64,000 bases of DNA from a virus. The stretch spans positions 6,010 to 70,009 of the IMG/VR virus record IMGVR_UViG_3300030106_005057; one strand, written 5' to 3'. Positions within the stretch are counted from its first letter, which is position 1, and the number at the start of each line of letters is the position of its first letter. Made by a program: the position numbers and the translations under genes. The notes under the pieces were generated by a model that was not told where the DNA came from, made no database searches, and saw only the letters and a program-made list of their open reading frames with translations. Positions 1 through 64,000 of this stretch are shown one piece after another.

Positions 1-2
1 TC

Positions 3-404
3 CCAGAGTATAAAGGTTCTGCTACGTACAGTTGGGCTATAATAAACAAAGAGCCTGAAGCAGGGGTTACACTGCATGAGATAGACTCAGGTATAGACAG
101 CGGACCGATTATAGAGATAAAAAAGACCTTGATAAGCAATAAAGATACGGCAGAGACTGTCTTCTATAGATGTATGGACATTCTTTATAATATGTTCTGT
201 GATAACCTCTCTAGGATTTTATCAGGAGAATACAAAACTGTACAGAATAAAGGAGGCTCGGTCTATCTCAAAAAGCATCTGCCGTCAGCCAAAGACATAA
301 CCCATATTGTCAGAGCATTCACTTTTGAGAAAAAAGAAAAGGCTTTCTTTTACAATAGCTTAGGTGAAAAAATTTATTTGTCCTATTATCCAGAAGGAGG
401 ATAG
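3..404 (+). CDS. Sugar N-formyltransferase, C-terminal part (5' end outside window)
   Basis: The reading frame is open from the left edge, so only the last 133 residues are present. The visible segment has formyltransferase-family hallmarks: a GSATYSWAI stretch, then GVTLHEIDSGIDSGPII, whose His and Asp residues match the conserved H..D...D.G.II block of methionyl-tRNA and sugar formyltransferases, followed by a DTA helix. The family moves a formyl group from N10-formyltetrahydrofolate to an amine. The glycosyltransferase and the DegT aminotransferase just downstream make an amino sugar a likelier substrate than Met-tRNA; that is inference. A strong AGAAGGAGG at its 3' end serves the next gene. 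The first internal start codon (TTG at 129) is unlikely to be real because homology runs through it. Confidence 0.85.
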   Translation, partial: PEYKGSATYSWAIINKEPEAGVTLHEIDSGIDSGPIIEIKKTLISNKDTAETVFYRCMDILYNMFCDNLSRILSGEYKTVQNKGGSVYLKKHLPSAKDITHIVRAFTFEKKEKAFFYNSLGEKIYLSYYPEGG

Positions 405-407
405 TGG

Positions 408-1466
408 ATGGTAAAAATATCTTATATATATAATAGCGCCGCAGCAGGGGTCAAAGAAAAAAAGAGCACTGTTGCTAGGCTAGCTATGAGCTTGGTTCCT
501 AAGCTGGAAGAGCTTGGGGCAAATGTGAACATATTTGATTTGAATACTGAAGATATAGATCTTGCTGGGCAACAAGTCGTATGGGATGGAGAAGACGGTC
601 AGTCTCCGAATACAGTAGTACCATTCGGGTACTTGAGAAAAGGAGCGTCTGCGTGGAGGAATTCAATAGACTTTGCAGAGGAAGCCGATATAATCTTGTC
701 CATGCAAGGTGTAGACAATCCTGCACTGTCATCACTTATAGAAGGTTACAAAGACAAAAAAGCAATTGTATATGTTTGGGATATGTATCCTTGGATGTCA
801 TTTGCAGACGGCAGGTGTGACTACCTTAATCAATGTCATGAGGTATGGTGCTCCTCTGTGGGAACAATGTTGAGGACACATGAGATATATGGAGTCCCGC
901 AGGAAAGAATGAAAGTTATTCGACCTTGGTTTGAGCCTTTTGATGCCCCAAAGGAAGCCCCTCCTGAGAACATGCCAGAGAGATTTATATATCATCCTCT
1001 TAGAAACTATGAGAAAGACTCGTGTACTGGATGGATTTATCACTCATGTGATGAGCTTAACGGCGAGGATGAAAGTGATAGAGACTTTACATATAGTATA
1101 GTAAAATCTGAACACGGGCTACCCTTTGAGGAATACAAGCACTATATCTTGAACTGTGAATTCTTGGCTAGTGAATATGCTGAGTCGTCAACTGGAGGCT
1201 TGAGCTTACTAGAGGGTTACTATCATGGCAAGGATGTGCTTATTTCAGATTCGAAGTTTTCAGGGGCTAGAGAAATTTTTCAAGATAGAGGAGTCTACTT
1301 TCGTGGAGATTATCGTGAAGACTTAAAGGCACAAATAAAGCATCTATATAATAGAGATAAGCCCGAAATAGATATTAAAGAAAGAAGAAAATTTTGTGAG
1401 AGATACTTAATAGACAATGTATCTAAAGAAATATTTGAAAACATAAAAAGGGTAACAAGTTCTTAA
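408..1466 (+). CDS. GT-B type glycosyltransferase
   Basis: This 352-residue protein resembles family 1/4 GT-B glycosyltransferases. Its N-terminal half opens with a Rossmann-like strand (KISYIYNSAA). The C-terminal half contains GGLSLLEGYYHGKDVLISDSKFSGAREIF, the usual place where these enzymes bind the sugar nucleotide (a Glu-rich loop followed by a conserved small-residue turn). ATG 408 follows AAGGAGG at a 7-base gap. It lies between the formyltransferase and the aminotransferase, so it may transfer the formamido sugar they make. Donor and acceptor cannot be read from the sequence. Confidence 0.75.
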   Translation: MVKISYIYNSAAAGVKEKKSTVARLAMSLVPKLEELGANVNIFDLNTEDIDLAGQQVVWDGEDGQSPNTVVPFGYLRKGASAWRNSIDFAEEADIILSMQGVDNPALSSLIEGYKDKKAIVYVWDMYPWMSFADGRCDYLNQCHEVWCSSVGTMLRTHEIYGVPQERMKVIRPWFEPFDAPKEAPPENMPERFIYHPLRNYEKDSCTGWIYHSCDELNGEDESDRDFTYSIVKSEHGLPFEEYKHYILNCEFLASEYAESSTGGLSLLEGYYHGKDVLISDSKFSGAREIFQDRGVYFRGDYREDLKAQIKHLYNRDKPEIDIKERRKFCERYLIDNVSKEIFENIKRVTSS

Positions 1467-1479
1467 GAAAGGATATATA

Positions 1480-2592
1480 ATGGACCCGGTACTTAACAAA
1501 CAGGCAGAAAAATTAATCTGGATAGCTGAGCCCTCTTTAGGAAAAGAAGAGTACGATGCAGTTGGCAGGTGTGTGGCAGAGAACTGGATTTCTCAAGGCC
1601 CGAGGGTTGCAGAGTTCGAAAATGCTATTGCACAAACGGCTGGAAAGACTTATGGTTCTGCTTGCAACTCAGGCACAACAGCACTGCATCTAGCCCTGCA
1701 TGTATGTGATGTTGGGCCGGGAGATGAGGTTATTATACCAAACTTAACAATGATAGCACTTGCAAATGCTGTCTTACTCACAGGAGCAACTCCGGTATTC
1801 GCTGAATCTGACAATGACGTGGGAAATGTCTCTTTGAAAACTGTGCAGGACTGTATTACAGACAGAACGAAAGCTGTTATAATTGTCCACACATATGGGG
1901 AGCCAGTAAAAGACACAGTAGCTATCTCTAACTTATGTAAAGGAAAAGGTATAAAGTTTATTGAAGACTGTGCTGAGTCTCACTTCGCGCTGCTGGAAGG
2001 GAAGCCTGTTGGGTCATTCTCTGATCTAGCTATTTTCAGTTTTTATTCTAATAAGAACATTACAACTGGAGAGGGAGGAATGGTTGTAACGGATGTATTA
2101 GAAGACAAGGAAAGACTTGATAGAGTCAGAATGCATGCTTTCACTCCGGGAAAACATTTTTGTCATACAGAACGTGCGTTTGGATATAGGATGACAGACA
2201 TGCAGGCTGCAATAGGCTTAGAGCAAGTCAAGAAGGCTCCTGAGTTCATGGAAAAAAGAAGGAAATACCGTGACATGTATGAGGAGCAGATGCAAGATCT
2301 AGATAGTGTGAGAGTTCCTGAAGCTGTTAAAAATTCTGGGCTATGGGTTATGCCTCTACTTGCCAATAGTGAGGAGGCAAGGAATAATATTAGGCAGCAT
2401 ATAGCGGATAGAGGTATTGATTCTAGGACATACTTCCAGCCAATACATAGGCAAGAGTTCCTTAAAGATATAACAGACAAGGAATATCCAAGATCAGACG
2501 AGTTAGGGAATTGCGGATTTTATGTACCTTTATATCCTAAATTGGAAGAAGAGCAAGTACAATATGTTATAGACGCTATTAAAGAGTTTTAA
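1480..2592 (+). CDS. DegT/DnrJ/EryC1-family sugar aminotransferase
   Basis: The protein is 370 residues, the usual length for this PLP-dependent fold-type I family. The PLP phosphate-binding SGTTALHLAL lies at residues 64-73, the pyridine-N-binding Asp is in IEDCAESH (about D163), and the Schiff-base Lys is K192 in SNKNITTGEGG. The family transaminates nucleotide-linked keto sugars with glutamate as donor, as in perosamine or viosamine synthesis. With the upstream formyltransferase it would give an N-formylated amino sugar, the pairing known from some O-antigen pathways. No dehydratase making the keto sugar is visible here, so the substrate may come from the host or from genes left of the window. 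Confidence 0.9.
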   Translation: MDPVLNKQAEKLIWIAEPSLGKEEYDAVGRCVAENWISQGPRVAEFENAIAQTAGKTYGSACNSGTTALHLALHVCDVGPGDEVIIPNLTMIALANAVLLTGATPVFAESDNDVGNVSLKTVQDCITDRTKAVIIVHTYGEPVKDTVAISNLCKGKGIKFIEDCAESHFALLEGKPVGSFSDLAIFSFYSNKNITTGEGGMVVTDVLEDKERLDRVRMHAFTPGKHFCHTERAFGYRMTDMQAAIGLEQVKKAPEFMEKRRKYRDMYEEQMQDLDSVRVPEAVKNSGLWVMPLLANSEEARNNIRQHIADRGIDSRTYFQPIHRQEFLKDITDKEYPRSDELGNCGFYVPLYPKLEEEQVQYVIDAIKEF

Positions 2593-2606
2593 CATAAAGA
2601 TGACAG

Positions 2607-3041
2607 ATGGCAAAAAACAGAAGCGAAAAGAGCAGGTATCCCTCTCGGTATTCTCCGGGAGGCTGGGTATCAGCATCTCAGTACATAACAGAACTAGTAT
2701 GTGAAAAGAAGGCTCAACGAGAGAAGAAGGAACTCCCTATAAAATTCTGGGAGAATAAAGAGTGGTCGAAGTATTATAAGTATCAAATAACTTTGGCTAA
2801 CAAGCTTATAAAAAAATATGGGGAAGAACCTATAGTGGCCGCGCTTAGAGATAAGAGGTGCTGGTCTACCTATTCTTTAAGGTCTCCATTTCTAGAAAAA
2901 ATAATTCAGGAAAAAGCTGAACAAGTTGTCGAGAGACCGGCGAGTGCCGAGTATAATATAAATGACTCAGAAGAAGTCAAACACAAAACAAACAATAATA
3001 AGAAATCAATTATTTCTAAGTTAAGGGATTTGGATGAGTAA
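2607..3041 (+). CDS. Uncharacterised phage protein upstream of RecA
   Basis: This is a basic 144-residue protein with no recognisable enzyme motif. The N-terminus has a YSPGGWVSASQYITELVCEK block. The middle is helical and rich in aromatic and charged residues (FWENKEWSKYYKYQ). The C-terminal 50 residues are polar and low in complexity (HKTNNNKKS). Its last 8 bases overlap the RecA-like gene, which suggests translational coupling and perhaps a role in recombination. I recognise the general pattern as a conserved phage protein but can assign no function. Confidence 0.7.
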   Translation: MAKNRSEKSRYPSRYSPGGWVSASQYITELVCEKKAQREKKELPIKFWENKEWSKYYKYQITLANKLIKKYGEEPIVAALRDKRCWSTYSLRSPFLEKIIQEKAEQVVERPASAEYNINDSEEVKHKTNNNKKSIISKLRDLDE

Positions 3042-4020
3042 AGACATTATCAAAGAGTATGGTAATGTCCTTCATGATCCCGCCTCAATAACAGAAAGAC
3101 CTTTAGAAGTCTTATCTGTAGGTCCTAAGCTAGATATAGCTCTTGGTGGAGGCGTGCCTGAAGGTTCATTATTTATTATGACTGGCCCAGAGAAGGTCGG
3201 AAAAACTGTAACGGCACTTACTTTCTGTGCTAACGCGCAGAAGCACTATGAGAGAAAGGTATATTACGCTAACATTGAGGGCCGTCTCAAGAAAAGAGAC
3301 TTGCAGGGCATCACAGACCTAAGCTTAGATGCAGAAAAAATGCAGATCATTGGCTCTACAGAAGGCAATATATTGTCTGCCGAAAAATACCTCAGCATCA
3401 TCGACAATATTGTACACACTCAGCCCGGATCATTAGCTATTGTGGACTCGTTTTCAGCCCTGTCTAGCGAGTCTGAGCTTACAGGAGACTTGTCAGATAT
3501 GCAAGTTATGAGTGTTCAGAAAGTTTTGGCAAAGTTCTGCAGAAGGATTTCTAACGTCCTTCCAATTAATAGAGTTACAGTCGTTGGCATAACGCATCTA
3601 ATGGCGAATCTGCAACGATTTGGAAGAGGAAAAGCTAAAGTAGAAAAATCAGGGAGCGCTTTGAAATATCAAGTCGATGTCAAGCTGCACGCAAGCCACT
3701 CTACTGCTCTTATGCAAGGAGACACACAGATAGGACAAACAGTGCACTGGCAAATTACAACCTCTGCGATTGGGCCTCCGGGACAGAAGGTGGAGAGCCA
3801 TATCAGATATGGTAAAGGAATCTGGAAAGAGATGGAGATGGCAGATTTGATGATAGACTTTGGTTTGATCTCGAAAGCTGGAGCATGGCTCAAACTCCCG
3901 AATGGAGAAAAGATTCAAGGAAAAGTTAACTTGGCAAAATACTTGGAGGAGAATCCAGAAGAGTATAATAATTTTAGAAAAGAGGTTTTCGAGATGGTAG
4001 GAATTGATTATGAAAGCTAA
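3034..4020 (+). CDS. RecA/UvsX-like recombinase
   Basis: The 328-residue RecA-fold ATPase should polymerise on single-stranded DNA and exchange strands during recombination-dependent replication and repair. The Walker A is GPEKVGKT (residues 51-58). YYANIEGRL fits the position of the catalytic Glu of RecA, and LAIVDSFSAL is the Walker B strand. The segment VVGITHLMANL, then a charged glycine-rich loop, then SGSALKYQVDVKL matches the RecA L2/GGxALKfyasvRL region, which separates it from DnaB or KaiC relatives. It is slightly shorter than bacterial RecA (about 350). ATG 3034 overlaps the preceding gene and its own 3' end overlaps the next. Confidence 0.88.
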   Translation: MSKDIIKEYGNVLHDPASITERPLEVLSVGPKLDIALGGGVPEGSLFIMTGPEKVGKTVTALTFCANAQKHYERKVYYANIEGRLKKRDLQGITDLSLDAEKMQIIGSTEGNILSAEKYLSIIDNIVHTQPGSLAIVDSFSALSSESELTGDLSDMQVMSVQKVLAKFCRRISNVLPINRVTVVGITHLMANLQRFGRGKAKVEKSGSALKYQVDVKLHASHSTALMQGDTQIGQTVHWQITTSAIGPPGQKVESHIRYGKGIWKEMEMADLMIDFGLISKAGAWLKLPNGEKIQGKVNLAKYLEENPEEYNNFRKEVFEMVGIDYES

Positions 4021-4390
4021 GACTATTGATACTTATGAGTGCAGGATATATATAGGATCTATATATGAAGATACTAAGGCTCATTTCTATGAAAGGAATC
4101 TCACTAAGTATATTGGTGACTATCAAAACTCTGTAGATGCAATTGTGCCGCTTAGAGTTACTAAAACTGCATTTGTTTGCGGTCCGAAATATCTTGAAGA
4201 TGGATGGGAAATAGCTGCCATTAATTATCCCAGAGCAGGAACTAATATGGAGATCATAGAGGGGTTCATGGAAGGGTTGGCAGAAGGCTTGCTTGAAAGG
4301 TTCTGTCAAAAGAGAGTGACTCTCGTAACGCCACATGTTTCCATTATGTACGAATCAGAAGCTTCGTATATGCCTCAAGTAGCAAGTTAA
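4010..4390 (+). CDS. Uncharacterised small protein
   Basis: The protein has about 126 residues from ATG 4010; a TTG two codons upstream is less likely because GGTAGGAA lies close before the ATG. It starts inside the RecA gene and ends one base into the next gene's ATG, so it belongs to the recombination operon. The sequence is a mixed alpha/beta pattern (IYIGSIYED; TLVTPHVSIMYE) without metal-binding or nucleotide-binding motifs. I do not recognise the family. Confidence 0.65.
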   Translation: MKAKTIDTYECRIYIGSIYEDTKAHFYERNLTKYIGDYQNSVDAIVPLRVTKTAFVCGPKYLEDGWEIAAINYPRAGTNMEIIEGFMEGLAEGLLERFCQKRVTLVTPHVSIMYESEASYMPQVAS

Positions 4391-4806
4391 TGAAGATAAG
4401 AGACCTAAATAACGAAGCGCATACTTGGAAGCTAAACGGATATGTGATAGCTGCAAATGATATGCGCCCACGCTCTAAGCTCCATCTGACAGCAAGGGAG
4501 CTGCTTACAGAGCTTTTCCCCACCGTTCAGGTTCTAGAAGAAGTCCTTGTGCCTCTAACTAGATATGAAAAGGCATACTTTGATTTTTATATAAATACTA
4601 TTAAATTGGTTATTGAGGTTCACGGACAGCAACACTATAGGTTCAACTCTTTATTTCATACTTCAGCACAAGATTTTGCGAATCAGAAGAAAAAAGACCG
4701 GCGAAAGAAAGAGTGGTGCGAGTATAATAATATTACATATATTGAGCTTCCTTATAATGAGAGCAAAGAGAAATGGAAATCCAGAATACAGCAAAGGAAC
4801 GATTAG
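4390..4806 (+). CDS. PD-(D/E)XK-like endonuclease (Vsr/HNH-unrelated)
   Basis: The 138-residue protein has the restriction-endonuclease core: a strand ending in FDFYI with D65, then a second strand IKLVIEVHG with E76 and H78 followed by QQHY, and a C-terminal strand ITYIELPYNES. Vsr-type and phage junction nucleases share this D...ExH/K order. It may act as a recombination or Holliday-junction nuclease, judged from its place two genes after RecA; that role is inference. The last 34 bases overlap the next gene. Another possibility is a degenerate homing-type nuclease. Confidence 0.7.
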   Translation: MKIRDLNNEAHTWKLNGYVIAANDMRPRSKLHLTARELLTELFPTVQVLEEVLVPLTRYEKAYFDFYINTIKLVIEVHGQQHYRFNSLFHTSAQDFANQKKKDRRKKEWCEYNNITYIELPYNESKEKWKSRIQQRND

Positions 4807-5261
4807 AACAAATCGACTCAGTACTAGATGAGTATGAAGGCAAGTTAGGAATAGGCGGCTACTCCGAAGACTTCCATGATCAATCTGTTAAGAATTACAT
4901 GTCTATGCCTAGACAACAAATGGAGAAGTTAACAGTGGAAGAGTGTGCGGAGGCAGCGTTGCTGCTTGGCGGTTTTTCATTTTACCTACAAAGATCATAC
5001 AACAGAGAAATAGCTCGTGTTAATTGGGCTTCATCTAATCTTAAAAAAATGATGTCTGGAAGAGAGTCTCAGTATAAGGGTTCTTGGGACAGCCAATATT
5101 ACCAAGCTGTTAAAGAGGACGGCTATGCTAAAAAACTAGATAGTATCAAGGTGTATGCGCAACAAAGGGCCGACAGACTGACATACTTGGCTAGCTCGGT
5201 AAAAAATCTGAGCGACTTATATATAAACCTACAAAGAGCGAAGATAAATAGACATGGATAA
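4773..5261 (+). CDS. Helical protein in recombination operon
   Basis: This 162-residue, strongly helical protein starts 34 bases inside the upstream nuclease gene and ends inside the next one. Its C-terminal half has charged heptad-like helices (IKVYAQQRADRLTYLASSV) and a WDSQYYQAV segment. Its small size, helical nature and place beside a RecA-like gene would suit a recombination mediator (UvsY-like in role), but I see no convincing sequence match, so the function stays open. Confidence 0.6.
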   Translation: MEIQNTAKERLEQIDSVLDEYEGKLGIGGYSEDFHDQSVKNYMSMPRQQMEKLTVEECAEAALLLGGFSFYLQRSYNREIARVNWASSNLKKMMSGRESQYKGSWDSQYYQAVKEDGYAKKLDSIKVYAQQRADRLTYLASSVKNLSDLYINLQRAKINRHG

Positions 5262-5649
5262 GAAAGAACTAGAAGAGCTACTGAAGCAGTTTACTCAAGA
5301 GGAAATCAAAGAAGCCCTCTCTAATACCACGAATAAGAAAAAACGACGAAGAGGCAAGGGTAAGAGAAAGAGAAATAAGAATTCTATAGAGAAAAAACCG
5401 TCTAGCGAGAATAAGTTTGATGACATAATTTCAAAAATTAGTTTAAGTAGCGACGAGATAAGAGAGCTTGAAGAGGCTAAAAAATCTGATCAGGGCGCAG
5501 TCGTCAACCCGAATAGAGGAAATAGAAGAGTAGTAGAAAAGCGGACATTCAGATGTTCTGGGTGTGGAAAAGATTATAGGATGTTCCCCTCTCAGGTGCA
5601 TAATCCAGAGAGATGGAAGTGTAACAAATGTATAGTCAATGGGAAATAA
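5254..5649 (+). CDS. Basic zinc-finger protein
   Basis: The protein is 131 residues. The first half is very basic (KKKRRRGKGKRKRNK near residues 25-40) and the C-terminal end carries a four-Cys zinc ribbon, CSGCGKDYRMF, then WKCNKC. This architecture suggests nucleic-acid binding. It precedes the replicative helicase directly, so a helicase-loading or single-strand-binding accessory role is possible but unproven. Its stop overlaps the region just before the helicase start. Confidence 0.65.
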   Translation: MDKKELEELLKQFTQEEIKEALSNTTNKKKRRRGKGKRKRNKNSIEKKPSSENKFDDIISKISLSSDEIRELEEAKKSDQGAVVNPNRGNRRVVEKRTFRCSGCGKDYRMFPSQVHNPERWKCNKCIVNGK

Positions 5650-5650
5650 T

Positions 5651-7090
5651 ATGCTAAATGATTTACCAGCAGAAAGAGCAATCTTAGCAGGCATATTTAG
5701 ATATGGAGCTGAGGCTTATTATGATGTTGCAGACATTGTAACAGAGTCGTCGTTTACAGACGAGTCTAATGTGGTCTTATTTTCATGCATGAAGCATGTG
5801 CTTGAAACAGATGACTCTCGCTCTCTAGATGCCCCTACAATGATGTCCGCTGCAAAAGAACTTGGGTTCTCAGACTTCTTTAATACACAAGAAGTTCAAC
5901 ATATGTCTTCTGTGATAAAGTTTCCGGTACTGTTGGAAAACTTAAGAAAGTTTGGAGCAAAGGTCAGGAAGCTAGAAATAGCTAGGATGATGTACGACCA
6001 ACTTGATCTAACTAAAGAAAGGTATCTTGAGATTAAAGGTGATGAACCTATTGCCAAGATACTAGGGATAGCTGAAGATGCTGTAATGGATGTTACGTCT
6101 GTGATAGCTGGTGAGGACGAATCCCCTACACAGATGTTTGATGATGTCGAAGCCCATCTAGAAGAGCTTGCAGAAGACTCAGTTGATCAGATAGGTATAG
6201 CAACGGGCTTTCCAAGGTATGACTTCTCTATTGGGGGTGGTCTCAGAAAAGGCACAGTAAATGTTATTGGGGCTCGACCTAAGACTGGAAAAACTCTTCT
6301 TGCAGACAATATGGGAATACATATTGCAAAAGAAGGAACTCCAGTACTCAACTTAGATACTGAGATGAGGAAGGAAGACCATCAACATAGAATGATGGCG
6401 ATGCTCTCTGGCGTTCCAATTAACGACATTGAAACGGGTAAGTTTGCTGATGATCCAGCCAAAAAGAAAAAGGTTATGGATGCGGCAAGAGAGATAAAAG
6501 ATATACCATATTATTTTAAGACTATTGGTGGCGCCTCTTTTGAAGAACAGGTTGCCGTCATGAGAAGATGGATTAGTAGGGTTGTAGGACTAAATGATAA
6601 GGGCAAGGCAAATGATTGTGTGATTATATATGATTACCTTAAACTTATGGACTCAAGTGAGATCAAAGGAGACATGAAAGAATTCCAAATTCTTGGCTTC
6701 ATGATCACAGCCCTACATAATCTATCTCTTAAGTATGAAGTCCCAATTTTAACTTTTATCCAGTTGAATAGAGATGGGATAACAAAGGAAAGCACCGATA
6801 CTGCGTCTGGTTCTGATAGGATAATTTGGCTATGTTCTAACTTCAGTATATATAAGCATAAGTCTGATGAAGAGATAGCTAAGGATGGTCCTGAGAATGG
6901 CAACAGGAAGCTTGTCCCTCTGATTGCAAGGCACGGAGAGGGACTTGATTATGGGGACTATATTAACGTAGAACTTACTGGCAAAATCGGTAAAGTCACC
7001 GAAGGGCAGACTGCGTTTGAACTTGACAGTGGTGTAAGCGCCACAGAAGATGGAGAACTTTTTGATGACTCAGAAGATGTCGCATTCTAA
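5651..7090 (+). CDS. dnaB: DnaB-type replicative helicase
   Basis: About 479 residues with the two-domain DnaB layout: an N-terminal helical domain beginning LPAERAILAGIFR, a linker, and a RecA-like motor starting near residue 185 with GFPRYDFSIGGGLRKG. The Walker A is GARPKTGKT (about residues 207-215) and the Walker B strand is CVIIYDYLKLM; FIQLNRDG matches the DnaB H3 Gln motif. It should unwind the fork as a hexamer together with the primase encoded next. ATG 5651 is chosen over the in-frame ATG 5639 because it just follows the upstream stop and removes only four non-conserved residues. The acidic tail (DDSEDVAF) overlaps the primase start. Confidence 0.92.
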   Translation: MLNDLPAERAILAGIFRYGAEAYYDVADIVTESSFTDESNVVLFSCMKHVLETDDSRSLDAPTMMSAAKELGFSDFFNTQEVQHMSSVIKFPVLLENLRKFGAKVRKLEIARMMYDQLDLTKERYLEIKGDEPIAKILGIAEDAVMDVTSVIAGEDESPTQMFDDVEAHLEELAEDSVDQIGIATGFPRYDFSIGGGLRKGTVNVIGARPKTGKTLLADNMGIHIAKEGTPVLNLDTEMRKEDHQHRMMAMLSGVPINDIETGKFADDPAKKKKVMDAAREIKDIPYYFKTIGGASFEEQVAVMRRWISRVVGLNDKGKANDCVIIYDYLKLMDSSEIKGDMKEFQILGFMITALHNLSLKYEVPILTFIQLNRDGITKESTDTASGSDRIIWLCSNFSIYKHKSDEEIAKDGPENGNRKLVPLIARHGEGLDYGDYINVELTGKIGKVTEGQTAFELDSGVSATEDGELFDDSEDVAF

Positions 7091-8216
7091 GAAGTATGAC
7101 TACGCTAAAGTAAGAACTCTTGCAAAGATAGCAGGACAATATATAGACCAAATATATCAATACTTTGGGCTCAGTATTGCTTACAGAAATGATATCCTTA
7201 TGAAATCAGCATGTCCTATACATGGAGGAGATAACCCAACTGCTTTAAACTTTTATCCGAACGGAGAGTTTAAGGTGCACTATAAATGCAGAACACATCA
7301 ATGCGAAGAAGTGTTTGGCAATGGGATGATAGATCTAGTCAGAGGAATCCTATCCAGAGTCAACTATGGGTGGGAAAAGGAAGGAGATAAGGAGGCTACT
7401 TTTAAGGAGTCTGTTGATTTCTTACTCAAGTTTCTTAAAAAGGACTTTGACTCGCTTGAAGCTGATAATCATAATATAGAGAAGCTCCACTTCAACAACT
7501 TAGTGAACACGCTTAGTTCTGAAGCTGCTAAGAAAAGCGGCATAACTCAGCAAATGTATCGAGACCGAGTGGAAGTTCCTTGTAAGTACTATCTAGACAG
7601 GGGATTTTCTGCCAAGGTTCTGGAGGAATATGATGTTGGTTATTGTACTAATCCAAGAAAGCCGATGTACCAAAGAGCAGTAGTTCCTATTTATGATAAT
7701 AATCATGAGTTTATTGTCGGCTGCACAGGCAGAAGTATATTTGATAAATGTCCTAAATGCAATAACTATCACGACCCTAAAGAAAAATGTAGACATTTTC
7801 CAAAATGGATGCACAGCAAGGGCTTTCAAAAAGAGAAATGGCTATATAACTACTGGATAGCCAAGGATGAGATATCGAAGACTGGAGTTGCTATCCTTGT
7901 CGAGTCTCCCGGAAATGTATGGAGACTAGCAGAGGCTGGAATACACAATGTCGTTGCTATATTTGGAACAGCGTTCAACAACGATCAGAAAAACTTGCTA
8001 GATGAGTCTGGAGCTTTATCATTGGTCTGCTTAATGGATAATGATGATGCTGGACAAAAAGCAGCTAAGAAGATAGAGGAACAGTGTGGAAGATTGTATA
8101 GGCTTTACTTCCCAAGTTTCGATGCAGCAGACATTGCAGAATTGAATGTTGATACAGTTACATCCGACATTAAACCTTTTATTGAAAACGCTATGAATGT
8201 ATATAAGGAAATTTAA
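7065..8216 (+). CDS. DnaG-like primase
   Basis: The protein has an N-terminal zinc-binding domain (CPIHGGDNPTALNF, then YKCRTHQC) that fits the CHC2 type of DnaG primases. A second Cys-rich insert, CPKCNNYHDPKEKC, lies near mid-protein. A TOPRIM fold follows: ILVESPGNVWRLAEAG carries the catalytic Glu and CLMDNDDAGQKAA the DxD. It would synthesise RNA primers for the split polymerase together with the DnaB-type helicase. Possible starts are ATG 7050, 7065 and 7077; 7065 has GGAGA eight bases upstream and is preferred. It ends directly against the next ATG (TAAATG). Confidence 0.9.
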   Translation: MTQKMSHSKKYDYAKVRTLAKIAGQYIDQIYQYFGLSIAYRNDILMKSACPIHGGDNPTALNFYPNGEFKVHYKCRTHQCEEVFGNGMIDLVRGILSRVNYGWEKEGDKEATFKESVDFLLKFLKKDFDSLEADNHNIEKLHFNNLVNTLSSEAAKKSGITQQMYRDRVEVPCKYYLDRGFSAKVLEEYDVGYCTNPRKPMYQRAVVPIYDNNHEFIVGCTGRSIFDKCPKCNNYHDPKEKCRHFPKWMHSKGFQKEKWLYNYWIAKDEISKTGVAILVESPGNVWRLAEAGIHNVVAIFGTAFNNDQKNLLDESGALSLVCLMDNDDAGQKAAKKIEEQCGRLYRLYFPSFDAADIAELNVDTVTSDIKPFIENAMNVYKEI

Positions 8217-8438
8217 ATGAGCACCTACAAAGAGAATGCAATAGACTATCTGTATAATAAGGCTTCTTCAGATAGAGATAAAGCGCTAGCTTCATTGTCA
8301 ATCTTGCTAGACCATCCAGCTGGCATAGGAGATCATTCCACGGAAGATCTGTATAACAACCTTGATGAGGCGCTTAGCAACTTAGCTGATGCAGAAGACA
8401 GACTAGAAGTTTTGGAACAGTACTATAGTAGAGATTAA
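8217..8438 (+). CDS. Small acidic protein
   Basis: This 73-residue acidic helical protein has many Asp, Glu and Leu residues (DRDKALASLSILL; LSNLADAEDRLEVLEQYY). Its ATG abuts the primase stop and one base separates it from the kinase gene, so it is translated with the replication operon. The last 30 residues could form a short coiled coil. No family recognised. Confidence 0.6.
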   Translation: MSTYKENAIDYLYNKASSDRDKALASLSILLDHPAGIGDHSTEDLYNNLDEALSNLADAEDRLEVLEQYYSRD

Positions 8439-8439
8439 T

Positions 8440-9204
8440 ATGACTCAAATAATTGGCTTTGCTGGAAAAAAGCAGAGCGGTAAGAATACTGCTTGTGACT
8501 ATGTGGTCGCTCTTAAATTGGCTGAGCTTGGAATATCTAAAAGTGTTAGATTTTCTAAGTCTGGCAAAATAGAAGTGAGTGACATATTTGGAGAGAGAAA
8601 ACCTAATAAAGATTGGTTTGAATTTTCCAATGACAATCTAAACATAAGCAAGCTTTTCTCTGATGGTCTAGATAAATATGTGAAAGTTTATGGGCTTGCA
8701 GACACACTGAAAGATTTATGCATTAAGGTTCTAGGACTATCATATGAACAAGCGTATGGTAGCGACAAGGATAAAAATTCACTGACCGAGATAGAATGGA
8801 TTACTGCTCCTTGTAAGAATAATAAACTAGAAGGCAAAATGACAGCCAGAGAAGTTCTTCAGTATGTTGGAACTGATATATTTAGAAGACTAGACCCAGA
8901 CGTATGGATTAAAAGCTTATTAAGAAAGATACAAAAAGACTCGCCTGAGATCGCTTTAATTTGTGACGTAAGATTTAAGAATGAGATTATAAAGCTGCAG
9001 GAAGCCGGAGGATATATTGTCGGGCTGACTAGAGACCCTTATAAGAAAGGTGATGCGCACTCAAGTGAAAAAGAAATAGAAGAATGCATAGATCTTTGTG
9101 ACACTGTGGTGGATAACAGAAAGTCTACTATAGAAGAGCAATTAAAACTAATTCATGATTCTATTAAGCATATACCTAATGTTATACCAGCAACGGAGAA
9201 TTAA
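8440..9204 (+). CDS. Deoxynucleoside monophosphate kinase
   Basis: A 254-residue P-loop kinase of the T4 gp1 type. The Walker A is GFAGKKQSGKNT (residues 6-17). The segment TAREVLQYVGTDIFRRLDPDVW is the characteristic substrate-binding part of phage dNMP kinases, and LICDVRFKNEI is followed by LTRDPYKKGDAHSSE, the lid and base-recognition region. The enzyme phosphorylates dNMPs, released from degraded host DNA, to dNDPs. It lies between the primase and a nuclease in the replication operon, and its TAA overlaps the next ATG. Confidence 0.87.
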   Translation: MTQIIGFAGKKQSGKNTACDYVVALKLAELGISKSVRFSKSGKIEVSDIFGERKPNKDWFEFSNDNLNISKLFSDGLDKYVKVYGLADTLKDLCIKVLGLSYEQAYGSDKDKNSLTEIEWITAPCKNNKLEGKMTAREVLQYVGTDIFRRLDPDVWIKSLLRKIQKDSPEIALICDVRFKNEIIKLQEAGGYIVGLTRDPYKKGDAHSSEKEIEECIDLCDTVVDNRKSTIEEQLKLIHDSIKHIPNVIPATEN

Positions 9205-10241
9205 TGAGTATTCCAATTGTTTACTTTAGAAGTAGCTCTTTCAATTCGCATAGGATGTGCCCTATGCAATATTATCACGAATACACTTTAGGGTGGAGGG
9301 GAAAGTCAGGGAAGAAGGCAGACAAAGGAACAATCGTTCATAAAGTGCTTGAGCTTGCTGCGTTGTGTAAAAAGGCGCTTCAGGAGGGGTACGAGATATT
9401 CGAAGACAGTGAAATAGGAAAGATTGAAACATCCAACTATGATCCAGAGTATCTAGATGAGATTATAGACAAGGTCTATGAGTATTACACTTCTAGAACT
9501 ACGCATCACGACTGGAAGCCTCTTGACCTCAAGCACTGTCGAAAGTGGGTCTGGAAAATATTTAATGATGACAATGGCTTCTTTGATCCTAAGAACAGAC
9601 TTGTCGTAGACGCAGAACCGCATTTTGATTTTGAAATAGAAGAAGAGTGGGCGAAGTACAGTTACACTTTAGATGACGGAACTACCCTTGATGGGAATCT
9701 ATCCCTTAAAGGCACGATAGATCTCATTACTGATGTTGGTGACGATACTTATGAAGTCATTGATTGGAAGACTGGTCGTAGGCTAGACTGGGCCACTGGG
9801 AAAGAAAAGACGCCAGCGAAACTGCAGAACGATCCTCAGCTTAGAATGTATCATCTTGCTGTCAAGAAGCTATATCCTCATGTAAAGTCTTTCTTAATAA
9901 CAATACACTTCATGAATGACGGAGGCCCTTTTACGTTACACTTCCAAGATAGTGATATTGAAGAAACTATGGAGATGATAAAGGCAAAATTTGAAGTAAT
10001 AAAGGAAACTGAACGCCCTCAGCAGATAAAAAGTTGGAAATGTAGCAAGTTGTGTTCTGCTGGAAAGACCACTTATGATGACACTCATGTAGATACGATG
10101 TACAACATATTTGGCGCCCCACTAACTAAATGCGAACAGACCATGACTATGATTAAAGAAAATGGTATAGAGTGGGTAACGGGCAACTGTATGTCTCCCG
10201 ACCACGCTATAGGGAAATATAAAGCTCCGGGAGAAGTATGA
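9204..10241 (+). CDS. Cas4/RecB-like PD-(D/E)XK exonuclease
   Basis: The 345-residue protein matches the PDDEXK_1/Cas4 family. An N-terminal SSSFNSHRMCPMQYYHEY carries the first Cys (C19). GTIVHKVLE is the family His motif, GTIDLI supplies D173, and YEVIDWKTG gives D187 and K189, then QLRMYHLAV. A C-terminal cysteine group (WKCSKLC; TKCEQ; GNC) could complete an iron-sulfur cluster with C19, as in Cas4 and AddB. Such phage enzymes act in DNA end-processing for recombination. No CRISPR genes are nearby, so adaptation is not implied. It overlaps both neighbours by a few bases. Confidence 0.87.
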   Translation: MSIPIVYFRSSSFNSHRMCPMQYYHEYTLGWRGKSGKKADKGTIVHKVLELAALCKKALQEGYEIFEDSEIGKIETSNYDPEYLDEIIDKVYEYYTSRTTHHDWKPLDLKHCRKWVWKIFNDDNGFFDPKNRLVVDAEPHFDFEIEEEWAKYSYTLDDGTTLDGNLSLKGTIDLITDVGDDTYEVIDWKTGRRLDWATGKEKTPAKLQNDPQLRMYHLAVKKLYPHVKSFLITIHFMNDGGPFTLHFQDSDIEETMEMIKAKFEVIKETERPQQIKSWKCSKLCSAGKTTYDDTHVDTMYNIFGAPLTKCEQTMTMIKENGIEWVTGNCMSPDHAIGKYKAPGEV

Positions 10242-10783
10242 TAAAGCTACCTTTTAATGACGCTATGATAGCAAGTGCTAGAGAGAAGGCTATGTCTCTA
10301 GGATCAATAAATAATTCTATCCTGAAGGGCGGAGGTAATATAGCTGGGTACTTAGGAGAGGAGGCTTTAGCACCATATGTGGGAGCAAAGATTGTAAGTA
10401 ACAACAGAGGTCTTGATAAATATAACCATGATCTTCTTCTAGAATGTGGTCATAGACTTGAGGTAAAGACAAAAAGAAGGACAGTCTCTCCAAGATCGCA
10501 TTATGATGTATCAATAGCGGAAACAAGCAAGCATCAGAAACCAGACCTATATGGGTTTATAAGCTTAGAGTTTGACAGATGCACTAAAAGTCATCCTAAG
10601 AAATATTATGGCCTAAAAAATATATGGTTGTGCGGCTTTATGGGATCTTTTGAGTATTGGGAAAGGGCTTCTCTCTGGGAAAGTGGGAGAATAGACAAAA
10701 CAAATAGCTTCAAGACTCACGTTAACATGTATAATTTACCTATAAGAGAACTACATGATAGCATTTGGGAATTGATAGAATGA
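10238..10783 (+). CDS. Putative PD-(D/E)XK endonuclease
   Basis: This 181-residue protein has a compact nuclease-like core. YLGEEALAPYVG (a helix with an acidic residue) is followed by KYNHDLLL with D65 and HRLEVKTKRR with E75 and K77, the D...ExK signature. Further strands (HYDVSIAETSK; DLYGFISLEF) complete the fold. It overlaps the Cas4-like gene before it and the polymerase gene after it by four bases each, so it belongs to the replication and repair operon. Substrate unknown; a resolvase-like or restriction-like role are both possible. Confidence 0.7.
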   Translation: MIKLPFNDAMIASAREKAMSLGSINNSILKGGGNIAGYLGEEALAPYVGAKIVSNNRGLDKYNHDLLLECGHRLEVKTKRRTVSPRSHYDVSIAETSKHQKPDLYGFISLEFDRCTKSHPKKYYGLKNIWLCGFMGSFEYWERASLWESGRIDKTNSFKTHVNMYNLPIRELHDSIWELIE

Positions 10784-12657
10784 AATACGTACCGCTGCAT
10801 GTCCATAGCGAATATTCACTTTTAGATGGACTGTCACAAACAAAACATATTGCAAAAAGATTAGAGGAAATAGAGGTTGAGGCTTGTGCATTAACTGATC
10901 ACGGCACAGTTAGTGGGGCCATTGACTTCCATAAGACCATCTCTAAGGGTTTTAAGCCTATTCTTGGATGTGAGTTTTATATCAGCAATAGAGACGCTAC
11001 CGTAAAAGAACCTGATAATTCCAAACTTGCACATCAGGTTGTCTTAGCAAAAGATTTGCAAGGCTGGAAGAGTCTACTTTCTATGGTGTCGATATCAAAC
11101 AAAGTAGAGCACTTCTACCACAAGCCTAGACTGGGAACTGATTATTTCATGGAGCTTGCATCCAAGGGGGAAGGTTCTTTAGTATCTTTTAGTGGTCATC
11201 TAGGCTCTCGTTTAGCAAATGCCGTTGTAGACAATCCGAACTGGCAAAGTGACGGGATCAGAGAAGCGGAGAGACTACAGGAAGCATTCGGTAAGGGTAA
11301 TTTTTATATAGAAATACAGCTTATTGACTCTCTCATAAATGAGAAGGCAAAAGAAGTTGCTGAAAAACTTAGAGAGATTTCTAAGCTCACAAAAATACCC
11401 TGTGTAGCCACTCCAGATGCACATTACTGTAGGCGAGAAGATGCTCATGACCAAAGGGTCTTACTATGTACCTCAATGCGTAAAAGTATTGGTCAGGTAC
11501 AAACAGAATTGAAGCAAGGTAAGTCTCGATCTCTAGGAACATTTTTCAACTCAAACAACTATCATATTCCTAGCTATGAAGATATGAGAGATTTTCATAC
11601 CGAAGAAGAGCTGCAGCATACTGTTGACATAGCAAATATGTGCAGTCAATATGAAATTTTGGGTCCTCCAAACCCACCTGTATTCGACTCCCCAGACGGG
11701 ATGTCTCCGAATGACTACCTCAGACAATTATGTAGAGATGGTTGGTCTAGAAAGATGAGTCATATTGAGAAAGGCTCACTGTTCAGTGAGTACGGAGATA
11801 GGGTCAATAAAGAGATTAAAATTTTTACTGAGACTAATCTATCAAGCTATTTCCTTATTGTTAGAGATATTCTGAAGTATGCTGAGAGAAGAGGCTATCT
11901 CACAGGGCCCGGAAGAGGAAGTGCCGCCGGATGTATGGTTTCCTATCTTATGGATATTACCAAAATTGATCCTATGCGGCATGATTTAATTTTTGAGAGA
12001 TTTTACAATGCTGGACGAAATGCAGGTGGAAGAGTATCAATGCCTGATATTGATATTGATGTTCCTAAACAATCTAGGAATGATATTATAGATTATATCA
12101 AACAGAAGTATGGAGAGGATAATGTAGCCCAAATCGTTACTTTCCAAACTCTGAAAGGTCGGGCCGCGCTCAAGAGGGTCATGGCAGCTAGAGGCAATAT
12201 AGGTTTTAGTGAGCAAAATGCTATAACGTCTCATATCTTAGATGAAGCAAAGATCTCAGATGAACTACAGGATATGAAAGACGAGCTAGGAACTGCCTCT
12301 GTTATAACTTGGGCTCTTGAAAACAAGAAGGACAAACTGAAAGAGTGGTGCTATGTAGATGATAATGGAACACTGCAAGGTAAGTTTGCCAAGATATTTG
12401 AACAGGCCATTAGATTGGAAGATACAAAAATCATTCAATCTAAGCATGCGGCTGGCGTTGTTGTATCTCCTCAGCCTATATATGATGTATGCCCAATGGT
12501 CATAGACAAAGAAGGAAAGGGTCAACTAGCAGGATTTGAGGGTCCCTCATGTGAAGATGCTGGACTGCTTAAGCTTGATGTTCTTGGAATCAAAATGCTG
12601 GATAAGATTATGGAAATGCCTGATATTATAAAGAACACTTATAAAGTGCAGGTATAA
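10780..12657 (+). CDS. dnaE: DNA polymerase III alpha subunit, N-terminal half (PHP, palm, thumb)
   Basis: 625 residues covering the first half of a DnaE-type replicase. It opens with the PHP domain (PLHVHSEYSLLDG; LTDHGTVSG). The palm contains TGPGRGSAAGC and the catalytic PDIDID (Asp residues near 425 and 427), and the third catalytic Asp is about residue 600 in LLKLDVLGIK. The protein stops 25 residues later, exactly where bacterial DnaE passes from palm to fingers. The rest is encoded at 13366-15003, after an exonuclease gene. ATG 10780 overlaps the upstream TGA (ATGA); an in-frame TTG at 10765 is rejected because the PHP start lies after the ATG. No intein sequence is seen at the end. 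Confidence 0.92.
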   Translation: MKYVPLHVHSEYSLLDGLSQTKHIAKRLEEIEVEACALTDHGTVSGAIDFHKTISKGFKPILGCEFYISNRDATVKEPDNSKLAHQVVLAKDLQGWKSLLSMVSISNKVEHFYHKPRLGTDYFMELASKGEGSLVSFSGHLGSRLANAVVDNPNWQSDGIREAERLQEAFGKGNFYIEIQLIDSLINEKAKEVAEKLREISKLTKIPCVATPDAHYCRREDAHDQRVLLCTSMRKSIGQVQTELKQGKSRSLGTFFNSNNYHIPSYEDMRDFHTEEELQHTVDIANMCSQYEILGPPNPPVFDSPDGMSPNDYLRQLCRDGWSRKMSHIEKGSLFSEYGDRVNKEIKIFTETNLSSYFLIVRDILKYAERRGYLTGPGRGSAAGCMVSYLMDITKIDPMRHDLIFERFYNAGRNAGGRVSMPDIDIDVPKQSRNDIIDYIKQKYGEDNVAQIVTFQTLKGRAALKRVMAARGNIGFSEQNAITSHILDEAKISDELQDMKDELGTASVITWALENKKDKLKEWCYVDDNGTLQGKFAKIFEQAIRLEDTKIIQSKHAAGVVVSPQPIYDVCPMVIDKEGKGQLAGFEGPSCEDAGLLKLDVLGIKMLDKIMEMPDIIKNTYKVQV

Positions 12658-12691
12658 TATATTATAGGATATATTACAAGAGGAAAAAATA

Positions 12692-13369
12692 ATGATAAAT
12701 AAAAGATGGATTATCGTATTTGATTTAGAGACTGACGGGACTGATCCGTACAGTTGCAACCCAGTAGAGTTAGCGGCTGTTCCTGTTGACCCCAGAACTT
12801 TGGAGATTAAGGAAGCTCAGTCGTTTAGGGTTACTATTAAGCCAGATGGAATCGACGATGACGAATATTTTACAAAGGCGAGGCAGGATACGATAGCTTG
12901 GCACGCAAAGACAAGAGGAGTTGAGTCAGAAGATATTATTAAAGAGTGGAAGGATGGTCAGACGGAAAAAGTCGCTTGGAAAAACTTTATGTCCTACTGC
13001 TCCAAGTATGAAGTTGATAAGAGGCCCGGACAGTGGTACACAGAGCCTATCCCTGCAGGGTACAACATTATTGGTTTTGACTTGCCAATCCTAAAAAGAC
13101 TATCGGAAAAATATAAAACAAAGATGCCTCTATCTACGGTTACTAAAATAGATATGATGGATATCTTATTCACTTGGTTCGAGAATCTCGACGAGCCTAA
13201 CAGTATGAAGCTTGATACATTCAGAGACTTCTTCGGCCTTAAAGCTAGTGCACAAGCACATGAAGCTTTGTCAGATACTATTGATGAGGCTAAGCTAATG
13301 GTCAAGTTTTTGAAGTTCCATAGAAAACAAGCAAGTGTAAGTAAATTTAAGGGCGCGTTCAGTAAATGA
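12692..13369 (+). CDS. dnaQ: DEDDh 3'-5' exonuclease (epsilon/DnaQ-like)
   Basis: The 225-residue protein is an RNase H-fold exonuclease. IVFDLETDGTDP is Exo I (the D and E of DEDD), NIIGFDLPILKRL is Exo II, and AHEALSDTIDEA is Exo III with the His of the DEDDh subtype. Such enzymes proofread polymerase errors, in bacteria as the epsilon partner of DnaE. Its place between the two DnaE halves makes that role here very likely. It has its own start region: a 34-base gap with AAGAGGA before ATG 12692. Its TGA overlaps the ATG of the second polymerase gene. Confidence 0.88.
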   Translation: MINKRWIIVFDLETDGTDPYSCNPVELAAVPVDPRTLEIKEAQSFRVTIKPDGIDDDEYFTKARQDTIAWHAKTRGVESEDIIKEWKDGQTEKVAWKNFMSYCSKYEVDKRPGQWYTEPIPAGYNIIGFDLPILKRLSEKYKTKMPLSTVTKIDMMDILFTWFENLDEPNSMKLDTFRDFFGLKASAQAHEALSDTIDEAKLMVKFLKFHRKQASVSKFKGAFSK

Positions 13370-15003
13370 TAACTCTAGATTGCGGATGTCAGTTTGAACA
13401 AGACGATGAAGGTAGAATTATCTTCTGCACTGATATAACAAAAATGAATATGGACTGTCCTAAGACTTGGGACTTGATATGTGAAGGTAACACCAAGGGA
13501 GTTTTCCAACTTGAGTCTCAGCTTGGAAGATCTCTGGCAAAACAGGCAAAGCCAAGAAACATAGAAGAACTTTCAGATCTAATCGCTATCATGCGTCCCG
13601 GATGTCTTGAGGCGGTAGTCAAGGGAAAGACTCTTACTATGCACTACATTGACAGAAAGCATAAGGTAGATTCTGTTGAGTACTTTCATGAAGCGTTGGA
13701 GCCTATCCTAAAAAGCACTTATGGGATTCTTGTATTTCAAGAGCAGGCTATTCTTATTGCCCAGCAGATCGCTGGGTTTGACTTGCAAGAGGCAGATATT
13801 CTTCGCAAAGCAATTGGCAAGAAAAAAGCTAGTGTTATGGCAGAAGTTAAAAAGTCTTTCATAGAAAAATCCGAGGCTAGAGGTATTGTAACTACAGAAG
13901 AGGCAAAAGAAATATTCTCTTGGATTGAAAAATCTCAAAGATACTCTTTCAATAAGTCTCACTCTGTTAGTTATGCTTATAATGCATATCTTACGGCATA
14001 TGCAAAAGCTCATTTCCCACATGAGTTTTTTACTTCGTATCTGAAGCATGCAGTAGGAAAGCCAGACACTTTTATTGAAGTTCAGGAGCTTGTTAATAAT
14101 GCAAAAATAATGGGAATCAATACTATGCCTCCTAGTATAATTCATATGAATGAAGAATTTGAACTGATTGAGCAGCATCCAAGATATGGCTTAACAAATG
14201 TGAAAGGAGTAGGCTCTTCAGTATTTAAAAAAATGGTGCAGTATATGGATAGTGAGTCCATAGATCCTAGAAATTGTGATTGGTCTTGCTTTCTGATATT
14301 AGTATCTCCAAAAGTTAACAAGAAAGCTTTTGAGAATCTTATACTAGCAGGAGCATTTGATTGTTTTAAAATTCCAAGGTCTACGATGCAACATAATTTT
14401 AATATCATCAAGGAACTTAGCAAAAGAGAAATCGCTTGGCTAATAGACTACAAGAAGAACAACTACGAAAAAACAACAGAAGAGTGCTTGCAAGAAATGA
14501 TTAACTGTTCTCAGGGCAAAGATAAGAATAGGCCGATATTCAGAAGAGATAGATGCCCTATTGTTGAAGATTTGTTGAGAGCTTACAACAATCCCGGATA
14601 TGAGCTCTTCGATTCTCCTTCTTGGCTCTCAAAGCAAGAACAAGAACTGTTGGGTATAGCCTTGACATGCAATAAAGTTGATGAGTACAATACCGATAGG
14701 GCGAATTGTACGTGCAAAGAGTTTATAGATGGCTTCGAAAGTCAATATGGAGCTGTTATAGCTGTGCAGATTGAATCTGTGAGAGAGTGGAAAATAAAGA
14801 AGGGTAGAGCGAAGGGGAAAAGTATGGGATTCATTACAGCTGGTGACACTAGTTGTATTCTAGATAATATAACTGCATTCTCAGACGAATGGGAAAAGTA
14901 TAGAAATTTGCTCTATGAGGGCAATACAGTCCTTCTTAGAGGGAGCCGAGACAAAAATAGAGGAAGTTTTTTGGTAAAAAGAGTTGAACAACTAACAAGT
15001 TAG
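13366..15003 (+). CDS. dnaE: DNA polymerase III alpha subunit, C-terminal half (fingers to OB fold)
   Basis: 545 residues that complete the DnaE chain begun at 10780. After a leader with a Cys pair (LDCGCQFEQDDEG) it resumes in the fingers: WDLICEGNTKGVFQLES aligns with the DnaE FDMLQ...TTAVFQLES block, followed by IAIMRPGCLE, LVFQEQAI and YSFNKSHSVSYAYNAY. A helix-hairpin-helix-like part (YGLTNVKGVGSSVF) and an OB-fold end (GKSMGFITAGDT; LLRGSRDKNRGSFLVKRVEQL) follow. The two halves add to 1170 residues, close to intact bacterial DnaE. The catalytic Asp residues are all in the other half, so the two proteins must associate to work. It starts by ATGA overlap with the exonuclease gene. Confidence 0.92.
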   Translation: MITLDCGCQFEQDDEGRIIFCTDITKMNMDCPKTWDLICEGNTKGVFQLESQLGRSLAKQAKPRNIEELSDLIAIMRPGCLEAVVKGKTLTMHYIDRKHKVDSVEYFHEALEPILKSTYGILVFQEQAILIAQQIAGFDLQEADILRKAIGKKKASVMAEVKKSFIEKSEARGIVTTEEAKEIFSWIEKSQRYSFNKSHSVSYAYNAYLTAYAKAHFPHEFFTSYLKHAVGKPDTFIEVQELVNNAKIMGINTMPPSIIHMNEEFELIEQHPRYGLTNVKGVGSSVFKKMVQYMDSESIDPRNCDWSCFLILVSPKVNKKAFENLILAGAFDCFKIPRSTMQHNFNIIKELSKREIAWLIDYKKNNYEKTTEECLQEMINCSQGKDKNRPIFRRDRCPIVEDLLRAYNNPGYELFDSPSWLSKQEQELLGIALTCNKVDEYNTDRANCTCKEFIDGFESQYGAVIAVQIESVREWKIKKGRAKGKSMGFITAGDTSCILDNITAFSDEWEKYRNLLYEGNTVLLRGSRDKNRGSFLVKRVEQLTS

Positions 15004-15029
15004 TTTGAAAAGGACGTTATAATATAGTA

Positions 15030-15479
15030 ATGGATGATCTAATAGAAAGAAACATGGGACTTGTTGTATCTGTGGTTAACTCGTTTAATCCTAGGAACAC
15101 AGCTGAGAAGGAAGACTATATCCAAGCAGGTAGGATAGGACTATGGAAAGCATTAGAAAAACATGACCCAAAGAAGTCTGCGCTTTCAACGTATGCTTGG
15201 AACCCAATAAGGTGGGAAATAATGAAGGAAATAAAGTCTGTTAAAAATACTAGATATTTTTCTATTACAGATGACAGGAGCCCTAGCTACTACATGTCTG
15301 ATACTCTGTGGGAACATTGTCCTGACAGTCTTAGCTCTGAGGAATTTGAGGTAGTAGACCTTAGAAAAATGGGATACACGTTACAAGAGATAGCGGATAT
15401 TATAGGAAGAGGAAGATCTTATGTCAAAAGAGTTGTTTACCGAGCCGTTCAGAAAATAAGAGAGTGCAATGACAGATAA
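15030..15479 (+). CDS. Small sigma-70-family factor
   Basis: The 149-residue protein has sigma region 2, with KEDYIQAGRIGLWKALEKHDP then STYAWNPIRWEIMKEI, matching the core-binding and -10 melting helices. A short C-terminal helix-turn-helix like region 4 follows (MGYTLQEIADIIGRGRSYVKRVVYRAVQKI). Regions 1 and 3 are missing, as in extracytoplasmic or T4 gp55-type factors. It would redirect host RNA polymerase, most plausibly to late promoters of the opposite strand; this is inference. It starts 26 bases after the polymerase gene and overlaps the next gene by 11 bases. Confidence 0.85.
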   Translation: MDDLIERNMGLVVSVVNSFNPRNTAEKEDYIQAGRIGLWKALEKHDPKKSALSTYAWNPIRWEIMKEIKSVKNTRYFSITDDRSPSYYMSDTLWEHCPDSLSSEEFEVVDLRKMGYTLQEIADIIGRGRSYVKRVVYRAVQKIRECNDR

Positions 15480-17118
15480 GAAAAAAGTTCTTTTTATTAC
15501 TGAGTCTCATCACTTAGCCTCTGGATTCGGGACTTATGCGAAACAAGTACTCCCTAGACTAGCCGCTACTGGAAAATATCATCTAGCGGAGTTCGCCTCT
15601 TATGGAGACCCCGCAAGAGTAGGTGAACTACCTTGGGACTACTATAACAACAGTCCGGCAACTCCGGAAGAGACTGAGCAGTTTAACTCGTCTCCAGCGA
15701 ACTCTTTCGGAATATGGAAGTTTGCTAGGGTAATACTTGACTTCAAACCTGACGTTGTGTTGACCTACAGAGACCCTTGGATGGATGAGTGGATCAAAGA
15801 GTCTCCTCTTAGAAAGTACTTTCACTGGGTGTGGATGCCTACTGTAGATTCTTATCCACAAAAAAGAAGATGGTTAGAGAGCTTTGCTTCATGTGATGCT
15901 ATTCTGACATACTCAGAGTTTGGCAAGAAGGTGCTGGATAAGCAATCGAGAGGAAGCATAAATACAATAGGTTGTGCGTCTCCCGGAATAGACCCTGTCC
16001 TATACAAGCCTGTGGATGATAAGGCTAAGCATAAACAGTCCTTGGGTCTGCCTCCAGACTCACTGGTTGTCGGCACCGTGATGAGAAACCAGACTAGAAA
16101 GCTTTTTATAGAGCTAATGAAATCTTTTAGGACGTTTTTAGACAATGCACCAAAAGAGCTGGCAGACAGATCATTCCTGTACCTTCATACAAGCTATCCT
16201 GAAAAAGGAGGATGGGACATCGAGGAAGGCATATTGGAAAACGGGCTCTCTGACAAAGTATACTGCACATATGTCTGTCGGTCTTGCGGTCATTGGGAAC
16301 CATCTAAATATCAAGGAATAATTAGGACTTGCCCAAAATGCCACCAAAGAACATCATATATGCCAAATGTAGGTCATGGCTTATCTATAGAAGACCTGAT
16401 AAAAGTGTACAATCTTATGGATCTTTATGTCCAATATGCAATCTGTGAAGGCTTTGGTATGCCACAAGTGGAGGCAACTTGCTGCGGAGTTCCTCTGGCT
16501 GCTCCGGACTATAGTGCTATGCAAGATGTTGTAGAGAATACTGGTGGATACCCAATAAAAATAGAAAAGATGTTTCGTGAACTGAACACTAACGCAGATA
16601 GGGTATATCCAGACAATGATCATCTAGCGGAGATAATTAGTGAGTACTTCTCAAAAGATCCTGACTTCAGAAAAAACAAATCTAAACAGGTAAGAGAAGC
16701 TACTATGAATCGCTATGACTGGGATGAGACTGCAGCGATATGGGAAAACTATATTGATTCCTATGAGCCTTCTGGTCTACAGGGAAGATGGGACTCTCCT
16801 CCAAATATGGTACAGATTCCGGATGCTCCTCCTCAAGGCCTATCAAATGAACAATTTATACACTGGTGCTTTACTTATCTACTTCAATCTCCAGAAAGAA
16901 TCTCTTCTTATGATGCTCATAAGTATATAGCTTCTCTAGAATATGGTTGCTTTGTAGATGGAAGCTATGGCCCTCACCTTGAAGGAGCGAGTGTAGATGG
17001 TTTATTTAACCTGTTCAAGAACAAGGCCAACGAGAATAATACTATAGAATTACTGAGAACTGGACAAGCACAAGGAATACCTATGAACTTTCTAATGAAA
17101 GGAGTTGCAAATGATTAG
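15469..17118 (+). CDS. GT4-type glycosyltransferase with inserted zinc ribbon
   Basis: The 549-residue GT-B enzyme begins with VLFITESHHLASGFGTYAKQV, a typical acceptor-domain start with a glycine-rich loop. The C-terminal domain has the retaining-GT EX7E motif in CEGFGMPQVEA (E327 and E335), followed by CCGVPLAAPDY. Between them, where the sugar-nucleotide domain is usually continuous, four cysteines (C270, C273, C288, C291) form a rubredoxin-like zinc knuckle. A 120-residue C-terminal extension follows the catalytic core. It starts a run of glycosyltransferase-like genes after the sigma factor. Sugar and acceptor are unknown. Confidence 0.85.
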   Translation: MTDKKKVLFITESHHLASGFGTYAKQVLPRLAATGKYHLAEFASYGDPARVGELPWDYYNNSPATPEETEQFNSSPANSFGIWKFARVILDFKPDVVLTYRDPWMDEWIKESPLRKYFHWVWMPTVDSYPQKRRWLESFASCDAILTYSEFGKKVLDKQSRGSINTIGCASPGIDPVLYKPVDDKAKHKQSLGLPPDSLVVGTVMRNQTRKLFIELMKSFRTFLDNAPKELADRSFLYLHTSYPEKGGWDIEEGILENGLSDKVYCTYVCRSCGHWEPSKYQGIIRTCPKCHQRTSYMPNVGHGLSIEDLIKVYNLMDLYVQYAICEGFGMPQVEATCCGVPLAAPDYSAMQDVVENTGGYPIKIEKMFRELNTNADRVYPDNDHLAEIISEYFSKDPDFRKNKSKQVREATMNRYDWDETAAIWENYIDSYEPSGLQGRWDSPPNMVQIPDAPPQGLSNEQFIHWCFTYLLQSPERISSYDAHKYIASLEYGCFVDGSYGPHLEGASVDGLFNLFKNKANENNTIELLRTGQAQGIPMNFLMKGVAND

Positions 17119-18106
17119 AACTCTAACAGTAGCTCCTTATAAGATGTTTGGAGGTCAAGGAAATAAGGCTAGAGGAATAGTTAAATGTATCTCAGATCAC
17201 AAAGACATACAGAACTACAGCATACCTATTTTTTCTGAGAATGTCGAATTCGATCTAGAGCTGGACAAGGAGTCAGAGGATTATGACCTTTGCATTCAGA
17301 ATGTAGACTTTAAAAATTTTGTAAAGACTCCTTATGTTGATGTGGGTATATTTGAGCCGGCTTTCAAGAAGATTCGGTACATAGATAACTATGTTAGATT
17401 GCTAGACTATGCTATTGTTTTTGGAGAGAAGCAAAAGGAATGCTTGGGCAAAAAAGTCTCGGACAAGGTTCGTGTGGCAAGGCCGACGATCATGCCTATG
17501 GAAAGGCCTAGTAAACAGAAGACTGCCTTCAGCAAGTTCACTTTTTACACATCAACCTTCGAGGAATATACAAATCTGGACTTAGTCCTACTCAGCTACC
17601 TGACCTCTTTTAGTATAAACGATAAAGTCAATTTGACAATACTGTCTCCTGACCCTAATAGCATGGTAGAATATATCGCTTCGATTAAATCTGATATCGG
17701 GAGATTTGGCACAATTGACATGTACCCAGAAATAACACTTAGAGCGGAATGTAATTCTTTTTCTGAATTCCAGTGCTTAATTGATGCCTCTATGGGTTAT
17801 GATTTGTCAATAAACACCATGTTGTCAGTGGCATCTGGGAATCCCGTAATCGCTTCTAGCTCAAATGCTATATGTGAATGGGTCAACGATGGGATATACA
17901 AGTTTGAATCAAACGAAGGTTCGAGGAATAGTTTTTTGATCGGAGATGTTCCCATTAGTAGTTCTCTATCAGAAAAAATGCTCAGTGCATTTCACGATAG
18001 CAAAAAATTTCAAGAAATGCAAGCAGCTTTAATAGAGGACTCTTACAAGTCTTTTTACCCAGACAATGAACAGACAGTAGGAGAAATCTTATGTTCTCTG
18101 TTATAA
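17111..18106 (+). CDS. Glycosyltransferase-like protein
   Basis: About 331 residues from ATG 17111, which has AAAGGAG six bases upstream; the in-frame TTG six bases earlier is not needed. The pattern is GT-B-like: an N-terminal VAPYKMFGGQGNKARGI loop, a middle FTFYTSTFEEYTNLDLVLLSYL strand-helix typical of the start of the second Rossmann domain, and MGYDLSINTMLSVASGNPVIASSSNAICEW, the position where donor-binding acidic residues usually occur. The EX7E is not intact, so it may be divergent or inactive. It overlaps both neighbours (8 and 16 bases). Confidence 0.65.
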   Translation: MIRTLTVAPYKMFGGQGNKARGIVKCISDHKDIQNYSIPIFSENVEFDLELDKESEDYDLCIQNVDFKNFVKTPYVDVGIFEPAFKKIRYIDNYVRLLDYAIVFGEKQKECLGKKVSDKVRVARPTIMPMERPSKQKTAFSKFTFYTSTFEEYTNLDLVLLSYLTSFSINDKVNLTILSPDPNSMVEYIASIKSDIGRFGTIDMYPEITLRAECNSFSEFQCLIDASMGYDLSINTMLSVASGNPVIASSSNAICEWVNDGIYKFESNEGSRNSFLIGDVPISSSLSEKMLSAFHDSKKFQEMQAALIEDSYKSFYPDNEQTVGEILCSLL

Positions 18107-18957
18107 ACAGAATAAACAGACTAAATAAAACAAGCACTAAAAATATACTTGTGGTGCAAAGAACTAATGATCAATATACGCGGATTCTCTCTATGCTAGA
18201 GAATGTACAGCTATACTTGTACCATCCTTGGGGAATTGCTAATGAGATGACCCCAGCAAACGTAGTAACTATAACAAATACCACTGTTCCTGTAACTGGT
18301 TCATTCGACTTCATTATATGTATCGGTAGAGGACCTGAGCTAGATATAGCAACAACTCTAAGAGAAAGGTTTGGAATAGAACTTATAGTAGTTGAGAATG
18401 CTAGTGAACAGACATATTGCCATAGGCCTTTTGGTTTTGAAGTAGCAAAAAAAACTGAGTATAATGACTTTACGAGTGTAAGCGTCTCTAAACATTTAAA
18501 CAGGCCTGACTCTATCTTAATCCCTCACTGCGATTCTAACATATGCCAACAAGTGCTACAGAAACAAGATGTAGTGTGTCTATTTACTAACTGCCCTCCC
18601 CAAACAGTGAAGGGAGTTACTGCGGCAGCTCAGCATCAACTTCTACCATTTAGTTTAGAAAATTTAGCAGTGTCAAAAGTGTTTCTAGATACAGCTATAG
18701 GATACACAGAACATCTAATGCTTGCTCTAGCATATGGATGTATACCAGTAGTTCCTTATTGCGAAGAGATAGAGGGTATACTGAACGGCAAAGGGTATAT
18801 TTTTCATAAGTATGAAGAGGTATCAACATGTGTTGAAAAAGCATTAGCTGACAAGTCAGATTCACACAGTATCAAAGAGACGTTCTTCAACTGTTTAACA
18901 ACAAAACAAGATTTCATAAATAAGTGGAATCATATTCTTAGAGGTCAAAAACAATGA
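18091..18957 (+). CDS. Glycosyltransferase-like protein, divergent
   Basis: The 288-residue protein shows GT-B-like features. Its N-terminal part contains ENVQLYLYHPWGIAN and FDFIICIGRGPEL. The C-terminal part has IGYTEHLMLALAYGCIPVVPYCEEIEGIL, resembling the E..xxx.A...GxPVV segment of the donor domain. It is shorter than usual GT-B enzymes (300-400). It sits in a chain of overlapping genes with the two larger glycosyltransferases upstream, which supports a carbohydrate role. Catalytic activity cannot be confirmed. Confidence 0.55.
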   Translation: MFSVINRINRLNKTSTKNILVVQRTNDQYTRILSMLENVQLYLYHPWGIANEMTPANVVTITNTTVPVTGSFDFIICIGRGPELDIATTLRERFGIELIVVENASEQTYCHRPFGFEVAKKTEYNDFTSVSVSKHLNRPDSILIPHCDSNICQQVLQKQDVVCLFTNCPPQTVKGVTAAAQHQLLPFSLENLAVSKVFLDTAIGYTEHLMLALAYGCIPVVPYCEEIEGILNGKGYIFHKYEEVSTCVEKALADKSDSHSIKETFFNCLTTKQDFINKWNHILRGQKQ

Positions 18958-19370
18958 GACTATTTATATTCTGTAATGAAAACAGGCCGGCGATTCCGGG
19001 ATCTAAAGGGGATGTCAAAACTTTAAGTAGCACAGATATTTCTAGTGCTATAGATTACTACTATTCGAGAGTAGAAGCTTTTGGGTTCGTGGAATCTTCT
19101 GAGTCTGAAGATTGCATACAACAACTTTTATCTAAAGTTGGGGCAGGAGGAGTAGTGAAGTTACAGGGTGTAGATATATATCAAGCTGCGGAAGCGTTAT
19201 GCACGGGAGATTTGAATATATCCGACTTCTCTACACTTGTCCTGAAAGGTAAAAATAGACCAACTAGCCTACATTCGTTGATGGATGAAGTGAAGTCTTC
19301 GGGAGAATTCTCCATTGAGTATGCTGGCATATCAGGGCTACACTATATATTGGAAGCGAGGAGAAAATGA
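18954..19370 (+). CDS. Possible truncated methyltransferase-like protein
   Basis: This 138-residue protein resembles the C-terminal part of class I SAM methyltransferases: LLSKVGAGGVVKLQGVDIYQAA looks like the strand-4/5 region after a motif such as L.PGG.L.I, and the end (EFSIEYAGISGLHYILEARRK) like the final strands. The SAM-binding glycine loop (GxGxG) that should precede it is absent, so it is either a reduced relative or a structural homologue without SAM binding. It overlaps both neighbours by four bases within the glycosyltransferase run. Confidence 0.5.
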   Translation: MRLFIFCNENRPAIPGSKGDVKTLSSTDISSAIDYYYSRVEAFGFVESSESEDCIQQLLSKVGAGGVVKLQGVDIYQAAEALCTGDLNISDFSTLVLKGKNRPTSLHSLMDEVKSSGEFSIEYAGISGLHYILEARRK

Positions 19371-20176
19371 TAAACCAAATCCATACAAACTGTCGCGACT
19401 GCGCATTTGCTGAGTACGCAAAAGGATCTCAAGTAGGATGCTCTGCAGGATTGCTAGATAAATATAGATCGGCTGGAAAAGAAATTATAGAGGTTTACGA
19501 CGACAACAACAAAGAGTTCTATGTTGTAAATGACAAGATCTGCCACTTCCATAGAGATAACGAATGGGCTAAGAACTACCCAAAGTCTGAACTGTTCAAT
19601 ATAGTAAAAGCACAGATAAAGACACCTTACCACTGTATAATTGTACTTAAAGAGCATGACAAGTTAGATGATCTGGCAGAGATGATGGAAAATTTGGCCT
19701 CGCAGTTCAATCCTCCTAGCGTTGTTAGTGTTCTTAATATGAAAGTAGGTAAGAAGATATATAAGTTAAATATGGATATTGAGGCAATTGCAAAGAATTA
19801 TGAAGATAAGTTTGAATGGAGGATACAGAATATACTAAGATCTAATATCAGTATTAGGTCTGGAATAGACCACTGTGTTGATGGAACATACTTTAAGTAT
19901 AACTATCCTTACTATATCGTCTTTAGTTGTGGTTTCCAGATACCTCCTTCATTTAGTGAAGAATTGCACGACTCTACTATATATGATGGAGAGCAACCAA
20001 TATTTGCTCAGCATGTAGACGATGATCTAAATGGCATGCTAGTAAATAAACTTATGCATAGAAAGCACACTGGTAATGCTTTTGAAATTCCTGTAGAAGA
20101 AAAAATAAAGAGCTTTGAGTCGGATGCCGCAGATTACTTTTATAACATAAAAGACTTATGTCCGAGCATGGGTTAA
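19367..20176 (+). CDS. Cys-rich protein in glycosyltransferase cluster
   Basis: 269 residues. The first 60 contain a cysteine/histidine cluster (NCRDCAFAEY; VGCSAGLLDKY; KICHFHRDNEW) that should bind zinc or an iron-sulfur centre. The rest has an alpha/beta pattern starting YHCIIVLKEHDKLDDLAEMM, which resembles the opening of GT-A (family 2) glycosyltransferases, but no DxD is clear. It lies between the methyltransferase-like gene and the nucleotidyltransferase, so a role in the same glycan pathway is likely. I cannot assign the reaction. Confidence 0.5.
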   Translation: MINQIHTNCRDCAFAEYAKGSQVGCSAGLLDKYRSAGKEIIEVYDDNNKEFYVVNDKICHFHRDNEWAKNYPKSELFNIVKAQIKTPYHCIIVLKEHDKLDDLAEMMENLASQFNPPSVVSVLNMKVGKKIYKLNMDIEAIAKNYEDKFEWRIQNILRSNISIRSGIDHCVDGTYFKYNYPYYIVFSCGFQIPPSFSEELHDSTIYDGEQPIFAQHVDDDLNGMLVNKLMHRKHTGNAFEIPVEEKIKSFESDAADYFYNIKDLCPSMG

Positions 20177-20181
20177 CCTAG

Positions 20182-20883
20182 ATGGCAAAGCATAAAATAA
20201 AAGCTGAGTTAGAAGATAGCCTAACAGTAATAATACCTGCGGCAGGAGAAGGCAGGAGAATGAAAAGTTATGGACCTAAGCCTCTACTGGATATAAAAAA
20301 GGAAAGGATCTTAACTAGACAAGTAAGGCTTGTTAGAAAAGTCTTGGGAGATGTTAGGTTTATAATAATAGCAGGTTTTGAATGTGACAAGCTTATGGAC
20401 TTTTGTCCTGAAGACTTTATAAAGTTGGAGAATGAGAATTATTCAACAACCAATGTATCAAGAAGTCTATCTATTGCTCTTAGAAGCATAAAGTCTGAGC
20501 GTGTCTTAATTATATATGGAGATTTAGTGTTTAACGAGTATGCTCTCTCTAAAATGGATTACACTACATCCTGCACTTCTGCGAGTGTAGACTCAAACAG
20601 AGAAGAAGAAGTAGGTTGCATTAAGGACTCAAATAATAATATAACAAATATGATGTATGACTTAGACCATAAATGGAATCAAATTACCTACCTTCAAGGT
20701 AAAGAGTTAAGCTTATTTAAGAAGGTATGTCAAAATAGAAAGCATAATAAACTTTTCGGATTTGAAGTTATGAATAAAGTTATTGACTTGGGCGGCAAAA
20801 TCAAATGCATACAAGATAAAGATATAAAAGTTATAGATATAGATACATCTAAAGATTTAGTAAGAGCGATAGATATAAAATGA
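20182..20883 (+). CDS. Sugar/choline-type nucleotidyltransferase
   Basis: A 233-residue member of the NTP-transferase fold (LicC/RmlA relatives). The nucleotide-binding signature is VIIPAAGEGRRMKSYGPKPLLDI near residues 16-38. NYSTTNVSRSLSIAL matches the family's substrate loop, and VLIIYGDLVF holds the metal-binding Asp. The enzyme activates a phosphorylated sugar or small alcohol with NTP, giving a nucleotide-linked donor. It is the only visible donor-activating enzyme in the cluster and may feed the adjoining glycosyltransferases. The exact substrate cannot be read. It overlaps the next gene by an ATGA. Confidence 0.8.
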   Translation: MAKHKIKAELEDSLTVIIPAAGEGRRMKSYGPKPLLDIKKERILTRQVRLVRKVLGDVRFIIIAGFECDKLMDFCPEDFIKLENENYSTTNVSRSLSIALRSIKSERVLIIYGDLVFNEYALSKMDYTTSCTSASVDSNREEEVGCIKDSNNNITNMMYDLDHKWNQITYLQGKELSLFKKVCQNRKHNKLFGFEVMNKVIDLGGKIKCIQDKDIKVIDIDTSKDLVRAIDIK

Positions 20884-21734
20884 TAGTTATAGAACAAAAC
20901 CACAGAAATTCAGAGCCTATCGGAAGAGCTTTAAAGTACTCAAATATAGAGTGTATTGGTTGGAACAGCCATGCAGTGCCTTTATTCAAAATGGCTCATG
21001 AGGCGAAACCGAGGGTATTAGTATACAATAGTAACTCTAAGATTGATTCTATACAGACTTTGAGACATATGTGTCCAACAATTCAGGCTATTGTCTATAT
21101 GGGAGAAACCCCTAGTCAGGTTGACATTTCAATTAGTGATGTTATAATGTCTAGCATGGATTTTAAGATTGACAAATTATTAAGTATCCCTACCAACATC
21201 TATGACACTGTTGAATACTATAACGTTCCCGGAAAACAGGATAAAGATATGATTTGTGAAGCCGCCTGCTTTACAGACTTCTTTACTCAAGAAGGAGTTA
21301 ATAAGATTACAGGGCTGCTTTCCTATATGTGTTCGCAAGATGTAAGGTTCTTTGGATCACAGAAGCTTGAAACCCCCAACTACTTAGGCCAAGTTACACC
21401 AGAGGATAGAGGGAACATACTTAAATCCTGCCAAGTCTATATAGATCTGACTGGAAATATGTGGCCTTTGGCAGTAACTAAAAATTGTCCAGTTGTAGTT
21501 ATGTCAGAAAATCCTATAGGAGGAATCCCCATTTTTGATGATCCGAATTCTCTTGCTATAGCGATATCAGAAGCTAAGTCTACAAATGACTACTTAGATA
21601 ACTTCAATGAAATAATAAAGTCTTCTAGTGGGTTTGATGTTTGTTTTTCTCTGCTATCAAGGCTAGGGTCTGAGGTGGCTGCACAGTCAGTAATGGAATC
21701 AAAGTTAAAAATTCAAATGGAGGCCACAATATGA
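20880..21734 (+). CDS. Divergent GT-B-like protein
   Basis: The 284-residue protein has the general GT-B course: an N-terminal domain with AKPRVLVYNSNSKIDSIQTLR, and a C-terminal domain with VRFFGSQKLETPNYLGQVTPEDRGNILKSCQVYIDLTGNMWPLA. The latter is the typical order of surface-loop Gly, S-C-x-V and a conserved acidic turn, and is followed by NCPVVVMSENP. No clear EX7E is present. It is four-base coupled to the nucleotidyltransferase upstream and to the small gene downstream. Confidence 0.55.
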   Translation: MIVIEQNHRNSEPIGRALKYSNIECIGWNSHAVPLFKMAHEAKPRVLVYNSNSKIDSIQTLRHMCPTIQAIVYMGETPSQVDISISDVIMSSMDFKIDKLLSIPTNIYDTVEYYNVPGKQDKDMICEAACFTDFFTQEGVNKITGLLSYMCSQDVRFFGSQKLETPNYLGQVTPEDRGNILKSCQVYIDLTGNMWPLAVTKNCPVVVMSENPIGGIPIFDDPNSLAIAISEAKSTNDYLDNFNEIIKSSSGFDVCFSLLSRLGSEVAAQSVMESKLKIQMEATI

Positions 21735-22141
21735 TTGGCATTATATCTCAAAGTCTTGATGGTATAGATCTAGAAGAAGTAGCTAAGGCTAATGTTACTA
21801 TATTCTCCAACTGTAACTATAATAAGAAAACTCAACAGACTTCAATCTTCTCTTCTTATATGTCGTATCACTTTGAAGGGACTATACTGGCTTTGCACTT
21901 GCAAGAGGCTATAGGACTCCTAAAAAATAACACATGTGAAAAAAGAGTATATTGGGTAAAGTCAATCGAGTGGCATAGCTTTAATACTATCCCATACAGG
22001 GATTTACTAAATGTCTTCTGCAATGATGATATAAAAATAGTCGCAAATGACCAGACAATATTTTCTGTTATAAGTAAGTTTTTCAGAAAGCCTGATGGTA
22101 TGATGAATAGTCTAGATAAAAAATTGATAGAGGCGCTATAG
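21731..22141 (+). CDS. Uncharacterised protein at end of glycosyltransferase run
   Basis: 136 residues with no recognised family. Mixed alpha/beta content, starting IGIISQSLDGIDLEEV and including RVYWVKSIEWHSFNTIPYRDLL and IKIVANDQTIFSVI, which resemble the alternating strands of a small Rossmann domain. Translational coupling (ATGA) to the upstream GT-B-like gene suggests it works with it, perhaps as a missing partner domain. That is inference only. Confidence 0.5.
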   Translation: MIGIISQSLDGIDLEEVAKANVTIFSNCNYNKKTQQTSIFSSYMSYHFEGTILALHLQEAIGLLKNNTCEKRVYWVKSIEWHSFNTIPYRDLLNVFCNDDIKIVANDQTIFSVISKFFRKPDGMMNSLDKKLIEAL

Positions 22142-22142
22142 T

Positions 22143-22928
22143 ATGAAATATCATGATCTTAACGATAAGAAAAAAGCAAAGACAATTGAGTCTATGTACG
22201 TAAAGAACAATATGAGTTTCTCGGAAATAGCTAAGGAATTGGGTACTTATCCTAATAAGGTTAGGAGAGATGCAAAGAGGTTTGGAATTCCTATTCGGAG
22301 TAGAAGTCAGGCCGCAAAGCTAGCATTAAAAGAAGGCCGGTCAACCCACCCAACAGAGGGTAAGAAACATTCTGAGGATACCAAGTTAAAGATAAGTGAA
22401 AGCCAAGGAAAAGTATGGGACGCTCTGACTGAAGAAGAAAAAATCTCCAGATCTGAGATAGGCAAGAAGTCTTGGCATAGCAAAAGCGACTCAGAAAAAA
22501 GAGAAACTGTACAGAAAGGGAATATCGCTATTAGGGAGGCTTCAAGAATTGGCTCAAAACTAGAAAGATATCTTCTTGAGGAACTAACAAAGCTTGGATA
22601 CGAAGTTCAGTTTCATAAAGAACATATATTAAAAAACCAAAGACTTGAGATTGACCTTTATGTTAATGATGTCATGACTGCTATAGAAGTAGACGGCCCA
22701 TCACATTTCGAACCTGTTTGGGGAGAAGAAAATCTTGAAAGAAATAAGAGGTCAGATCGACAAAAAACGGGTCTAATTATATCACAGGGAATGATTCTAA
22801 TTAGAATAAAGCAAGACAAAAGGAGCTCTCAGAGATATTTCAGAAGTATCCTTGAGAACCTTGAAAAGGAATTGAGGAAGATAAAAACTAAATTTCCAAA
22901 GGAAGATCAGAGGTATATAGAAATATGA
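22143..22928 (+). CDS. Free-standing homing endonuclease (NUMOD3 + EDxHD/Vsr-like)
   Basis: The 261-residue protein has three parts. Residues 1-55 form a helix-turn-helix (MSFSEIAKELGTYPNKVRRDAKRFG). Residues 70-130 contain a NUMOD3 DNA-binding motif (GKKHSEDTKLKISESQGK). Residues 135-230 form a Vsr-like nuclease core (SKLERYLLEELTKLGY; RLEIDLYV; AIEVDGPSHF, with D171, E182, D184 and H188). This is the EDxHD homing endonuclease arrangement described for I-Bth0305I and for nucleases tied to fractured, split-intein genes. It starts after the glycosyltransferase run and overlaps the following gene by four bases, with no intron or intein around it. Confidence 0.85.
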   Translation: MKYHDLNDKKKAKTIESMYVKNNMSFSEIAKELGTYPNKVRRDAKRFGIPIRSRSQAAKLALKEGRSTHPTEGKKHSEDTKLKISESQGKVWDALTEEEKISRSEIGKKSWHSKSDSEKRETVQKGNIAIREASRIGSKLERYLLEELTKLGYEVQFHKEHILKNQRLEIDLYVNDVMTAIEVDGPSHFEPVWGEENLERNKRSDRQKTGLIISQGMILIRIKQDKRSSQRYFRSILENLEKELRKIKTKFPKEDQRYIEI

Positions 22929-23677
22929 CTAAAACAAAGAAAAAGCCTGAACCAAAAGATTTCGAAGAGATCGCAGAAGTTATCCAAGAAGAACTAATGG
23001 AGGAGAATGAGGACAAGACCTATACTCCTGCTGACCCTGAATGGAGTGAATATGTATTGGATCAAATGCATGACAGCGAGCTTAAGCAGGGAAACCCTAC
23101 CGTAGACGGACTAAGAAGGGTCACTGAACGAGTCTATGGGGAAATAGTAAGTTCGACAAGTGAAATATTTAACTACGATACTTCTAGAGGTATTTGCACG
23201 GTTAAACACACTTTAGCGATCCAAAAGTATGCTACCGATGTTATAATAACTGTAGATGGTTGTGTTGATGTTAAGTTTCAAAACATTCCACACCCTTTCA
23301 ACCAACACCTTGTTTCTACAGCAGATACCCGAGCTGAAGGCAAAGCCTTGCGAAGAGCTCTTAAATTAAGGGTCGTGACTGCTGAGGAAGTCCAGCAAAC
23401 ATCTGAAGATGATGTGCTAGCTGCTCAGGAGAATATAACTGACCAGCAAATACTGGCAATCAACCAAATGTGTAAACGACTGGATGTAAACTTGGTTGAG
23501 GGTGTGAAAAGTGTATGTCCTAACGCCGACTCAATCAGAGATTCTAGTAACCTCCAAGGCAGGATGCTGTTAAGTACTTTATCCGAGTACCAAAGAAGTC
23601 CAGCATCTATTCCTGAAAACTTGAAGGGTTACGATTCCGAATGGAGAGAAACATTTGATACCGGAGGTAAAAAGTAA
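22925..23677 (+). CDS. Possible single-strand annealing or DNA-binding protein
   Basis: 250 residues. The N-terminus is acidic. The core has a beta-rich segment (RGICTVKHTLAIQKYATDVIITVDGCVDVKF) followed by STADTRAEGKALRRALKLRVVTAEEV, which recalls the ASTRAxGRALR helix found in Rad52/ERF-like and related phage annealing proteins. The C-terminus has a helical DQQILAINQMCKRLDVNL tail, similar to the recurring C-terminal domain of such proteins. The zinc protein next door often accompanies this type of gene. Function is inferred from pattern only. Confidence 0.5.
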   Translation: MTKTKKKPEPKDFEEIAEVIQEELMEENEDKTYTPADPEWSEYVLDQMHDSELKQGNPTVDGLRRVTERVYGEIVSSTSEIFNYDTSRGICTVKHTLAIQKYATDVIITVDGCVDVKFQNIPHPFNQHLVSTADTRAEGKALRRALKLRVVTAEEVQQTSEDDVLAAQENITDQQILAINQMCKRLDVNLVEGVKSVCPNADSIRDSSNLQGRMLLSTLSEYQRSPASIPENLKGYDSEWRETFDTGGKK

Positions 23678-24063
23678 TGAAGGCTAATGTTAGAGCAACA
23701 CCCGACTTGACTTTTCAAGTTGATGCGGAAACTGAAGAAGAACTTTTTAAACAAGTTGCTAGAGTTCAAGAAGTTTTTCAGCATCAATCCTGTGGTAAAT
23801 GTGCTTCACCAAATGTGAAGTTTGTTTGCCGTCATGATAGCTCAGAGAATGACTGGCTTGAAGTAGTCTGCAAGGACTGTAGAGCAAAGGTTATATTCGG
23901 ACGCACGAAGAAGGGTGGTCAAATCTATCCAAAGATCAGATGGGATCAGCTTTCTGAGAAGCAGAAAGAGCAAAGAGCAAATGAAAAGGCTTATGCTGAT
24001 AAAAACCGAGGGTTCTTACCACAGAAAGGGTGGTTTGTATATAAGCCACCAGCTTCTAAGTGA
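23677..24063 (+). CDS. Zinc-ribbon protein, last gene of the + operon
   Basis: The 128-residue protein has a zinc ribbon in the middle (SCGKCASPNVKFVCRH; VVCKDCRAKVIFGRT). It is basic towards the C-terminus and ends in an aromatic tail (GWFVYKPPASK). The N-terminal LTFQVDAETEEELFKQVARVQEVF is a strand plus helix. It is likely a nucleic-acid-binding accessory to the gene just upstream, whose stop it meets one base away. A terminator follows 30 bases later. Confidence 0.65.
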   Translation: MKANVRATPDLTFQVDAETEEELFKQVARVQEVFQHQSCGKCASPNVKFVCRHDSSENDWLEVVCKDCRAKVIFGRTKKGGQIYPKIRWDQLSEKQKEQRANEKAYADKNRGFLPQKGWFVYKPPASK

Positions 24064-24090
24064 GATTCTAAGGCAGTTTTTTAAAACTGG

Positions 24091-24115
24091 AGGGGGTTTT
24101 ATACCCCCTTTTTTT
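24091..24115 (+). terminator. Intrinsic terminator at convergent operon junction
   Basis: AGGGGG (24091-24096) and CCCCCT (24104-24109) form a six-pair stem around a TTTTATA loop, followed by TTTTTTT. A second palindrome, CAGTTTT/AAAACTG, lies at 24074-24089. It ends the + strand operon and overlaps the 3' end of the converging - strand operon. The - strand U-tract is weak, so termination in that direction is less sure. Confidence 0.8.
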
Positions 24116-25109
24116 ATTGCCTTATAATCCCATGTCCTTCGGGCCTGATTCTTGAGGCGTCAACTATTGGGTGAGATAACAAATCCTCATTGTTGTGTAG
24201 TAGTTTTATGAAATCAGAGTATTTTTCATGATTGGTGTTGGCAAGACTCTTTTCATTGAAGGTAGCAACTCCTCCTCTTATGTCGGGCCAGTTCCTTAAC
24301 ATTGTAAGATTGACTCTTGTGGCGTTGTTCTCTATAGCTCTTTCAATAAACAGGGGTATGTCAGTAAAGTTATCTGACTCTACTACCATGTTTAATATGA
24401 ACTGCTTGCCTAGCTTTGATACGAACTTCATAGCTATGTCAAGATCTTCAAATCTGCCTCCAAGGCGGGTCTTCTCATAGATCTCTTTACTAGCAGCGTC
24501 TACACTCATTTTTATTCTACTAATATTGTCATGTATATGACTTATAGAATCCCAGTACTTAGGTATTAATAGGCCATTTGTAAAAATCTCAATCTCCAAA
24601 TCTTTGTATTTAGAAATCTCAAACGTCTGAAGTATCTTTCTCCAAGCAGGACTTGCTAAAGGATCTCCAGACCCTATAGCTGATATAAACTTAATGCTCT
24701 CATGGAAAGTATCTAGTACATTCTTAGTTTGTCTAAATATCTCATCTTGCCTTTTTTCTATTATGGGCTTTGACCTACAAGACCAGCAGTGCAGGTTGCA
24801 AGTCATATCATTTGCAAAGACAATACTCCTTGGACCACGATTCATAACTGGTTTCATATACTCTTCTATAGGTGGATCTTTCCTGTCTTTTAATAATGAC
24901 AATACGCATCCTTTACAGAGGCTGTCATCACTATTGATCCAAGCCTGCCTGAGTTTTTGAAATCTTTCGTGATTCCACACCTTCCAAAGATTTTCGTACT
25001 TACCTTCTACAGTTACTTCTCCGTGATCAGTAAACCAACTAGGACAGCATGTTATATAGCTAGCAGGATGCACATGAAGTGTATTGAAAGGGTTTGAGCA
25101 AAATTTCAT
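24114..25109 (-). CDS. Radical SAM protein with N-terminal twitch/SPASM-like cysteines
   Basis: The 331-residue protein has the radical SAM CX3CX2C motif in TCNLHCWSC (C104, C108, C111), which binds the SAM-cleaving 4Fe-4S cluster. SAIGSGDPLASPAWRKIL corresponds to the GGE and following strand, and IEIFTNGLLIPKYW is typical of the barrel. The N-terminus carries extra cysteines (FCSNPFNTLHVHP; ITCCPSW; LCKGCVLS), the pattern of twitch-domain radical SAM proteins, so an auxiliary cluster is likely. The substrate is unknown; its neighbours modify carbohydrates. It is the last gene of the - strand operon and overlaps the pyruvyltransferase gene by four bases. Confidence 0.87.
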   Translation of the reverse strand: MKFCSNPFNTLHVHPASYITCCPSWFTDHGEVTVEGKYENLWKVWNHERFQKLRQAWINSDDSLCKGCVLSLLKDRKDPPIEEYMKPVMNRGPRSIVFANDMTCNLHCWSCRSKPIIEKRQDEIFRQTKNVLDTFHESIKFISAIGSGDPLASPAWRKILQTFEISKYKDLEIEIFTNGLLIPKYWDSISHIHDNISRIKMSVDAASKEIYEKTRLGGRFEDLDIAMKFVSKLGKQFILNMVVESDNFTDIPLFIERAIENNATRVNLTMLRNWPDIRGGVATFNEKSLANTNHEKYSDFIKLLHNNEDLLSHPIVDASRIRPEGHGIIRQ

Positions 25110-25870
25110 CTTGTAAATTGCCTTCCTTCTAAAGTGCCTGAGATCTCATTAGAAAGGATGTGGTCTTTCCAACAGCAACCAAGGGGCTCCAGCCACTCTC
25201 TGAACATGGCATTATTCTTATGATAGTTCACAGGCAAAAGCGTAGTGCCTGTGCCCATAGCCAAAGAGCATATAGCTAAGTGTAACCTATCTGTTGTTAT
25301 GCTTTCAAACTCATCTGCAAGAGACCAGTAATCCTCTGGAGTATAACACCACATAGCCGGATCTATCTTTAGTTCGTGTCTGACATGGTGATGCACAGAA
25401 CCTCCATTTCTTCTAAGGAAGACTTGAGAACCTCTTTTGTTAATACAAGAGTCTGGAAAGTTAAAGCCCAGAGCTAGGTCTGGAGCTATTTCTCCATAAC
25501 CCATTATGTCCCTACTAACAGACTCTCTAAAGAATGCCTTCTCGCACTGTAGATCTTCGGACCTCACAACACTTTGAGGTAAAAGCCAGCATGGGATTCC
25601 TGACTCGAAGGCTTTTCTTCTTATAGCAACAGCAGGCGGAAATCCAATGTTCCCTCCACCAAACAATAAAAGCTTATCACATCTTGGTATAGGATTCTCA
25701 GCTAGAGTGTTTACAGTAAAGTACTCAATATTAAACTCTTTACATAATTCCCTAGCGGACAGGTATAATAACTGATCTCCTATATTCCCTATGCCGTCTA
25801 CTATACCTACTGTTAGGCCAGACAATGGTTCAAAAACTGGGGCGAACAAAGATAGATCAACTAATCTCAT
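25106..25870 (-). CDS. Polysaccharide pyruvyltransferase family protein
   Basis: 254 residues with the family's ordered motifs. GIGNIGDQLLYLSARELC lies near the N-terminus, LLLFGGGNIGFPPAV and CWLLPQSVV are in the middle, and FESITTDRLHLAICSLAMGTGTTLLPVNYHKN holds the conserved (T)DRLHxxI..L segment. Members add a pyruvate ketal from phosphoenolpyruvate to a sugar of a surface polysaccharide, while some relatives have other acceptors. It is somewhat short (usually 300-400 residues). It is coupled to the radical SAM gene downstream, with the sulfotransferase gene upstream. Confidence 0.85.
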   Translation of the reverse strand: MRLVDLSLFAPVFEPLSGLTVGIVDGIGNIGDQLLYLSARELCKEFNIEYFTVNTLAENPIPRCDKLLLFGGGNIGFPPAVAIRRKAFESGIPCWLLPQSVVRSEDLQCEKAFFRESVSRDIMGYGEIAPDLALGFNFPDSCINKRGSQVFLRRNGGSVHHHVRHELKIDPAMWCYTPEDYWSLADEFESITTDRLHLAICSLAMGTGTTLLPVNYHKNNAMFREWLEPLGCCWKDHILSNEISGTLEGRQFTR

Positions 25871-25879
25871 ATTTCTTGC

Positions 25880-26395
25880 TCAATTCAACTTAGGTAGGGA
25901 GCATCGGGGTATATGACACTTATCGCATATCTCATGCCAAACATTATTTATTTCTGAAAAATCATACCTCTCGACCCCTATATGCTGCCCATCACGCCCT
26001 TTGGTATACCAGTCAAAGTCATGCCTCATAAAATTTGCCCAATAGTCCTTGTTTTCGTTAGTCAAAACTTTTCTCCAATCTTCTGGACATGTGGGATCTT
26101 GATGAACATTTCCAGCAATATCTCTCTGTATGAGTCTTGCAACGCTATTAACTCTTTCTTTCATCGGGCGGTGGATAGCAAATTTATATATATCATCCCA
26201 CTCATCTATTATCTCCTTTAGCTTGACAGCTCTAATGTGGCGTTTCATTTGCTGCCAATTTTGTATCATCCCGCTAGTCCCTAATATTATATCAATACCC
26301 TTGCCAGCACATACTTCAGAGATTGCACTTGTTACAGAGTTTCCGGCTGTGCGAGGGATATGGATAAAAACAGCTCGTTTTGGTAAATATATCAT
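25880..26395 (-). CDS. Sulfotransferase family protein
   Basis: The 171-residue protein opens with AVFIHIPRTAGNSVTSAI, the 5'-phosphosulfate-binding loop of membrane-type and carbohydrate sulfotransferases (usually F.H.PKTAGTS). FAIHRPMKERVNSVARL is the 3'-phosphate-binding segment with the R..S motif. The enzyme would move sulfate from PAPS to a sugar hydroxyl. It is short for the family (200-300), so it may be a minimal form. No PAPS-making gene is visible here; the host may supply it. It lies between PRTase-HAD and pyruvyltransferase. Confidence 0.82.
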   Translation of the reverse strand: MIYLPKRAVFIHIPRTAGNSVTSAISEVCAGKGIDIILGTSGMIQNWQQMKRHIRAVKLKEIIDEWDDIYKFAIHRPMKERVNSVARLIQRDIAGNVHQDPTCPEDWRKVLTNENKDYWANFMRHDFDWYTKGRDGQHIGVERYDFSEINNVWHEICDKCHIPRCSLPKLN

Positions 26396-26398
26396 ATA

Positions 26399-27409
26399 TT
26401 ACTCATCGGGACAAATTACAAACTTGCCTGTCTCCTGTCTTATTATAATAGCCTCGGGTAGTTCGCTTTCTATAAAGAAATGAGCATCTGATCCTTTAAA
26501 ACATTCAGCTTTGAAACTCGCAGCTTCTTGTATGTGATTTCTGTCTCTCTCCTCTTCTCTTTCTGTCGGGAACATTTTTAGGAACCCGTACTCTATATTA
26601 TATTTCCTAAGCCAGTCTTCTGTTATATCCCGATACTTTTCAAGCCTTGCTGTTACTATACCACGACAACGATTCTTAGGAACTCTATTGTACAATGGCT
26701 TCACATTCTTTATATAATCTATATAAGCCTCTTCATTTATACACTTGTCATACGGCACATTAGGAGAAAGTATACCATCAAAATCTAATAATGCGCTCTC
26801 TATATATCCCGAATTGAACAGGTTCCATTCCAAAAAATGTGGAGGAGGAAGTTCCTTAGCATAAAAATCAACTTTGGATTTCGAATCCGGATGGGCGTAC
26901 ACAGCACAATAATAAGCATCACGCTTTATCTTTTGCTTTATGTTGTGAATGGCTGTGCCGGCGTAGATTGTATCGTCAACAACAAGCATTTTACCCTCAG
27001 AAATCTGATGGTCTTTCATCCTCATACCTCCAAACTGCTCGCACCCTGACAAAACTTTTATTTCCCCAGAGTCGCTGTCTATGTAATAAAGAGGTAAATT
27101 AAGCAGCATCGCAATCATGCTTGCTGGAAGCATTCCTGATCTTGGTATACCAAGGACTCCTATTAGATTCAGGCCAGCTACTTTAGGCAAAAGAAGATCT
27201 CTACAATCTTCAACAAGCTGTGAAGTCTTTACATACTTTGCCCCAAGAAATGCTTGTGTCCTTGCATGCTTTTTGTCTACGTTGACTTTATATCTTAACC
27301 TCTCCTCTTTGGTAGCAGACTGGCACCACTGCCAATTAGGAGGATCGTAAGTCATGTCCTGTTTGAAGTAGTTGCAGAAGCCATGAGATGGGCATTCACA
27401 CTTGTCCAT
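26399..27409 (-). CDS. Phosphoribosyltransferase-HAD fusion protein
   Basis: 336 residues in three parts. The N-terminus has cysteines C4, C6, C12 and C29 (CECPSHGFC ... WQWC), possibly a metal site. A type I phosphoribosyltransferase domain follows: GVLGIPRSGMLPASMIA near residue 84, and the PRPP loop VVDDTIYAGTA at residues 143-153. The last third looks like a HAD domain: ALLDFDGIL (D209, D211), GIVTARLEKYRDIT, and a late SDAHFFIES. The family's reaction is PRPP-dependent transfer to a base or similar compound followed, perhaps, by dephosphorylation. Substrate unknown. It starts the enzyme group downstream of the tail genes. Confidence 0.85.
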   Translation of the reverse strand: MDKCECPSHGFCNYFKQDMTYDPPNWQWCQSATKEERLRYKVNVDKKHARTQAFLGAKYVKTSQLVEDCRDLLLPKVAGLNLIGVLGIPRSGMLPASMIAMLLNLPLYYIDSDSGEIKVLSGCEQFGGMRMKDHQISEGKMLVVDDTIYAGTAIHNIKQKIKRDAYYCAVYAHPDSKSKVDFYAKELPPPHFLEWNLFNSGYIESALLDFDGILSPNVPYDKCINEEAYIDYIKNVKPLYNRVPKNRCRGIVTARLEKYRDITEDWLRKYNIEYGFLKMFPTEREEERDRNHIQEAASFKAECFKGSDAHFFIESELPEAIIIRQETGKFVICPDE

Positions 27410-27415
27410 ACACGT

Positions 27416-27706
27416 TTATTCCTCATCAACTTTTTCTTCTTTATATTTGTTAAAATGTGGAAACAGACGATTTAGAAATTTCTTCCTCTTTCCACATCCA
27501 CATCCGCCGGAGTCAACACCAAAAATTCTTTCTATATTTTTAGGCGTTACACCCAGACTATTTAATACTTTCTCTATAGTATCTCCAAGTCCTTTTCTTT
27601 CGTCTGCATGCGAGTCAACATATTCGTCCACTCCATCAGCCTTGAATTCATGTATTACTCTATCTGCGAGTTGCTCATCTGAAAGATTTTCATAATTGTT
27701 TTCCAT
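27416..27706 (-). CDS. Small CGCGK-motif protein
   Basis: 96 residues, with an acidic N-terminal half and a conserved-looking end: GLGDTIEKVLNSLGVTPKNIERIF, then GGCGCGKRKKFLNRLFP. Small proteins with this C-terminal Cys/Lys/Leu-rich motif are, as I recall, frequent in phage genomes near tail genes, but their function is not known to me. The three cysteines in close spacing could bind a metal. It lies directly between the large tail-tip gene and the carbohydrate enzymes. Confidence 0.65.
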   Translation of the reverse strand: MENNYENLSDEQLADRVIHEFKADGVDEYVDSHADERKGLGDTIEKVLNSLGVTPKNIERIFGVDSGGCGCGKRKKFLNRLFPHFNKYKEEKVDEE

Positions 27707-27721
27707 GCTTTAATTATCCTA

Positions 27722-30700
27722 TTAAGCTGAAGTTGAAGTTAATAATCCGTTAGTAAAATTGAATGTTCTACCACCAACAGAAAATCCTGACGTTATTCCT
27801 GTTGTTGCAAAGTTGACTGTCCCGTTGCTATTGCTGAATGAGAGGCCCGACGAACTAACAAAGTTTAGGTTTGTCCCGGAAGCAACTGATGCTCCAAAGA
27901 AATTGAAGTTATTCCAACCTTGATTTAGAAGACAGTTAGACTCGATCCATTCACAGTCTAAACTAAGGTTGAAACTCTGGCAAGGGTCTCCTGCGTCACT
28001 ATTAGCTTCAATACCGCCTTCGGCGGTAATATTGATAACAGGTATCTGGCCCGGACATGGGAAGCCCTCACCTCCTCCAGTAGGCGCCCCTGTACCCGTA
28101 GAATTTCCGCTTTGAGAACATCCTGTTTCGACAGAGATAGTAACAGTCCCATCTCCATTATTTGTGACATCTATACAGTTTCCAGCTATTATATCGCCCG
28201 GACCGAGACCACCACCAGTGGCTGCTATAGTAAACTCGCAAGCACTATTCTCAGTAATTTGTATATTGGCGCCCTCGTTGAGCACTATACCTGTACAGCC
28301 TTCATAGTCTACGGTAAATGTGCATGACTCTTCACTCTTAGTTACTGTTACGGCCCTTCCGCCATTTATAGTTATATCGTCACAACTCAGTCCAGAGCCA
28401 GTATGAGCAATAATCCATCCACACTCACCATACTGACTGACGCTTATGCCCCCACTTCCGCTTATATTGAAACATGGAGGCATCCCTGTGACATCAATAT
28501 AGTAATCACAATTTCCACCATAAGCCGTAGCTTTTAGCCCACTCCTCAAGTTGAGGTTTCTAAATGTCGCCCCTTCAAGTTTATGTATGGTCTTTATCGA
28601 GTATTGCTTGGCTGCGACTGCGACCTCTAGTCCGTCCTGAGCAAAAATCTTGTTTATTGGCTGCAGGGCAACAGCTGCAGCAGCTGGGCATGTGTTGTTT
28701 CCTCCACCATACATGCCAGATCCAATTGCAGGATCAAGGGCAATGTTTATAACTGGACAGCCACCTTCAGGGTTATTGTCATGATATAGCTCAAAACCAC
28801 TGACAAAATTAAGGGCAGTATAGTTAGAGGTACAGGCTGTGAATTGAGATCCCCAACTGCCTGTAGGTGTGGCATTTGCGGCAATAGGTAGGTCGAGCTC
28901 TATATAAGCATTGGTATCGCTAGAACAACAATCCTCATATCCCGCAAGAGAATCTACTTTTATATTATCTCCGAAGTATAATGCTTTAACTTTTCCTACA
29001 CAGTCCTCTACCTGTTTACAACTATCTAGATAGTTAAGTCTGCTAGGATAAGTTCCTGTGACACACCCTGTATTGTAGACGCAAATCTTGGGGTTCTTAG
29101 GATCAAAATCTCCAGAGCTAGCGTGCACAGAAGATCCTAGGGTATACCACTTATGATCGTTTGTATCGTAGTAAGCATTGACATATCCAGAGCCAGAGCC
29201 TGATATTGAGTTAGTAGAAGGCACATTATGGAGGACTATATGAACTCCAGTGTTAGGGACTAGATTTCCACTAGTATCATACACTGGTGCTGGGTTCAAT
29301 ACTTGGACTTCTCCAGAGAGTCCCGGACCTATATCATTACCAGTATTTCTACAATGGACAATTCTAAAACTATTTGGAACAGTCCAAACACCTCTATCTC
29401 TATCATATCTCAAATCAACCGGAGCAACAGGCCAAGTTTTTGACTTCTTAAGCCATCCATTCATAAACTTGTCTGTAAGTCCAGTTGCTGCATACTCACC
29501 ACTTCTGGCTGAATTAGGAGAGTCAGCCTCATTTGGTATAGGCTTTCCTTGCAGGTCATATCCCCAACCGTTTATCACGAGTGGGCCTCTTAGTGCTAGA
29601 AATCTAAAGTCATCTGGACAACTGTTGCCTTGTGCTACATAGTCTCTGAGTTCTGTTGTTCCATAGCCACCAGACTGATTGAGACTGGTTCCAAACCCAA
29701 CTTGCAATATGTCATGAAACCCACTCATATCGCCGGTCATAGAATGTTTTGCCTGACCTGAACTAGCAAGAGGGTCAAGGTAGCTAGCGTTTATAACTGG
29801 CTTTGTCCACTCAATGAATGGCCCATCAGGCTGGACTGAGTGTGCCTCGTTGCCCGTCACTATAGCAGTTTGAGTGTCATAACCCGGAAGATCTCCGTCT
29901 CCAGCTTTTGATACAGGACGAAACATGCCTTCTTGGCTCATGACAGCAGATGTCGAAAAGATATCGTCAGATCTAGCAGACTGTTTGCTAAATATTTGAT
30001 TATCAGCGCCAGCAGTTAAGGCAAGGTCTTCATCATTATTTTCACTACTGCTTAAAGTACTGGATCTGCCCATCATCAGGTTCTTTACCTGATTCATATT
30101 TTCATTGCCTATGAATCCTTTTACGTGCTCTTTAATAGTTTGTAAAATGGACGGATCGCTTGAAGCTCCTTTATTAGCCAATGCAGCGATTTTCTTATTT
30201 TCTCTTTCTTGTTTCTTCCTCTCTGCCCTTAGCTTGGCTATCTCTTTTATTCTATTGGCATTGAGCTTAGACATTCTCCCAAAAGATGGAGTAAAGGTAG
30301 CTAATTCATATGTTGTTGTAGCTCCCCCTTCGCCTATACTAACATTCAAGCTAGTTATATTAGGGCCGAATGTGCCATCCATAGGAGTAGTAGGCAAATA
30401 CTTGTATGTGCCATAATTCGTCGTTGCGTTAGTAAGAGTATATGAAGTCCATGACTTTTGTGGAGATCTCAAGTCTTGCCCCAAAGCCTTTTGTGGGTAT
30501 CCTACTAGCGTAAAGCCTCCTCTTTCTCCAGCTTGCATAAATGTCAAACCATCTGCAACCTTCTCTATTGCTCCAGATGTCATCAGGTCATACCCGTTGT
30601 AATTCCAAGGGGCAAGGTCAGTATCTTCTTCGAATCTTACAGGTCCCGGAGGTCCAATATATCCCCAAGGCCCATATCTTTGAGTATTGCTAAGAATAGG

Positions 30701-33073
30701 TATTGCGAAGCCAGAAGTTGGCAATGCTTGAGGAGCAACAGCAAAACAGCTCTTAAGTGTCTGCCCAAACCAGTCACCTTTTACTACTAGTTCCTCTCCT
30801 CCTAGAGCATCTGTTCCAGCTGGGCTAGATTTTAAATCTCCGGGAGCCTCAGTGCTAGTCTGTTTAGGTTTTCCGCTAAAGATAGGGGTTCCCACCTCTA
30901 CTATAACAGCCGGCACAACGCCTGTTGCTGATCCTACTGGCTCTCCGGAACGACCGCCAGTTGGAAAAAGATAGTTCTTGCTGTCAACAGAAAGAGGGGA
31001 ATAGAGACCGCTATTAAATCTTATATAGTCGTCGCCTTTAGGCTTGAAGTCTCCGCTCATTGAGCTGCTAGCTGGCTCCATGTAGTAACGAGCGATACCC
31101 TTTATTTTTGCAGTGTTTTCTTCTTCAAACCTTTCTATTCCTGTACTACCGAATTTTAAGTCTAAGACACCACTAATACCACTAGGAGGGAACGCGGCAC
31201 TAGTTGGGGTATCAGAAAAGAAATTTAAGCGGCTTTGTCCAGCATCTTTATAGTAGCATATCTCTGGAACTTTTACGACATATTTTCTGCCGTAGTTAGC
31301 ATCTCCAATAGCCTTAATGAAACTGTGTATAGCTTCTAGATCTTTCTTTATATTGCCTACAGGCTTAGCAAATGATCCTGAAGCATCAACCTTTACAACA
31401 TTAGGAATAGAATTAGCTGTAAGGTCATTAGCGTTATCCTTTTTTAGCTTGCTACTAAGACCAGCCATAGGGATATTTTTACCAAAATTGTTATCTTGCT
31501 TGAGCAATCTCCCGAATACTGTTCCAATATCACTAGCAAATAAATCTTGGTCGGTGCCTGTAATGCCTACAAAGCACGTATATGCAAGCCAAGCATCAAA
31601 GCTACCCATAGCCATCCTGAACTCCGTCTCACTTATACTGTAGTCGCTGACGAGTCCATTTAGTAAATTTTTGATCGGTTTTGACAGATTGTTTTGAAGA
31701 GGTAGTATATCAACTAAGACATCGTGCTCAAGAAGGCCTTCTTGGTGATATCTATCTCCACTGAATATACTGACCTCCTGAAATGCACCCTTACTATCAA
31801 AGCCCCAATGCTGTTCAACAGGACACTCATGTAAGCCGGTAATCCCAACCCAATAATCAAGACCTAGCTGACCATTTGCTCCGGTAGGGACCACTTCATA
31901 TGTTTGCTCTAAGTTAGCACCATAAAGAAATACTGATGTAGGCTCGTTCCTAAGCTCTCTACCCACATTTTTTGAAATTAGATAGTCGTTGTTAGTATTA
32001 AGAAAAGCCTCAATCTCACCTAAGTTTGGCTGGGCTCTTCTCTTGACTGTTCTTACCTTTATAACCTTATCAAGATTCTTAGTGACGATCAGCTCTATAT
32101 AGAAGTCGCAGCCAGCGTCTTGGCATACCTGAGATATTATGGATAATAGACTTTGACTGGTAGCTGATATTCTGTAGTATGTTGGGGCGAATGGTATCTC
32201 AGATATATCAACATAATATTCCGAAATTTTACCATTGCTATTAAAATTAGTTCCTAATGTAGCATTAGCTTTGTCATATTTGATCCTTCCCATATTCCAT
32301 TGCTGTTGGGAAGGTCCGGCAGCCGTAAGGATTGAATGGCCTTTAAACTGCGCGTAACCTTTTGGGCTATATTTAGGATGAGGATTTCCAGAAAGAAGAA
32401 TTTGAATAGCTTCCTGAAGCCTTACCCAAGGAACTCCTTGGTCATTTTCGTTCGCGCCGCCAAAACCATCTGCAGGAGAGCCTAGAAGTGGATTTTCTTT
32501 ACCCGCATTATCATCGTCCGGAAAGTTTGTGCTATCAAGTGTACATGGGCGGCATTCTAGATTGTCGTCAAGTAAGCATACATCTGGACTTATACTTTCG
32601 AGCCATCCATAAGCATTTACTAGATTGGGAACATCCTTAACCTCTCCAGCATACTCACCAGCTATAATTGTCATGTTCTCTAGGAGGAACCTAGGATCAG
32701 ACAGAGTTACAGAATAAGTTGGATAGTTAGAGCTGTCATCTTTTTTAGACCAAGACTGGACTATCCCTGCAAACTCAAAATCTTCTACCCTGAAATAGAC
32801 TGGTGCTCCTACCGTAGGCGACTGAAATCCGGGATCTGCAAGATTCCAAGTTTTTACCATTCCCGGTTTAGGATAATAGTATTTAAGTGATCCATCAGCA
32901 GGCGCACAAGGGTCTTCAATAAGCTCGATATTTAGACTGGATTCCTGCTCATTCCATCCCACCGAAGATGTGAACGATTTTACGCTACAGCCTAAAAATA
33001 AGGTCTGTTTGAATGGACCTACTATATTAGCAGGCAAAGCCGGGTTTGATAATGAACAAACTTGTTTTGACAT
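27722..33073 (-). CDS. Large tail-tip/hub protein with receptor-binding-like C-terminus
   Basis: The 1783-residue structural protein lies immediately downstream of the distal tail gene, in the place of the tail hub or fibre. Residues 1-500 resemble a hub-type domain (YYPKPGMVKTWNL; LLSIISQVCQDAGCDFYIELI). The middle has glycine/serine-rich and Asn-rich beta segments with a coiled stretch (KLRAERKKQERENKKIAAL). The last 350 residues consist of short beta repeats with paired cysteines (GSGLSCDDITING; SCTFTVDYEGC), one of which recurs in the fibre at 53627-58027. The C-terminal end (LNFVSSSGLSFSNSNGTVNF) looks like a trimeric fibre tip. It probably binds the host surface. The exact role is inferred from position and composition. 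Confidence 0.75.
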   Translation of the reverse strand: MSKQVCSLSNPALPANIVGPFKQTLFLGCSVKSFTSSVGWNEQESSLNIELIEDPCAPADGSLKYYYPKPGMVKTWNLADPGFQSPTVGAPVYFRVEDFEFAGIVQSWSKKDDSSNYPTYSVTLSDPRFLLENMTIIAGEYAGEVKDVPNLVNAYGWLESISPDVCLLDDNLECRPCTLDSTNFPDDDNAGKENPLLGSPADGFGGANENDQGVPWVRLQEAIQILLSGNPHPKYSPKGYAQFKGHSILTAAGPSQQQWNMGRIKYDKANATLGTNFNSNGKISEYYVDISEIPFAPTYYRISATSQSLLSIISQVCQDAGCDFYIELIVTKNLDKVIKVRTVKRRAQPNLGEIEAFLNTNNDYLISKNVGRELRNEPTSVFLYGANLEQTYEVVPTGANGQLGLDYWVGITGLHECPVEQHWGFDSKGAFQEVSIFSGDRYHQEGLLEHDVLVDILPLQNNLSKPIKNLLNGLVSDYSISETEFRMAMGSFDAWLAYTCFVGITGTDQDLFASDIGTVFGRLLKQDNNFGKNIPMAGLSSKLKKDNANDLTANSIPNVVKVDASGSFAKPVGNIKKDLEAIHSFIKAIGDANYGRKYVVKVPEICYYKDAGQSRLNFFSDTPTSAAFPPSGISGVLDLKFGSTGIERFEEENTAKIKGIARYYMEPASSSMSGDFKPKGDDYIRFNSGLYSPLSVDSKNYLFPTGGRSGEPVGSATGVVPAVIVEVGTPIFSGKPKQTSTEAPGDLKSSPAGTDALGGEELVVKGDWFGQTLKSCFAVAPQALPTSGFAIPILSNTQRYGPWGYIGPPGPVRFEEDTDLAPWNYNGYDLMTSGAIEKVADGLTFMQAGERGGFTLVGYPQKALGQDLRSPQKSWTSYTLTNATTNYGTYKYLPTTPMDGTFGPNITSLNVSIGEGGATTTYELATFTPSFGRMSKLNANRIKEIAKLRAERKKQERENKKIAALANKGASSDPSILQTIKEHVKGFIGNENMNQVKNLMMGRSSTLSSSENNDEDLALTAGADNQIFSKQSARSDDIFSTSAVMSQEGMFRPVSKAGDGDLPGYDTQTAIVTGNEAHSVQPDGPFIEWTKPVINASYLDPLASSGQAKHSMTGDMSGFHDILQVGFGTSLNQSGGYGTTELRDYVAQGNSCPDDFRFLALRGPLVINGWGYDLQGKPIPNEADSPNSARSGEYAATGLTDKFMNGWLKKSKTWPVAPVDLRYDRDRGVWTVPNSFRIVHCRNTGNDIGPGLSGEVQVLNPAPVYDTSGNLVPNTGVHIVLHNVPSTNSISGSGSGYVNAYYDTNDHKWYTLGSSVHASSGDFDPKNPKICVYNTGCVTGTYPSRLNYLDSCKQVEDCVGKVKALYFGDNIKVDSLAGYEDCCSSDTNAYIELDLPIAANATPTGSWGSQFTACTSNYTALNFVSGFELYHDNNPEGGCPVINIALDPAIGSGMYGGGNNTCPAAAAVALQPINKIFAQDGLEVAVAAKQYSIKTIHKLEGATFRNLNLRSGLKATAYGGNCDYYIDVTGMPPCFNISGSGGISVSQYGECGWIIAHTGSGLSCDDITINGGRAVTVTKSEESCTFTVDYEGCTGIVLNEGANIQITENSACEFTIAATGGGLGPGDIIAGNCIDVTNNGDGTVTISVETGCSQSGNSTGTGAPTGGGEGFPCPGQIPVINITAEGGIEANSDAGDPCQSFNLSLDCEWIESNCLLNQGWNNFNFFGASVASGTNLNFVSSSGLSFSNSNGTVNFATTGITSGFSVGGRTFNFTNGLLTSTSA

Positions 33074-33079
33074 ATTTAA

Positions 33080-34645
33080 CTAGTTACACTCCGAATAAGC
33101 CCAGCTGACTTGTCTTGTATATCTTCCTGTTTTTGGATCGAACGTCTCATTGTCTGCCGTTCTATGATATTGATAGTTGGAAGTAAACTGACCCTCTACA
33201 CCAGTAACAACGTCATTATAATTAGGTACATAGGAAAATGCCGTTGCTGCTACACATCCTACTGGAGGGAGTATTGTTGCTTCTATGCTCAAGTCCCATG
33301 AAGACGCTGTCTTTGTTCCAATATCCTGAAATATGGGGCCAGCTGCTCTACCTAAGACAGTATGGGAAGCCACTACCGGCACTCCTTGATTCCTAGTCAC
33401 ATTAATAACCTCAGACAAAACCCCTGTATGGCAGTTCGCAGGCCTATTATCGTAAGTAAGGTTATAACTAACTGATCCCTCTTCTATATTATAGTTATAT
33501 GATACTGCTGTTGGGGCTCCAGTATTTAAAGAAATACCAGCCTTTCCACTAATATTACTAGCTAACTGAGTACTATACAAATGAGCTGCTCTGGTTCCAA
33601 AGATCCCTTGATCAATTGCTGCTGTAAAATATCCGCTAGCACTCTCGAAAGCTGTTTTGCTTGCTAATGGTCTGAGTAAACCTCCGCCGGGAGTTCCCGT
33701 CGCTCCCTGAGTATAGACTGGATAGCCTTTAACATCGCCTTGCAGGGCAATTGTTCCGTTCCCATTGTCAAGCGCAAAATCGCATGCCAGTGTGAATGAG
33801 TCGGTTGCTGCATGTCCTGTGGGCCTACTTGATCCCAGCCCTGTAGGAAAACACAGAAAAGTATCATTAACCGTTAGCGTAGCTTCGTCAGGGTTTGCAT
33901 CAATAGTTCTCTCGGTAAGAAATGGTTCAGTATTTGATGGAAGCTCTAATACTATGTTTGTCATCTCAGGAATTTTTATACTTGCTCCGTCTGGACCAAG
34001 AACCCCTGTTACATAGTCTAGTGCATGATAGAACCCAGATATATAAACGACGCCTCCAGCAGCAGCCTGACCCGTAGGGCTTGCTCCGGTATTGATCACT
34101 GCAGGATCGGTACTTTCTTGTCCCGAACCAACAGTAAGGCCTTTTGCACTTATGCTTCGGTCTATTTGTACAACTGCGTCTGTTTGTTCTGACCCAAACC
34201 TTATTGGTTTTGAAATATAACTATGATTATATGAGGTTGATGCACTTTCTAGATTAAGACCTGCTCCTAAGTAACCTGCCATTCCACTCATGTAATTTCC
34301 GGGAATGACTATCTCTATATCATAAGTATCTGTGATAGACCAAAAGTTATCACTACTCTTTGACACAGAATCTACAATACCGCGTCCCTGAACCACTGGT
34401 TGACCGTCGCAGTCAGTTATCCGAAAAAGTTCCCAGTCTCGGGTAAGAGATTTCTGTAAATCTGAAGCTGACATCCCGAGGCCTTTAGCTCCTCCGCGTA
34501 TATTGGTTCCCGCAAGAGTTATCCTATAAAGACCTCCTATTATTTGAGAGTTGTCCGTTTTTCTGAAAGTCTCTCTTTGAATAGTTACATTAGGTGATGG
34601 AGCAAATACATTTCCACCATACTCGACCGATACGCTCTCTGACAT
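33080..34645 (-). CDS. Distal tail/tail-tip structural protein
   Basis: The 521-residue protein is encoded between the tape measure and the large tail-tip protein, as is usual for distal-tail proteins. The N-terminus (VSVEYGGNVFAPSPNVTIQRETF) and the beta-rich, glycine-rich body with little Lys suit a virion component, as do repeated short elements such as NRPANCHTGVLSEVINVTRNQGVP. The spacing to both neighbours is 7-10 bases. No enzyme motif is visible. The function is assigned from synteny. Confidence 0.65.
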   Translation of the reverse strand: MSESVSVEYGGNVFAPSPNVTIQRETFRKTDNSQIIGGLYRITLAGTNIRGGAKGLGMSASDLQKSLTRDWELFRITDCDGQPVVQGRGIVDSVSKSSDNFWSITDTYDIEIVIPGNYMSGMAGYLGAGLNLESASTSYNHSYISKPIRFGSEQTDAVVQIDRSISAKGLTVGSGQESTDPAVINTGASPTGQAAAGGVVYISGFYHALDYVTGVLGPDGASIKIPEMTNIVLELPSNTEPFLTERTIDANPDEATLTVNDTFLCFPTGLGSSRPTGHAATDSFTLACDFALDNGNGTIALQGDVKGYPVYTQGATGTPGGGLLRPLASKTAFESASGYFTAAIDQGIFGTRAAHLYSTQLASNISGKAGISLNTGAPTAVSYNYNIEEGSVSYNLTYDNRPANCHTGVLSEVINVTRNQGVPVVASHTVLGRAAGPIFQDIGTKTASSWDLSIEATILPPVGCVAATAFSYVPNYNDVVTGVEGQFTSNYQYHRTADNETFDPKTGRYTRQVSWAYSECN

Positions 34646-34655
34646 TATAAATCCT

Positions 34656-37600
34656 TTATGTTGCTGCGTTCATCTGAGACGAAACCGCTTGTTGAAATCT
34701 TTGCTGCAGCTGAGGTTCTTGTGAGGCAATCTCTCTAATTGCACCAAGCTCAGCAAGTTGTTCAAATTCTCTACCAATAGTTGCTGGGTTTGTTAATGTT
34801 ACACTTTGTTGTCCATTAATAGTTCCTTGTATTCCATTGGACTCAAGAGAACCAATTCTTGAAGCAAGGTTGTTCAGAGCATCTGTCATTGCTTGCGTAG
34901 TAGGATCATTTGCTGAGGCGTTTGCCATTGCTGTACTCTGAAGGTTCTCGATTTGGTTGCGAATCTGATCAGCTTGTGAAACTTCTTGAGGACTACTGCC
35001 CATTCCTCCAGCGCCTCCAGCATTGTTAGTAGCTCCTGCCACTTCCGAAGGCTTTCCACTTAGGGCTTCTGATTCGAATCTTAGTCTTTGTAGTGCCTCT
35101 CCCGCATCTAAGAATGACTGCTTGGCTCTTTCTGCTTCTTCTGTTAACTTCTGTCTAACCGGAAGCATTTGAGCTTCAGCATTTTTAAGTTTCTCTGCTG
35201 CTATTGCTTCTTGCTCCTGTATTATTTCTTCTCCTTGGGTTCTTTGTTCTCTTTGCTCAGCAGTGTCAACACCTACCATTGCGCCGCCACCAAGACTGGT
35301 CTCTCCACTCAAGAAGTCCATAGCTGCGCCACCATTTATTGTTGTAGGGCCTCCTAGTATTCCACCAGCAGATGCTAAAAATCCTCCTGCTATCGAGTTC
35401 CCTAACGTTGTTGCTTGTTCAGGTGTTATGAGTCCTTCTGCTACTAGCTGATCTCTACCTTGAGCTAGAGCGTTTGATTCTTGCAGTGTCAATGCTTCTC
35501 CAGCCTGAGCCTTTGCTAGTGCTGCTCTAGGAGCATCTATTTCAGCTCTTAGCTCTGCTACCTTTTGCAAGTCTCCAGATTCCATAGCGGCAGCAAGCTC
35601 TCCTTGCAATGTCAAGAGCCTGTCTTGAGCACTCATTTTCCTCTTCTCTATGCCTTCTATATTCTTCTGTATAGCTGCAAGTTTGGTTGTGTCATCCGCA
35701 AGTATATCTAATGACTGTTTAGTTCCAGCTAATGCTGCTTCTACTTTTGCCAGCTCATCTATAACTCCTTGATCTACTGGACCTGCAGTCTCGTCTACTT
35801 GTTTCTGTAACTCCGCTCTTCTGTCCTGAAGGATATTTCTGTTAGATTGAAGTTGGCTAACCCCAATGCTTCCACCCGGACTAGTCACCGCACTTAATCC
35901 TACACCTTCAATCCCTGTCTGAGCAGCCGCCAATCTAGCGGAAAGGTCTCTATTAGCTACATCCCGAGGATCTTTTCCTTCGTCTCTGCCTAAAAATTGT
36001 GCTCTTCTTTGATCAATGTCTAACAGTTTGTTTGCAGTCTCTTTTCTCTTATTTATAAGCTCTATCTCAAACTGAGCTAATTGTAGCTGAGCCTGACGAT
36101 ATACATTAAGAGATTCTGCGGTGCTCGCTAAAGCATCTTGAAGTTTTTTGCCCATTTCTCCTATCTGAGAAGCTACTCCAGTTACCAAGTCTGAGGTTAT
36201 CTTGATAGCCCCACCGCCCGCTTCAGTCTGTCTTTTATTGAATTGAGCTTCAATATTCTTAACTAGTATATCTCTAGCGGCCCCTTCTGGCGCAGCTCCT
36301 CTAGCTTCAAGCTGTTTAAGTATAGCAGAACTAGCATCTTGAGCACTAGCGAACTCTCTTCCTCCTTCAGCACCAACAAGATCCTGCATCGCTCCCTTGA
36401 GTGCGAATGGTAGCTCTTGAGTACTCTTAAGTGTGTCTTGGAATCCTTTAGTAGCGCCTTCGTTAGGCCCTCCTGCCACATCTCCTATTGCAGCTTTTAT
36501 GTTCTCTAAACCTGCTGCAATCTCGTCAGGTGTTGAAGTGTCCAAATTTTCAAAAGGATTTATTTGAGGCCCAAGTGCAAGTATTGCATCGGAACCAAAA
36601 GCTCTATCAAAATCAGTCGCAAATGAATCTGCAAACTCCGCAAATCTGTTAGCGGCCTGAGCTGTTATATTGTCTAGCTTAAGCAATCCTTCTCCAAGGG
36701 CTTCTATTTGGAATGCAGTCTCCCTAGCAATTTTTTCCAGCTCTGCATTAGCAGCTGCCACCCTAAGAGTCTGTGCTGCAGCAGCCTGCTGCTCTTGCAC
36801 AAGCTGTCTAACTTTGTTCGCTTCCTCAGCTGATGTTATACCAACAGCCGCTATTGCATCATTTATTTCTTCAGGTGAAGCCTCACCTATGCTGTCTCCT
36901 AGCTCAGCTATTGCTCTACCAGCGTTTTGAGAAGCCTTCAGTGCACCTTCCGCTTCATTCAATGCATCACTATCCCAGAACCAGCCTTCTCCTCCTGCGT
37001 CCTTAGCTGCCTGCACTGCGGCCTGAGCGTCAGATATTTGTTGTTTGGCAATCTCCATAGAAGAAGCTCTGACAACATTAGAATACTGCGTTACTAGCTC
37101 CGAACCTTCGCCTATCTTTTCACCTGCTGCCTGAAGAGCCGTTACCATACTCCCCGCGTCTCCGCTGAATGATATTGCTCCATCTGCTGCTGTTTCAAGT
37201 GACAGTCCAGCCTCTCCAATATTTCTAAGAGCATCTAAGTCTATATTTGCAAGTTCTGTAGTTGCCAGCTTTGCTACGTTCTCAAATGCAGCTCTTGCGG
37301 TTGCTGCAAACTCTTCTGGCAATCCCTGTAAGGCTTTTGTGATTGCTTCTCTTTCATCGTCGCCCGATAATGCCTCTCTGGTCTCTGCTTTTCTGCGTTT
37401 TTTATTAGTCTCTTTTTCTTCTTCAGACATTCCAAGCTGTCCGGGAGCTGTAGACTCAAAAAATCCTCTTAAACTTCCGAAATCAATTCCTGTTGCTTGT
37501 TCTGCAAGATTAGCGAGTCCATTGCCGACAACATCTAATCCTTTTCCTACGCCTGAAAACAAATTTCCAACAGTATCTATTGGACTAAATAAAGCAGAGA

Positions 37601-40600
37601 ATGCTCCGCTGACAAGATTAAGTGGATTGAGCATGCCGGCCATGTCTACATCCAACTGTGTCTGCAGACTCTGCTCTACTGCGGCGTCAAATTTACCAAA
37701 TACTGCTGTAGTCTTTGCATTAGCGGAAGCAAGGTTAGAAGAGGATAGAAGCGAGGCTTTTGTCAACGAGTCAAGCTCAGTACTCGCCTCTTCAGCAGCA
37801 TCTCCTAGTGCAACAATAGCTTCAAATTCAGCCTGTTTAGCAGCGCCTGCAAAGAATTCCTCAATACCAGCACCGATAGCTCCTACTGCAGCGCCAAGAG
37901 CTGTACCTATAACTGGTACAAAAGAGCCTATAGCTGCGCCTTCAATCGCGCCTTTTGCCATAGCTCCTCCCACATCACCGGCACGACCCGCACCTACTCC
38001 CTCTCTTCTTCCTGTAACTCCCGGAACAATCTCTTCTTTAGTTCCGCCTATGCCGCTAGTTATGGAATCTATAATAGGCCCTGCTACAATAGAAGCAACA
38101 GCAGCGACAAGTCCTCCTCCTTTCAACCCCTTAACCGCATTTTTAGCCAAAGAAGCACCGCCGGTTCTAACTGCGCCAGCTGCTCCTGCTCTTCCGACTT
38201 TGGTGAGTGCTCCAGAAGCTGCCTGAGATCCTTTTGTTATTCCAAGACCAACTCTATTAGATGCGCTCCTGATTCCTGAACTAACCCTGTCTCTAGCAGC
38301 GCTAACAGCGCCCTTAAAACCACCGCCAGCTCGCTCGCTAGCTGCGCCAAACCTAGAGGAGAATGATGAGTTTATTTGTGATTGAGCAAAGGATCTTGTC
38401 TGAAATCCCTTTGAGCCCGGAACGTTTACTCCCCCTTTGCTGGATAGTAGATTCCTTTGCGTTGTAGCCCCAGCTGAGAATGCTGCTTTTTGCTTTGAGA
38501 GCTTTGCGCCAAATCCCTTCAAGCCAGTGGCAGCACCCTTTAGGCTTGAGCCAAGAAGTGCTACGTTAGTTACCACCGATAACCAATCTCCTGCTGTAGC
38601 CTCTCCAGATGCAATTCTGTCTAATGAGTTTGCTGTCGCCTCTACAATTCCCGGCAACATAGAGAATACAGCAATCATTCCTGCAGCACTATTCCCTATC
38701 TCATTAAATGCACCACTAACACCTTTCGCACCATCAGCCACATTGTTAAGGGCTTGTTGGGTTGGTTTAGGATTTATAGTAGCTCCTGTATTGCCTGAAA
38801 CTTTCGTTCTTGCGCTTGGTGTGCCATAATTATTTCTTCCGGCTCTTACTACTCCACCTTGAGCATATTTGTTTATATTATTTAGATTACCATAACCGAA
38901 GGATTGTGCAGAACGCTTGTTAACCACAAACTCGCCCGGCGTTAACAGCGCAGGTACAGTGTCAGTACCTGTAGCTGTCCCTCCTTTTGCCATCTTAGTA
39001 ACAGAAAGTCCGAACGGGTCGCCTTGGTCTGCGGAAGCTAAAATCTTTCTAAGTAAAGATCCTCCTTGATTTGAGGCTATATTGTCTTTGCTAAGAGACT
39101 TCTTAGCCTCTAATAGCTTTGTATCTAGTGGTAGAGCAGGATCAAAGAAGAGATTCATTCTTTCAATGACATCTGAAGTAAGATCAGCAAAATCAAATGT
39201 TGCTCCACTCTCTGTTAGTTTTGCTCCTGTAGTACCTGCAACAACGCCCTCAAAGAAGTGGCCCGCCATAGAATTAAAGTCAATCTCACCTAGAGCCTTT
39301 TCAACTGCCAGTTCCCGATCCACATTTGTCAGTCCCTCAACATCAAAACTATCAGCTAGAGCGGAACTAACGTCCTCAACAGCTTTGCCTACCGTCTTTT
39401 TCACCTCTTTCATTAGAGATGTAGATGCGGTGTCATCCATGACTGTTCTGTATGTTCCTAGAGTAGCAGTGATCGTGTCTGTGCCTTCCCTAAAATCTGC
39501 CAACTCTGGGAATATAGATTTAGCTATGTCAAATACTGGCCCCTTCTTGTTTGTTAGACTAGGTTTGTTTATAGACTGAGAGCCAAGCCCTTTTGGACCA
39601 TCTCCCATGCCCATAAAGATTGCTGCAAGTTCGCCCGACGTAGTTATACTAGCCTTTTGGGGTTCGTCTTCTACATCTCCTCCGTTAGCATATTTATTAA
39701 TTCCTGATAGATTACCAGCTCCAAATGCACCGACAGCTGATTTTCTGATTACAAACTCTCCGGGAGTAAGCATAGCTGGCACAGTGTCTCTATTACCTGT
39801 TCCCGGAACAAGTCCTCCACTTGCAAAACCTCTAGGCCTCCTACCTCCTCCACCGCCTCTAGCTCCTCCGGGACCTCGACCAAACCCTACATTCAATGTA
39901 GATAAGGCAGGTATAAGCCTATTTACTGCAGTAGTAAGATTGTTGGTGGCTTGTGTATTGGCGGATAATGGAATAGCCTTCAGTGCATTGGCTAAATTAG
40001 TTGAGTTCTGATTGAAGTTGGATAGCTGTTGAGTGTTCGCCTGTACTGCAGAGGCTAGCGCATTTTGAGATGTTACTTGAGCCTGTCCTCCAGATCCGGT
40101 AGCGGCATTGCCAAGAGCTGCCCCAGCACCTCCTAGTCCTCCTCCTGCTTTGGCAGAACCAAAAAATCCTCTAGCGAAGTCTCCTACGCCTTTTGATATC
40201 TTTACTGCTGCGAAAGCAGTTAGCGCTGGCAAGACTGGAACTAAAGCCTCGGCAAGTCCAAGAAATGCATTTGCCATTCCGGCAACTATTTTCGCTAAAG
40301 TTTGGAAGGTTGCAGATTCACTAATTGTTCTGATTAAGGCTTCGAATCTAGATTGAATCTGTTCAAAAGTTTTGATCAAAGGTTGTAAACCTTTTGCTAC
40401 ATCTCCTCCAAGTCCCTCAACTGCACCTTGCTGAGCAATTGCAAACGCAGACTCTGCTTTTCTGAACTCTTTGATAGCTGGTATCAACTTACCAACCTGA
40501 CGAATACCACCAAGCTCTTCTACTACTTTAGATAATGCTAGTGTATCTCCTCTTTTAATAATCTCATCAAGCTCTTTTGACAATATTCTAAATGAAGAGA

Positions 40601-41591
40601 ATAAACCAACAAAGTTCCCATCGGCATCCTTCAAGTTTATTCCAAGCTGCTTGAGAAACTCTATTGTTTGAGGCCTCTGGATTCTTGAGAAGATTGTTCT
40701 CAAACCAGTAGCAATCGTTTCTGCTGATTCACGAGTTGTAGATCTAACAGAAGTAAAAATAGCTATTAATTGATTAAGAGCTTCTTGAGGTTTCTCTGCA
40801 TCATTAGCAGCCGTAGCAAAAACACCACCAACACGACGAATAGCAGATATCACATCTTCAGATTCAACTGCAAACTTCTTAGATACAGCATTTATAGATG
40901 CTAGCACAGCCTCAGACTCAGATGCTGCTATATTGAACTGATTAAGAGAAGCAATAAGGCCTTCAGCAGTATTGGACATTTCACCAAAAGATGGAGCTAA
41001 GCTGGCCCTAGCAACCGCTTTCATAGATGCTTCTACTTGGTCTAGAGTTTGTCCAGTCTGTGCGAATATTCTAGCAACAGACAATATCTCATTAGCATCA
41101 AGCCCTAGGTTTTTTGCCAAGTTACTAGCAGCATCACTTAATTTGTTAAGTCCTGCTGTTGTTCCTCCAGTAACCTGAGAAATTTTTGTCAACTCTCTTT
41201 CAAACTCAAGAGCCTTGGGAACTGCTTCGGCTATTGCATTACTAAGCCTGAAAAACGTAGCTGTAACAATACCGGCTGCAGCAAATCTCTTGAAGGTCAG
41301 AGCAGTTTCTTTACCTAGTACCTGCATAGCATTAGCTGCTGTCTTGCTACTTTGGGCAGTCTTGTTTAATGCATTACTCGCATTAGCTTGTGTTTTGACT
41401 AGATTCTGGTAGTTCTTGTTTGTTAAGTTTAATTGGTTATTAAGATTCGTTAGCTGCGTCTGTCCTTTTTTAGGAACATTCACATTGACATTTACAGATA
41501 AATTACCAAGCTGCTGCTTTATACTGTTGGTAACAGCTTTTATGTTCTTAGGGCCACTTAAGATGACCTGTGCGTTAATATTAAATGCCAT
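34656..41591 (-). CDS. Tail tape measure protein
   Basis: The 2311-residue protein is the longest in the window. It starts with a coiled-coil region, then a TP901-type core (KALEFERELTKISQVTGGTTAGL; IFAQTGQTLDQVEASMKAV), hydrophobic Ala/Gly-rich segments near residues 1050-1250, and long coiled coils (about 1800-2250). The loop VPAMLTPGEFVIRKSAVGAFGAGNL, with a glycine-rich lead and NKYANGG tail, occurs twice (DNA about 39680-39830 and 38855-38990), as in many siphophage tape measures. It sets tail length: at about 0.15 nm per residue the tail would be near 350 nm. It follows the chaperone-like genes and a terminator. Confidence 0.93.
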   Translation of the reverse strand: MAFNINAQVILSGPKNIKAVTNSIKQQLGNLSVNVNVNVPKKGQTQLTNLNNQLNLTNKNYQNLVKTQANASNALNKTAQSSKTAANAMQVLGKETALTFKRFAAAGIVTATFFRLSNAIAEAVPKALEFERELTKISQVTGGTTAGLNKLSDAASNLAKNLGLDANEILSVARIFAQTGQTLDQVEASMKAVARASLAPSFGEMSNTAEGLIASLNQFNIAASESEAVLASINAVSKKFAVESEDVISAIRRVGGVFATAANDAEKPQEALNQLIAIFTSVRSTTRESAETIATGLRTIFSRIQRPQTIEFLKQLGINLKDADGNFVGLFSSFRILSKELDEIIKRGDTLALSKVVEELGGIRQVGKLIPAIKEFRKAESAFAIAQQGAVEGLGGDVAKGLQPLIKTFEQIQSRFEALIRTISESATFQTLAKIVAGMANAFLGLAEALVPVLPALTAFAAVKISKGVGDFARGFFGSAKAGGGLGGAGAALGNAATGSGGQAQVTSQNALASAVQANTQQLSNFNQNSTNLANALKAIPLSANTQATNNLTTAVNRLIPALSTLNVGFGRGPGGARGGGGGRRPRGFASGGLVPGTGNRDTVPAMLTPGEFVIRKSAVGAFGAGNLSGINKYANGGDVEDEPQKASITTSGELAAIFMGMGDGPKGLGSQSINKPSLTNKKGPVFDIAKSIFPELADFREGTDTITATLGTYRTVMDDTASTSLMKEVKKTVGKAVEDVSSALADSFDVEGLTNVDRELAVEKALGEIDFNSMAGHFFEGVVAGTTGAKLTESGATFDFADLTSDVIERMNLFFDPALPLDTKLLEAKKSLSKDNIASNQGGSLLRKILASADQGDPFGLSVTKMAKGGTATGTDTVPALLTPGEFVVNKRSAQSFGYGNLNNINKYAQGGVVRAGRNNYGTPSARTKVSGNTGATINPKPTQQALNNVADGAKGVSGAFNEIGNSAAGMIAVFSMLPGIVEATANSLDRIASGEATAGDWLSVVTNVALLGSSLKGAATGLKGFGAKLSKQKAAFSAGATTQRNLLSSKGGVNVPGSKGFQTRSFAQSQINSSFSSRFGAASERAGGGFKGAVSAARDRVSSGIRSASNRVGLGITKGSQAASGALTKVGRAGAAGAVRTGGASLAKNAVKGLKGGGLVAAVASIVAGPIIDSITSGIGGTKEEIVPGVTGRREGVGAGRAGDVGGAMAKGAIEGAAIGSFVPVIGTALGAAVGAIGAGIEEFFAGAAKQAEFEAIVALGDAAEEASTELDSLTKASLLSSSNLASANAKTTAVFGKFDAAVEQSLQTQLDVDMAGMLNPLNLVSGAFSALFSPIDTVGNLFSGVGKGLDVVGNGLANLAEQATGIDFGSLRGFFESTAPGQLGMSEEEKETNKKRRKAETREALSGDDEREAITKALQGLPEEFAATARAAFENVAKLATTELANIDLDALRNIGEAGLSLETAADGAISFSGDAGSMVTALQAAGEKIGEGSELVTQYSNVVRASSMEIAKQQISDAQAAVQAAKDAGGEGWFWDSDALNEAEGALKASQNAGRAIAELGDSIGEASPEEINDAIAAVGITSAEEANKVRQLVQEQQAAAAQTLRVAAANAELEKIARETAFQIEALGEGLLKLDNITAQAANRFAEFADSFATDFDRAFGSDAILALGPQINPFENLDTSTPDEIAAGLENIKAAIGDVAGGPNEGATKGFQDTLKSTQELPFALKGAMQDLVGAEGGREFASAQDASSAILKQLEARGAAPEGAARDILVKNIEAQFNKRQTEAGGGAIKITSDLVTGVASQIGEMGKKLQDALASTAESLNVYRQAQLQLAQFEIELINKRKETANKLLDIDQRRAQFLGRDEGKDPRDVANRDLSARLAAAQTGIEGVGLSAVTSPGGSIGVSQLQSNRNILQDRRAELQKQVDETAGPVDQGVIDELAKVEAALAGTKQSLDILADDTTKLAAIQKNIEGIEKRKMSAQDRLLTLQGELAAAMESGDLQKVAELRAEIDAPRAALAKAQAGEALTLQESNALAQGRDQLVAEGLITPEQATTLGNSIAGGFLASAGGILGGPTTINGGAAMDFLSGETSLGGGAMVGVDTAEQREQRTQGEEIIQEQEAIAAEKLKNAEAQMLPVRQKLTEEAERAKQSFLDAGEALQRLRFESEALSGKPSEVAGATNNAGGAGGMGSSPQEVSQADQIRNQIENLQSTAMANASANDPTTQAMTDALNNLASRIGSLESNGIQGTINGQQSVTLTNPATIGREFEQLAELGAIREIASQEPQLQQRFQQAVSSQMNAAT

Positions 41592-41605
41592 ATATCTAAA
41601 CTCTT

Positions 41606-41659
41606 AAAAAAAATAAAGCGACCACCACAAACACAATGTTTTGCTTATAATGATCGCTT
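41606..41659 (-). terminator. Intrinsic terminator upstream of tape measure gene
   Basis: On the - strand, AAGCGATCA (41659-41651) pairs with TGGTCGCTT (41624-41616) with one wobble pair, around a loop holding a second partial palindrome, followed by TATTTTTTTT. It should lower transcription from the chaperone-like genes into the tape measure gene. Confidence 0.75.
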
Positions 41660-41667
41660 ATCCAGTT

Positions 41668-42624
41668 TTATTCAGATGTCGCAACCTCTTCTTCGGCAAC
41701 TTCATCTGGTTCAGTCTTTTCCAGTTTTGGCTCATCAGCCGGTTGAGCTTTCTTCGGTCTTCCACGCTTTTTAGGCTTAGGCTTTGACTCTGCTTCCTCT
41801 TTTTTAGACAAGACGGGCTTGCCTTTACTATCTAGGAAAGGAGAAAACTCTGTTTTGTAATTGCCATCTTGACTAACTGGCCTACCATTAACATCCACAT
41901 AATCAAAGTCAGTATCGGATGTCCACTTGATATAATTGCCTCTTTCATCAAGATGTCGGCCTTCCCTATCAACGAGTCTACCTTTCTCATCAACAAGCTG
42001 GCCTTTTTCATTAGTGAACCCATACTCTTTTAAGAAGACATCCTCAGCTGTACCTGAGTTTGGATCATCTACATTAGAAAGAAGATAATAGAATTCAGTG
42101 GCTCCTGCCATTGCTACTCTAGAATCTTGGTTCTTTATGTAGTCAATAATACCCTCTTTAAAATAAGGTTCATCACCCTCTTCATACACCAAGCAGGAGG
42201 AAAAAAGCCAATTAAACCTGACTGTATCAGCCTTACCTTCACATGTATTTGAGTCTAATTCTGTTCTTGTTGACAGCAGATCTACCATTTCTTTTCGTGC
42301 ATCTGCCATAGATAGGGCTACTTCTCGGGCTTCTTCAAGACTGATTCCACCTTTTGATAGTTTATAGTCCCCATTAATAACGATAGCTCTAAGTTCTTGG
42401 TATCTTTGCTCTCTATCATCATTCCAGAGTTTTCTTTTTCTAAGCTCTGTATCTAGCTGATCTCTTAAAAGATCCCCTCTTTCCAAAGACTGATTAAAAG
42501 CCTTTGCTCTTTCTTCATTTGCTTTTACAAGTTCATCAAAATTAGGTCTCCTGACAGCATACTTAACGCCGTCAACCTCAAAAACCCTTCTATCCTGATC
42601 ATTTTTTTGTTCATTGTCAGACAT
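41668..42624 (-). CDS. Putative tail assembly protein with short tandem repeats
   Basis: The 318-residue charged protein is just upstream of the tape measure, the place of tail assembly chaperones. Near residues 205-235 it has a seven-residue tandem repeat: NEKGQLV, DEKGRLV, DREGRHL, DERGNYI. The C-terminus is low in complexity, with a basic KKRGRPKK AT-hook-like stretch and an acidic end (DEVAEEEVATSE). The N-terminal 200 residues are helical, with WLFSSCLVY in a core region. Its ATG directly follows the TAG of the preceding gene in the same frame. The role is inferred from position only. Confidence 0.65.
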   Translation of the reverse strand: MSDNEQKNDQDRRVFEVDGVKYAVRRPNFDELVKANEERAKAFNQSLERGDLLRDQLDTELRKRKLWNDDREQRYQELRAIVINGDYKLSKGGISLEEAREVALSMADARKEMVDLLSTRTELDSNTCEGKADTVRFNWLFSSCLVYEEGDEPYFKEGIIDYIKNQDSRVAMAGATEFYYLLSNVDDPNSGTAEDVFLKEYGFTNEKGQLVDEKGRLVDREGRHLDERGNYIKWTSDTDFDYVDVNGRPVSQDGNYKTEFSPFLDSKGKPVLSKKEEAESKPKPKKRGRPKKAQPADEPKLEKTEPDEVAEEEVATSE

Positions 42625-42945
42625 CTATTCAAGCTCCTTTTTATCTGTAACTACAAAATTTGTTATATACCTATTCCAACTTATGGTGTATTGAGAAATT
42701 TCACTCTGTGCACCTCTTAGATTTGAGTTTCCCAAGTCAAGTATCTTAGTGCGTGCTTCAGACCAAGCCTCTCTCCAGTCCTTCTGATCCTCCGTCAAAT
42801 CATGATATTGAAGACCATGTCCCCATAAAAACCCAAAGTACTCCTCTATAACAGCTAAAGAGCCTATGGTTGTTGTATTAAATTTTTTGACTATATTGTT
42901 TACTAATCTTTTCTTTGAAGATTCTGCATATCTTTCATCAGACAC
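42625..42945 (-). CDS. Putative tail assembly chaperone-like protein
   Basis: The 106-residue protein starts with GTG 42945, preceded by AGGAGGG at a 5-base gap. It has a helical sequence with WRDGLQYHDL-type aromatic content (actual: WGHGLQYHDLTEDQKDW, then WREAWSEARTKIL). Size and position before the larger protein and tape measure suit a gpG-like chaperone. I found no slippery heptamer for the usual G/GT frameshift, and the next gene is in the same frame after a TAG, so a frameshift product is not supported. Confidence 0.6.
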   Translation of the reverse strand: MSDERYAESSKKRLVNNIVKKFNTTTIGSLAVIEEYFGFLWGHGLQYHDLTEDQKDWREAWSEARTKILDLGNSNLRGAQSEISQYTISWNRYITNFVVTDKKELE

Positions 42946-42954
42946 AATTCCCTC

Positions 42955-44004
42955 CTATCCTTTTCTATTTCCAGTTACCATTTCTACCAGCTCTTTACGC
43001 AATTTCATTTTTACATCAGTGAGCTGATCCTCTCTTATTTCTTCTCCGCCTTTATTTTTAACCTCTTTAAGTCTATTTTTTATTTTCATTTTATTGCTAT
43101 GGTCATTAAGGTTATATATCTTATCTGAATCTTCTTTGGAAGAAACCATAAATATTTCATCTCCTTTTTGTCCAGTTATAGCGTCCGCATTTTTTTGCGC
43201 TCTTTTCTTTTCATTTTCCTTTCTTTGAACGGCCATCCAACCATCGAATGCGTCATCATCTTCAAAGACCTCATCTGGAGGAGTCTCCATACCCTGTCTA
43301 GCATTATCATACATCTTAGAATATAATATCAAATGTCTCTGAAACACTGTCATATCAGCTGGAGATCCACCAAATACGTTAACGCCTCCAGAGCTATCCC
43401 AATAACTCTTCCAAATTCCTTGTCTAGCAAACTCTCTTATATGAGGACTAATCATGTACTGAGACATATATCCTGAGTATGCTTTATCTAGCATGTGTGA
43501 ACTCTGTGAAAAAATAGTAGCGGCGTCATATACCTTATTATTATTTATATCATAGAGGCTCATAGCAGCAACAAACCTATCTCTTATAAAACTGTGGTAT
43601 GACTCTAAGGTAGAATGAAAGAATGTAGCCCTCCTAGACAATGCTTCTTCTATTACTTTCCTAATCCCTGCTAATCTATTCTTTGCTGCCTTTTTTGATT
43701 TTGTGTTAAAAAAGTTTTTATATACAGCAATTTGCATATCTTCTATAGCTTCTTGGCTTACCTTCAAGTCTGCATCATTTTGATAAGTCCATATGCCTCT
43801 ACGATCTAGAACCTCCGCCAGCTTTTCATCCGTTACAAGTTGGGAAAAGTTCAGCTCATCGGCTGCTTCATCTGCCAAAAAACATGCTAAAGTTCTTATT
43901 TCAGCGGTAGGCCTAACTAGTTTGTATATCTTTCCTTCAGACCTGAAAAATGTTGTCCCTGAAATTAGCCTTTCTACCATTGTTGCTTTTTGATGTTCAA
44001 GCAT
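42955..44004 (-). CDS. Uncharacterised structural or assembly protein
   Basis: The 349-residue protein is encoded first after the tail tube terminator. It starts MLEHQKATMVERL. It has helical parts (RRATFFHSTLESYHSFIRDRFVAAM; SHMLDKAYSGYMSQYMI) and a charged C-terminal third (KKRAQKNADAITG; DVKMKLRKELVEMV). There is no catalytic motif. Its place between tail tube and chaperone-like genes suggests a tail assembly role. The gene begins a unit led by the 220-base non-coding region upstream. Confidence 0.55.
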   Translation of the reverse strand: MLEHQKATMVERLISGTTFFRSEGKIYKLVRPTAEIRTLACFLADEAADELNFSQLVTDEKLAEVLDRRGIWTYQNDADLKVSQEAIEDMQIAVYKNFFNTKSKKAAKNRLAGIRKVIEEALSRRATFFHSTLESYHSFIRDRFVAAMSLYDINNNKVYDAATIFSQSSHMLDKAYSGYMSQYMISPHIREFARQGIWKSYWDSSGGVNVFGGSPADMTVFQRHLILYSKMYDNARQGMETPPDEVFEDDDAFDGWMAVQRKENEKKRAQKNADAITGQKGDEIFMVSSKEDSDKIYNLNDHSNKMKIKNRLKEVKNKGGEEIREDQLTDVKMKLRKELVEMVTGNRKG

Positions 44005-44221
44005 TCAACTATAGTTCCTAACAAAAATCTTCACCTAGACTGAAAGAGTTCAGTAATTAGAACGTGATGATTAATAATCCTAAATATAAAACCCTATCCC
44101 TCTAATATATAATAGCAAATATGTAGCGCTATTTGGCTTAATATTTGATAATATGTTATAATAAAGTCGGTAAAATAACTCGCTCTCTATCGCGAAAAAG
44201 AGCTATCGCTAAGTTCCCGAC
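44005..44221 (-). promoter_or_regulatory. Candidate late promoter and operator region
   Basis: This is the longest non-coding stretch in the window. On the - strand it holds TTATATATTA (44112-44103), about 100 bases before the gene at 44004; the same nine bases TATATATTA occur before the tail tube gene. It also has two direct CTATCGC copies on the + strand (44187-44193 and 44203-44209) and a perfect six-base hairpin ACTGAA/TTCAGT at 44039-44054. The position after a strong terminator suggests a promoter for the tail assembly genes. No consensus can be proven by eye. Confidence 0.4.
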
Positions 44222-44255
44222 AAAAATAAAGGGCCGCGCAAATCTGCACGACCCT
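44222..44255 (-). terminator. Strong intrinsic terminator after tail tube gene
   Basis: On the - strand, AGGGTCGTGC (44255-44246) pairs with GCGCGGCCCT (44239-44230) over ten pairs with wobbles, around AGATTT, then TTATTTTTG. It lies about 20 bases after the stop of the gene at 44274-45452. This fits a highly expressed structural gene isolated from downstream genes. Confidence 0.88.
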
Positions 44256-44273
44256 CTAAATTATCACAAGCTA

Positions 44274-45452
44274 TTAGCTCCAGACGCCCGAACCAACATA
44301 TAGTTGTCGGTTGCTCCACTGGGTTGCTCCACTATCATTACCACCATTACCACTTGTGTCTCCACTATGCATAACAGTGAAGTCATTAAAGTTAGAGTAA
44401 GAGTAAGTAACTGTGGCGTTTCCACCACCAGCATCACCACCACCGTATGAAACGGAAGATAGCTTATTCTTGATACCAAGCCAAATTCTAAGACCTTCGC
44501 AAGTAGCAATACGAATTTTTCTCTCATTGAGGTTCTGTTTCGTATTACATGCTCCTTCTTCAGTACAGTCATCAAGAGCATTGATTAAGTCACCACTAAC
44601 AGTCGTAACTTCAAAGTCTGTCGTAACTTCCACAGGGAAGGTAACTGTCTTAGCATAAGGAAGTTTTCTACCAAGTTCAAAGATGTCTTCACGACCCAAG
44701 TCTACAGATGTTGTAATCGAAGAGACATGACAGTCAGCTGTTTTCTGACCGCTTGAAGTAACACCGGGAATATCAGCAGGAAGAATTGTATAATCAGCAC
44801 CAGAAGTAGTAGAGTCACTGGTTGCAAATTGAATGTTTTCACGACGATTAACACCACCCTCACCGATTGGGGCATCATTATTGCCAGCAAACGCACCATC
44901 AGACCCACTTCCCGGCTGATAAGTAGCACCACATCCAGTAGAAATGGTGTTCATAGCCGTTCCGGACTTCCATACTTTATAGTTACCTACAAGAGTAACG
45001 TCTTCAGTAAAGTTGTCATCCAGAGGGAAGTTGTAGCCAACTGAGGATACAACAAGACCGGACATTTCGACGACTGAGTCAGCTTTGTCATCGTTTTCAC
45101 CAGCCGACTGATTATTACCTTCATTCCAAATTCCAAGCTGAACGAAAGATTTGATGTTAGCTGCATTTCTATTAGCCAATGCTGGACTAGTTGTATAGTC
45201 CGCTGTAGCCAAACAATAAATTGGAATGTAGCCATCTAGAACTTTAGATAATGTAACTTCAACATCAGGGGTTCCTTCTACATTTTCGTAGATAGAAATC
45301 TGACCGAGTTCAAAAACCTGTTCTAGATTAAAAGTTGTTGTTATTCCAACAGACTGGACACCATGCACGGGTGTAAAAGCGCCATTCCCGCGAGAACCAG
45401 CGGCAATTCCGACCTGTTGAATAGCATAATAAACTCTATTATTAGTTGCCAT
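44274..45452 (-). CDS. Major tail tube protein
   Basis: The 392-residue beta-rich protein has two similar halves: TTTFNLEQVFELGQISIYENVEG near the start, and TTSVDLGREDIFELGRKLPYAKT with FPVEVTTDFEVTTV towards the middle. That is the pattern of siphophage tube proteins with a repeated tube fold. It is followed by a strong terminator and has its own spacer upstream, as expected for one of the most abundant virion proteins. It lies between the neck genes and the tape measure cluster. The C-terminal SGNGGNDSGATQWSNRQLYVGSGVW could be a surface addition. Confidence 0.75.
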   Translation of the reverse strand: MATNNRVYYAIQQVGIAAGSRGNGAFTPVHGVQSVGITTTFNLEQVFELGQISIYENVEGTPDVEVTLSKVLDGYIPIYCLATADYTTSPALANRNAANIKSFVQLGIWNEGNNQSAGENDDKADSVVEMSGLVVSSVGYNFPLDDNFTEDVTLVGNYKVWKSGTAMNTISTGCGATYQPGSGSDGAFAGNNDAPIGEGGVNRRENIQFATSDSTTSGADYTILPADIPGVTSSGQKTADCHVSSITTSVDLGREDIFELGRKLPYAKTVTFPVEVTTDFEVTTVSGDLINALDDCTEEGACNTKQNLNERKIRIATCEGLRIWLGIKNKLSSVSYGGGDAGGGNATVTYSYSNFNDFTVMHSGDTSGNGGNDSGATQWSNRQLYVGSGVWS

Positions 45453-45513
45453 TTAACTTCTCCTAGTAATTAATTAATTAACTTTAGATACGTATCTCAT
45501 AATATATACACCA
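45453..45513 (-). promoter_or_regulatory. Spacer with candidate promoter before tail tube gene
   Basis: The 61-base gap reads on the - strand GGTGTATATATTATGAGATAC, then AATTAATTAATTA, then the ribosome site AGGAG seven bases before the ATG. TATATATTA also occurs in the region before 44004. It may be the -10 element of a late promoter read by the phage sigma factor; this is inference. Confidence 0.35.
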
Positions 45514-46497
45514 TTAATCTATAACAACTTCAAAAGTTGCCCTTACTGTACCCTCATGAAGACGAGAATTGTAACTTTCCATTTCCGTTACGGTCATTTC
45601 TGTCATTCTAGTGAAGAGATACTGATAATTTTGATTATTGACGATATCACTATAATTATTTGGGTTTGCGACGGTCATTCCCCTATAGTCTAAGGGGAAA
45701 GCGCCGCTGGATGCTACAGTATTACTATTGTATAACCAAAGTCTATTGTCTTTTTGTAAAGAGATTACATCAATTAGTTGATTTCTCCACCATCTAGACT
45801 CAGCAACAATATGGAACAAAACATCTTGTCTAACAAACTGAGATGTGTCACCTATCTGATATGCAGAGAACCTTCTTCTTGGTGTTGCCTCTATTACAAC
45901 CGAAGGCATTTGGACTCTATGATTAGCCAATATACCCCAAGCTCCTGATCCTGCAACATTGTAGCTAGAGTCATCAACTCTTAAAGAGTCGTATTGAAGC
46001 TCGTCCCACCAAGGCGCTTGATCAGCAATATAAACCTGCACATTGCGATAGCTATGTTCAAGTTCAACCGTAGCCGTAGTACTAATAGGACTGTCAAATA
46101 CCACTCTTCCGTTAGGATAGTCATAATGATGACCGTAAGTGCTATCTCCAGTACCATATAGTGTGCCATTAACATATACCCCAGATATGTCGATTCCAGA
46201 ATAATCTGAACCTCCATCTGAGTATAACTTTCCAGTTTCCCAGACCCAATCTTTTCTAGCGGACTCCCAAACCTGTCCATTTTCATAAGATGGGTCCTGA
46301 ACTGCTCTTAAATCGCTGAAGTCTCCTCCGTAAGCTCCAGACGTGGGTTTAGATACATCGGTCCATCCTCCTATTTGTAGGAGGCCCCAATCCATATACC
46401 ATTTTAAATTACTCTCTAACTCCGATGTAAATAAAGTATCTCCTATGTGAGACACTTTAGAAAAGCTAGTATATCCTTCTCCATTTGGTAAACCCAT
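45514..46497 (-). CDS. Virion structural protein, neck/tail region
   Basis: The 327-residue aromatic-rich protein includes SELESNLKWYMDWGLLQIGGWTDV, YYGHHYDYPNGRVVFD-like turns (actual: GHHYDYPNGRVVFDSPI) and an end (LHEGTVRATFEVVID) typical of beta-sheet virion proteins. It is coupled to the upstream gene by TAAATG with no gap. It lies between connector-like genes and the tail tube. It may be a tail terminator or completion protein, judged from position only. Confidence 0.55.
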   Translation of the reverse strand: MGLPNGEGYTSFSKVSHIGDTLFTSELESNLKWYMDWGLLQIGGWTDVSKPTSGAYGGDFSDLRAVQDPSYENGQVWESARKDWVWETGKLYSDGGSDYSGIDISGVYVNGTLYGTGDSTYGHHYDYPNGRVVFDSPISTTATVELEHSYRNVQVYIADQAPWWDELQYDSLRVDDSSYNVAGSGAWGILANHRVQMPSVVIEATPRRRFSAYQIGDTSQFVRQDVLFHIVAESRWWRNQLIDVISLQKDNRLWLYNSNTVASSGAFPLDYRGMTVANPNNYSDIVNNQNYQYLFTRMTEMTVTEMESYNSRLHEGTVRATFEVVID

Positions 46498-47139
46498 TTA
46501 TATCACCTTTGTCATTTCTCTTCTTATGATAACATCTATCTCATCTTGGATATCCTCTAAAGCTCTTGTAGCAAAATTGTCATTATCGGTTCCTGCAAAC
46601 TGCTTAGGGACTTTCCAAGACGCTCCCTGTCTTTCGACCATTATTCCAGAGCCAGTTCTTCCTCTATTTGAGCTTTTAAAGAAGTGGCTGGAGACTATCT
46701 TGTTATTTCCTTCAATTAGCAGCCATCTAAGCCACTCAAGAACTACGCCTTTCTCTGTAATGAACTCTGCTTCTGGCATCGAAAGAACATTTGCGTAGTC
46801 TTGGTCCGGCATCGTAACCATTATACCACCAAAATCCCCTAGCTTCCTAACGTATTTAACTTCTACAGAGTTCGCCCATGTTTCGATTATATTTCCTATT
46901 CTAGCAGCTCCATCCACTAGCCCTAGTTCAGCTCTTAATCTGCCTCCTGCAATTGAGTTGACTACGTTTGAGGTCATTAGCTTATCTTTTACAAGGGTTT
47001 GAATAGCTACCTCTATACTTTCTGTAATTCTATTTATCGAAGCAGTGAGCTTTTTTATTATTTCTTTCTTCACTTCATTTCTGAAGTAAGAGTCAAAACC
47101 TTGTTGTAGCTGTATCTTGGCATTTATGTAAGAGGCCAT
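46498..47139 (-). CDS. Putative neck/tail completion protein
   Basis: About 213 residues from ATG 47139 (MASYINAKIQL), which overlaps the upstream TAA; an upstream in-frame start at 47157 is less likely. The N-terminus is helical (IIKKLTASINRITESIEVAI). A middle segment GGIMVTMPDQDYANVLSMPEAEF and an end with VIIRREMTKVI follow. The order of genes (connector, this, tail tube) supports a neck role. I do not recognise the family. Confidence 0.55.
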   Translation of the reverse strand: MASYINAKIQLQQGFDSYFRNEVKKEIIKKLTASINRITESIEVAIQTLVKDKLMTSNVVNSIAGGRLRAELGLVDGAARIGNIIETWANSVEVKYVRKLGDFGGIMVTMPDQDYANVLSMPEAEFITEKGVVLEWLRWLLIEGNNKIVSSHFFKSSNRGRTGSGIMVERQGASWKVPKQFAGTDNDNFATRALEDIQDEIDVIIRREMTKVI

Positions 47140-47669
47140 TATTTTATCCTCTTCCAATTACAGAACACAAATTCATTGTTTCCAAATCCCGCAGGTTGGG
47201 GCTCACTTATTCTTTCAAATCTAGCGTCCGAATAGTTCTTTATATCAGTCGATGTCTGAAGCTCCTTGGCCCTCAATAGTTTAGGGGTGATCTCTTTTTT
47301 AGCTATAGTTTGTATTAGTCCATCAGGGACATTGACTGGAGTTTTAACTCCTAAAAAATCTCTATAGTCGTAAACTACAGCCAGATTTAAGTCTTCTGTT
47401 GTAATAACAGCCTTCTTTCCAGCACCAGAACAAACAGGGCAGATGCCACCATTTCTGAATGGAACAGGGCCTCCTGTGACAAATCTGTTAGATGATTTTC
47501 TTCCTATAGGATCATAAATACAATTAGAGCAGTTGTCATATTTTGTAACACCAAAGTAAAGTGTGCAAGCTACTGTAAGTGCAGAGTTCTCTAATAGTGA
47601 ACTTATAGCATTGTTAAACAACTTCTTCATATCGTTTGTTATGATATTTGAAAAATCTGGTACTGACAT
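47139..47669 (-). CDS. Zinc-binding neck-region protein
   Basis: The 176-residue protein carries CSNCIYD and then ICPVCSGAGKK, two CxxC pairs that should bind zinc in a DnaJ-like knuckle. A short loop between them is rich in Arg and Ser. The remaining parts have beta strands (LNLAVVYDYRDFLG; NEFVFCNWKRI). It lies just after the second beta-helix protein and overlaps the next gene by one base. It may be a head-closure protein with a zinc site; the role is inferred from position. Confidence 0.6.
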   Translation of the reverse strand: MSVPDFSNIITNDMKKLFNNAISSLLENSALTVACTLYFGVTKYDNCSNCIYDPIGRKSSNRFVTGGPVPFRNGGICPVCSGAGKKAVITTEDLNLAVVYDYRDFLGVKTPVNVPDGLIQTIAKKEITPKLLRAKELQTSTDIKNYSDARFERISEPQPAGFGNNEFVFCNWKRIK

Positions 47670-47678
47670 GGTTGCCTC

Positions 47679-48755
47679 CTAGAATTCTGATAAACTAAAC
47701 GATGAAACGGCTTGGTTAGCCGAGAAGCCCAAAGAAAGCCTGCTGTTAGCTTTCACAGAAGATGTCTTGCAGTGATCGCACTGATCTCCACCTATATCCC
47801 AAGCGCTATTAGACGCATCTCTGTCATATGAGTCTATATCAAGTTCGACACCATAATCTGTTCCTAGGTCTACTCCCTTTCTTAACGCTGGAGCAAGTGC
47901 AATTAGATGTAAGTCCTCTGACCCTGCAACAGTTGACACATATAAAAATTCCGGAGACTTAAGGGATAATGAATTAGAGCCTAACACACTACTATCGCTA
48001 GATATATTATTACTACTGCTTGAGCCAGACACAGCTCTAAAGCATTGCCCGGCATTAGTTATCGTAGTGTTTCTATATTCTCCCTGAAAGGCACCCCAAA
48101 CAGTGTTGCCGCTGGAGTCATATATATTGTGCATAGTTACATTGTATATCTTAGCATCTGCTGTGTTATTAGGATAGATAGCTATAACATTAGCCGATAG
48201 TCCGCCAGTCTCATATGTTTTTCCGCAATTGAATATAAAGCAGTTCTGTATTCTTGGGCTTCCTCCAAAAATAAGCCTGAAGGCTTTTGTGGTTAGGGCA
48301 GCAGATCTAAAATTATTTATTAAGCACCTTGACATGACTAGGTTTTGATTGTAGTGGCAATGGAAGCCATAAACATGATCATCATTGTCATTGTTGAAGT
48401 CTGCGAACTCAATGTCCTGTATTCTTACTTTAAATATGCCATGAGTGCCGGAGTCATAGATTATGTTGTAAGGAGCGACGCTGTCGGGAACTGATCCTGA
48501 GTATGTAACCTTCACGCCTGAATCTGGTGTCCCATCATGCTTTTCTGATGCATTAGCCCTTAGCGTCACGGACGATAAACCCCCCGTTGCAAATGGAGCA
48601 TCATTAAATGTAAAACTTTCATCATAGGAGTCATCGTATAGCTCGCCTATAACATCATCCCCAGAATCATATGTGCCATCAGACAAACTTACGATCCAGT
48701 TGGCTATAGTGCTATAGTCTTTACCGCTACCAATACTTTTTGTTATTGTAGGCAT
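47679..48755 (-). CDS. Parallel beta-helix (pectate-lyase-like) protein, copy 2
   Basis: The 358-residue protein starts with TITKSIGSGKDYSTIANWI, the typical entry of a right-handed beta-helix. Short hydrophobic and Asn repeats follow (RIQNCFIFNCGK; AKIYNVTMHNIYDSSGN; NTTITNAGQCF). The end, SVDLGTDYGVELDIDSYDRDASNSAWDIGGDQC-like (key residues D-L-G-T ... D-R-D-A ... W-D-I-G), resembles the C-terminus of the beta-helix protein at 52214-53626, so the two look paralogous. Phage proteins of this fold cleave or bind polysaccharides or act as tailspikes. No catalytic residues can be fixed. It is next to a Cys/His-rich gene. Confidence 0.7.
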   Translation of the reverse strand: MPTITKSIGSGKDYSTIANWIVSLSDGTYDSGDDVIGELYDDSYDESFTFNDAPFATGGLSSVTLRANASEKHDGTPDSGVKVTYSGSVPDSVAPYNIIYDSGTHGIFKVRIQDIEFADFNNDNDDHVYGFHCHYNQNLVMSRCLINNFRSAALTTKAFRLIFGGSPRIQNCFIFNCGKTYETGGLSANVIAIYPNNTADAKIYNVTMHNIYDSSGNTVWGAFQGEYRNTTITNAGQCFRAVSGSSSSNNISSDSSVLGSNSLSLKSPEFLYVSTVAGSEDLHLIALAPALRKGVDLGTDYGVELDIDSYDRDASNSAWDIGGDQCDHCKTSSVKANSRLSLGFSANQAVSSFSLSEF

Positions 48756-48763
48756 GATTTACC

Positions 48764-49669
48764 CTATAAAGTTATAATACCTGCTTCAATTTTGTCTATT
48801 GTTAAAGAATCTCCAGCGGGTCTCGAATCTACATGTTTCCTTGCATCAACTGAAACTTCTGGATTTCTAATATTATCTATGTCTAAAGATAAGGCCTCCG
48901 AATAGTCCCAATAGGGCACAGTGTACCTTCTTTGGGCAACCAGTATTTTCTTTATAGGCCTATCTTCTGTGGAAAAATTTTCTATAATGTCGGGAAGTCT
49001 TTCGGTCCCGGAATACACACACTGGCATCGTGCTCTAGCAAAATCTGAGTCTAGCTCATGCAGCTCACAACTACATGTACAATCTAAGCATGAGTGGTCG
49101 TGTTCTTCATGGTGATCCTCTTCTTCACATACATGCTTGCAACAATTTAAAATTAGAAACTTCTTTTTTTCTATCTCGCTAAATTGCCAAGTAGAATTAT
49201 TCTGTTTTAGATTGTCTGTATGAGTTTCTATATCATTCCATATTGACTCTAAATCTATACTTGCTCGTGGTGAGCCATACCATATCTCGTTACCATTAGA
49301 CCCAAATACTTTGTGATTCTGATTTGTAAGCCTTCTGGAAATATACGCATGGGCATTGATATATTCTCCTTTTTCATTCGGAGTGGAACTTAGTATCTCC
49401 TCCTCTAGAGTCAGTAAGTTCGTTCTCTTAACGTCTCTACCATTCAGCCTCTCGAACTTATAAGTGTTTTTCTTTTCTAAAAACTTCATTAGTAAAGAGT
49501 TATTTGGCCTAAGTCCACTAACGGTATCTATGTCAAAATTTCTAACATGGCAAATATTATTAGCATTAGATAGTAGTATTCTGTCTAATGAAAGAGCGTC
49601 AACTATGTCTCCATCCTTATAGGATGTTTGAGAATCATCAACTGTCCCAACTTTTATAACAAGTTCCAT
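48764..49669 (-). CDS. Cys/His-rich virion-region protein, copy 2
   Basis: The 301-residue protein is closely similar over its first 200 residues to the one at 51349-52203 (shared blocks: SGLRPNNSL/TGLRPNNSL; NTYKFERLN/NTYKFQRLN; IWNDIETHTD; NCCKHVCEE/NCCKHTCEE). Its middle holds a dense metal-binding cluster: NCCKHVCEEEDHHEEHDHSC, then LDCTCSCELHEL, then ARCQCV. The cluster probably binds zinc or other divalent metals. The last 60 residues (YTVPYWDYSEALSLDI; IDKIEAGIITL) are also shared. It lies beside a beta-helix gene. Function unknown. Confidence 0.65.
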   Translation of the reverse strand: MELVIKVGTVDDSQTSYKDGDIVDALSLDRILLSNANNICHVRNFDIDTVSGLRPNNSLLMKFLEKKNTYKFERLNGRDVKRTNLLTLEEEILSSTPNEKGEYINAHAYISRRLTNQNHKVFGSNGNEIWYGSPRASIDLESIWNDIETHTDNLKQNNSTWQFSEIEKKKFLILNCCKHVCEEEDHHEEHDHSCLDCTCSCELHELDSDFARARCQCVYSGTERLPDIIENFSTEDRPIKKILVAQRRYTVPYWDYSEALSLDIDNIRNPEVSVDARKHVDSRPAGDSLTIDKIEAGIITL

Positions 49670-49678
49670 GTATCAATC

Positions 49679-49975
49679 CTAAACAAGCATGTAACTAATT
49701 GCAGCTGTAGAACTAGCTGTAATAGCATATATTTTACTTGGTTCTATTACTGGGACAACAACAGCCTCGCCAGCAGCTAGTGGATAACCATCAGTATCAG
49801 CTGAAGAAGTTCCAGCCGTTACTCCTTTCGGACCAATATACACAGTAACGCTGTTAGTAGTAGAAGCCATTATTTGGACTCCTCTACTAGCGTTTAGCTC
49901 TCTAGTTGTTATAGGTACTGCAGTCGTACCGATTGAGGTTTTACTGCCTGTACTGAACTCGGGTACTCCGGCCAT
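49679..49975 (-). CDS. Small virion protein
   Basis: 98 residues rich in Thr, Ser, Ala and Val with no Cys. Beta strands run throughout: IGTTAVPITTRELN; SVTVYIGPKGVTAGT; GYPLAAGEAVVVPV; KIYAITASSTAAISYMLV. The composition and short length are typical of small capsid or tail decoration proteins, and similar small proteins are common in siphophage structural regions as I recall. It lies in the stretch of small genes between the two Cys/His-rich genes. Its ATG is preceded by a short 18-base gap. Confidence 0.6.
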   Translation of the reverse strand: MAGVPEFSTGSKTSIGTTAVPITTRELNASRGVQIMASTTNSVTVYIGPKGVTAGTSSADTDGYPLAAGEAVVVPVIEPSKIYAITASSTAAISYMLV

Positions 49976-49993
49976 ACTTGATGCCCCTTTATA

Positions 49994-50203
49994 TTAAGCA
50001 CTATAGTAGTTATAATCGTCAAATCTGTCTTTGTACTTAGTAAAAACAGTTCCGGTCGTTGGAAGAGCACTAACATAGGTGTCGATAGTATAATCGCTAC
50101 CTAGAACTCCACTTCCAGCACCTAGTGGCCCTTGGCCTACTATTGTACCGTTCTTAACATCTGTACCTGAACCTTGAGGTTGAGATATTACGTCATTAGC
50201 CAT
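49994..50203 (-). CDS. Small uncharacterised protein
   Basis: 69 residues, Gly/Thr/Asp-rich, with DVKNGTIVGQGPLGAGSGVLGSDYTI-type loops and a Tyr-rich end (DRFDDYNYYSA). No family recognised. It is flanked by other small virion-type genes and starts after a 23-base gap with AGGAG in front. Confidence 0.5.
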   Translation of the reverse strand: MANDVISQPQGSGTDVKNGTIVGQGPLGAGSGVLGSDYTIDTYVSALPTTGTVFTKYKDRFDDYNYYSA

Positions 50204-50226
50204 TTCTTAGCTCCTTGTTAAAAAAA

Positions 50227-50760
50227 TTATGTCGCTTGATTGTCAGTTTCGCGCGTGTTACCTTCGTCTGCAGTGGGGAAGAAGTCGTTTGATACAAAAG
50301 GACTCATTACCGCCCTTATAACTTGAGCACCTTTGTAACCAAAATTATATACTTTTTTAAGCTCTTCAAACGCCTTGCATGGGCCTTCATTCAGCAGTAT
50401 CGAAAGTTGAGCGCCATAACCTGCAGTTTGTAATGACGCTGGGCCTAGCCTAGCTGTAACACCTTGCAGTAACGCTGCATTTCTGAAAGCTCCTTCATCC
50501 GCTAGGCAAGCTGCCTTTAATACCATAAAGGATATAAATTCCTTACCATCATCATCTTTGGTTGTAGGGTCAGGAGTTATAGTGTATGCTGAGACATCTA
50601 TTACATAATCATTAATAAAATTAATGTCAATAGGCAAAAAGTACGCGCTAGTTATAAGTAAGTCTTCTAGACGTTGAGTGGAATATGTGTTGCTACCAGA
50701 ACATCCTGCATCATTCAGCATTGTTCTTAACATTATTAAACTTGTATTTTGCCAGCTCAT
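50227..50760 (-). CDS. Head-tail adaptor-like protein
   Basis: The 177-residue protein has a helical start (LIMLRTMLNDAGCSGSNTYSTQRLEDLLI), then strands (FINDYVIDVSAYTITPDP), then helical KEFISFMVLKAACLADEGAF. This is the usual order in siphophage head-tail adaptors, which form a ring below the portal. The end (NDFFPTADEGNTRETDNQ) is polar and flexible. Its gene lies between the capsid genes and the neck genes. Assignment rests on pattern and position. Confidence 0.6.
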   Translation of the reverse strand: MSWQNTSLIMLRTMLNDAGCSGSNTYSTQRLEDLLITSAYFLPIDINFINDYVIDVSAYTITPDPTTKDDDGKEFISFMVLKAACLADEGAFRNAALLQGVTARLGPASLQTAGYGAQLSILLNEGPCKAFEELKKVYNFGYKGAQVIRAVMSPFVSNDFFPTADEGNTRETDNQAT

Positions 50761-50761
50761 A

Positions 50762-51088
50762 TTATCGGTCCGTTACAAAAAGTATGCCATCTCCTTCTAG
50801 AGTGGCGGAATCAGATGTCACTACAATTGCCTCTATTTTATATGTATTGCCAGTTGTGCCTCCAGAGACCCAAAAGGTTATCATACTATTTTTACTGCTA
50901 ACAGGAGAGCTTGCTACCTGTATGGTCTGTATAGTTAAATCACTAGTACTACCGTCTATTTTTTCAGCTGTGACGCTTGTTACTGATGAAAGCGTCTCGC
51001 TAGTAGCTAGCAAATTGTTAAACTCTATTGAAAACTTTCTTTGTTCAGCAGGCTGCTTACAAAGTCTTTCATTAGCTATAACGCCCAT
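50762..51088 (-). CDS. Small beta-sandwich virion protein
   Basis: 108 residues. The C-terminal 80 form an alternating beta pattern typical of Ig-like phage fibre-associated domains: SLLSSVTSV-type strand (actual: LSSVTSVTAEKIDG), IQTIQVASSPVSSK, ITFWVSGGTTGNTYKIEAIVV, TLEGDGILFVTD. A charged N-terminus (ERLCKQPAEQRKF) may anchor it. It lies directly upstream of the adaptor-like gene, one base apart. Confidence 0.6.
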   Translation of the reverse strand: MGVIANERLCKQPAEQRKFSIEFNNLLATSETLSSVTSVTAEKIDGSTSDLTIQTIQVASSPVSSKNSMITFWVSGGTTGNTYKIEAIVVTSDSATLEGDGILFVTDR

Positions 51089-51140
51089 TTTTTTTCTCCT
51101 ATAATAAGTGTTCTACCTTAGAATACACCAACAATACCAA

Positions 51141-51335
51141 CTACGAAGGTAGCGTCCAAGTATCTTCTCTTGAAGACAATGTGGCGTCTACTTTGCAGAC
51201 AGGTATTGTCCAGCTTGTTGTTCTTTCTGGAACAGTCCAAGTTTTCACTTTTGAGTCCCTCTTAATTACAGTAGGGACAATAGTATCTTTTATGTCTGAT
51301 ATTGGAAATGTCGATATAGGATGAAAGCCTAGCAT
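51141..51335 (-). CDS. Small uncharacterised virion-region protein
   Basis: 64 residues starting MLGFHPISTFPISDI, with two related short segments near the C-terminus: TWTVPERTTSWTIP and DTWTLPS. The Trp-x-(V/I/L)-P repeat suggests a short beta structure. Small proteins starting G-F/Y-H-P-I-S are, in my recollection, common in phage structural regions. No function is known to me. A 52-base gap follows it. Confidence 0.5.
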   Translation of the reverse strand: MLGFHPISTFPISDIKDTIVPTVIKRDSKVKTWTVPERTTSWTIPVCKVDATLSSREDTWTLPS

Positions 51336-51348
51336 ATTAATATCTCCT

Positions 51349-52203
51349 TTATGGCTCTACTATGATTCCGGCATGAACCTTATCAAGTGATAATACTTCG
51401 TGCGAAGGTCTAAGGTCAAGTTGTTTTCTTAAATCTACTACTTTATTAATATTTCTAACATCATCCACATTTATAGACAATGTTGATGAGAGATCCCAAT
51501 AAGGAACCTGATGTCTACGTTTTGCTATTAATTCGTTAATACTATTATATACTCCGGCAGTCGCATCAGCTGCATCTTGTCTTGAGCATTCTGAAAGATC
51601 ACAAGAACATGAACAGGTCAAGCAAGCCGCATCATTATGGTCGTGCTCATGTTCATGCTCTTCACAAGTATGTTTGCAACAGTTGATTGATAGGAACTCT
51701 CTCTGTTCTATCTCACTAAGAGGCCAAAAAATATGATCTGATTTGAGGTAGTCCGTATGGGTCTCAATATCATTCCAAATAGAGTCTATGTCAATATCTC
51801 TTCTTCTCAATCCATACCATATCTCAGATCCTCTAGAGCCAAAAACACAATGTCTCGGATTTTGTAGCTTTCTGGATAAAAAATGATAGATGTTAATATA
51901 TTCTCCATTTTCGTTAGGAACGCTACTTATTATATCTTGCTCTCCTGTTATCAAATTTGTTCTGGAAACATCATTTGAATTTAACCTCTGAAATTTATAA
52001 GTATTTGTCTTCTCCTTAAACTTCATGATAAGAGAGTTATTTGGTCTTAAGCCAGTAACTGTATCAAGAGGAAAGTGCCTAAGATGACACTTATTCTGTG
52101 CATGACACATATAGATGCTTTCCATTGAAAAAGCTGCGACTATATCTCCATCTTGGTACGAAGACTGATTAGAAGAAGAGTTCACTCTTAATATTAATTC
52201 CAC
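51349..52203 (-). CDS. Cys/His-rich virion-region protein, copy 1
   Basis: The 284-residue protein starts with GTG 52203. Its first 200 residues are close to those at 48764-49669. The metal-binding cluster is NCCKHTCEEHEHEHDHNDAAC, then LTCSCSCDLSEC; the His/Glu run is longer here than in the paralogue. Conserved core blocks (TGLRPNNSLIMKF; NTYKFQRLN; SEIWYGLRRRDIDIDSIWNDIETHTD) show constraint outside the cluster. It lies directly downstream of the beta-helix protein at 52214. Function unknown; a metal-dependent structural role in the virion or an enzyme role are both open. Confidence 0.65.
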   Translation of the reverse strand: MELILRVNSSSNQSSYQDGDIVAAFSMESIYMCHAQNKCHLRHFPLDTVTGLRPNNSLIMKFKEKTNTYKFQRLNSNDVSRTNLITGEQDIISSVPNENGEYINIYHFLSRKLQNPRHCVFGSRGSEIWYGLRRRDIDIDSIWNDIETHTDYLKSDHIFWPLSEIEQREFLSINCCKHTCEEHEHEHDHNDAACLTCSCSCDLSECSRQDAADATAGVYNSINELIAKRRHQVPYWDLSSTLSINVDDVRNINKVVDLRKQLDLRPSHEVLSLDKVHAGIIVEP

Positions 52204-52213
52204 TTATTAACTC

Positions 52214-53626
52214 CTAGTCTAAAAACATAAAAAATGCAGGATTTCCAGCACCAGCTCTACTTGACTGTCTAGCTCCCATGTCCCACTCAACGCCTCCAGC
52301 ATCTCTATCAAATCCAGACGCATCTATATTGACGCCATGAAAAGTTCCTAAGTCTTCTCCAACTTCACGAGCAGTAGAATCATCAAGAAGGAATAGGTCA
52401 ACAGCTCCTGCTGTAGTGCTGAGGAATTTTATTTGAGTTGACTCATTTTGATCTATTAAGGAATTTGCACCTGTCGGCTCATAAGTACTCAGCGCTGTTG
52501 TATCACTCATATTGAAGTCTTGAAGCGAGAAAGAATTAGTGCCGGAGTTACTGAACCAGAAATGCCTTGGATTGTTAACCAAGTTACATACTATGTTATT
52601 TTTTACATAAGCCTTACTTGTACTGAGTTGAGTACCCCACCTTACGCCTTGGCACTGTTTTGAGCCTCCATTAGCAGTCAATCTGTAAACAGTATTATTA
52701 TATATATAGCCCGTTCCGTCATTCTGATTTAGATTGAAGGCTACAACTTGGTCATTGTTAGTTTCTTTTAGATCATGGACTATGTTATTAGCAATGACAT
52801 AGACAGTTTTATCTGATGTAACATTAGTATGAATATTTATGAAGTTGTCACCTCCTACACTTCCATTGTATCCTTGCATCAGATTGTTTCTAATAATTCC
52901 TGTAGGTGGACTATTAGCGTAGAAGCCTATTGATCCAGCCACTCTGTCGTTGCCATTTGTCTGGGAAAAATCATATTGTGCCCATTCACATGTCATAGGG
53001 CAATCATCCTGATTTATCTGGATTACATGTGGTTGACCACCACTGACACTTACATTAGGTGGTAAGAATGTAGCAACGGCATCAAAATCAGTGCTCTCTG
53101 CTCCGCTATGTCTTGAGTTTTCATCTACTGTGAGTGTAATAGAACTAAGAGACTGAACCTGATCAAATACTATATGCTGGTCTTCAAACTCTGAGTCCGC
53201 TACCATTGATCCAGTAACGTGTGAAGTGCTAGCCCAAAAGCCGTGGCTAACGCTAGAATCATCTATCTTTTGCTCAAACAGGCCAACAGTACTAAAGCAC
53301 CTCTTGAAGTTCATCGTTGCCTGAACAGGTGAACCACTACTACCGCCTCCAGTATAAAGACCTACTGGAGAATGGTCTCCCTTTCCTCCTGTGTCGGAGC
53401 AGTACTTAAGCGTTATGTTTGCTCCGCTTATATTAGTAACAAGAAATGTGTATGTAGACGCATTTCCTCCCCCAGCATCCTGAGTTGACATAACCCCAAT
53501 ATCGCCTATCACAATCCCTGTTGGAGTTGTTCCAAAGGTTACAGTATATGATGGTCCGCTTCCAGAAGTTGTAGCTGGTGTCTCAGTATCTATATTCTGG
53601 TTTGAACCTATGCTTACTATAGACAT
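52214..53626 (-). CDS. Parallel beta-helix (pectate-lyase-like) protein, copy 1
   Basis: 470 residues with repeated short strand turns typical of beta-helices: GIIRNNLMQGYNGSV, TVYVIANNIVHDLKETNN, TGYIYNNTVYRLTANGG, KAYVKNNIVCNLVNN. The Asn ladder (NN at each turn) is characteristic. The end (GEDLGTFHGVNIDASGFDRD; EWDMGARQ) is similar to that of the 47679-48755 protein. The N-terminus may form a virion-binding head. It follows the long fibre gene with no gap (TAAATG), so it may be a tailspike or associated enzyme. Confidence 0.7.
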   Translation of the reverse strand: MSIVSIGSNQNIDTETPATTSGSGPSYTVTFGTTPTGIVIGDIGVMSTQDAGGGNASTYTFLVTNISGANITLKYCSDTGGKGDHSPVGLYTGGGSSGSPVQATMNFKRCFSTVGLFEQKIDDSSVSHGFWASTSHVTGSMVADSEFEDQHIVFDQVQSLSSITLTVDENSRHSGAESTDFDAVATFLPPNVSVSGGQPHVIQINQDDCPMTCEWAQYDFSQTNGNDRVAGSIGFYANSPPTGIIRNNLMQGYNGSVGGDNFINIHTNVTSDKTVYVIANNIVHDLKETNNDQVVAFNLNQNDGTGYIYNNTVYRLTANGGSKQCQGVRWGTQLSTSKAYVKNNIVCNLVNNPRHFWFSNSGTNSFSLQDFNMSDTTALSTYEPTGANSLIDQNESTQIKFLSTTAGAVDLFLLDDSTAREVGEDLGTFHGVNIDASGFDRDAGGVEWDMGARQSSRAGAGNPAFFMFLD

Positions 53627-56600
53627 TTACACCCCACTTATATTCTGAGCTATAATAAATCCTTCATAGTGTCCGGCCCTTAAACACAAGAATCCAAAGA
53701 CATCTACAAATCCAGCTGTAGAGGTTAGGGTTGGGGCGGTTTGACTGGGCCATTCAGTTGCCCCATCTCCGAACCAACCTGTAGTGTGGACAGTGGATGA
53801 CCCTCCATTTTCAAGCCTTACCATGAACCTTTGCCCCGCAGTAGGGTTAGTCGCGTTGAACGTGTACTCAGTACTTGCGGACATCGTATGTGTGAATACT
53901 GACGCAGTAGCCAGATCAAAGGTCTGCGGAGATCCGCCCGTACCTGACTTCATAGGTGTTCTTACGCCTGATGCATCCAACATACCTATTGTGATATTGT
54001 TTGTCGTTGTTGCACCATTGTCAGTTATGCAGTCTAAGTTGACCGTGTTTCCGAGATCATCGCATGTTATAGACCCATTGACAATCATCGTACTGTCTAT
54101 ACCAGTTATATCTATCGTCTTGGTAGTTCCGAGGTCTATCTCTCCACCATTGCCAAGTCCGGTTCCGGCAGTCACAGTAACAGAGTCGTGCACTAAATCG
54201 ACATTCGCCACAGTACCATCAACAATCATCGTACTGTCTATACCAGTTATATCTATCGTCTTGGCAGTTCCGAGGTCTATCTCTCCACCATTGCCAAGTC
54301 CGGTTCCGGCAGTTACAGTAACAGAGTCGTGCACTAAATCGACATTCGCCACACTGCCATTAACAATCATAGAACTGTCTATACCGCTAACGTCTACTCT
54401 GACGCTTGAACCAAGAACTACAGCTCCTCCATTGTGGAGTCCTGTGCCGGCAGTAATAGTGATGCCATCATTGATAAGGTCTTCGTTTGCTATAGAGTTA
54501 TTTACGATCATGGTACCGTCGATACCACTTACGTTTATAGTAATCGCATCACCAAGATCAACCTCACCGCCGCCGTTGAGACCGTTTCCAGCATTAACCG
54601 TAACAGAATCGTTGACCAAATCGACATTCGCCACAGTGCCGTCAACAATCATAGTGCTATCTATGCCACTTATGCCTAATGTAAATGAATTATTAGCGCC
54701 AGCGTCAATGCCTGCTAACCCTGTTCCCGCAACAAAGTTCCTCTCGTGACTTAAGTCTGGACTAAGTTCGAGCACTAAGTAAGAACCAGTCTTTGGAGCC
54801 TTTGCATCTATGTCTGTTCTTAAAATCCCAGATATATCATAAACAGCGTTTGGAGTAATTGCCTTATCCGTTACTCCATCCTCAGCAGAGTCCTGAAGCA
54901 TGACGATACCTGTAGCACTAGTAGAGCCTAGTATGCATCCTATCTCTCCAGTTCCGCCTAACTCTATCTCTCCTCCTCCGGTTATACCATTTGCTCCGGT
55001 TATCGTTATACTGTCATTGACTAGATCTGCATTCGTGACAGTCCCATTTACTATCATTCCTCCGTCTATGCCTGTAACACTTATTACTCTACTGCCATTT
55101 ATACCGATACCTTGTCCGGCTGAGTACTCCTTACCAGATATTTTGATAGTACTTGAACTATCTCCGACAGTGAAAATACCAGTTACTATGCCTTTCCCTT
55201 CTATCGTCACTGTATCATGTTTGTTGATCTCAGTTGACGCTCCTTCACTCGAAAGTGTCCAGTAGTCAAAACCACTAGTAGCTATCTGATCATCTACATA
55301 CTGCCTTACTCCAGAGGGTGTGGCTGCAGTGTCTGGAGATGCTCCACTTATATCATGATCAAGAAGAACTATACCACTTTGAGATGTTGTTCCAGCCTTA
55401 ACATTTATGATTCTTTCTGAATCTGCTATAGTATGCACTCCGGTGCCCGCAGTGTAACGAAGCCCAGATATTGTGATCGTGCTTACGTCATCAGCGAACT
55501 CACCTACACCGCTAACAATTCCTACTCCTTTTATATTGAGCCTGTCATGTTTATTTATTTGTGTTGTTGACAGTCCATCGCTTGCTGTCCAATATTGGTA
55601 TCCGCTAGCTTCGAGGTGTCCTGTCACAAATTTTTTCACCCCAGAAGGAGTAGCCGCAGTTGTAGCAGAGCCTCCACTTATATTGTGGTCAAGTTTTACA
55701 ACACCTGTGATAGTATCTGTCGCTTCAAAACCACTGACAGTATACTCTACTCCTCCACTTTTACCACTAGCTGTAACAGTAAGACCCATAAGCCCACGAA
55801 TATCTATATAATCGTTGTTCTCTATTCGTTGATTTACGGCCCCGCCTCCTGTATTGACCCCTTTAGCATAGAAGCCATCGTAGAAGTCACCAACTCCGGA
55901 AATGGTGACTATAGGATCATCACCTGTAGTCATGGCAACAACATTATTGCCCGCGCCTGTAATAGTTACAGCATAACCGTTCTGTATGTTTGCGGTCTTC
56001 CCGTCAGCTTGCAATATCCAATGGGTATAGGCATCTTCTCCGCCGCCTCCCCCAGTTATCCCAGAGCCAGTTATAGCTATAGTAAACGTACAGTCTGACC
56101 TAGTGACTGTTAGCTGTCCTCCACTACCTACTATGTTTATGTCTGAGCAGCTTATTCCGCTTCCACCGCCTCCGCTAGCACCAGCAGCATCAATAGTTAT
56201 AATATTAGCGCTTCGTGTAACGCTAGCTCCATTTACACCCTTGAATGTTACTGTCTCTCCACTATCAATGTCTGTTGAAGATCCTCCGAATGCCGCTAAT
56301 TTCCAATTATCATAATTGCCACTTCCCCCTGCTCCTGTAACTCCTGAATACCCTAGTCCAGTTATATGCCCATAAGCATCTAGTTCTACTCTAGATATGA
56401 AGTTATTTGGTGTTAAGTTAAGACCAAAATTACCTAATACTCCTGTATTGTGAGAAACTGTGAACTGATTTGGTTCTGAACCCGTTCCAGAGCTGAAAGT
56501 GACTCCTACTCCGCTTGTGCCTGAAACCGATAATACATCAGATGATTCTATAACTGAACCACTGCGAGAACCTGTTGTGTTTATACCAGTAGCTGTCCAG

Positions 56601-58027
56601 CTATATGTGTTTGCAGAAATCTTAGCATTCAGGTCTCCACTGACGCCTGTAACATAGTTTGTAGTGGCATAAGAAGAGAGGTCTTGATCTGCACCGCTTA
56701 TATTGAATACGTTTGAGCTAGTATTATAAGATACTGTAGTATTTCCAGCTCCAGTCCAAGTAACCGTCTGTCCGCTAGATATAGTGTCTGGGCTTGTGTC
56801 ACCGTCAGTTACTTTGAAGTTGTAGTCTCCTCCGCCTCCTCCTCCAGCTGTTCCGCTTATTGTCACGGTGTTTCCGCTAGCGGCATAGCTCACAGTTGTG
56901 TTCCCTGCTCCCGTGAACTTTACAGTATTTGTAGATTGTATGTTCTCTGAGTTAGAGCCATCTGTTACCGTCCAGTATTGGTAGTTGTCTTTACCTGTTG
57001 CTATCCCCGAAACAATACTTATTGCTGATGCGTTAGTAGCTCCAGTTGAGGCGATATTATTTGTGTTCTGTGTGATCTTTGTCTGGAGATCTCCTGATAC
57101 GCCTGTTACGTAATCTGTTGTAGCATAGGAAGATAAGTCTTCGGACTGTCCACTTACCGTTACTGTTCTATTGTCTGTCCCTCCTAGGCTCACGCTCACA
57201 CTTCCAGCGCCAGTTATTTTGACTAACTCGCCTTTATCTACAACTCCAGAAGTCGCTGAAGAATCTCCTTGTATAGTCCAATTATTATATAACAATCCTG
57301 ATACTGTATTTATATTTGAAGTATTAGAGGATATATTACTAGCATTTGTTGCTATTGAGCTAGCATTAGTAGCTCCTGTGGAAGCTATATTGTTAGAGTT
57401 CTGTGTGATTTGTGTTTGTAAATGGCCTGAAGCGCCAGTTACATATGCTTTCGTAGCATAAGACGATAGATCTTGTGACTCTCCGCTAACAGTGAATGTG
57501 TTTGTAGCTCCACTAGATAGAGATACGGTGACACTTCCCGCTCCAGTTACTTTAACATTGCCTGTTGTGGTTATATTAGATGTATTGGAACCGTCTGTGG
57601 CCTTCCAATATAAGTAAGGGTTCGCGGCGGTACTCTGGTTTGTGCCGTCATTAAAAGTAATTCCTGTTTGCCCTACAGACAGGCCTGTTATAGAGACTAC
57701 ATTGTTCTCGTCACCAAATACTGCTTTTTCTGCGGGATATGTAACATACAGTAGTCCACTACCCTGAAAGTCTACTCTAGAACCATTGTTGCTACTACTT
57801 AATACTGTGTCTCTTGAAAGCTTAGCTGGAGAACCAGTCGAATAAGTACCTATACCGACTTCCCATCCAGAAGGGGATTCTTCAATAGCATAATAAGTCT
57901 TTGCTCCGTCTCCTAAGACCGAAAAGTCTTGGAAGCCGCTTGATGAATATGAAACATCTAGGTTCAGTGTTCCTGTACCGTAGGTGTTACTACCTTGCTT
58001 GATTCTATCTTTTATATTTATTGCCAC
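53627..58027 (-). CDS. Long repetitive tail fibre protein
   Basis: The 1466-residue protein starts with GTG 58027, preceded by GGGAG at nine bases. Short beta repeats fill it: variants of LSSYATTDYVTGVSGDLQ with NNIASTGATNAS near the N-terminus; two copies of a block with INKHD...I.G.GIV in the middle; and a 47-residue repeat in the C-terminal third. A module GSGISCSDINIVGSGG / SDCTFTIAIT is shared with the tail-tip protein at 27722-33073. The end (STVHTTGWFGDGATEWPSQ) suits a fibre tip. It probably forms a trimeric receptor-binding fibre. It is downstream of the capsid gene and its terminator. Confidence 0.8.
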   Translation of the reverse strand: MAINIKDRIKQGSNTYGTGTLNLDVSYSSSGFQDFSVLGDGAKTYYAIEESPSGWEVGIGTYSTGSPAKLSRDTVLSSSNNGSRVDFQGSGLLYVTYPAEKAVFGDENNVVSITGLSVGQTGITFNDGTNQSTAANPYLYWKATDGSNTSNITTTGNVKVTGAGSVTVSLSSGATNTFTVSGESQDLSSYATKAYVTGASGHLQTQITQNSNNIASTGATNASSIATNASNISSNTSNINTVSGLLYNNWTIQGDSSATSGVVDKGELVKITGAGSVSVSLGGTDNRTVTVSGQSEDLSSYATTDYVTGVSGDLQTKITQNTNNIASTGATNASAISIVSGIATGKDNYQYWTVTDGSNSENIQSTNTVKFTGAGNTTVSYAASGNTVTISGTAGGGGGGDYNFKVTDGDTSPDTISSGQTVTWTGAGNTTVSYNTSSNVFNISGADQDLSSYATTNYVTGVSGDLNAKISANTYSWTATGINTTGSRSGSVIESSDVLSVSGTSGVGVTFSSGTGSEPNQFTVSHNTGVLGNFGLNLTPNNFISRVELDAYGHITGLGYSGVTGAGGSGNYDNWKLAAFGGSSTDIDSGETVTFKGVNGASVTRSANIITIDAAGASGGGGSGISCSDINIVGSGGQLTVTRSDCTFTIAITGSGITGGGGGEDAYTHWILQADGKTANIQNGYAVTITGAGNNVVAMTTGDDPIVTISGVGDFYDGFYAKGVNTGGGAVNQRIENNDYIDIRGLMGLTVTASGKSGGVEYTVSGFEATDTITGVVKLDHNISGGSATTAATPSGVKKFVTGHLEASGYQYWTASDGLSTTQINKHDRLNIKGVGIVSGVGEFADDVSTITISGLRYTAGTGVHTIADSERIINVKAGTTSQSGIVLLDHDISGASPDTAATPSGVRQYVDDQIATSGFDYWTLSSEGASTEINKHDTVTIEGKGIVTGIFTVGDSSSTIKISGKEYSAGQGIGINGSRVISVTGIDGGMIVNGTVTNADLVNDSITITGANGITGGGEIELGGTGEIGCILGSTSATGIVMLQDSAEDGVTDKAITPNAVYDISGILRTDIDAKAPKTGSYLVLELSPDLSHERNFVAGTGLAGIDAGANNSFTLGISGIDSTMIVDGTVANVDLVNDSVTVNAGNGLNGGGEVDLGDAITINVSGIDGTMIVNNSIANEDLINDGITITAGTGLHNGGAVVLGSSVRVDVSGIDSSMIVNGSVANVDLVHDSVTVTAGTGLGNGGEIDLGTAKTIDITGIDSTMIVDGTVANVDLVHDSVTVTAGTGLGNGGEIDLGTTKTIDITGIDSTMIVNGSITCDDLGNTVNLDCITDNGATTTNNITIGMLDASGVRTPMKSGTGGSPQTFDLATASVFTHTMSASTEYTFNATNPTAGQRFMVRLENGGSSTVHTTGWFGDGATEWPSQTAPTLTSTAGFVDVFGFLCLRAGHYEGFIIAQNISGV
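54064..54667 (-). repeat. 141-bp (47-residue) tandem repeats in fibre gene
   Basis: Four complete units of exactly 141 bases (54667-54527, 54526-54386, 54385-54245, 54244-54104) and part of a fifth encode repeats starting GIDxxMIVxxx and containing ANxDLxxDxxT and GG. The units at 54385-54245 and 54244-54104 are nearly identical; the first two have diverged more. The protein has a further divergent copy upstream. Recent unit duplication or gene conversion is the likely cause. Confidence 0.92.
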
Positions 58028-58051
58028 AGCAGTTAGCTCCCATCATTTATT

Positions 58052-58096
58052 AAAAAAAGCCGCCCCCAGCAACGCTAAGGTCACTAAAGGCGACTT
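58052..58096 (-). terminator. Intrinsic terminator after major capsid gene
   Basis: On the - strand, AAGTCGCC (58096-58089) pairs with GGCGGCTT (58064-58057) with one wobble, around a 24-base loop that itself can fold, followed by TTTTTTT. It lies about 25 bases after the stop of the capsid gene. Confidence 0.82.
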
Positions 58097-58120
58097 ATAG
58101 TTAAACTCTAAAAGAGTTTC

Positions 58121-59125
58121 TTAGAATGCACCAAGAAGAACTCTTCTGTTGTCTAATACAGCGAAGCCGTGCTCACCATAACCGTACATACCAGCACGTC
58201 TTTGGCGATGAAGGGTATCATCTTCAAAGATCTGTACTTCCTGACGGACAGGCATTACAAAGCTGTCGTTGCTTGAAAGATCAAGACCAACTACAATCTC
58301 TTTCTTGCTACCCGGCAATGTGCCGCTCAAGTCAGTGCTGTAGTAGTTCTGATACTCTTGACCTTCGCCAAGCTCATCAATGTCATGAAGATTTACTTGG
58401 AAGATTCGAGTCAAAAGACCGCCTTCACGAGTAATAAGTTCGCGACGAGTGATGTCATCAACTTCGTCAACACCCCAGTTACGAATGTCTTCAAGACCTT
58501 CTGGGCTGATGTATAGGTCAGTCATTTGGCCTCGGTTAATAGAAGAACTATTACCGCCACCATTACGTCTCATGATAGTCTTCATAAGAGAAACGAGTCT
58601 CTTACTGAAGTATCCAGCAGACGCATCAGCATCGTAAACCAAGATGTTTCTGTCAACACCAGCACTCAAAATCGTGTGCCAACCGTCGTCATTCATCTTC
58701 TTAACGAACTGACCTTGGAGAACGTCCATTGCACGTCCTACAACGTCCCAACGAGCGTCACGAGCATATTTCAACAAGAAGTCGATAGATGCACCAACGT
58801 CATAAGTTGGAACCATTACGTAGTCACCCTCAACATGTCGTTCAGGAATTCTACCATGATTAGGGATAGTATATGCTACGAAATCGCTTTCTGTACCGGG
58901 AGCGATGAAATCCAAAGGAAATTCAGCACTAGCACCGGGAGCAAGACGGACAGCTTCGTAGATACCATCGAGGATATCGCCACTCATAACCCCTTTTCGA
59001 AGAGGAAGTTCAAGAGCTTTAGCAAGTTCTGCTGTTGCTCCCAAAGATTCTTCTTTGACTAATGAACCGGCTTGGCGTAGGACCTGATTCATTTCAGGAG
59101 TTGGATCAAATAACTTTCTAGTCAT
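58121..59125 (-). CDS. Major capsid protein (HK97 fold)
   Basis: The 334-residue protein is encoded after the protease/scaffold and decoration-like genes and is followed by a terminator. An N-terminal helical part (AELAKALELPLRKGVMSGDIL) precedes the body. MTDLYISPEGLEDIRNWGVDEVD and GYGEHGFAVLDNRRVLLG fit the P-domain and A-domain strands seen in HK97-type capsids. YMVPTYDV-like and FPLDF segments are beta-rich. The protein builds the icosahedral shell. Its position, size and isolation by a terminator support it; no residue signature alone is decisive. Confidence 0.8.
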   Translation of the reverse strand: MTRKLFDPTPEMNQVLRQAGSLVKEESLGATAELAKALELPLRKGVMSGDILDGIYEAVRLAPGASAEFPLDFIAPGTESDFVAYTIPNHGRIPERHVEGDYVMVPTYDVGASIDFLLKYARDARWDVVGRAMDVLQGQFVKKMNDDGWHTILSAGVDRNILVYDADASAGYFSKRLVSLMKTIMRRNGGGNSSSINRGQMTDLYISPEGLEDIRNWGVDEVDDITRRELITREGGLLTRIFQVNLHDIDELGEGQEYQNYYSTDLSGTLPGSKKEIVVGLDLSSNDSFVMPVRQEVQIFEDDTLHRQRRAGMYGYGEHGFAVLDNRRVLLGAF

Positions 59126-59139
59126 TTCGGTTTTTCTCC

Positions 59140-59598
59140 TTATACGATGTTAATTTCTACTTTAGCGTAACCGTCCGCGTCTTCTTTGGAAAGAAAACGT
59201 CCGATTTGCGTAGTATTAAGCCCGCCACCAACAGTAGTGATTTGAGCACTATTATTAAAATAGGCTTTTGCACCAGCTGCTGGAGTACCAGCTACATTAT
59301 CAGTTACAACAGTACCTCGACGCAACAACAAGACTTTACTGCCTTTTTGTACTTCGTCTTTGGCAAAATTAATATGTTGACGTGTTAGATCAAGTTCTAC
59401 AACGTCATTCAAAAGCAATCCAGCGGGCTTATCTCCAGAACCTGTGGCTTTAATCACCAAGGCTGCTGAATCATCCATTGCTGCTCCAGAACCTTCCGAA
59501 GCTGTTGAGTGGGTGCAAATTACACCTCTCGTAGCTGTGTCGTTCATAAAGAAACTAAGGTCTGTGAGATGCTCGACTCTATCAGGTTTAAGTGCCAT
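59140..59598 (-). CDS. Capsid decoration-like protein
   Basis: The 152-residue beta-rich protein contains AALVIKATGSGDKPAGLLLNDVVELDL, GSKVLLLRRGTVVTD and AYFNNSAQITTVGGGLNTTQIGRFLSKEDADGYAKVEI. This pattern is like phage head-decoration proteins of the gpD type, which are encoded between protease/scaffold and capsid. The spacing to the capsid gene is 14 bases, with AGGAGAAAAA before that gene. Assignment rests on synteny and composition. Confidence 0.65.
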   Translation of the reverse strand: MALKPDRVEHLTDLSFFMNDTATRGVICTHSTASEGSGAAMDDSAALVIKATGSGDKPAGLLLNDVVELDLTRQHINFAKDEVQKGSKVLLLRRGTVVTDNVAGTPAAGAKAYFNNSAQITTVGGGLNTTQIGRFLSKEDADGYAKVEINIV

Positions 59599-59611
59599 TT
59601 AGAAATCTCCT

Positions 59612-61186
59612 TTACTCATTATTAAAAACATAGGAATCAACCCAATTTTGAAGACTAGCGCGAGTCTGTCCTGATTCATCTACTTCTTCTTCTTCGGAAG
59701 CAACTGACAAGTCAGCTTCTTCTTCGACGGAAGCAGTTTCAAGAACTTCTTCTGCTAATTCTTCGGCTTCAGCCTCAGCTTCAGCTTCTTCTTCAGCGTC
59801 TTCTGCTGGAGTCTCAGCTTCTTCGGCTTCATCGTCTCCTTCTGCTGCTTCAGTTTCTTCAACTTCAACAACTTCTGGTTGGATGCTAGCAATTGTAGCT
59901 ACAACTTCACTAAATTGCTCGTCTGTAAGAGATGCAAAAGTTTCAAGCTTGGCTTCAACCTGATCTGCAGCAATACCTGCTTCGATTAAGGCGGCGGCTC
60001 TCGCGTTTCGCTTTTCCTTCTCTTCCATTTCTGCGATTGCGGCTTCTGCTGTATCTTTAGCTTCAGTCAACTCAGCAATTGTAGCTTCAAGAGCTTCAAT
60101 TTTTTCTGCGTCTGCTTTAGCTAATTCTTCAGCTTGTGCCACGGTTTCGCTCAAAGATTCAACTGTTTGGTTTAACTCAACAGCCTCAGCTTCAAGCTTT
60201 TCAACGTTAGCCTTAGAAACTTTTTCAGACAGCTCTTTAACTTCAGCTTGTGAAGTTGCTAGAGCTTCCTTAAGTTCTTTGACTTGTTCGTTTAAGAAAT
60301 CGCTTGTCATAAGAATCTCCTCTTCGGAACCTGCGTTAGAAAGAATATTTTGTTCTACTCTAACTGATACACCATTATTTTTAGAAAACAGGTTTTTTGA
60401 CACTGAAGCCCCTGCAAAATCGAAGATCTCATCATTATCGAAGATGACACTTTCTGGATTTGCTGGTTTTTCAACGAAACCTTTTCCTGAAAACGTAATA
60501 TTTCTCAACATTCTGCCTACTTGATGGCCTTGATATTCTCCTGTACCTCCATATGATCTCAAATGCCTTGTTAGAAAAGAGGTTTCCTCATTCCTAGCAA
60601 CAATATGATTATCACCATCTGGAGACTGGACAGCATAGTCAAAGCCTCTAAATATACACTCCATCGAGACGAACATATCACCATGTTCGATTTTTCTTAT
60701 TAGTTCTTCTGCCCTTGCTTTGTATTCAGGATCTTGCCATTGTCTATAGATTACAGAAGAAACGAGTATGTGCATTTTATCAGGTAGGTCTTCCGCTGTT
60801 GAATTGTCATCTATAAGATTAAACTCATTATCGACAGGCCAGCTAGATATAATACTTCCAATTATTTTCTTTTCGTCGTGTTCTAAATTAGCAGGCTTAT
60901 ACTGAGGGGTCTTTCTAGCCGCCCAAACTTCCTCTGCTCCAAACACGTCGTCATTTCGATTCCAAGAAGATGTAACTAGTATAGAATATGTGTGGTACAC
61001 ATCATCATCTTCAGTTCCGGCTACAGATAGAAACTCAGAAGCGTTTGACTTAAAAGAGTCTAGTACTGTAGATTTAATTTTGTCAGCTGGACATAACGGG
61101 GAGGCATACGCTATAGAAGCATTACTTCTAATCTGTTGCTCTAGTCCGGCTTCTTTTTCTGATTGATATATAATTATATTACTCAT
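59612..61186 (-). CDS. Prohead protease fused to scaffold-like coiled coil
   Basis: 524 residues. The first 250 resemble prohead proteases: a His in ANLEHDEKKIIGSI (H103) and a Ser in DMFVSMECIFRGF (S174) are good candidates for the catalytic pair, and a further strand is IVARNEETSFLTRHL. After about residue 285 the chain becomes a long acidic coiled coil (AEVKELSEKVSKANVEKLEAEAVELN; more Glu/Ala-rich repeats to about residue 500), the composition of a scaffold. In HK97-like and lambda-like phages the two functions are often fused or nested. An internal start for a separate scaffold, at ATG near 60310, is possible. It probably helps capsid assembly and is cleaved out. Confidence 0.75.
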   Translation of the reverse strand: MSNIIIYQSEKEAGLEQQIRSNASIAYASPLCPADKIKSTVLDSFKSNASEFLSVAGTEDDDVYHTYSILVTSSWNRNDDVFGAEEVWAARKTPQYKPANLEHDEKKIIGSIISSWPVDNEFNLIDDNSTAEDLPDKMHILVSSVIYRQWQDPEYKARAEELIRKIEHGDMFVSMECIFRGFDYAVQSPDGDNHIVARNEETSFLTRHLRSYGGTGEYQGHQVGRMLRNITFSGKGFVEKPANPESVIFDNDEIFDFAGASVSKNLFSKNNGVSVRVEQNILSNAGSEEEILMTSDFLNEQVKELKEALATSQAEVKELSEKVSKANVEKLEAEAVELNQTVESLSETVAQAEELAKADAEKIEALEATIAELTEAKDTAEAAIAEMEEKEKRNARAAALIEAGIAADQVEAKLETFASLTDEQFSEVVATIASIQPEVVEVEETEAAEGDDEAEEAETPAEDAEEEAEAEAEAEELAEEVLETASVEEEADLSVASEEEEVDESGQTRASLQNWVDSYVFNNE

Positions 61187-61205
61187 TTATCACCTCTTAC
61201 TTTAA

Positions 61206-63371
61206 TTACACCAATAGACCATTTTTCTCCGACAAATAAGTATAATAAGAAGCACGTATGCTTCTGATCTCGTCGATAGCTAGGCGTTGATCTGAACATT
61301 CTGATGCTTCGGAAATCCATTTTCCACATTCATTATGTATAGATGGATTTTCCAGACCGGATTTTATAGCCGCAGCTACCGAACGCTCGTCTACGTTAGA
61401 GTTAGGCTCAAGAGAGCATAGTATTTCGAACTTAACCTTTTCTGAGTCGGCTATTTCATCAGAGCTAAGGCTTCTCATGTTCTTCTTTTCAAACCTATCT
61501 AATATAATAGGATTTACAATTTTTGATATTTTGGCTTGCGCTTTCTTAGCCCACAGTTCTGTTCTTGCTTTAAGTGCAGGTCTAAAACCTCTAGGCTGTC
61601 TAGGAGCTTGGTCATTAGAATTTTTAGGCCTTCCGGGAGATCCGGGAGAAGATGGTTCTTCAACCTTTATTGTTTCTTGTTTTGGACCGCTACGCATTTC
61701 TAAAGCACTTTTCTCTTCAGGAGATTTGGGGTCTAGCTTTAACCCAACCTGAGAAGGACTGGCAACGCCAGTTTGTAATGCAATCTTCTGCTTAGAGAAA
61801 TCTTTATCAACAGAATGGTATGGACTGACTTTTTCTTGCATTGAGCCTTTGTCTCTTTTCTTTGATTCGTTTGATATTCGTTTCTCTTCTATGTTTGGTT
61901 TAGCTTTGATCTGTCTTTGGATAAATTCATCACTTATAATGTTTCTATCAGCAAGATTTACCATCAGTTGCATCATCGAAGCTGGATCGTCAAGCTGCAT
62001 ATAGTCAAACTCAACTTGAGGGGCTTGTCTAAAGCCCATTGACTTCTGTATAGCTTTGACCTGATAACTCCAGAACTGAACCAATATTGACCTTACATAG
62101 TTAAGTCTTTCAGTTAATGTCTTTAACGATATAAAATTATTGGTCGTTCCACTGGCTCCAAATGTTCCTGTAAGAGTGGGAGGTATGCCTAAGCATGAAT
62201 ATATAGACATAAGAGTAGGTCTGTACTTTTCTTCCCCCAAGAACCTCTGCACATCCGTTCCTGTTTCTAGCAACTCAATATCTGGACCCCAAACAATGTC
62301 CATAGTTCCGCCGCCAGTATTGGCCCCTAGTATGTTGCCAAGTGCCGATGCCGCAGTAGGCGTAGGTGCTAATTTATGATCTAGACTCCCTAGCTTCCAT
62401 ACTCTTATTTTATTGACTGCCCCATCTAGAGCTGCTTTGTCGGCAAGCTTTAGCTTTTCGTATAGTATGAGATCATCAAAGCAAGCGTATGTCATAGGAT
62501 CTGCCCATAGCTGCCAATCATCTTTCTTGTAAAAATAAGTGAATGTCTTATCTTCAGGGAGTATGATCCCTTTTGCGCCATTCTTAGTATCTAAGAACTC
62601 TTTAGGTATATTTTTCAGCATATCCTTTTCAGACGAGCTTCCAGAATTTCTTATTTTGTTAAGGTCTCTTTTAAGATCTTTTGGTATATCCATTCTGTAG
62701 CTATACTGCCCAGACATTGATGCTAGAGGTCCTCCAACGACTTCTAACAATAAAGGGTCTAGAAAAGTATACTGCCAAGGTAGTTCACCCTTCCTGAATA
62801 AGTTCTCTTTGAGGTCGGCTTTCATGTCTATATCTGCAACAGCTCTTTGCATTTCTAGACGTTTGCTTTTATTGAGTTTTGCCGTCTTCATTCTTATAAC
62901 AACATTTGCTTCTCTGAACAGGAGATTACAGAATCTTTCTGAAACAAAAGTTCCTTTTATTCTAGAAAACCAGTCGTTATAAAATCTTTCTATTCTGGGA
63001 TTAGGGTGAACTAATCTCACCCCTTGACATGCGAAGTCTCCCATCAAGTCAATTGAATTTCTTATAAGACCTATTTGCCTATAAGATTTTCGAGCAAAGG
63101 AGATAATCTCTTTAGACTTGGTGGGGACTTTTTCGCTGGAACGGAAGTAATCATAGTCACTCTTTTGTAAACCCGGACGACCGCTCTGGTATTTTGTTAT
63201 ATTATCATAAGAGGTTCTAGAAGCGGCAGCGAACTCAGTTATGGTTGCGCTATAGTTACTTAGAGCCTGATCTCTACCCTCTTCATCTTCCCAAGAGGCG
63301 TATGCCTCGCCATTTCGAAGAGCATAATCTAAGTCTTTTTGTTTACTTCTTGGATATTTTTTATCTACCAT
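61206..63371 (-). CDS. Portal protein
   Basis: The 721-residue protein lies between the terminase and protease genes. Portal-like features are IISFARKSYRQIGLIRNSIDLMGDFACQGVRLVHPNP near residue 90, the NWQYTFLDPLLLEVVGG-like stretch (actual: PWQYTFLDPLLLEVVGG), and SIYSCLGIPPTLTGTFGASGTTNNFISLKTLTERL in the middle, the conserved stem region. The C-terminal third is polar, with many Lys/Pro (PSSPGSPGRPKNSNDQAPRQPRGF), and may be in the crown. Portals form the dodecameric DNA gate. The 58-base gap upstream has TTATAATAGG, which could be a weak promoter. Confidence 0.85.
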   Translation of the reverse strand: MVDKKYPRSKQKDLDYALRNGEAYASWEDEEGRDQALSNYSATITEFAAASRTSYDNITKYQSGRPGLQKSDYDYFRSSEKVPTKSKEIISFARKSYRQIGLIRNSIDLMGDFACQGVRLVHPNPRIERFYNDWFSRIKGTFVSERFCNLLFREANVVIRMKTAKLNKSKRLEMQRAVADIDMKADLKENLFRKGELPWQYTFLDPLLLEVVGGPLASMSGQYSYRMDIPKDLKRDLNKIRNSGSSSEKDMLKNIPKEFLDTKNGAKGIILPEDKTFTYFYKKDDWQLWADPMTYACFDDLILYEKLKLADKAALDGAVNKIRVWKLGSLDHKLAPTPTAASALGNILGANTGGGTMDIVWGPDIELLETGTDVQRFLGEEKYRPTLMSIYSCLGIPPTLTGTFGASGTTNNFISLKTLTERLNYVRSILVQFWSYQVKAIQKSMGFRQAPQVEFDYMQLDDPASMMQLMVNLADRNIISDEFIQRQIKAKPNIEEKRISNESKKRDKGSMQEKVSPYHSVDKDFSKQKIALQTGVASPSQVGLKLDPKSPEEKSALEMRSGPKQETIKVEEPSSPGSPGRPKNSNDQAPRQPRGFRPALKARTELWAKKAQAKISKIVNPIILDRFEKKNMRSLSSDEIADSEKVKFEILCSLEPNSNVDERSVAAAIKSGLENPSIHNECGKWISEASECSDQRLAIDEIRSIRASYYTYLSEKNGLLV

Positions 63372-63429
63372 CTAAAAACCTCAATAAGTATTAAGTTAAA
63401 AACAATACCTATTATAACTTACACCAATA

Positions 63430-64000
63430 CTATTTATTTTTCTTAACTACGAAAAAACTGTCTGAAGATATGTTCTCTGCCCATTGCGGCCCTTTATACA
63501 TAGAGCCTCCTGCGTTTGGTGCCTGCTGCCCTACTATTACACCCACATGTTGATAGGTCGGGGCTGGGAGCTCTCTCTGAATTGTTCTAGCTATCATATT
63601 AGCTATAACCAAAGCGCTGTAACGGTCTTTCCTCATTCTTCCTTTTTTTCCAGAGCCTAACTTGACTTCTGGAGTATTCCATCTTTCCCTACCGGCTGTA
63701 GTTATACTCATAACTATTGTAGATAACTCATCTTTGAGTTCTTCTATCTCCATAGCCGCATCCTCTAATGTATCATAGAGCTTTAGGGCGTCAGAATTAC
63801 CAAACTTTTCCTTCATTTCCTTAAAAAGTATCTTATCTTTTTCAGATGTCAAACTAAGTGTCAGTGTATCGAACCTAGGGAATAGGAGAACCTTATCCTC
63901 CAAGTCTTTTCTCATGCCATGATTAGCGTTTGAAGTCCAAGTAGAACTTGCAAAGTTAACTAGCTCTAAACAATGGTCTCCCGCAAGGTCGTCAGTATCT
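63430..64000 (-). CDS. Terminase large subunit, C-terminal part (runs off the window)
   Basis: The frame is open through the right edge, so the 5' part lies outside. At least 189 residues are visible. They include DHCLELVNFASSTWTSN, LLFPRFDTLTLSL, and a late MRKDRYSALVIANMIART, the D-R-x-x-A-L block that ends the RuvC/RNase H-like nuclease domain of large terminases and carries its third acidic residue. The enzyme cuts concatemers and drives DNA into the prohead. An internal ATG at 63915 would give a 161-residue protein but interrupts a continuous frame. The basic tail ends VVKKNK. The portal gene follows. Confidence 0.78.
   Translation of the reverse strand, partial: DTDDLAGDHCLELVNFASSTWTSNANHGMRKDLEDKVLLFPRFDTLTLSLTSEKDKILFKEMKEKFGNSDALKLYDTLEDAAMEIEELKDELSTIVMSITTAGRERWNTPEVKLGSGKKGRMRKDRYSALVIANMIARTIQRELPAPTYQHVGVIVGQQAPNAGGSMYKGPQWAENISSDSFFVVKKNK

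Follow-up and report, generated by a model that had tools for sequence, protein, structure and literature searches.

The intact DnaE-type Pol III alpha subunits of Thermus (2hpi/4iqj), E. coli and Mtb (7pu7), together with the intact phage DnaE proteins of Moorella phage MTATph1, Streptomyces Sujidade and 31/37 relatives of MT835750, share domain order, catalytic residues and fold with the viral polymerase described here (TIGR00594; ~30–35% identity). These intact proteins are single chains, lack the CGC hairpin described below and have no exonuclease gene inside the gene, whereas the locus that we analysed is the opposite in each respect. C-family polymerases usually have fused or adjacent DnaQ-like exonucleases as partners, and DnaE is a classic host of split inteins. 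To our knowledge, C-family replicases are otherwise single-chain, and other phage splits look sporadic. The cyanobacterial split-intein DnaE is likewise encoded by two genes, but it is broken at YSFNKSHS and rejoined by protein splicing; here that motif is intact, the break lies at another site and no such splicing element is present, as the first-pass annotation of this DNA had held.

Split DnaE genes are already known in isolated phages at other positions. In phiST, Larrie and Jayan, the break falls at residue ~413–420, ahead of the first two catalytic Asp residues; Satyr and phi116 are broken there too, with a GIY-YIG-like gene in between, and in Weasels2 and JDawG the break separates PHP from palm. 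These are also two-gene C-family polymerases with no essential part missing, but they have other breakpoints, are scattered on the tree (4 changes), and carry neither an exonuclease between the parts nor the CGC extension. PHROG partial-DnaE families had suggested that a palm/fingers split might already be known, an idea that we rejected because the isolates examined break elsewhere. In group 2.2 jumbo phages, a minimal split Pol III consists of the core catalytic and template-binding domains alone, its catalytic core lying in two proteins thought to reconstitute; its genes are distant, PHP is among the domains missing, and PolB is present alongside (PMC7824862). The polymerase described here retains the full PHP-to-OB set. 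The split PolB gp43A/43B of T4-like Aeromonas phages is another split replicative polymerase, whose halves co-purify and are active in phage 25, providing a precedent, but it belongs to family B and is split sporadically, in association with a homing endonuclease or an untranslated spacer (PMC2988022). What is new here is the palm/fingers site with an exonuclease gene, in an ancient and clade-wide arrangement; we found no literature on exactly such a DnaE split in open-access papers.

Gene layout and domain content

The window, i.e. the whole stretch of 64,000 nt that was analysed, spans positions 6,010 to 70,009 of IMG/VR virus record IMGVR_UViG_3300030106_005057, a possibly incomplete record of 79 kb. 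The three open reading frames of the locus are each intact in the window (Table 1).

Table 1. Features of the split polymerase locus, numbered from the first nucleotide of the window.
Feature	Position	Strand	Remarks
N half, C-family (DnaE-type) DNA polymerase: PHP, palm, thumb	10780..12657	+	ATG start, 625 aa; PHP metal ligands intact; Asp423, Asp425, Asp600 catalytic
N half, C-terminal 26 residues	12577..12657	+	Asp600 catalytic strand, one helix (605–620), stop; break within palm-to-fingers connector
Spacer, N half to exonuclease	12658..12691	+	34 nt
DEDDh 3'-5' exonuclease, probable proofreading subunit	12692..13369	+	225 aa
ATGA shared by exonuclease stop and C-half start	13366..13369	+	Translational coupling likely
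C-half N-terminal extension: beta-hairpin	13366..13431	+	Conserved C6-G-C8, partner C31 just beyond; not in intact DnaE
C half of polymerase: fingers, tandem HhH region, OB fold	13366..15003	+	545 aa

Together the two halves amount to 1170 aa, in agreement with the first-pass annotation, which had also correctly placed PHP, palm and all three catalytic Asp residues on the N half; these residues are kept in 94/94 N halves of relatives. A listed alternative TTG start at 10765 would make the N half 5 aa longer.

Pfam matches were to PHP (1.8e-31) and DNA_pol3_alpha (7.3e-69) in the N half, RNase_T (8.5e-9) in the exonuclease, and DNA_pol3_finger (1.1e-45) and HHH_6 in the C half. When aligned to Thermus alpha, the N half ends at residue 640 and the C half takes over at 644, so no part of the polymerase has been lost at the junction; coverage of TIGR00594 is similarly 1–575 for the N half and 580–1014 for the C half. 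Pfam, TIGR00594 and Foldseek all place the N half in the C-family DnaE type, with PHP followed by a pol-beta-like palm containing PDIDID and the third Asp, while the fingers, HhH and OB region of this type are carried by the C half. The departure from the type is the lack of a single polypeptide, which is common to all 153 distinct sequences described below.

AlphaFold2 models of the N half (pLDDT 90.2) and the C half (pLDDT 91.0, with OB-type strands at 463–542) both matched Thermus Pol III alpha best in Foldseek searches (N half: 2hpi, E 1.8e-44, TMq 0.77; C half: E 2.5e-22, with Mtb DnaE1 at TMq 0.67), and both are predicted with high confidence to adopt folds of Pol III alpha fragments. 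The C half has additionally gained a conserved N-terminal CxC...C hairpin, in a CGC extension of 22 residues, which is probably metal-binding.

Conservation of the split and readings without two chains

The first-pass annotation proposed a DnaE split between palm and fingers around an exonuclease gene, and suggested looking for homologues with the same gene order. This arrangement was borne out in 153/153 distinct IMG/VR sequences with both halves, at identities down to ~41%, and in 95/95 loci of a smaller tally. The viruses form a large, uncultivated and mostly marine group, which is monophyletic (SH-aLRT 100) on a long stem. Scans with the C half, the N half, the exonuclease and divergent members found no intact DnaE inside the clade, and a scan based on one further sequence (L046) recovered the outgroup alone, with 31 intact proteins and 6 split at other sites. 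The palm/fingers split is ancient and clade-wide, probably with one origin. A frameshift or an assembly error is excluded by the 153 distinct sequences with the same arrangement. None of the isolates in the phage collection searched had a palm/fingers split plus interposed exonuclease, and a comparison of the structural genes with PHROGs for taxonomy gave no matches.

In relatives, the spacer between N half and exonuclease ranges from none to ~1.8 kb, often with other open reading frames inside, and the DNA between the halves reaches ~4.8 kb, containing unrelated genes that differ from virus to virus; a close overlap of exonuclease and C half, of the ATGA kind, is usual. These differing genes rule out an intron, an intein, pseudogenes and an assembly artefact as explanations of the split.

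Rejoining of the halves after transcription or translation into one alpha chain, through a trans-splicing intein, a group I/II intron or recoding, is in our view extremely unlikely. Split inteins do occur in other viral DnaE proteins, between FN and SH (L370, L375), and within the split clade itself, between GPGRG and SAAG (L339); moreover, both halves share a frame modulo 3 in the window. However, the frame relation varies among relatives, marking the shared frame as a coincidence, and the inteins of L370 and L375 are wholly unlike the ends seen in the split clade. Across the clade, only 19–34 residues follow Asp600 and 33–58 precede the Gln of FQLES, and the C half begins with the conserved CGC extension of 22 residues, leaving no space for intein halves. 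A split-intein DnaE of the cyanobacterial type was rejected for this lack of space and of intein residues at the ends facing the break, in line with the earlier reading that no intein remnants are present. We also rejected a gene split by an intron or a homing endonuclease: Rfam gave no intron match at E<=1 in the 10–16 kb region of the window, no homing endonuclease was found at the break in the window, and the break holds the exonuclease, with varied cargo in relatives.

In phages, replication genes are often split after a homing endonuclease has inserted, as in Satyr and phi116 (examined here) and in T4-type phages (PMC2988022), which would suit a decaying polymerase, split by mutation or insertion, whose halves are relics while another enzyme replicates the genome. 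Conservation already refutes this, and we regard its probability as close to negligible. In all three genes, synonymous differences affect 0.70–0.89 of sites versus 0.02–0.20 for non-synonymous differences, given as raw proportions because pairwise dS is saturated and omega mostly not computable; the N half, exonuclease and C half are each under purifying selection, with amino acids conserved. Catalytic residues are likewise invariant in the N halves (94/94) and the exonucleases (96/96), and no PolA was found in the 79 kb record, which may be incomplete, leaving room for another polymerase.

Proposed assembly and role of the two-chain polymerase

Universal conservation within the clade, purifying selection acting on all three genes, unaltered catalytic residues, confident folds and the failure to find any covalent-joining mechanism strongly support the two-chain C-family polymerase proposed in the first-pass annotation. 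It is very likely, judging from sequence and structure models, that the virus encodes its replicative polymerase as two obligate, non-covalently assembling subunits, an ancient obligate two-chain replicase; we infer its assembly, its activity and its use as the virus's own replicase. PHP, thumb and catalytic palm lie on the N subunit. The C subunit has the fingers, which, if they work as in characterised alpha subunits, bind both template and incoming dNTP, and also the DNA-binding HhH and OB parts. The break falls at a natural domain boundary, in the connector beyond the strand and the helix that come after the third catalytic Asp, and the acquired CxC...C hairpin probably caps or docks the new end of the C subunit.

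That the halves form a repair or translesion enzyme beside the host replisome, and not primarily a replicase, appears very unlikely. The 79 kb record, which is possibly incomplete, yielded no beta clamp, and two-chain enzymes may be less processive; against this, the halves are arranged together with genes for DnaB helicase, Toprim primase, dNMP kinase and RecA as a replication module, and phage C-family polymerases in comparable surroundings are generally regarded as replicases.

The split passes through the active-site region, placing palm and fingers on separate chains, and is a fixed trait of no fewer than 153 distinct viral sequences, suggesting that a core replication enzyme has been run stably as two chains over long evolutionary time. 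A natural two-chain polymerase would make palm and fingers exchangeable or titratable and would test the importance of the linker between palm and fingers in Pol III. The split DnaE could also serve as a marker for this large uncultivated virus group, which has no isolate in the phage collection searched.

The interposed exonuclease

The DEDDh active-site residues D11, E13, D130, H190 and D195 are invariant in 96/96 exonucleases. Profiles of ExoI, PolC-type exonuclease and DnaQ all match alike and weakly, the best being exodeoxyribonuclease entries and a PolC-type exonuclease, and the protein is only a distant relative of known proofreaders. The likely function is that of the polymerase's proofreader, which would be produced in a fixed ratio to the C subunit by way of the overlapping stop and start codons. 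Co-location in 153/153 sequences and the usual translational coupling point to a possible three-protein complex of the two halves and the exonuclease. A stricter version, which we consider quite doubtful, makes the replicase an obligate heterotrimer, with the exonuclease docked on or close to the junction of palm and fingers and the split acting as a functional hinge, not a harmless break; such a hinge might switch between synthesis and proofreading, or allow controlled assembly via the acquired metal-binding hairpin.

Somewhat unlikely, yet deserving weight, is that the two-chain polymerase is real while the exonuclease is an ExoI-like nuclease for recombination or host-DNA breakdown, merely co-transcribed, and that the intact PHP proofreads. 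The exonuclease profile fits N-terminal regions of exodeoxyribonuclease I about as well as any proofreader, with weak NCBIfam matches, genes for a PDDEXK nuclease and RecA lie close by, and PHP ligands are intact in most clade members, such that PHP could be the proofreading site. Proofreading by the DEDDh protein is favoured by its constant place between the halves, whereas other neighbours vary, and by the usual partnership of C-family polymerases with DnaQ-like exonucleases; in Pbunavirus, an exonuclease gene adjoins DnaE. Additionally, in a few clade members (L012, L065, L102) PHP is degenerate, yet the DEDDh set is still perfect.

The break point and its flanking structure

On the NCBIfam profile for Pol III alpha (TIGR00594), the N half covers positions 1–575 and the C half 580–1014, and in the alignment to Thermus alpha the N half stops at residue 640 and the C half starts at 644. 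Since the halves adjoin on both references, no part of the polymerase is missing, and the cut falls at a single point to within a few residues. Asp600 (LLKLDVLG), the third catalytic Asp, lies inside the N half, 25 residues from its C-terminal end, so that one chain holds the palm with every catalytic Asp and the second chain holds the fingers; together with the Pfam assignments, this confirmed the division proposed in the first-pass annotation.

Features of the polymerase locus and related loci (window positions, covering 6010–70009 of the 78,994-base virus record; L handles, relative loci with related polymerase genes)
Feature	Location	Strand	Detail
181-residue protein	10238-10783		directly upstream of N half
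N half	10780-12657	+	625 aa; PHP + DNA_pol3_alpha (Pfam)
Exonuclease	12692-13369	+	225 aa; RNase_T (Pfam)
C half	13366-15003	+	545 aa; DNA_pol3_finger + HHH_6 (Pfam)
Late-region proteins	27722-59125	-	nine large proteins
Homologue of 181-residue protein	L089:5502-5999		between exonuclease and C half
Zinc-ribbon-like mini-ORF	L003:7210-7326		38 residues
~60-residue ORF	L229:7872-8051, L241:7871-8056, L224:5944-6123, and others
Inter-half cargo	L096:4490-4987, L102:4473-5027, L219:8038-9406, L237:8046-9724		by eye
Inter-half cargo	L090:4041-6000, L084:5667-5996, L063:3561-3986		by eye
DnaEs with apparent split inteins	L370:5953-9749, L375:5917-10644		outside the split clade
Divided N half	L339:2754-5093		split-clade member

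AlphaFold2 models of each half, built from 50-member alignments, had mean pLDDT values of 90.2 (N half) and 91.0 (C half), and Foldseek matched either model to Pol III alpha. The N-half model ends with the Asp600 strand and one helix (605–620), and the C-half model carries an N-terminal beta-hairpin ahead of the first fingers helix (32–39), upstream of the segment aligning to Thermus alpha. Of 77 C halves, 73 have both C6-G-C8 of this hairpin and C31; among the four without C6-G-C8, three are missing C31 as well, and the fourth (L236) may have a mis-called start. This joint loss suggests a putative metal site.

Occurrence across the clade and candidate joining elements

IMG/VR pattern scans used single-protein queries, protein alignments for the N half, the exonuclease and the C half, and the most divergent members; loci were sorted by ORF and profile, and identical sequences were removed before counting. 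The halves lay in separate ORFs with the exonuclease between them in all 153 distinct viral sequences that carried both, so that the annotated gene order holds in related viruses and an artefactual origin of the split is ruled out. C-half identity to the window ranged from 100% down to about 41%, and in most relatives the start codon of the C half overlaps the exonuclease stop or is found within a few bases of it. Three public MAG contigs, two binned as Lokiarchaeota and one as Flavobacteriales, have the same arrangement and are probably misbinned viral contigs.

Comparing the window with eight relatives, synonymous differences affected 0.70–0.89 of sites and non-synonymous differences 0.02–0.20 in all three genes, each of which is under its own selection. 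Asp423, Asp425 and Asp600 are invariant across 94 N halves, as are D11, E13, D130, H190 and D195 across 96 exonucleases.

A split intein requires intein fragments at the two facing ends. Across the clade, 19–34 residues follow Asp600 and 33–58 precede the Gln of FQLES, and these short ends, without recognisable intein sequence, rule out a split intein at the palm/fingers break, in agreement with the first reading, which saw no intein remnants at either end. No Rfam intron match was found around the polymerase genes, and the intervening DNA (about 0.7 to 4.9 kb from one half to the next) differs in gene content between viruses, reflecting ordinary gene shuffling in an operon rather than an intron.

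Intein-like sequences elsewhere are easily recognised, whereas the clade's palm/fingers break has none. L370 and L375, from a different and mostly intact viral DnaE group, are split between FN and SH at apparent split inteins (N parts CLAPDNT... and CLVPETT...; C parts ending ...TSN and ...SGN before SH); three genes (PHP, palm-fingers, rest) make up the L375 polymerase, and its intein halves flank a frame that may be homing-endonuclease-like. The N half of L339 is itself divided by an intein-like sequence between GPGRG and SAAG (CFVPETNIKMSDG ... VEGIGVHN), so the polymerase there would come from three pieces.

Comparison with isolated phages

A tree of 53 polymerases, including intact phage and bacterial DnaEs, recovered the split clade as one group (SH-aLRT 100; long stem, 1.26 changes per column) separate from these; its exact sister is uncertain owing to long outgroup branches. 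The DnaE splits of isolated phages fall elsewhere: phiST, Larrie and Jayan have the break at residue about 413–420, immediately ahead of the first pair of catalytic Asp, as do Satyr and phi116, whose pieces are separated by GIY-YIG-like genes; in Weasels2 and JDawG it lies between PHP and palm. These splits sit beside intact relatives on the tree and thus arose separately; the 413–420 site corresponds to a low-confidence loop in our N-half model (410–417).

Searching 50,697 phage records for intact and split homologues, as initially recommended, gave a best N-half match of 34.5% identity and a single, weak exonuclease match; the isolates examined had DnaE intact or broken elsewhere than the palm/fingers site. 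As we also found no paper on a palm/fingers split of this kind in the open-access library searched, we conclude that the break point, inserted exonuclease, added hairpin and deep clade-wide fixation are new, split phage polymerases being already known.

Proposed assembly and genomic setting

The two subunits would most likely form a Pol III alpha-like enzyme assembled without a covalent link, the palm–fingers connector being a domain boundary where a split is tolerable. There is precedent in a split T4-type PolB, the halves of which co-purify and show activity (PMC2988022), and in jumbo phages a minimal Pol III was described that is also split (PMC7824862). Proofreading is probably the task of the exonuclease, since it is always present and its active site is perfect even in three relatives with degenerate PHP (L012, L065, L102); this role is uncertain because its sequence does not discriminate epsilon from ExoI-like enzymes and PHP is intact in most clade members.

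Neighbouring genes encode DnaB, Toprim primase, dNMP kinase, RecA-like and sigma-factor proteins. Neither PolA nor a beta clamp was found in the 78,994-base record, and the split polymerase is therefore probably the virus's own replicase, using a host clamp or none. None of the nine late-region proteins tested matched a PHROG family, so that the virion genes of this virus group are distant from those of known phages.

The inter-half gap holds varied cargo, judged by eye to include uracil-DNA-glycosylase (UDG)-like, ThyX-like, MazG-like, SNase-like nuclease, cytidylyltransferase-like, GNAT-like and glutamate-dehydrogenase-like ORFs. Between N half and exonuclease, close relatives carry the zinc-ribbon-like mini-ORF (CEVCG...CSQCG), missing from the window, and a more distant subclade the conserved ~60-residue ORF (F.DLAVG..F..NG..Y.KI.E.RVSCC), possibly another small subunit. 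The 181-residue protein, with no Pfam or PHROG match, may be a nuclease belonging to the replication module.
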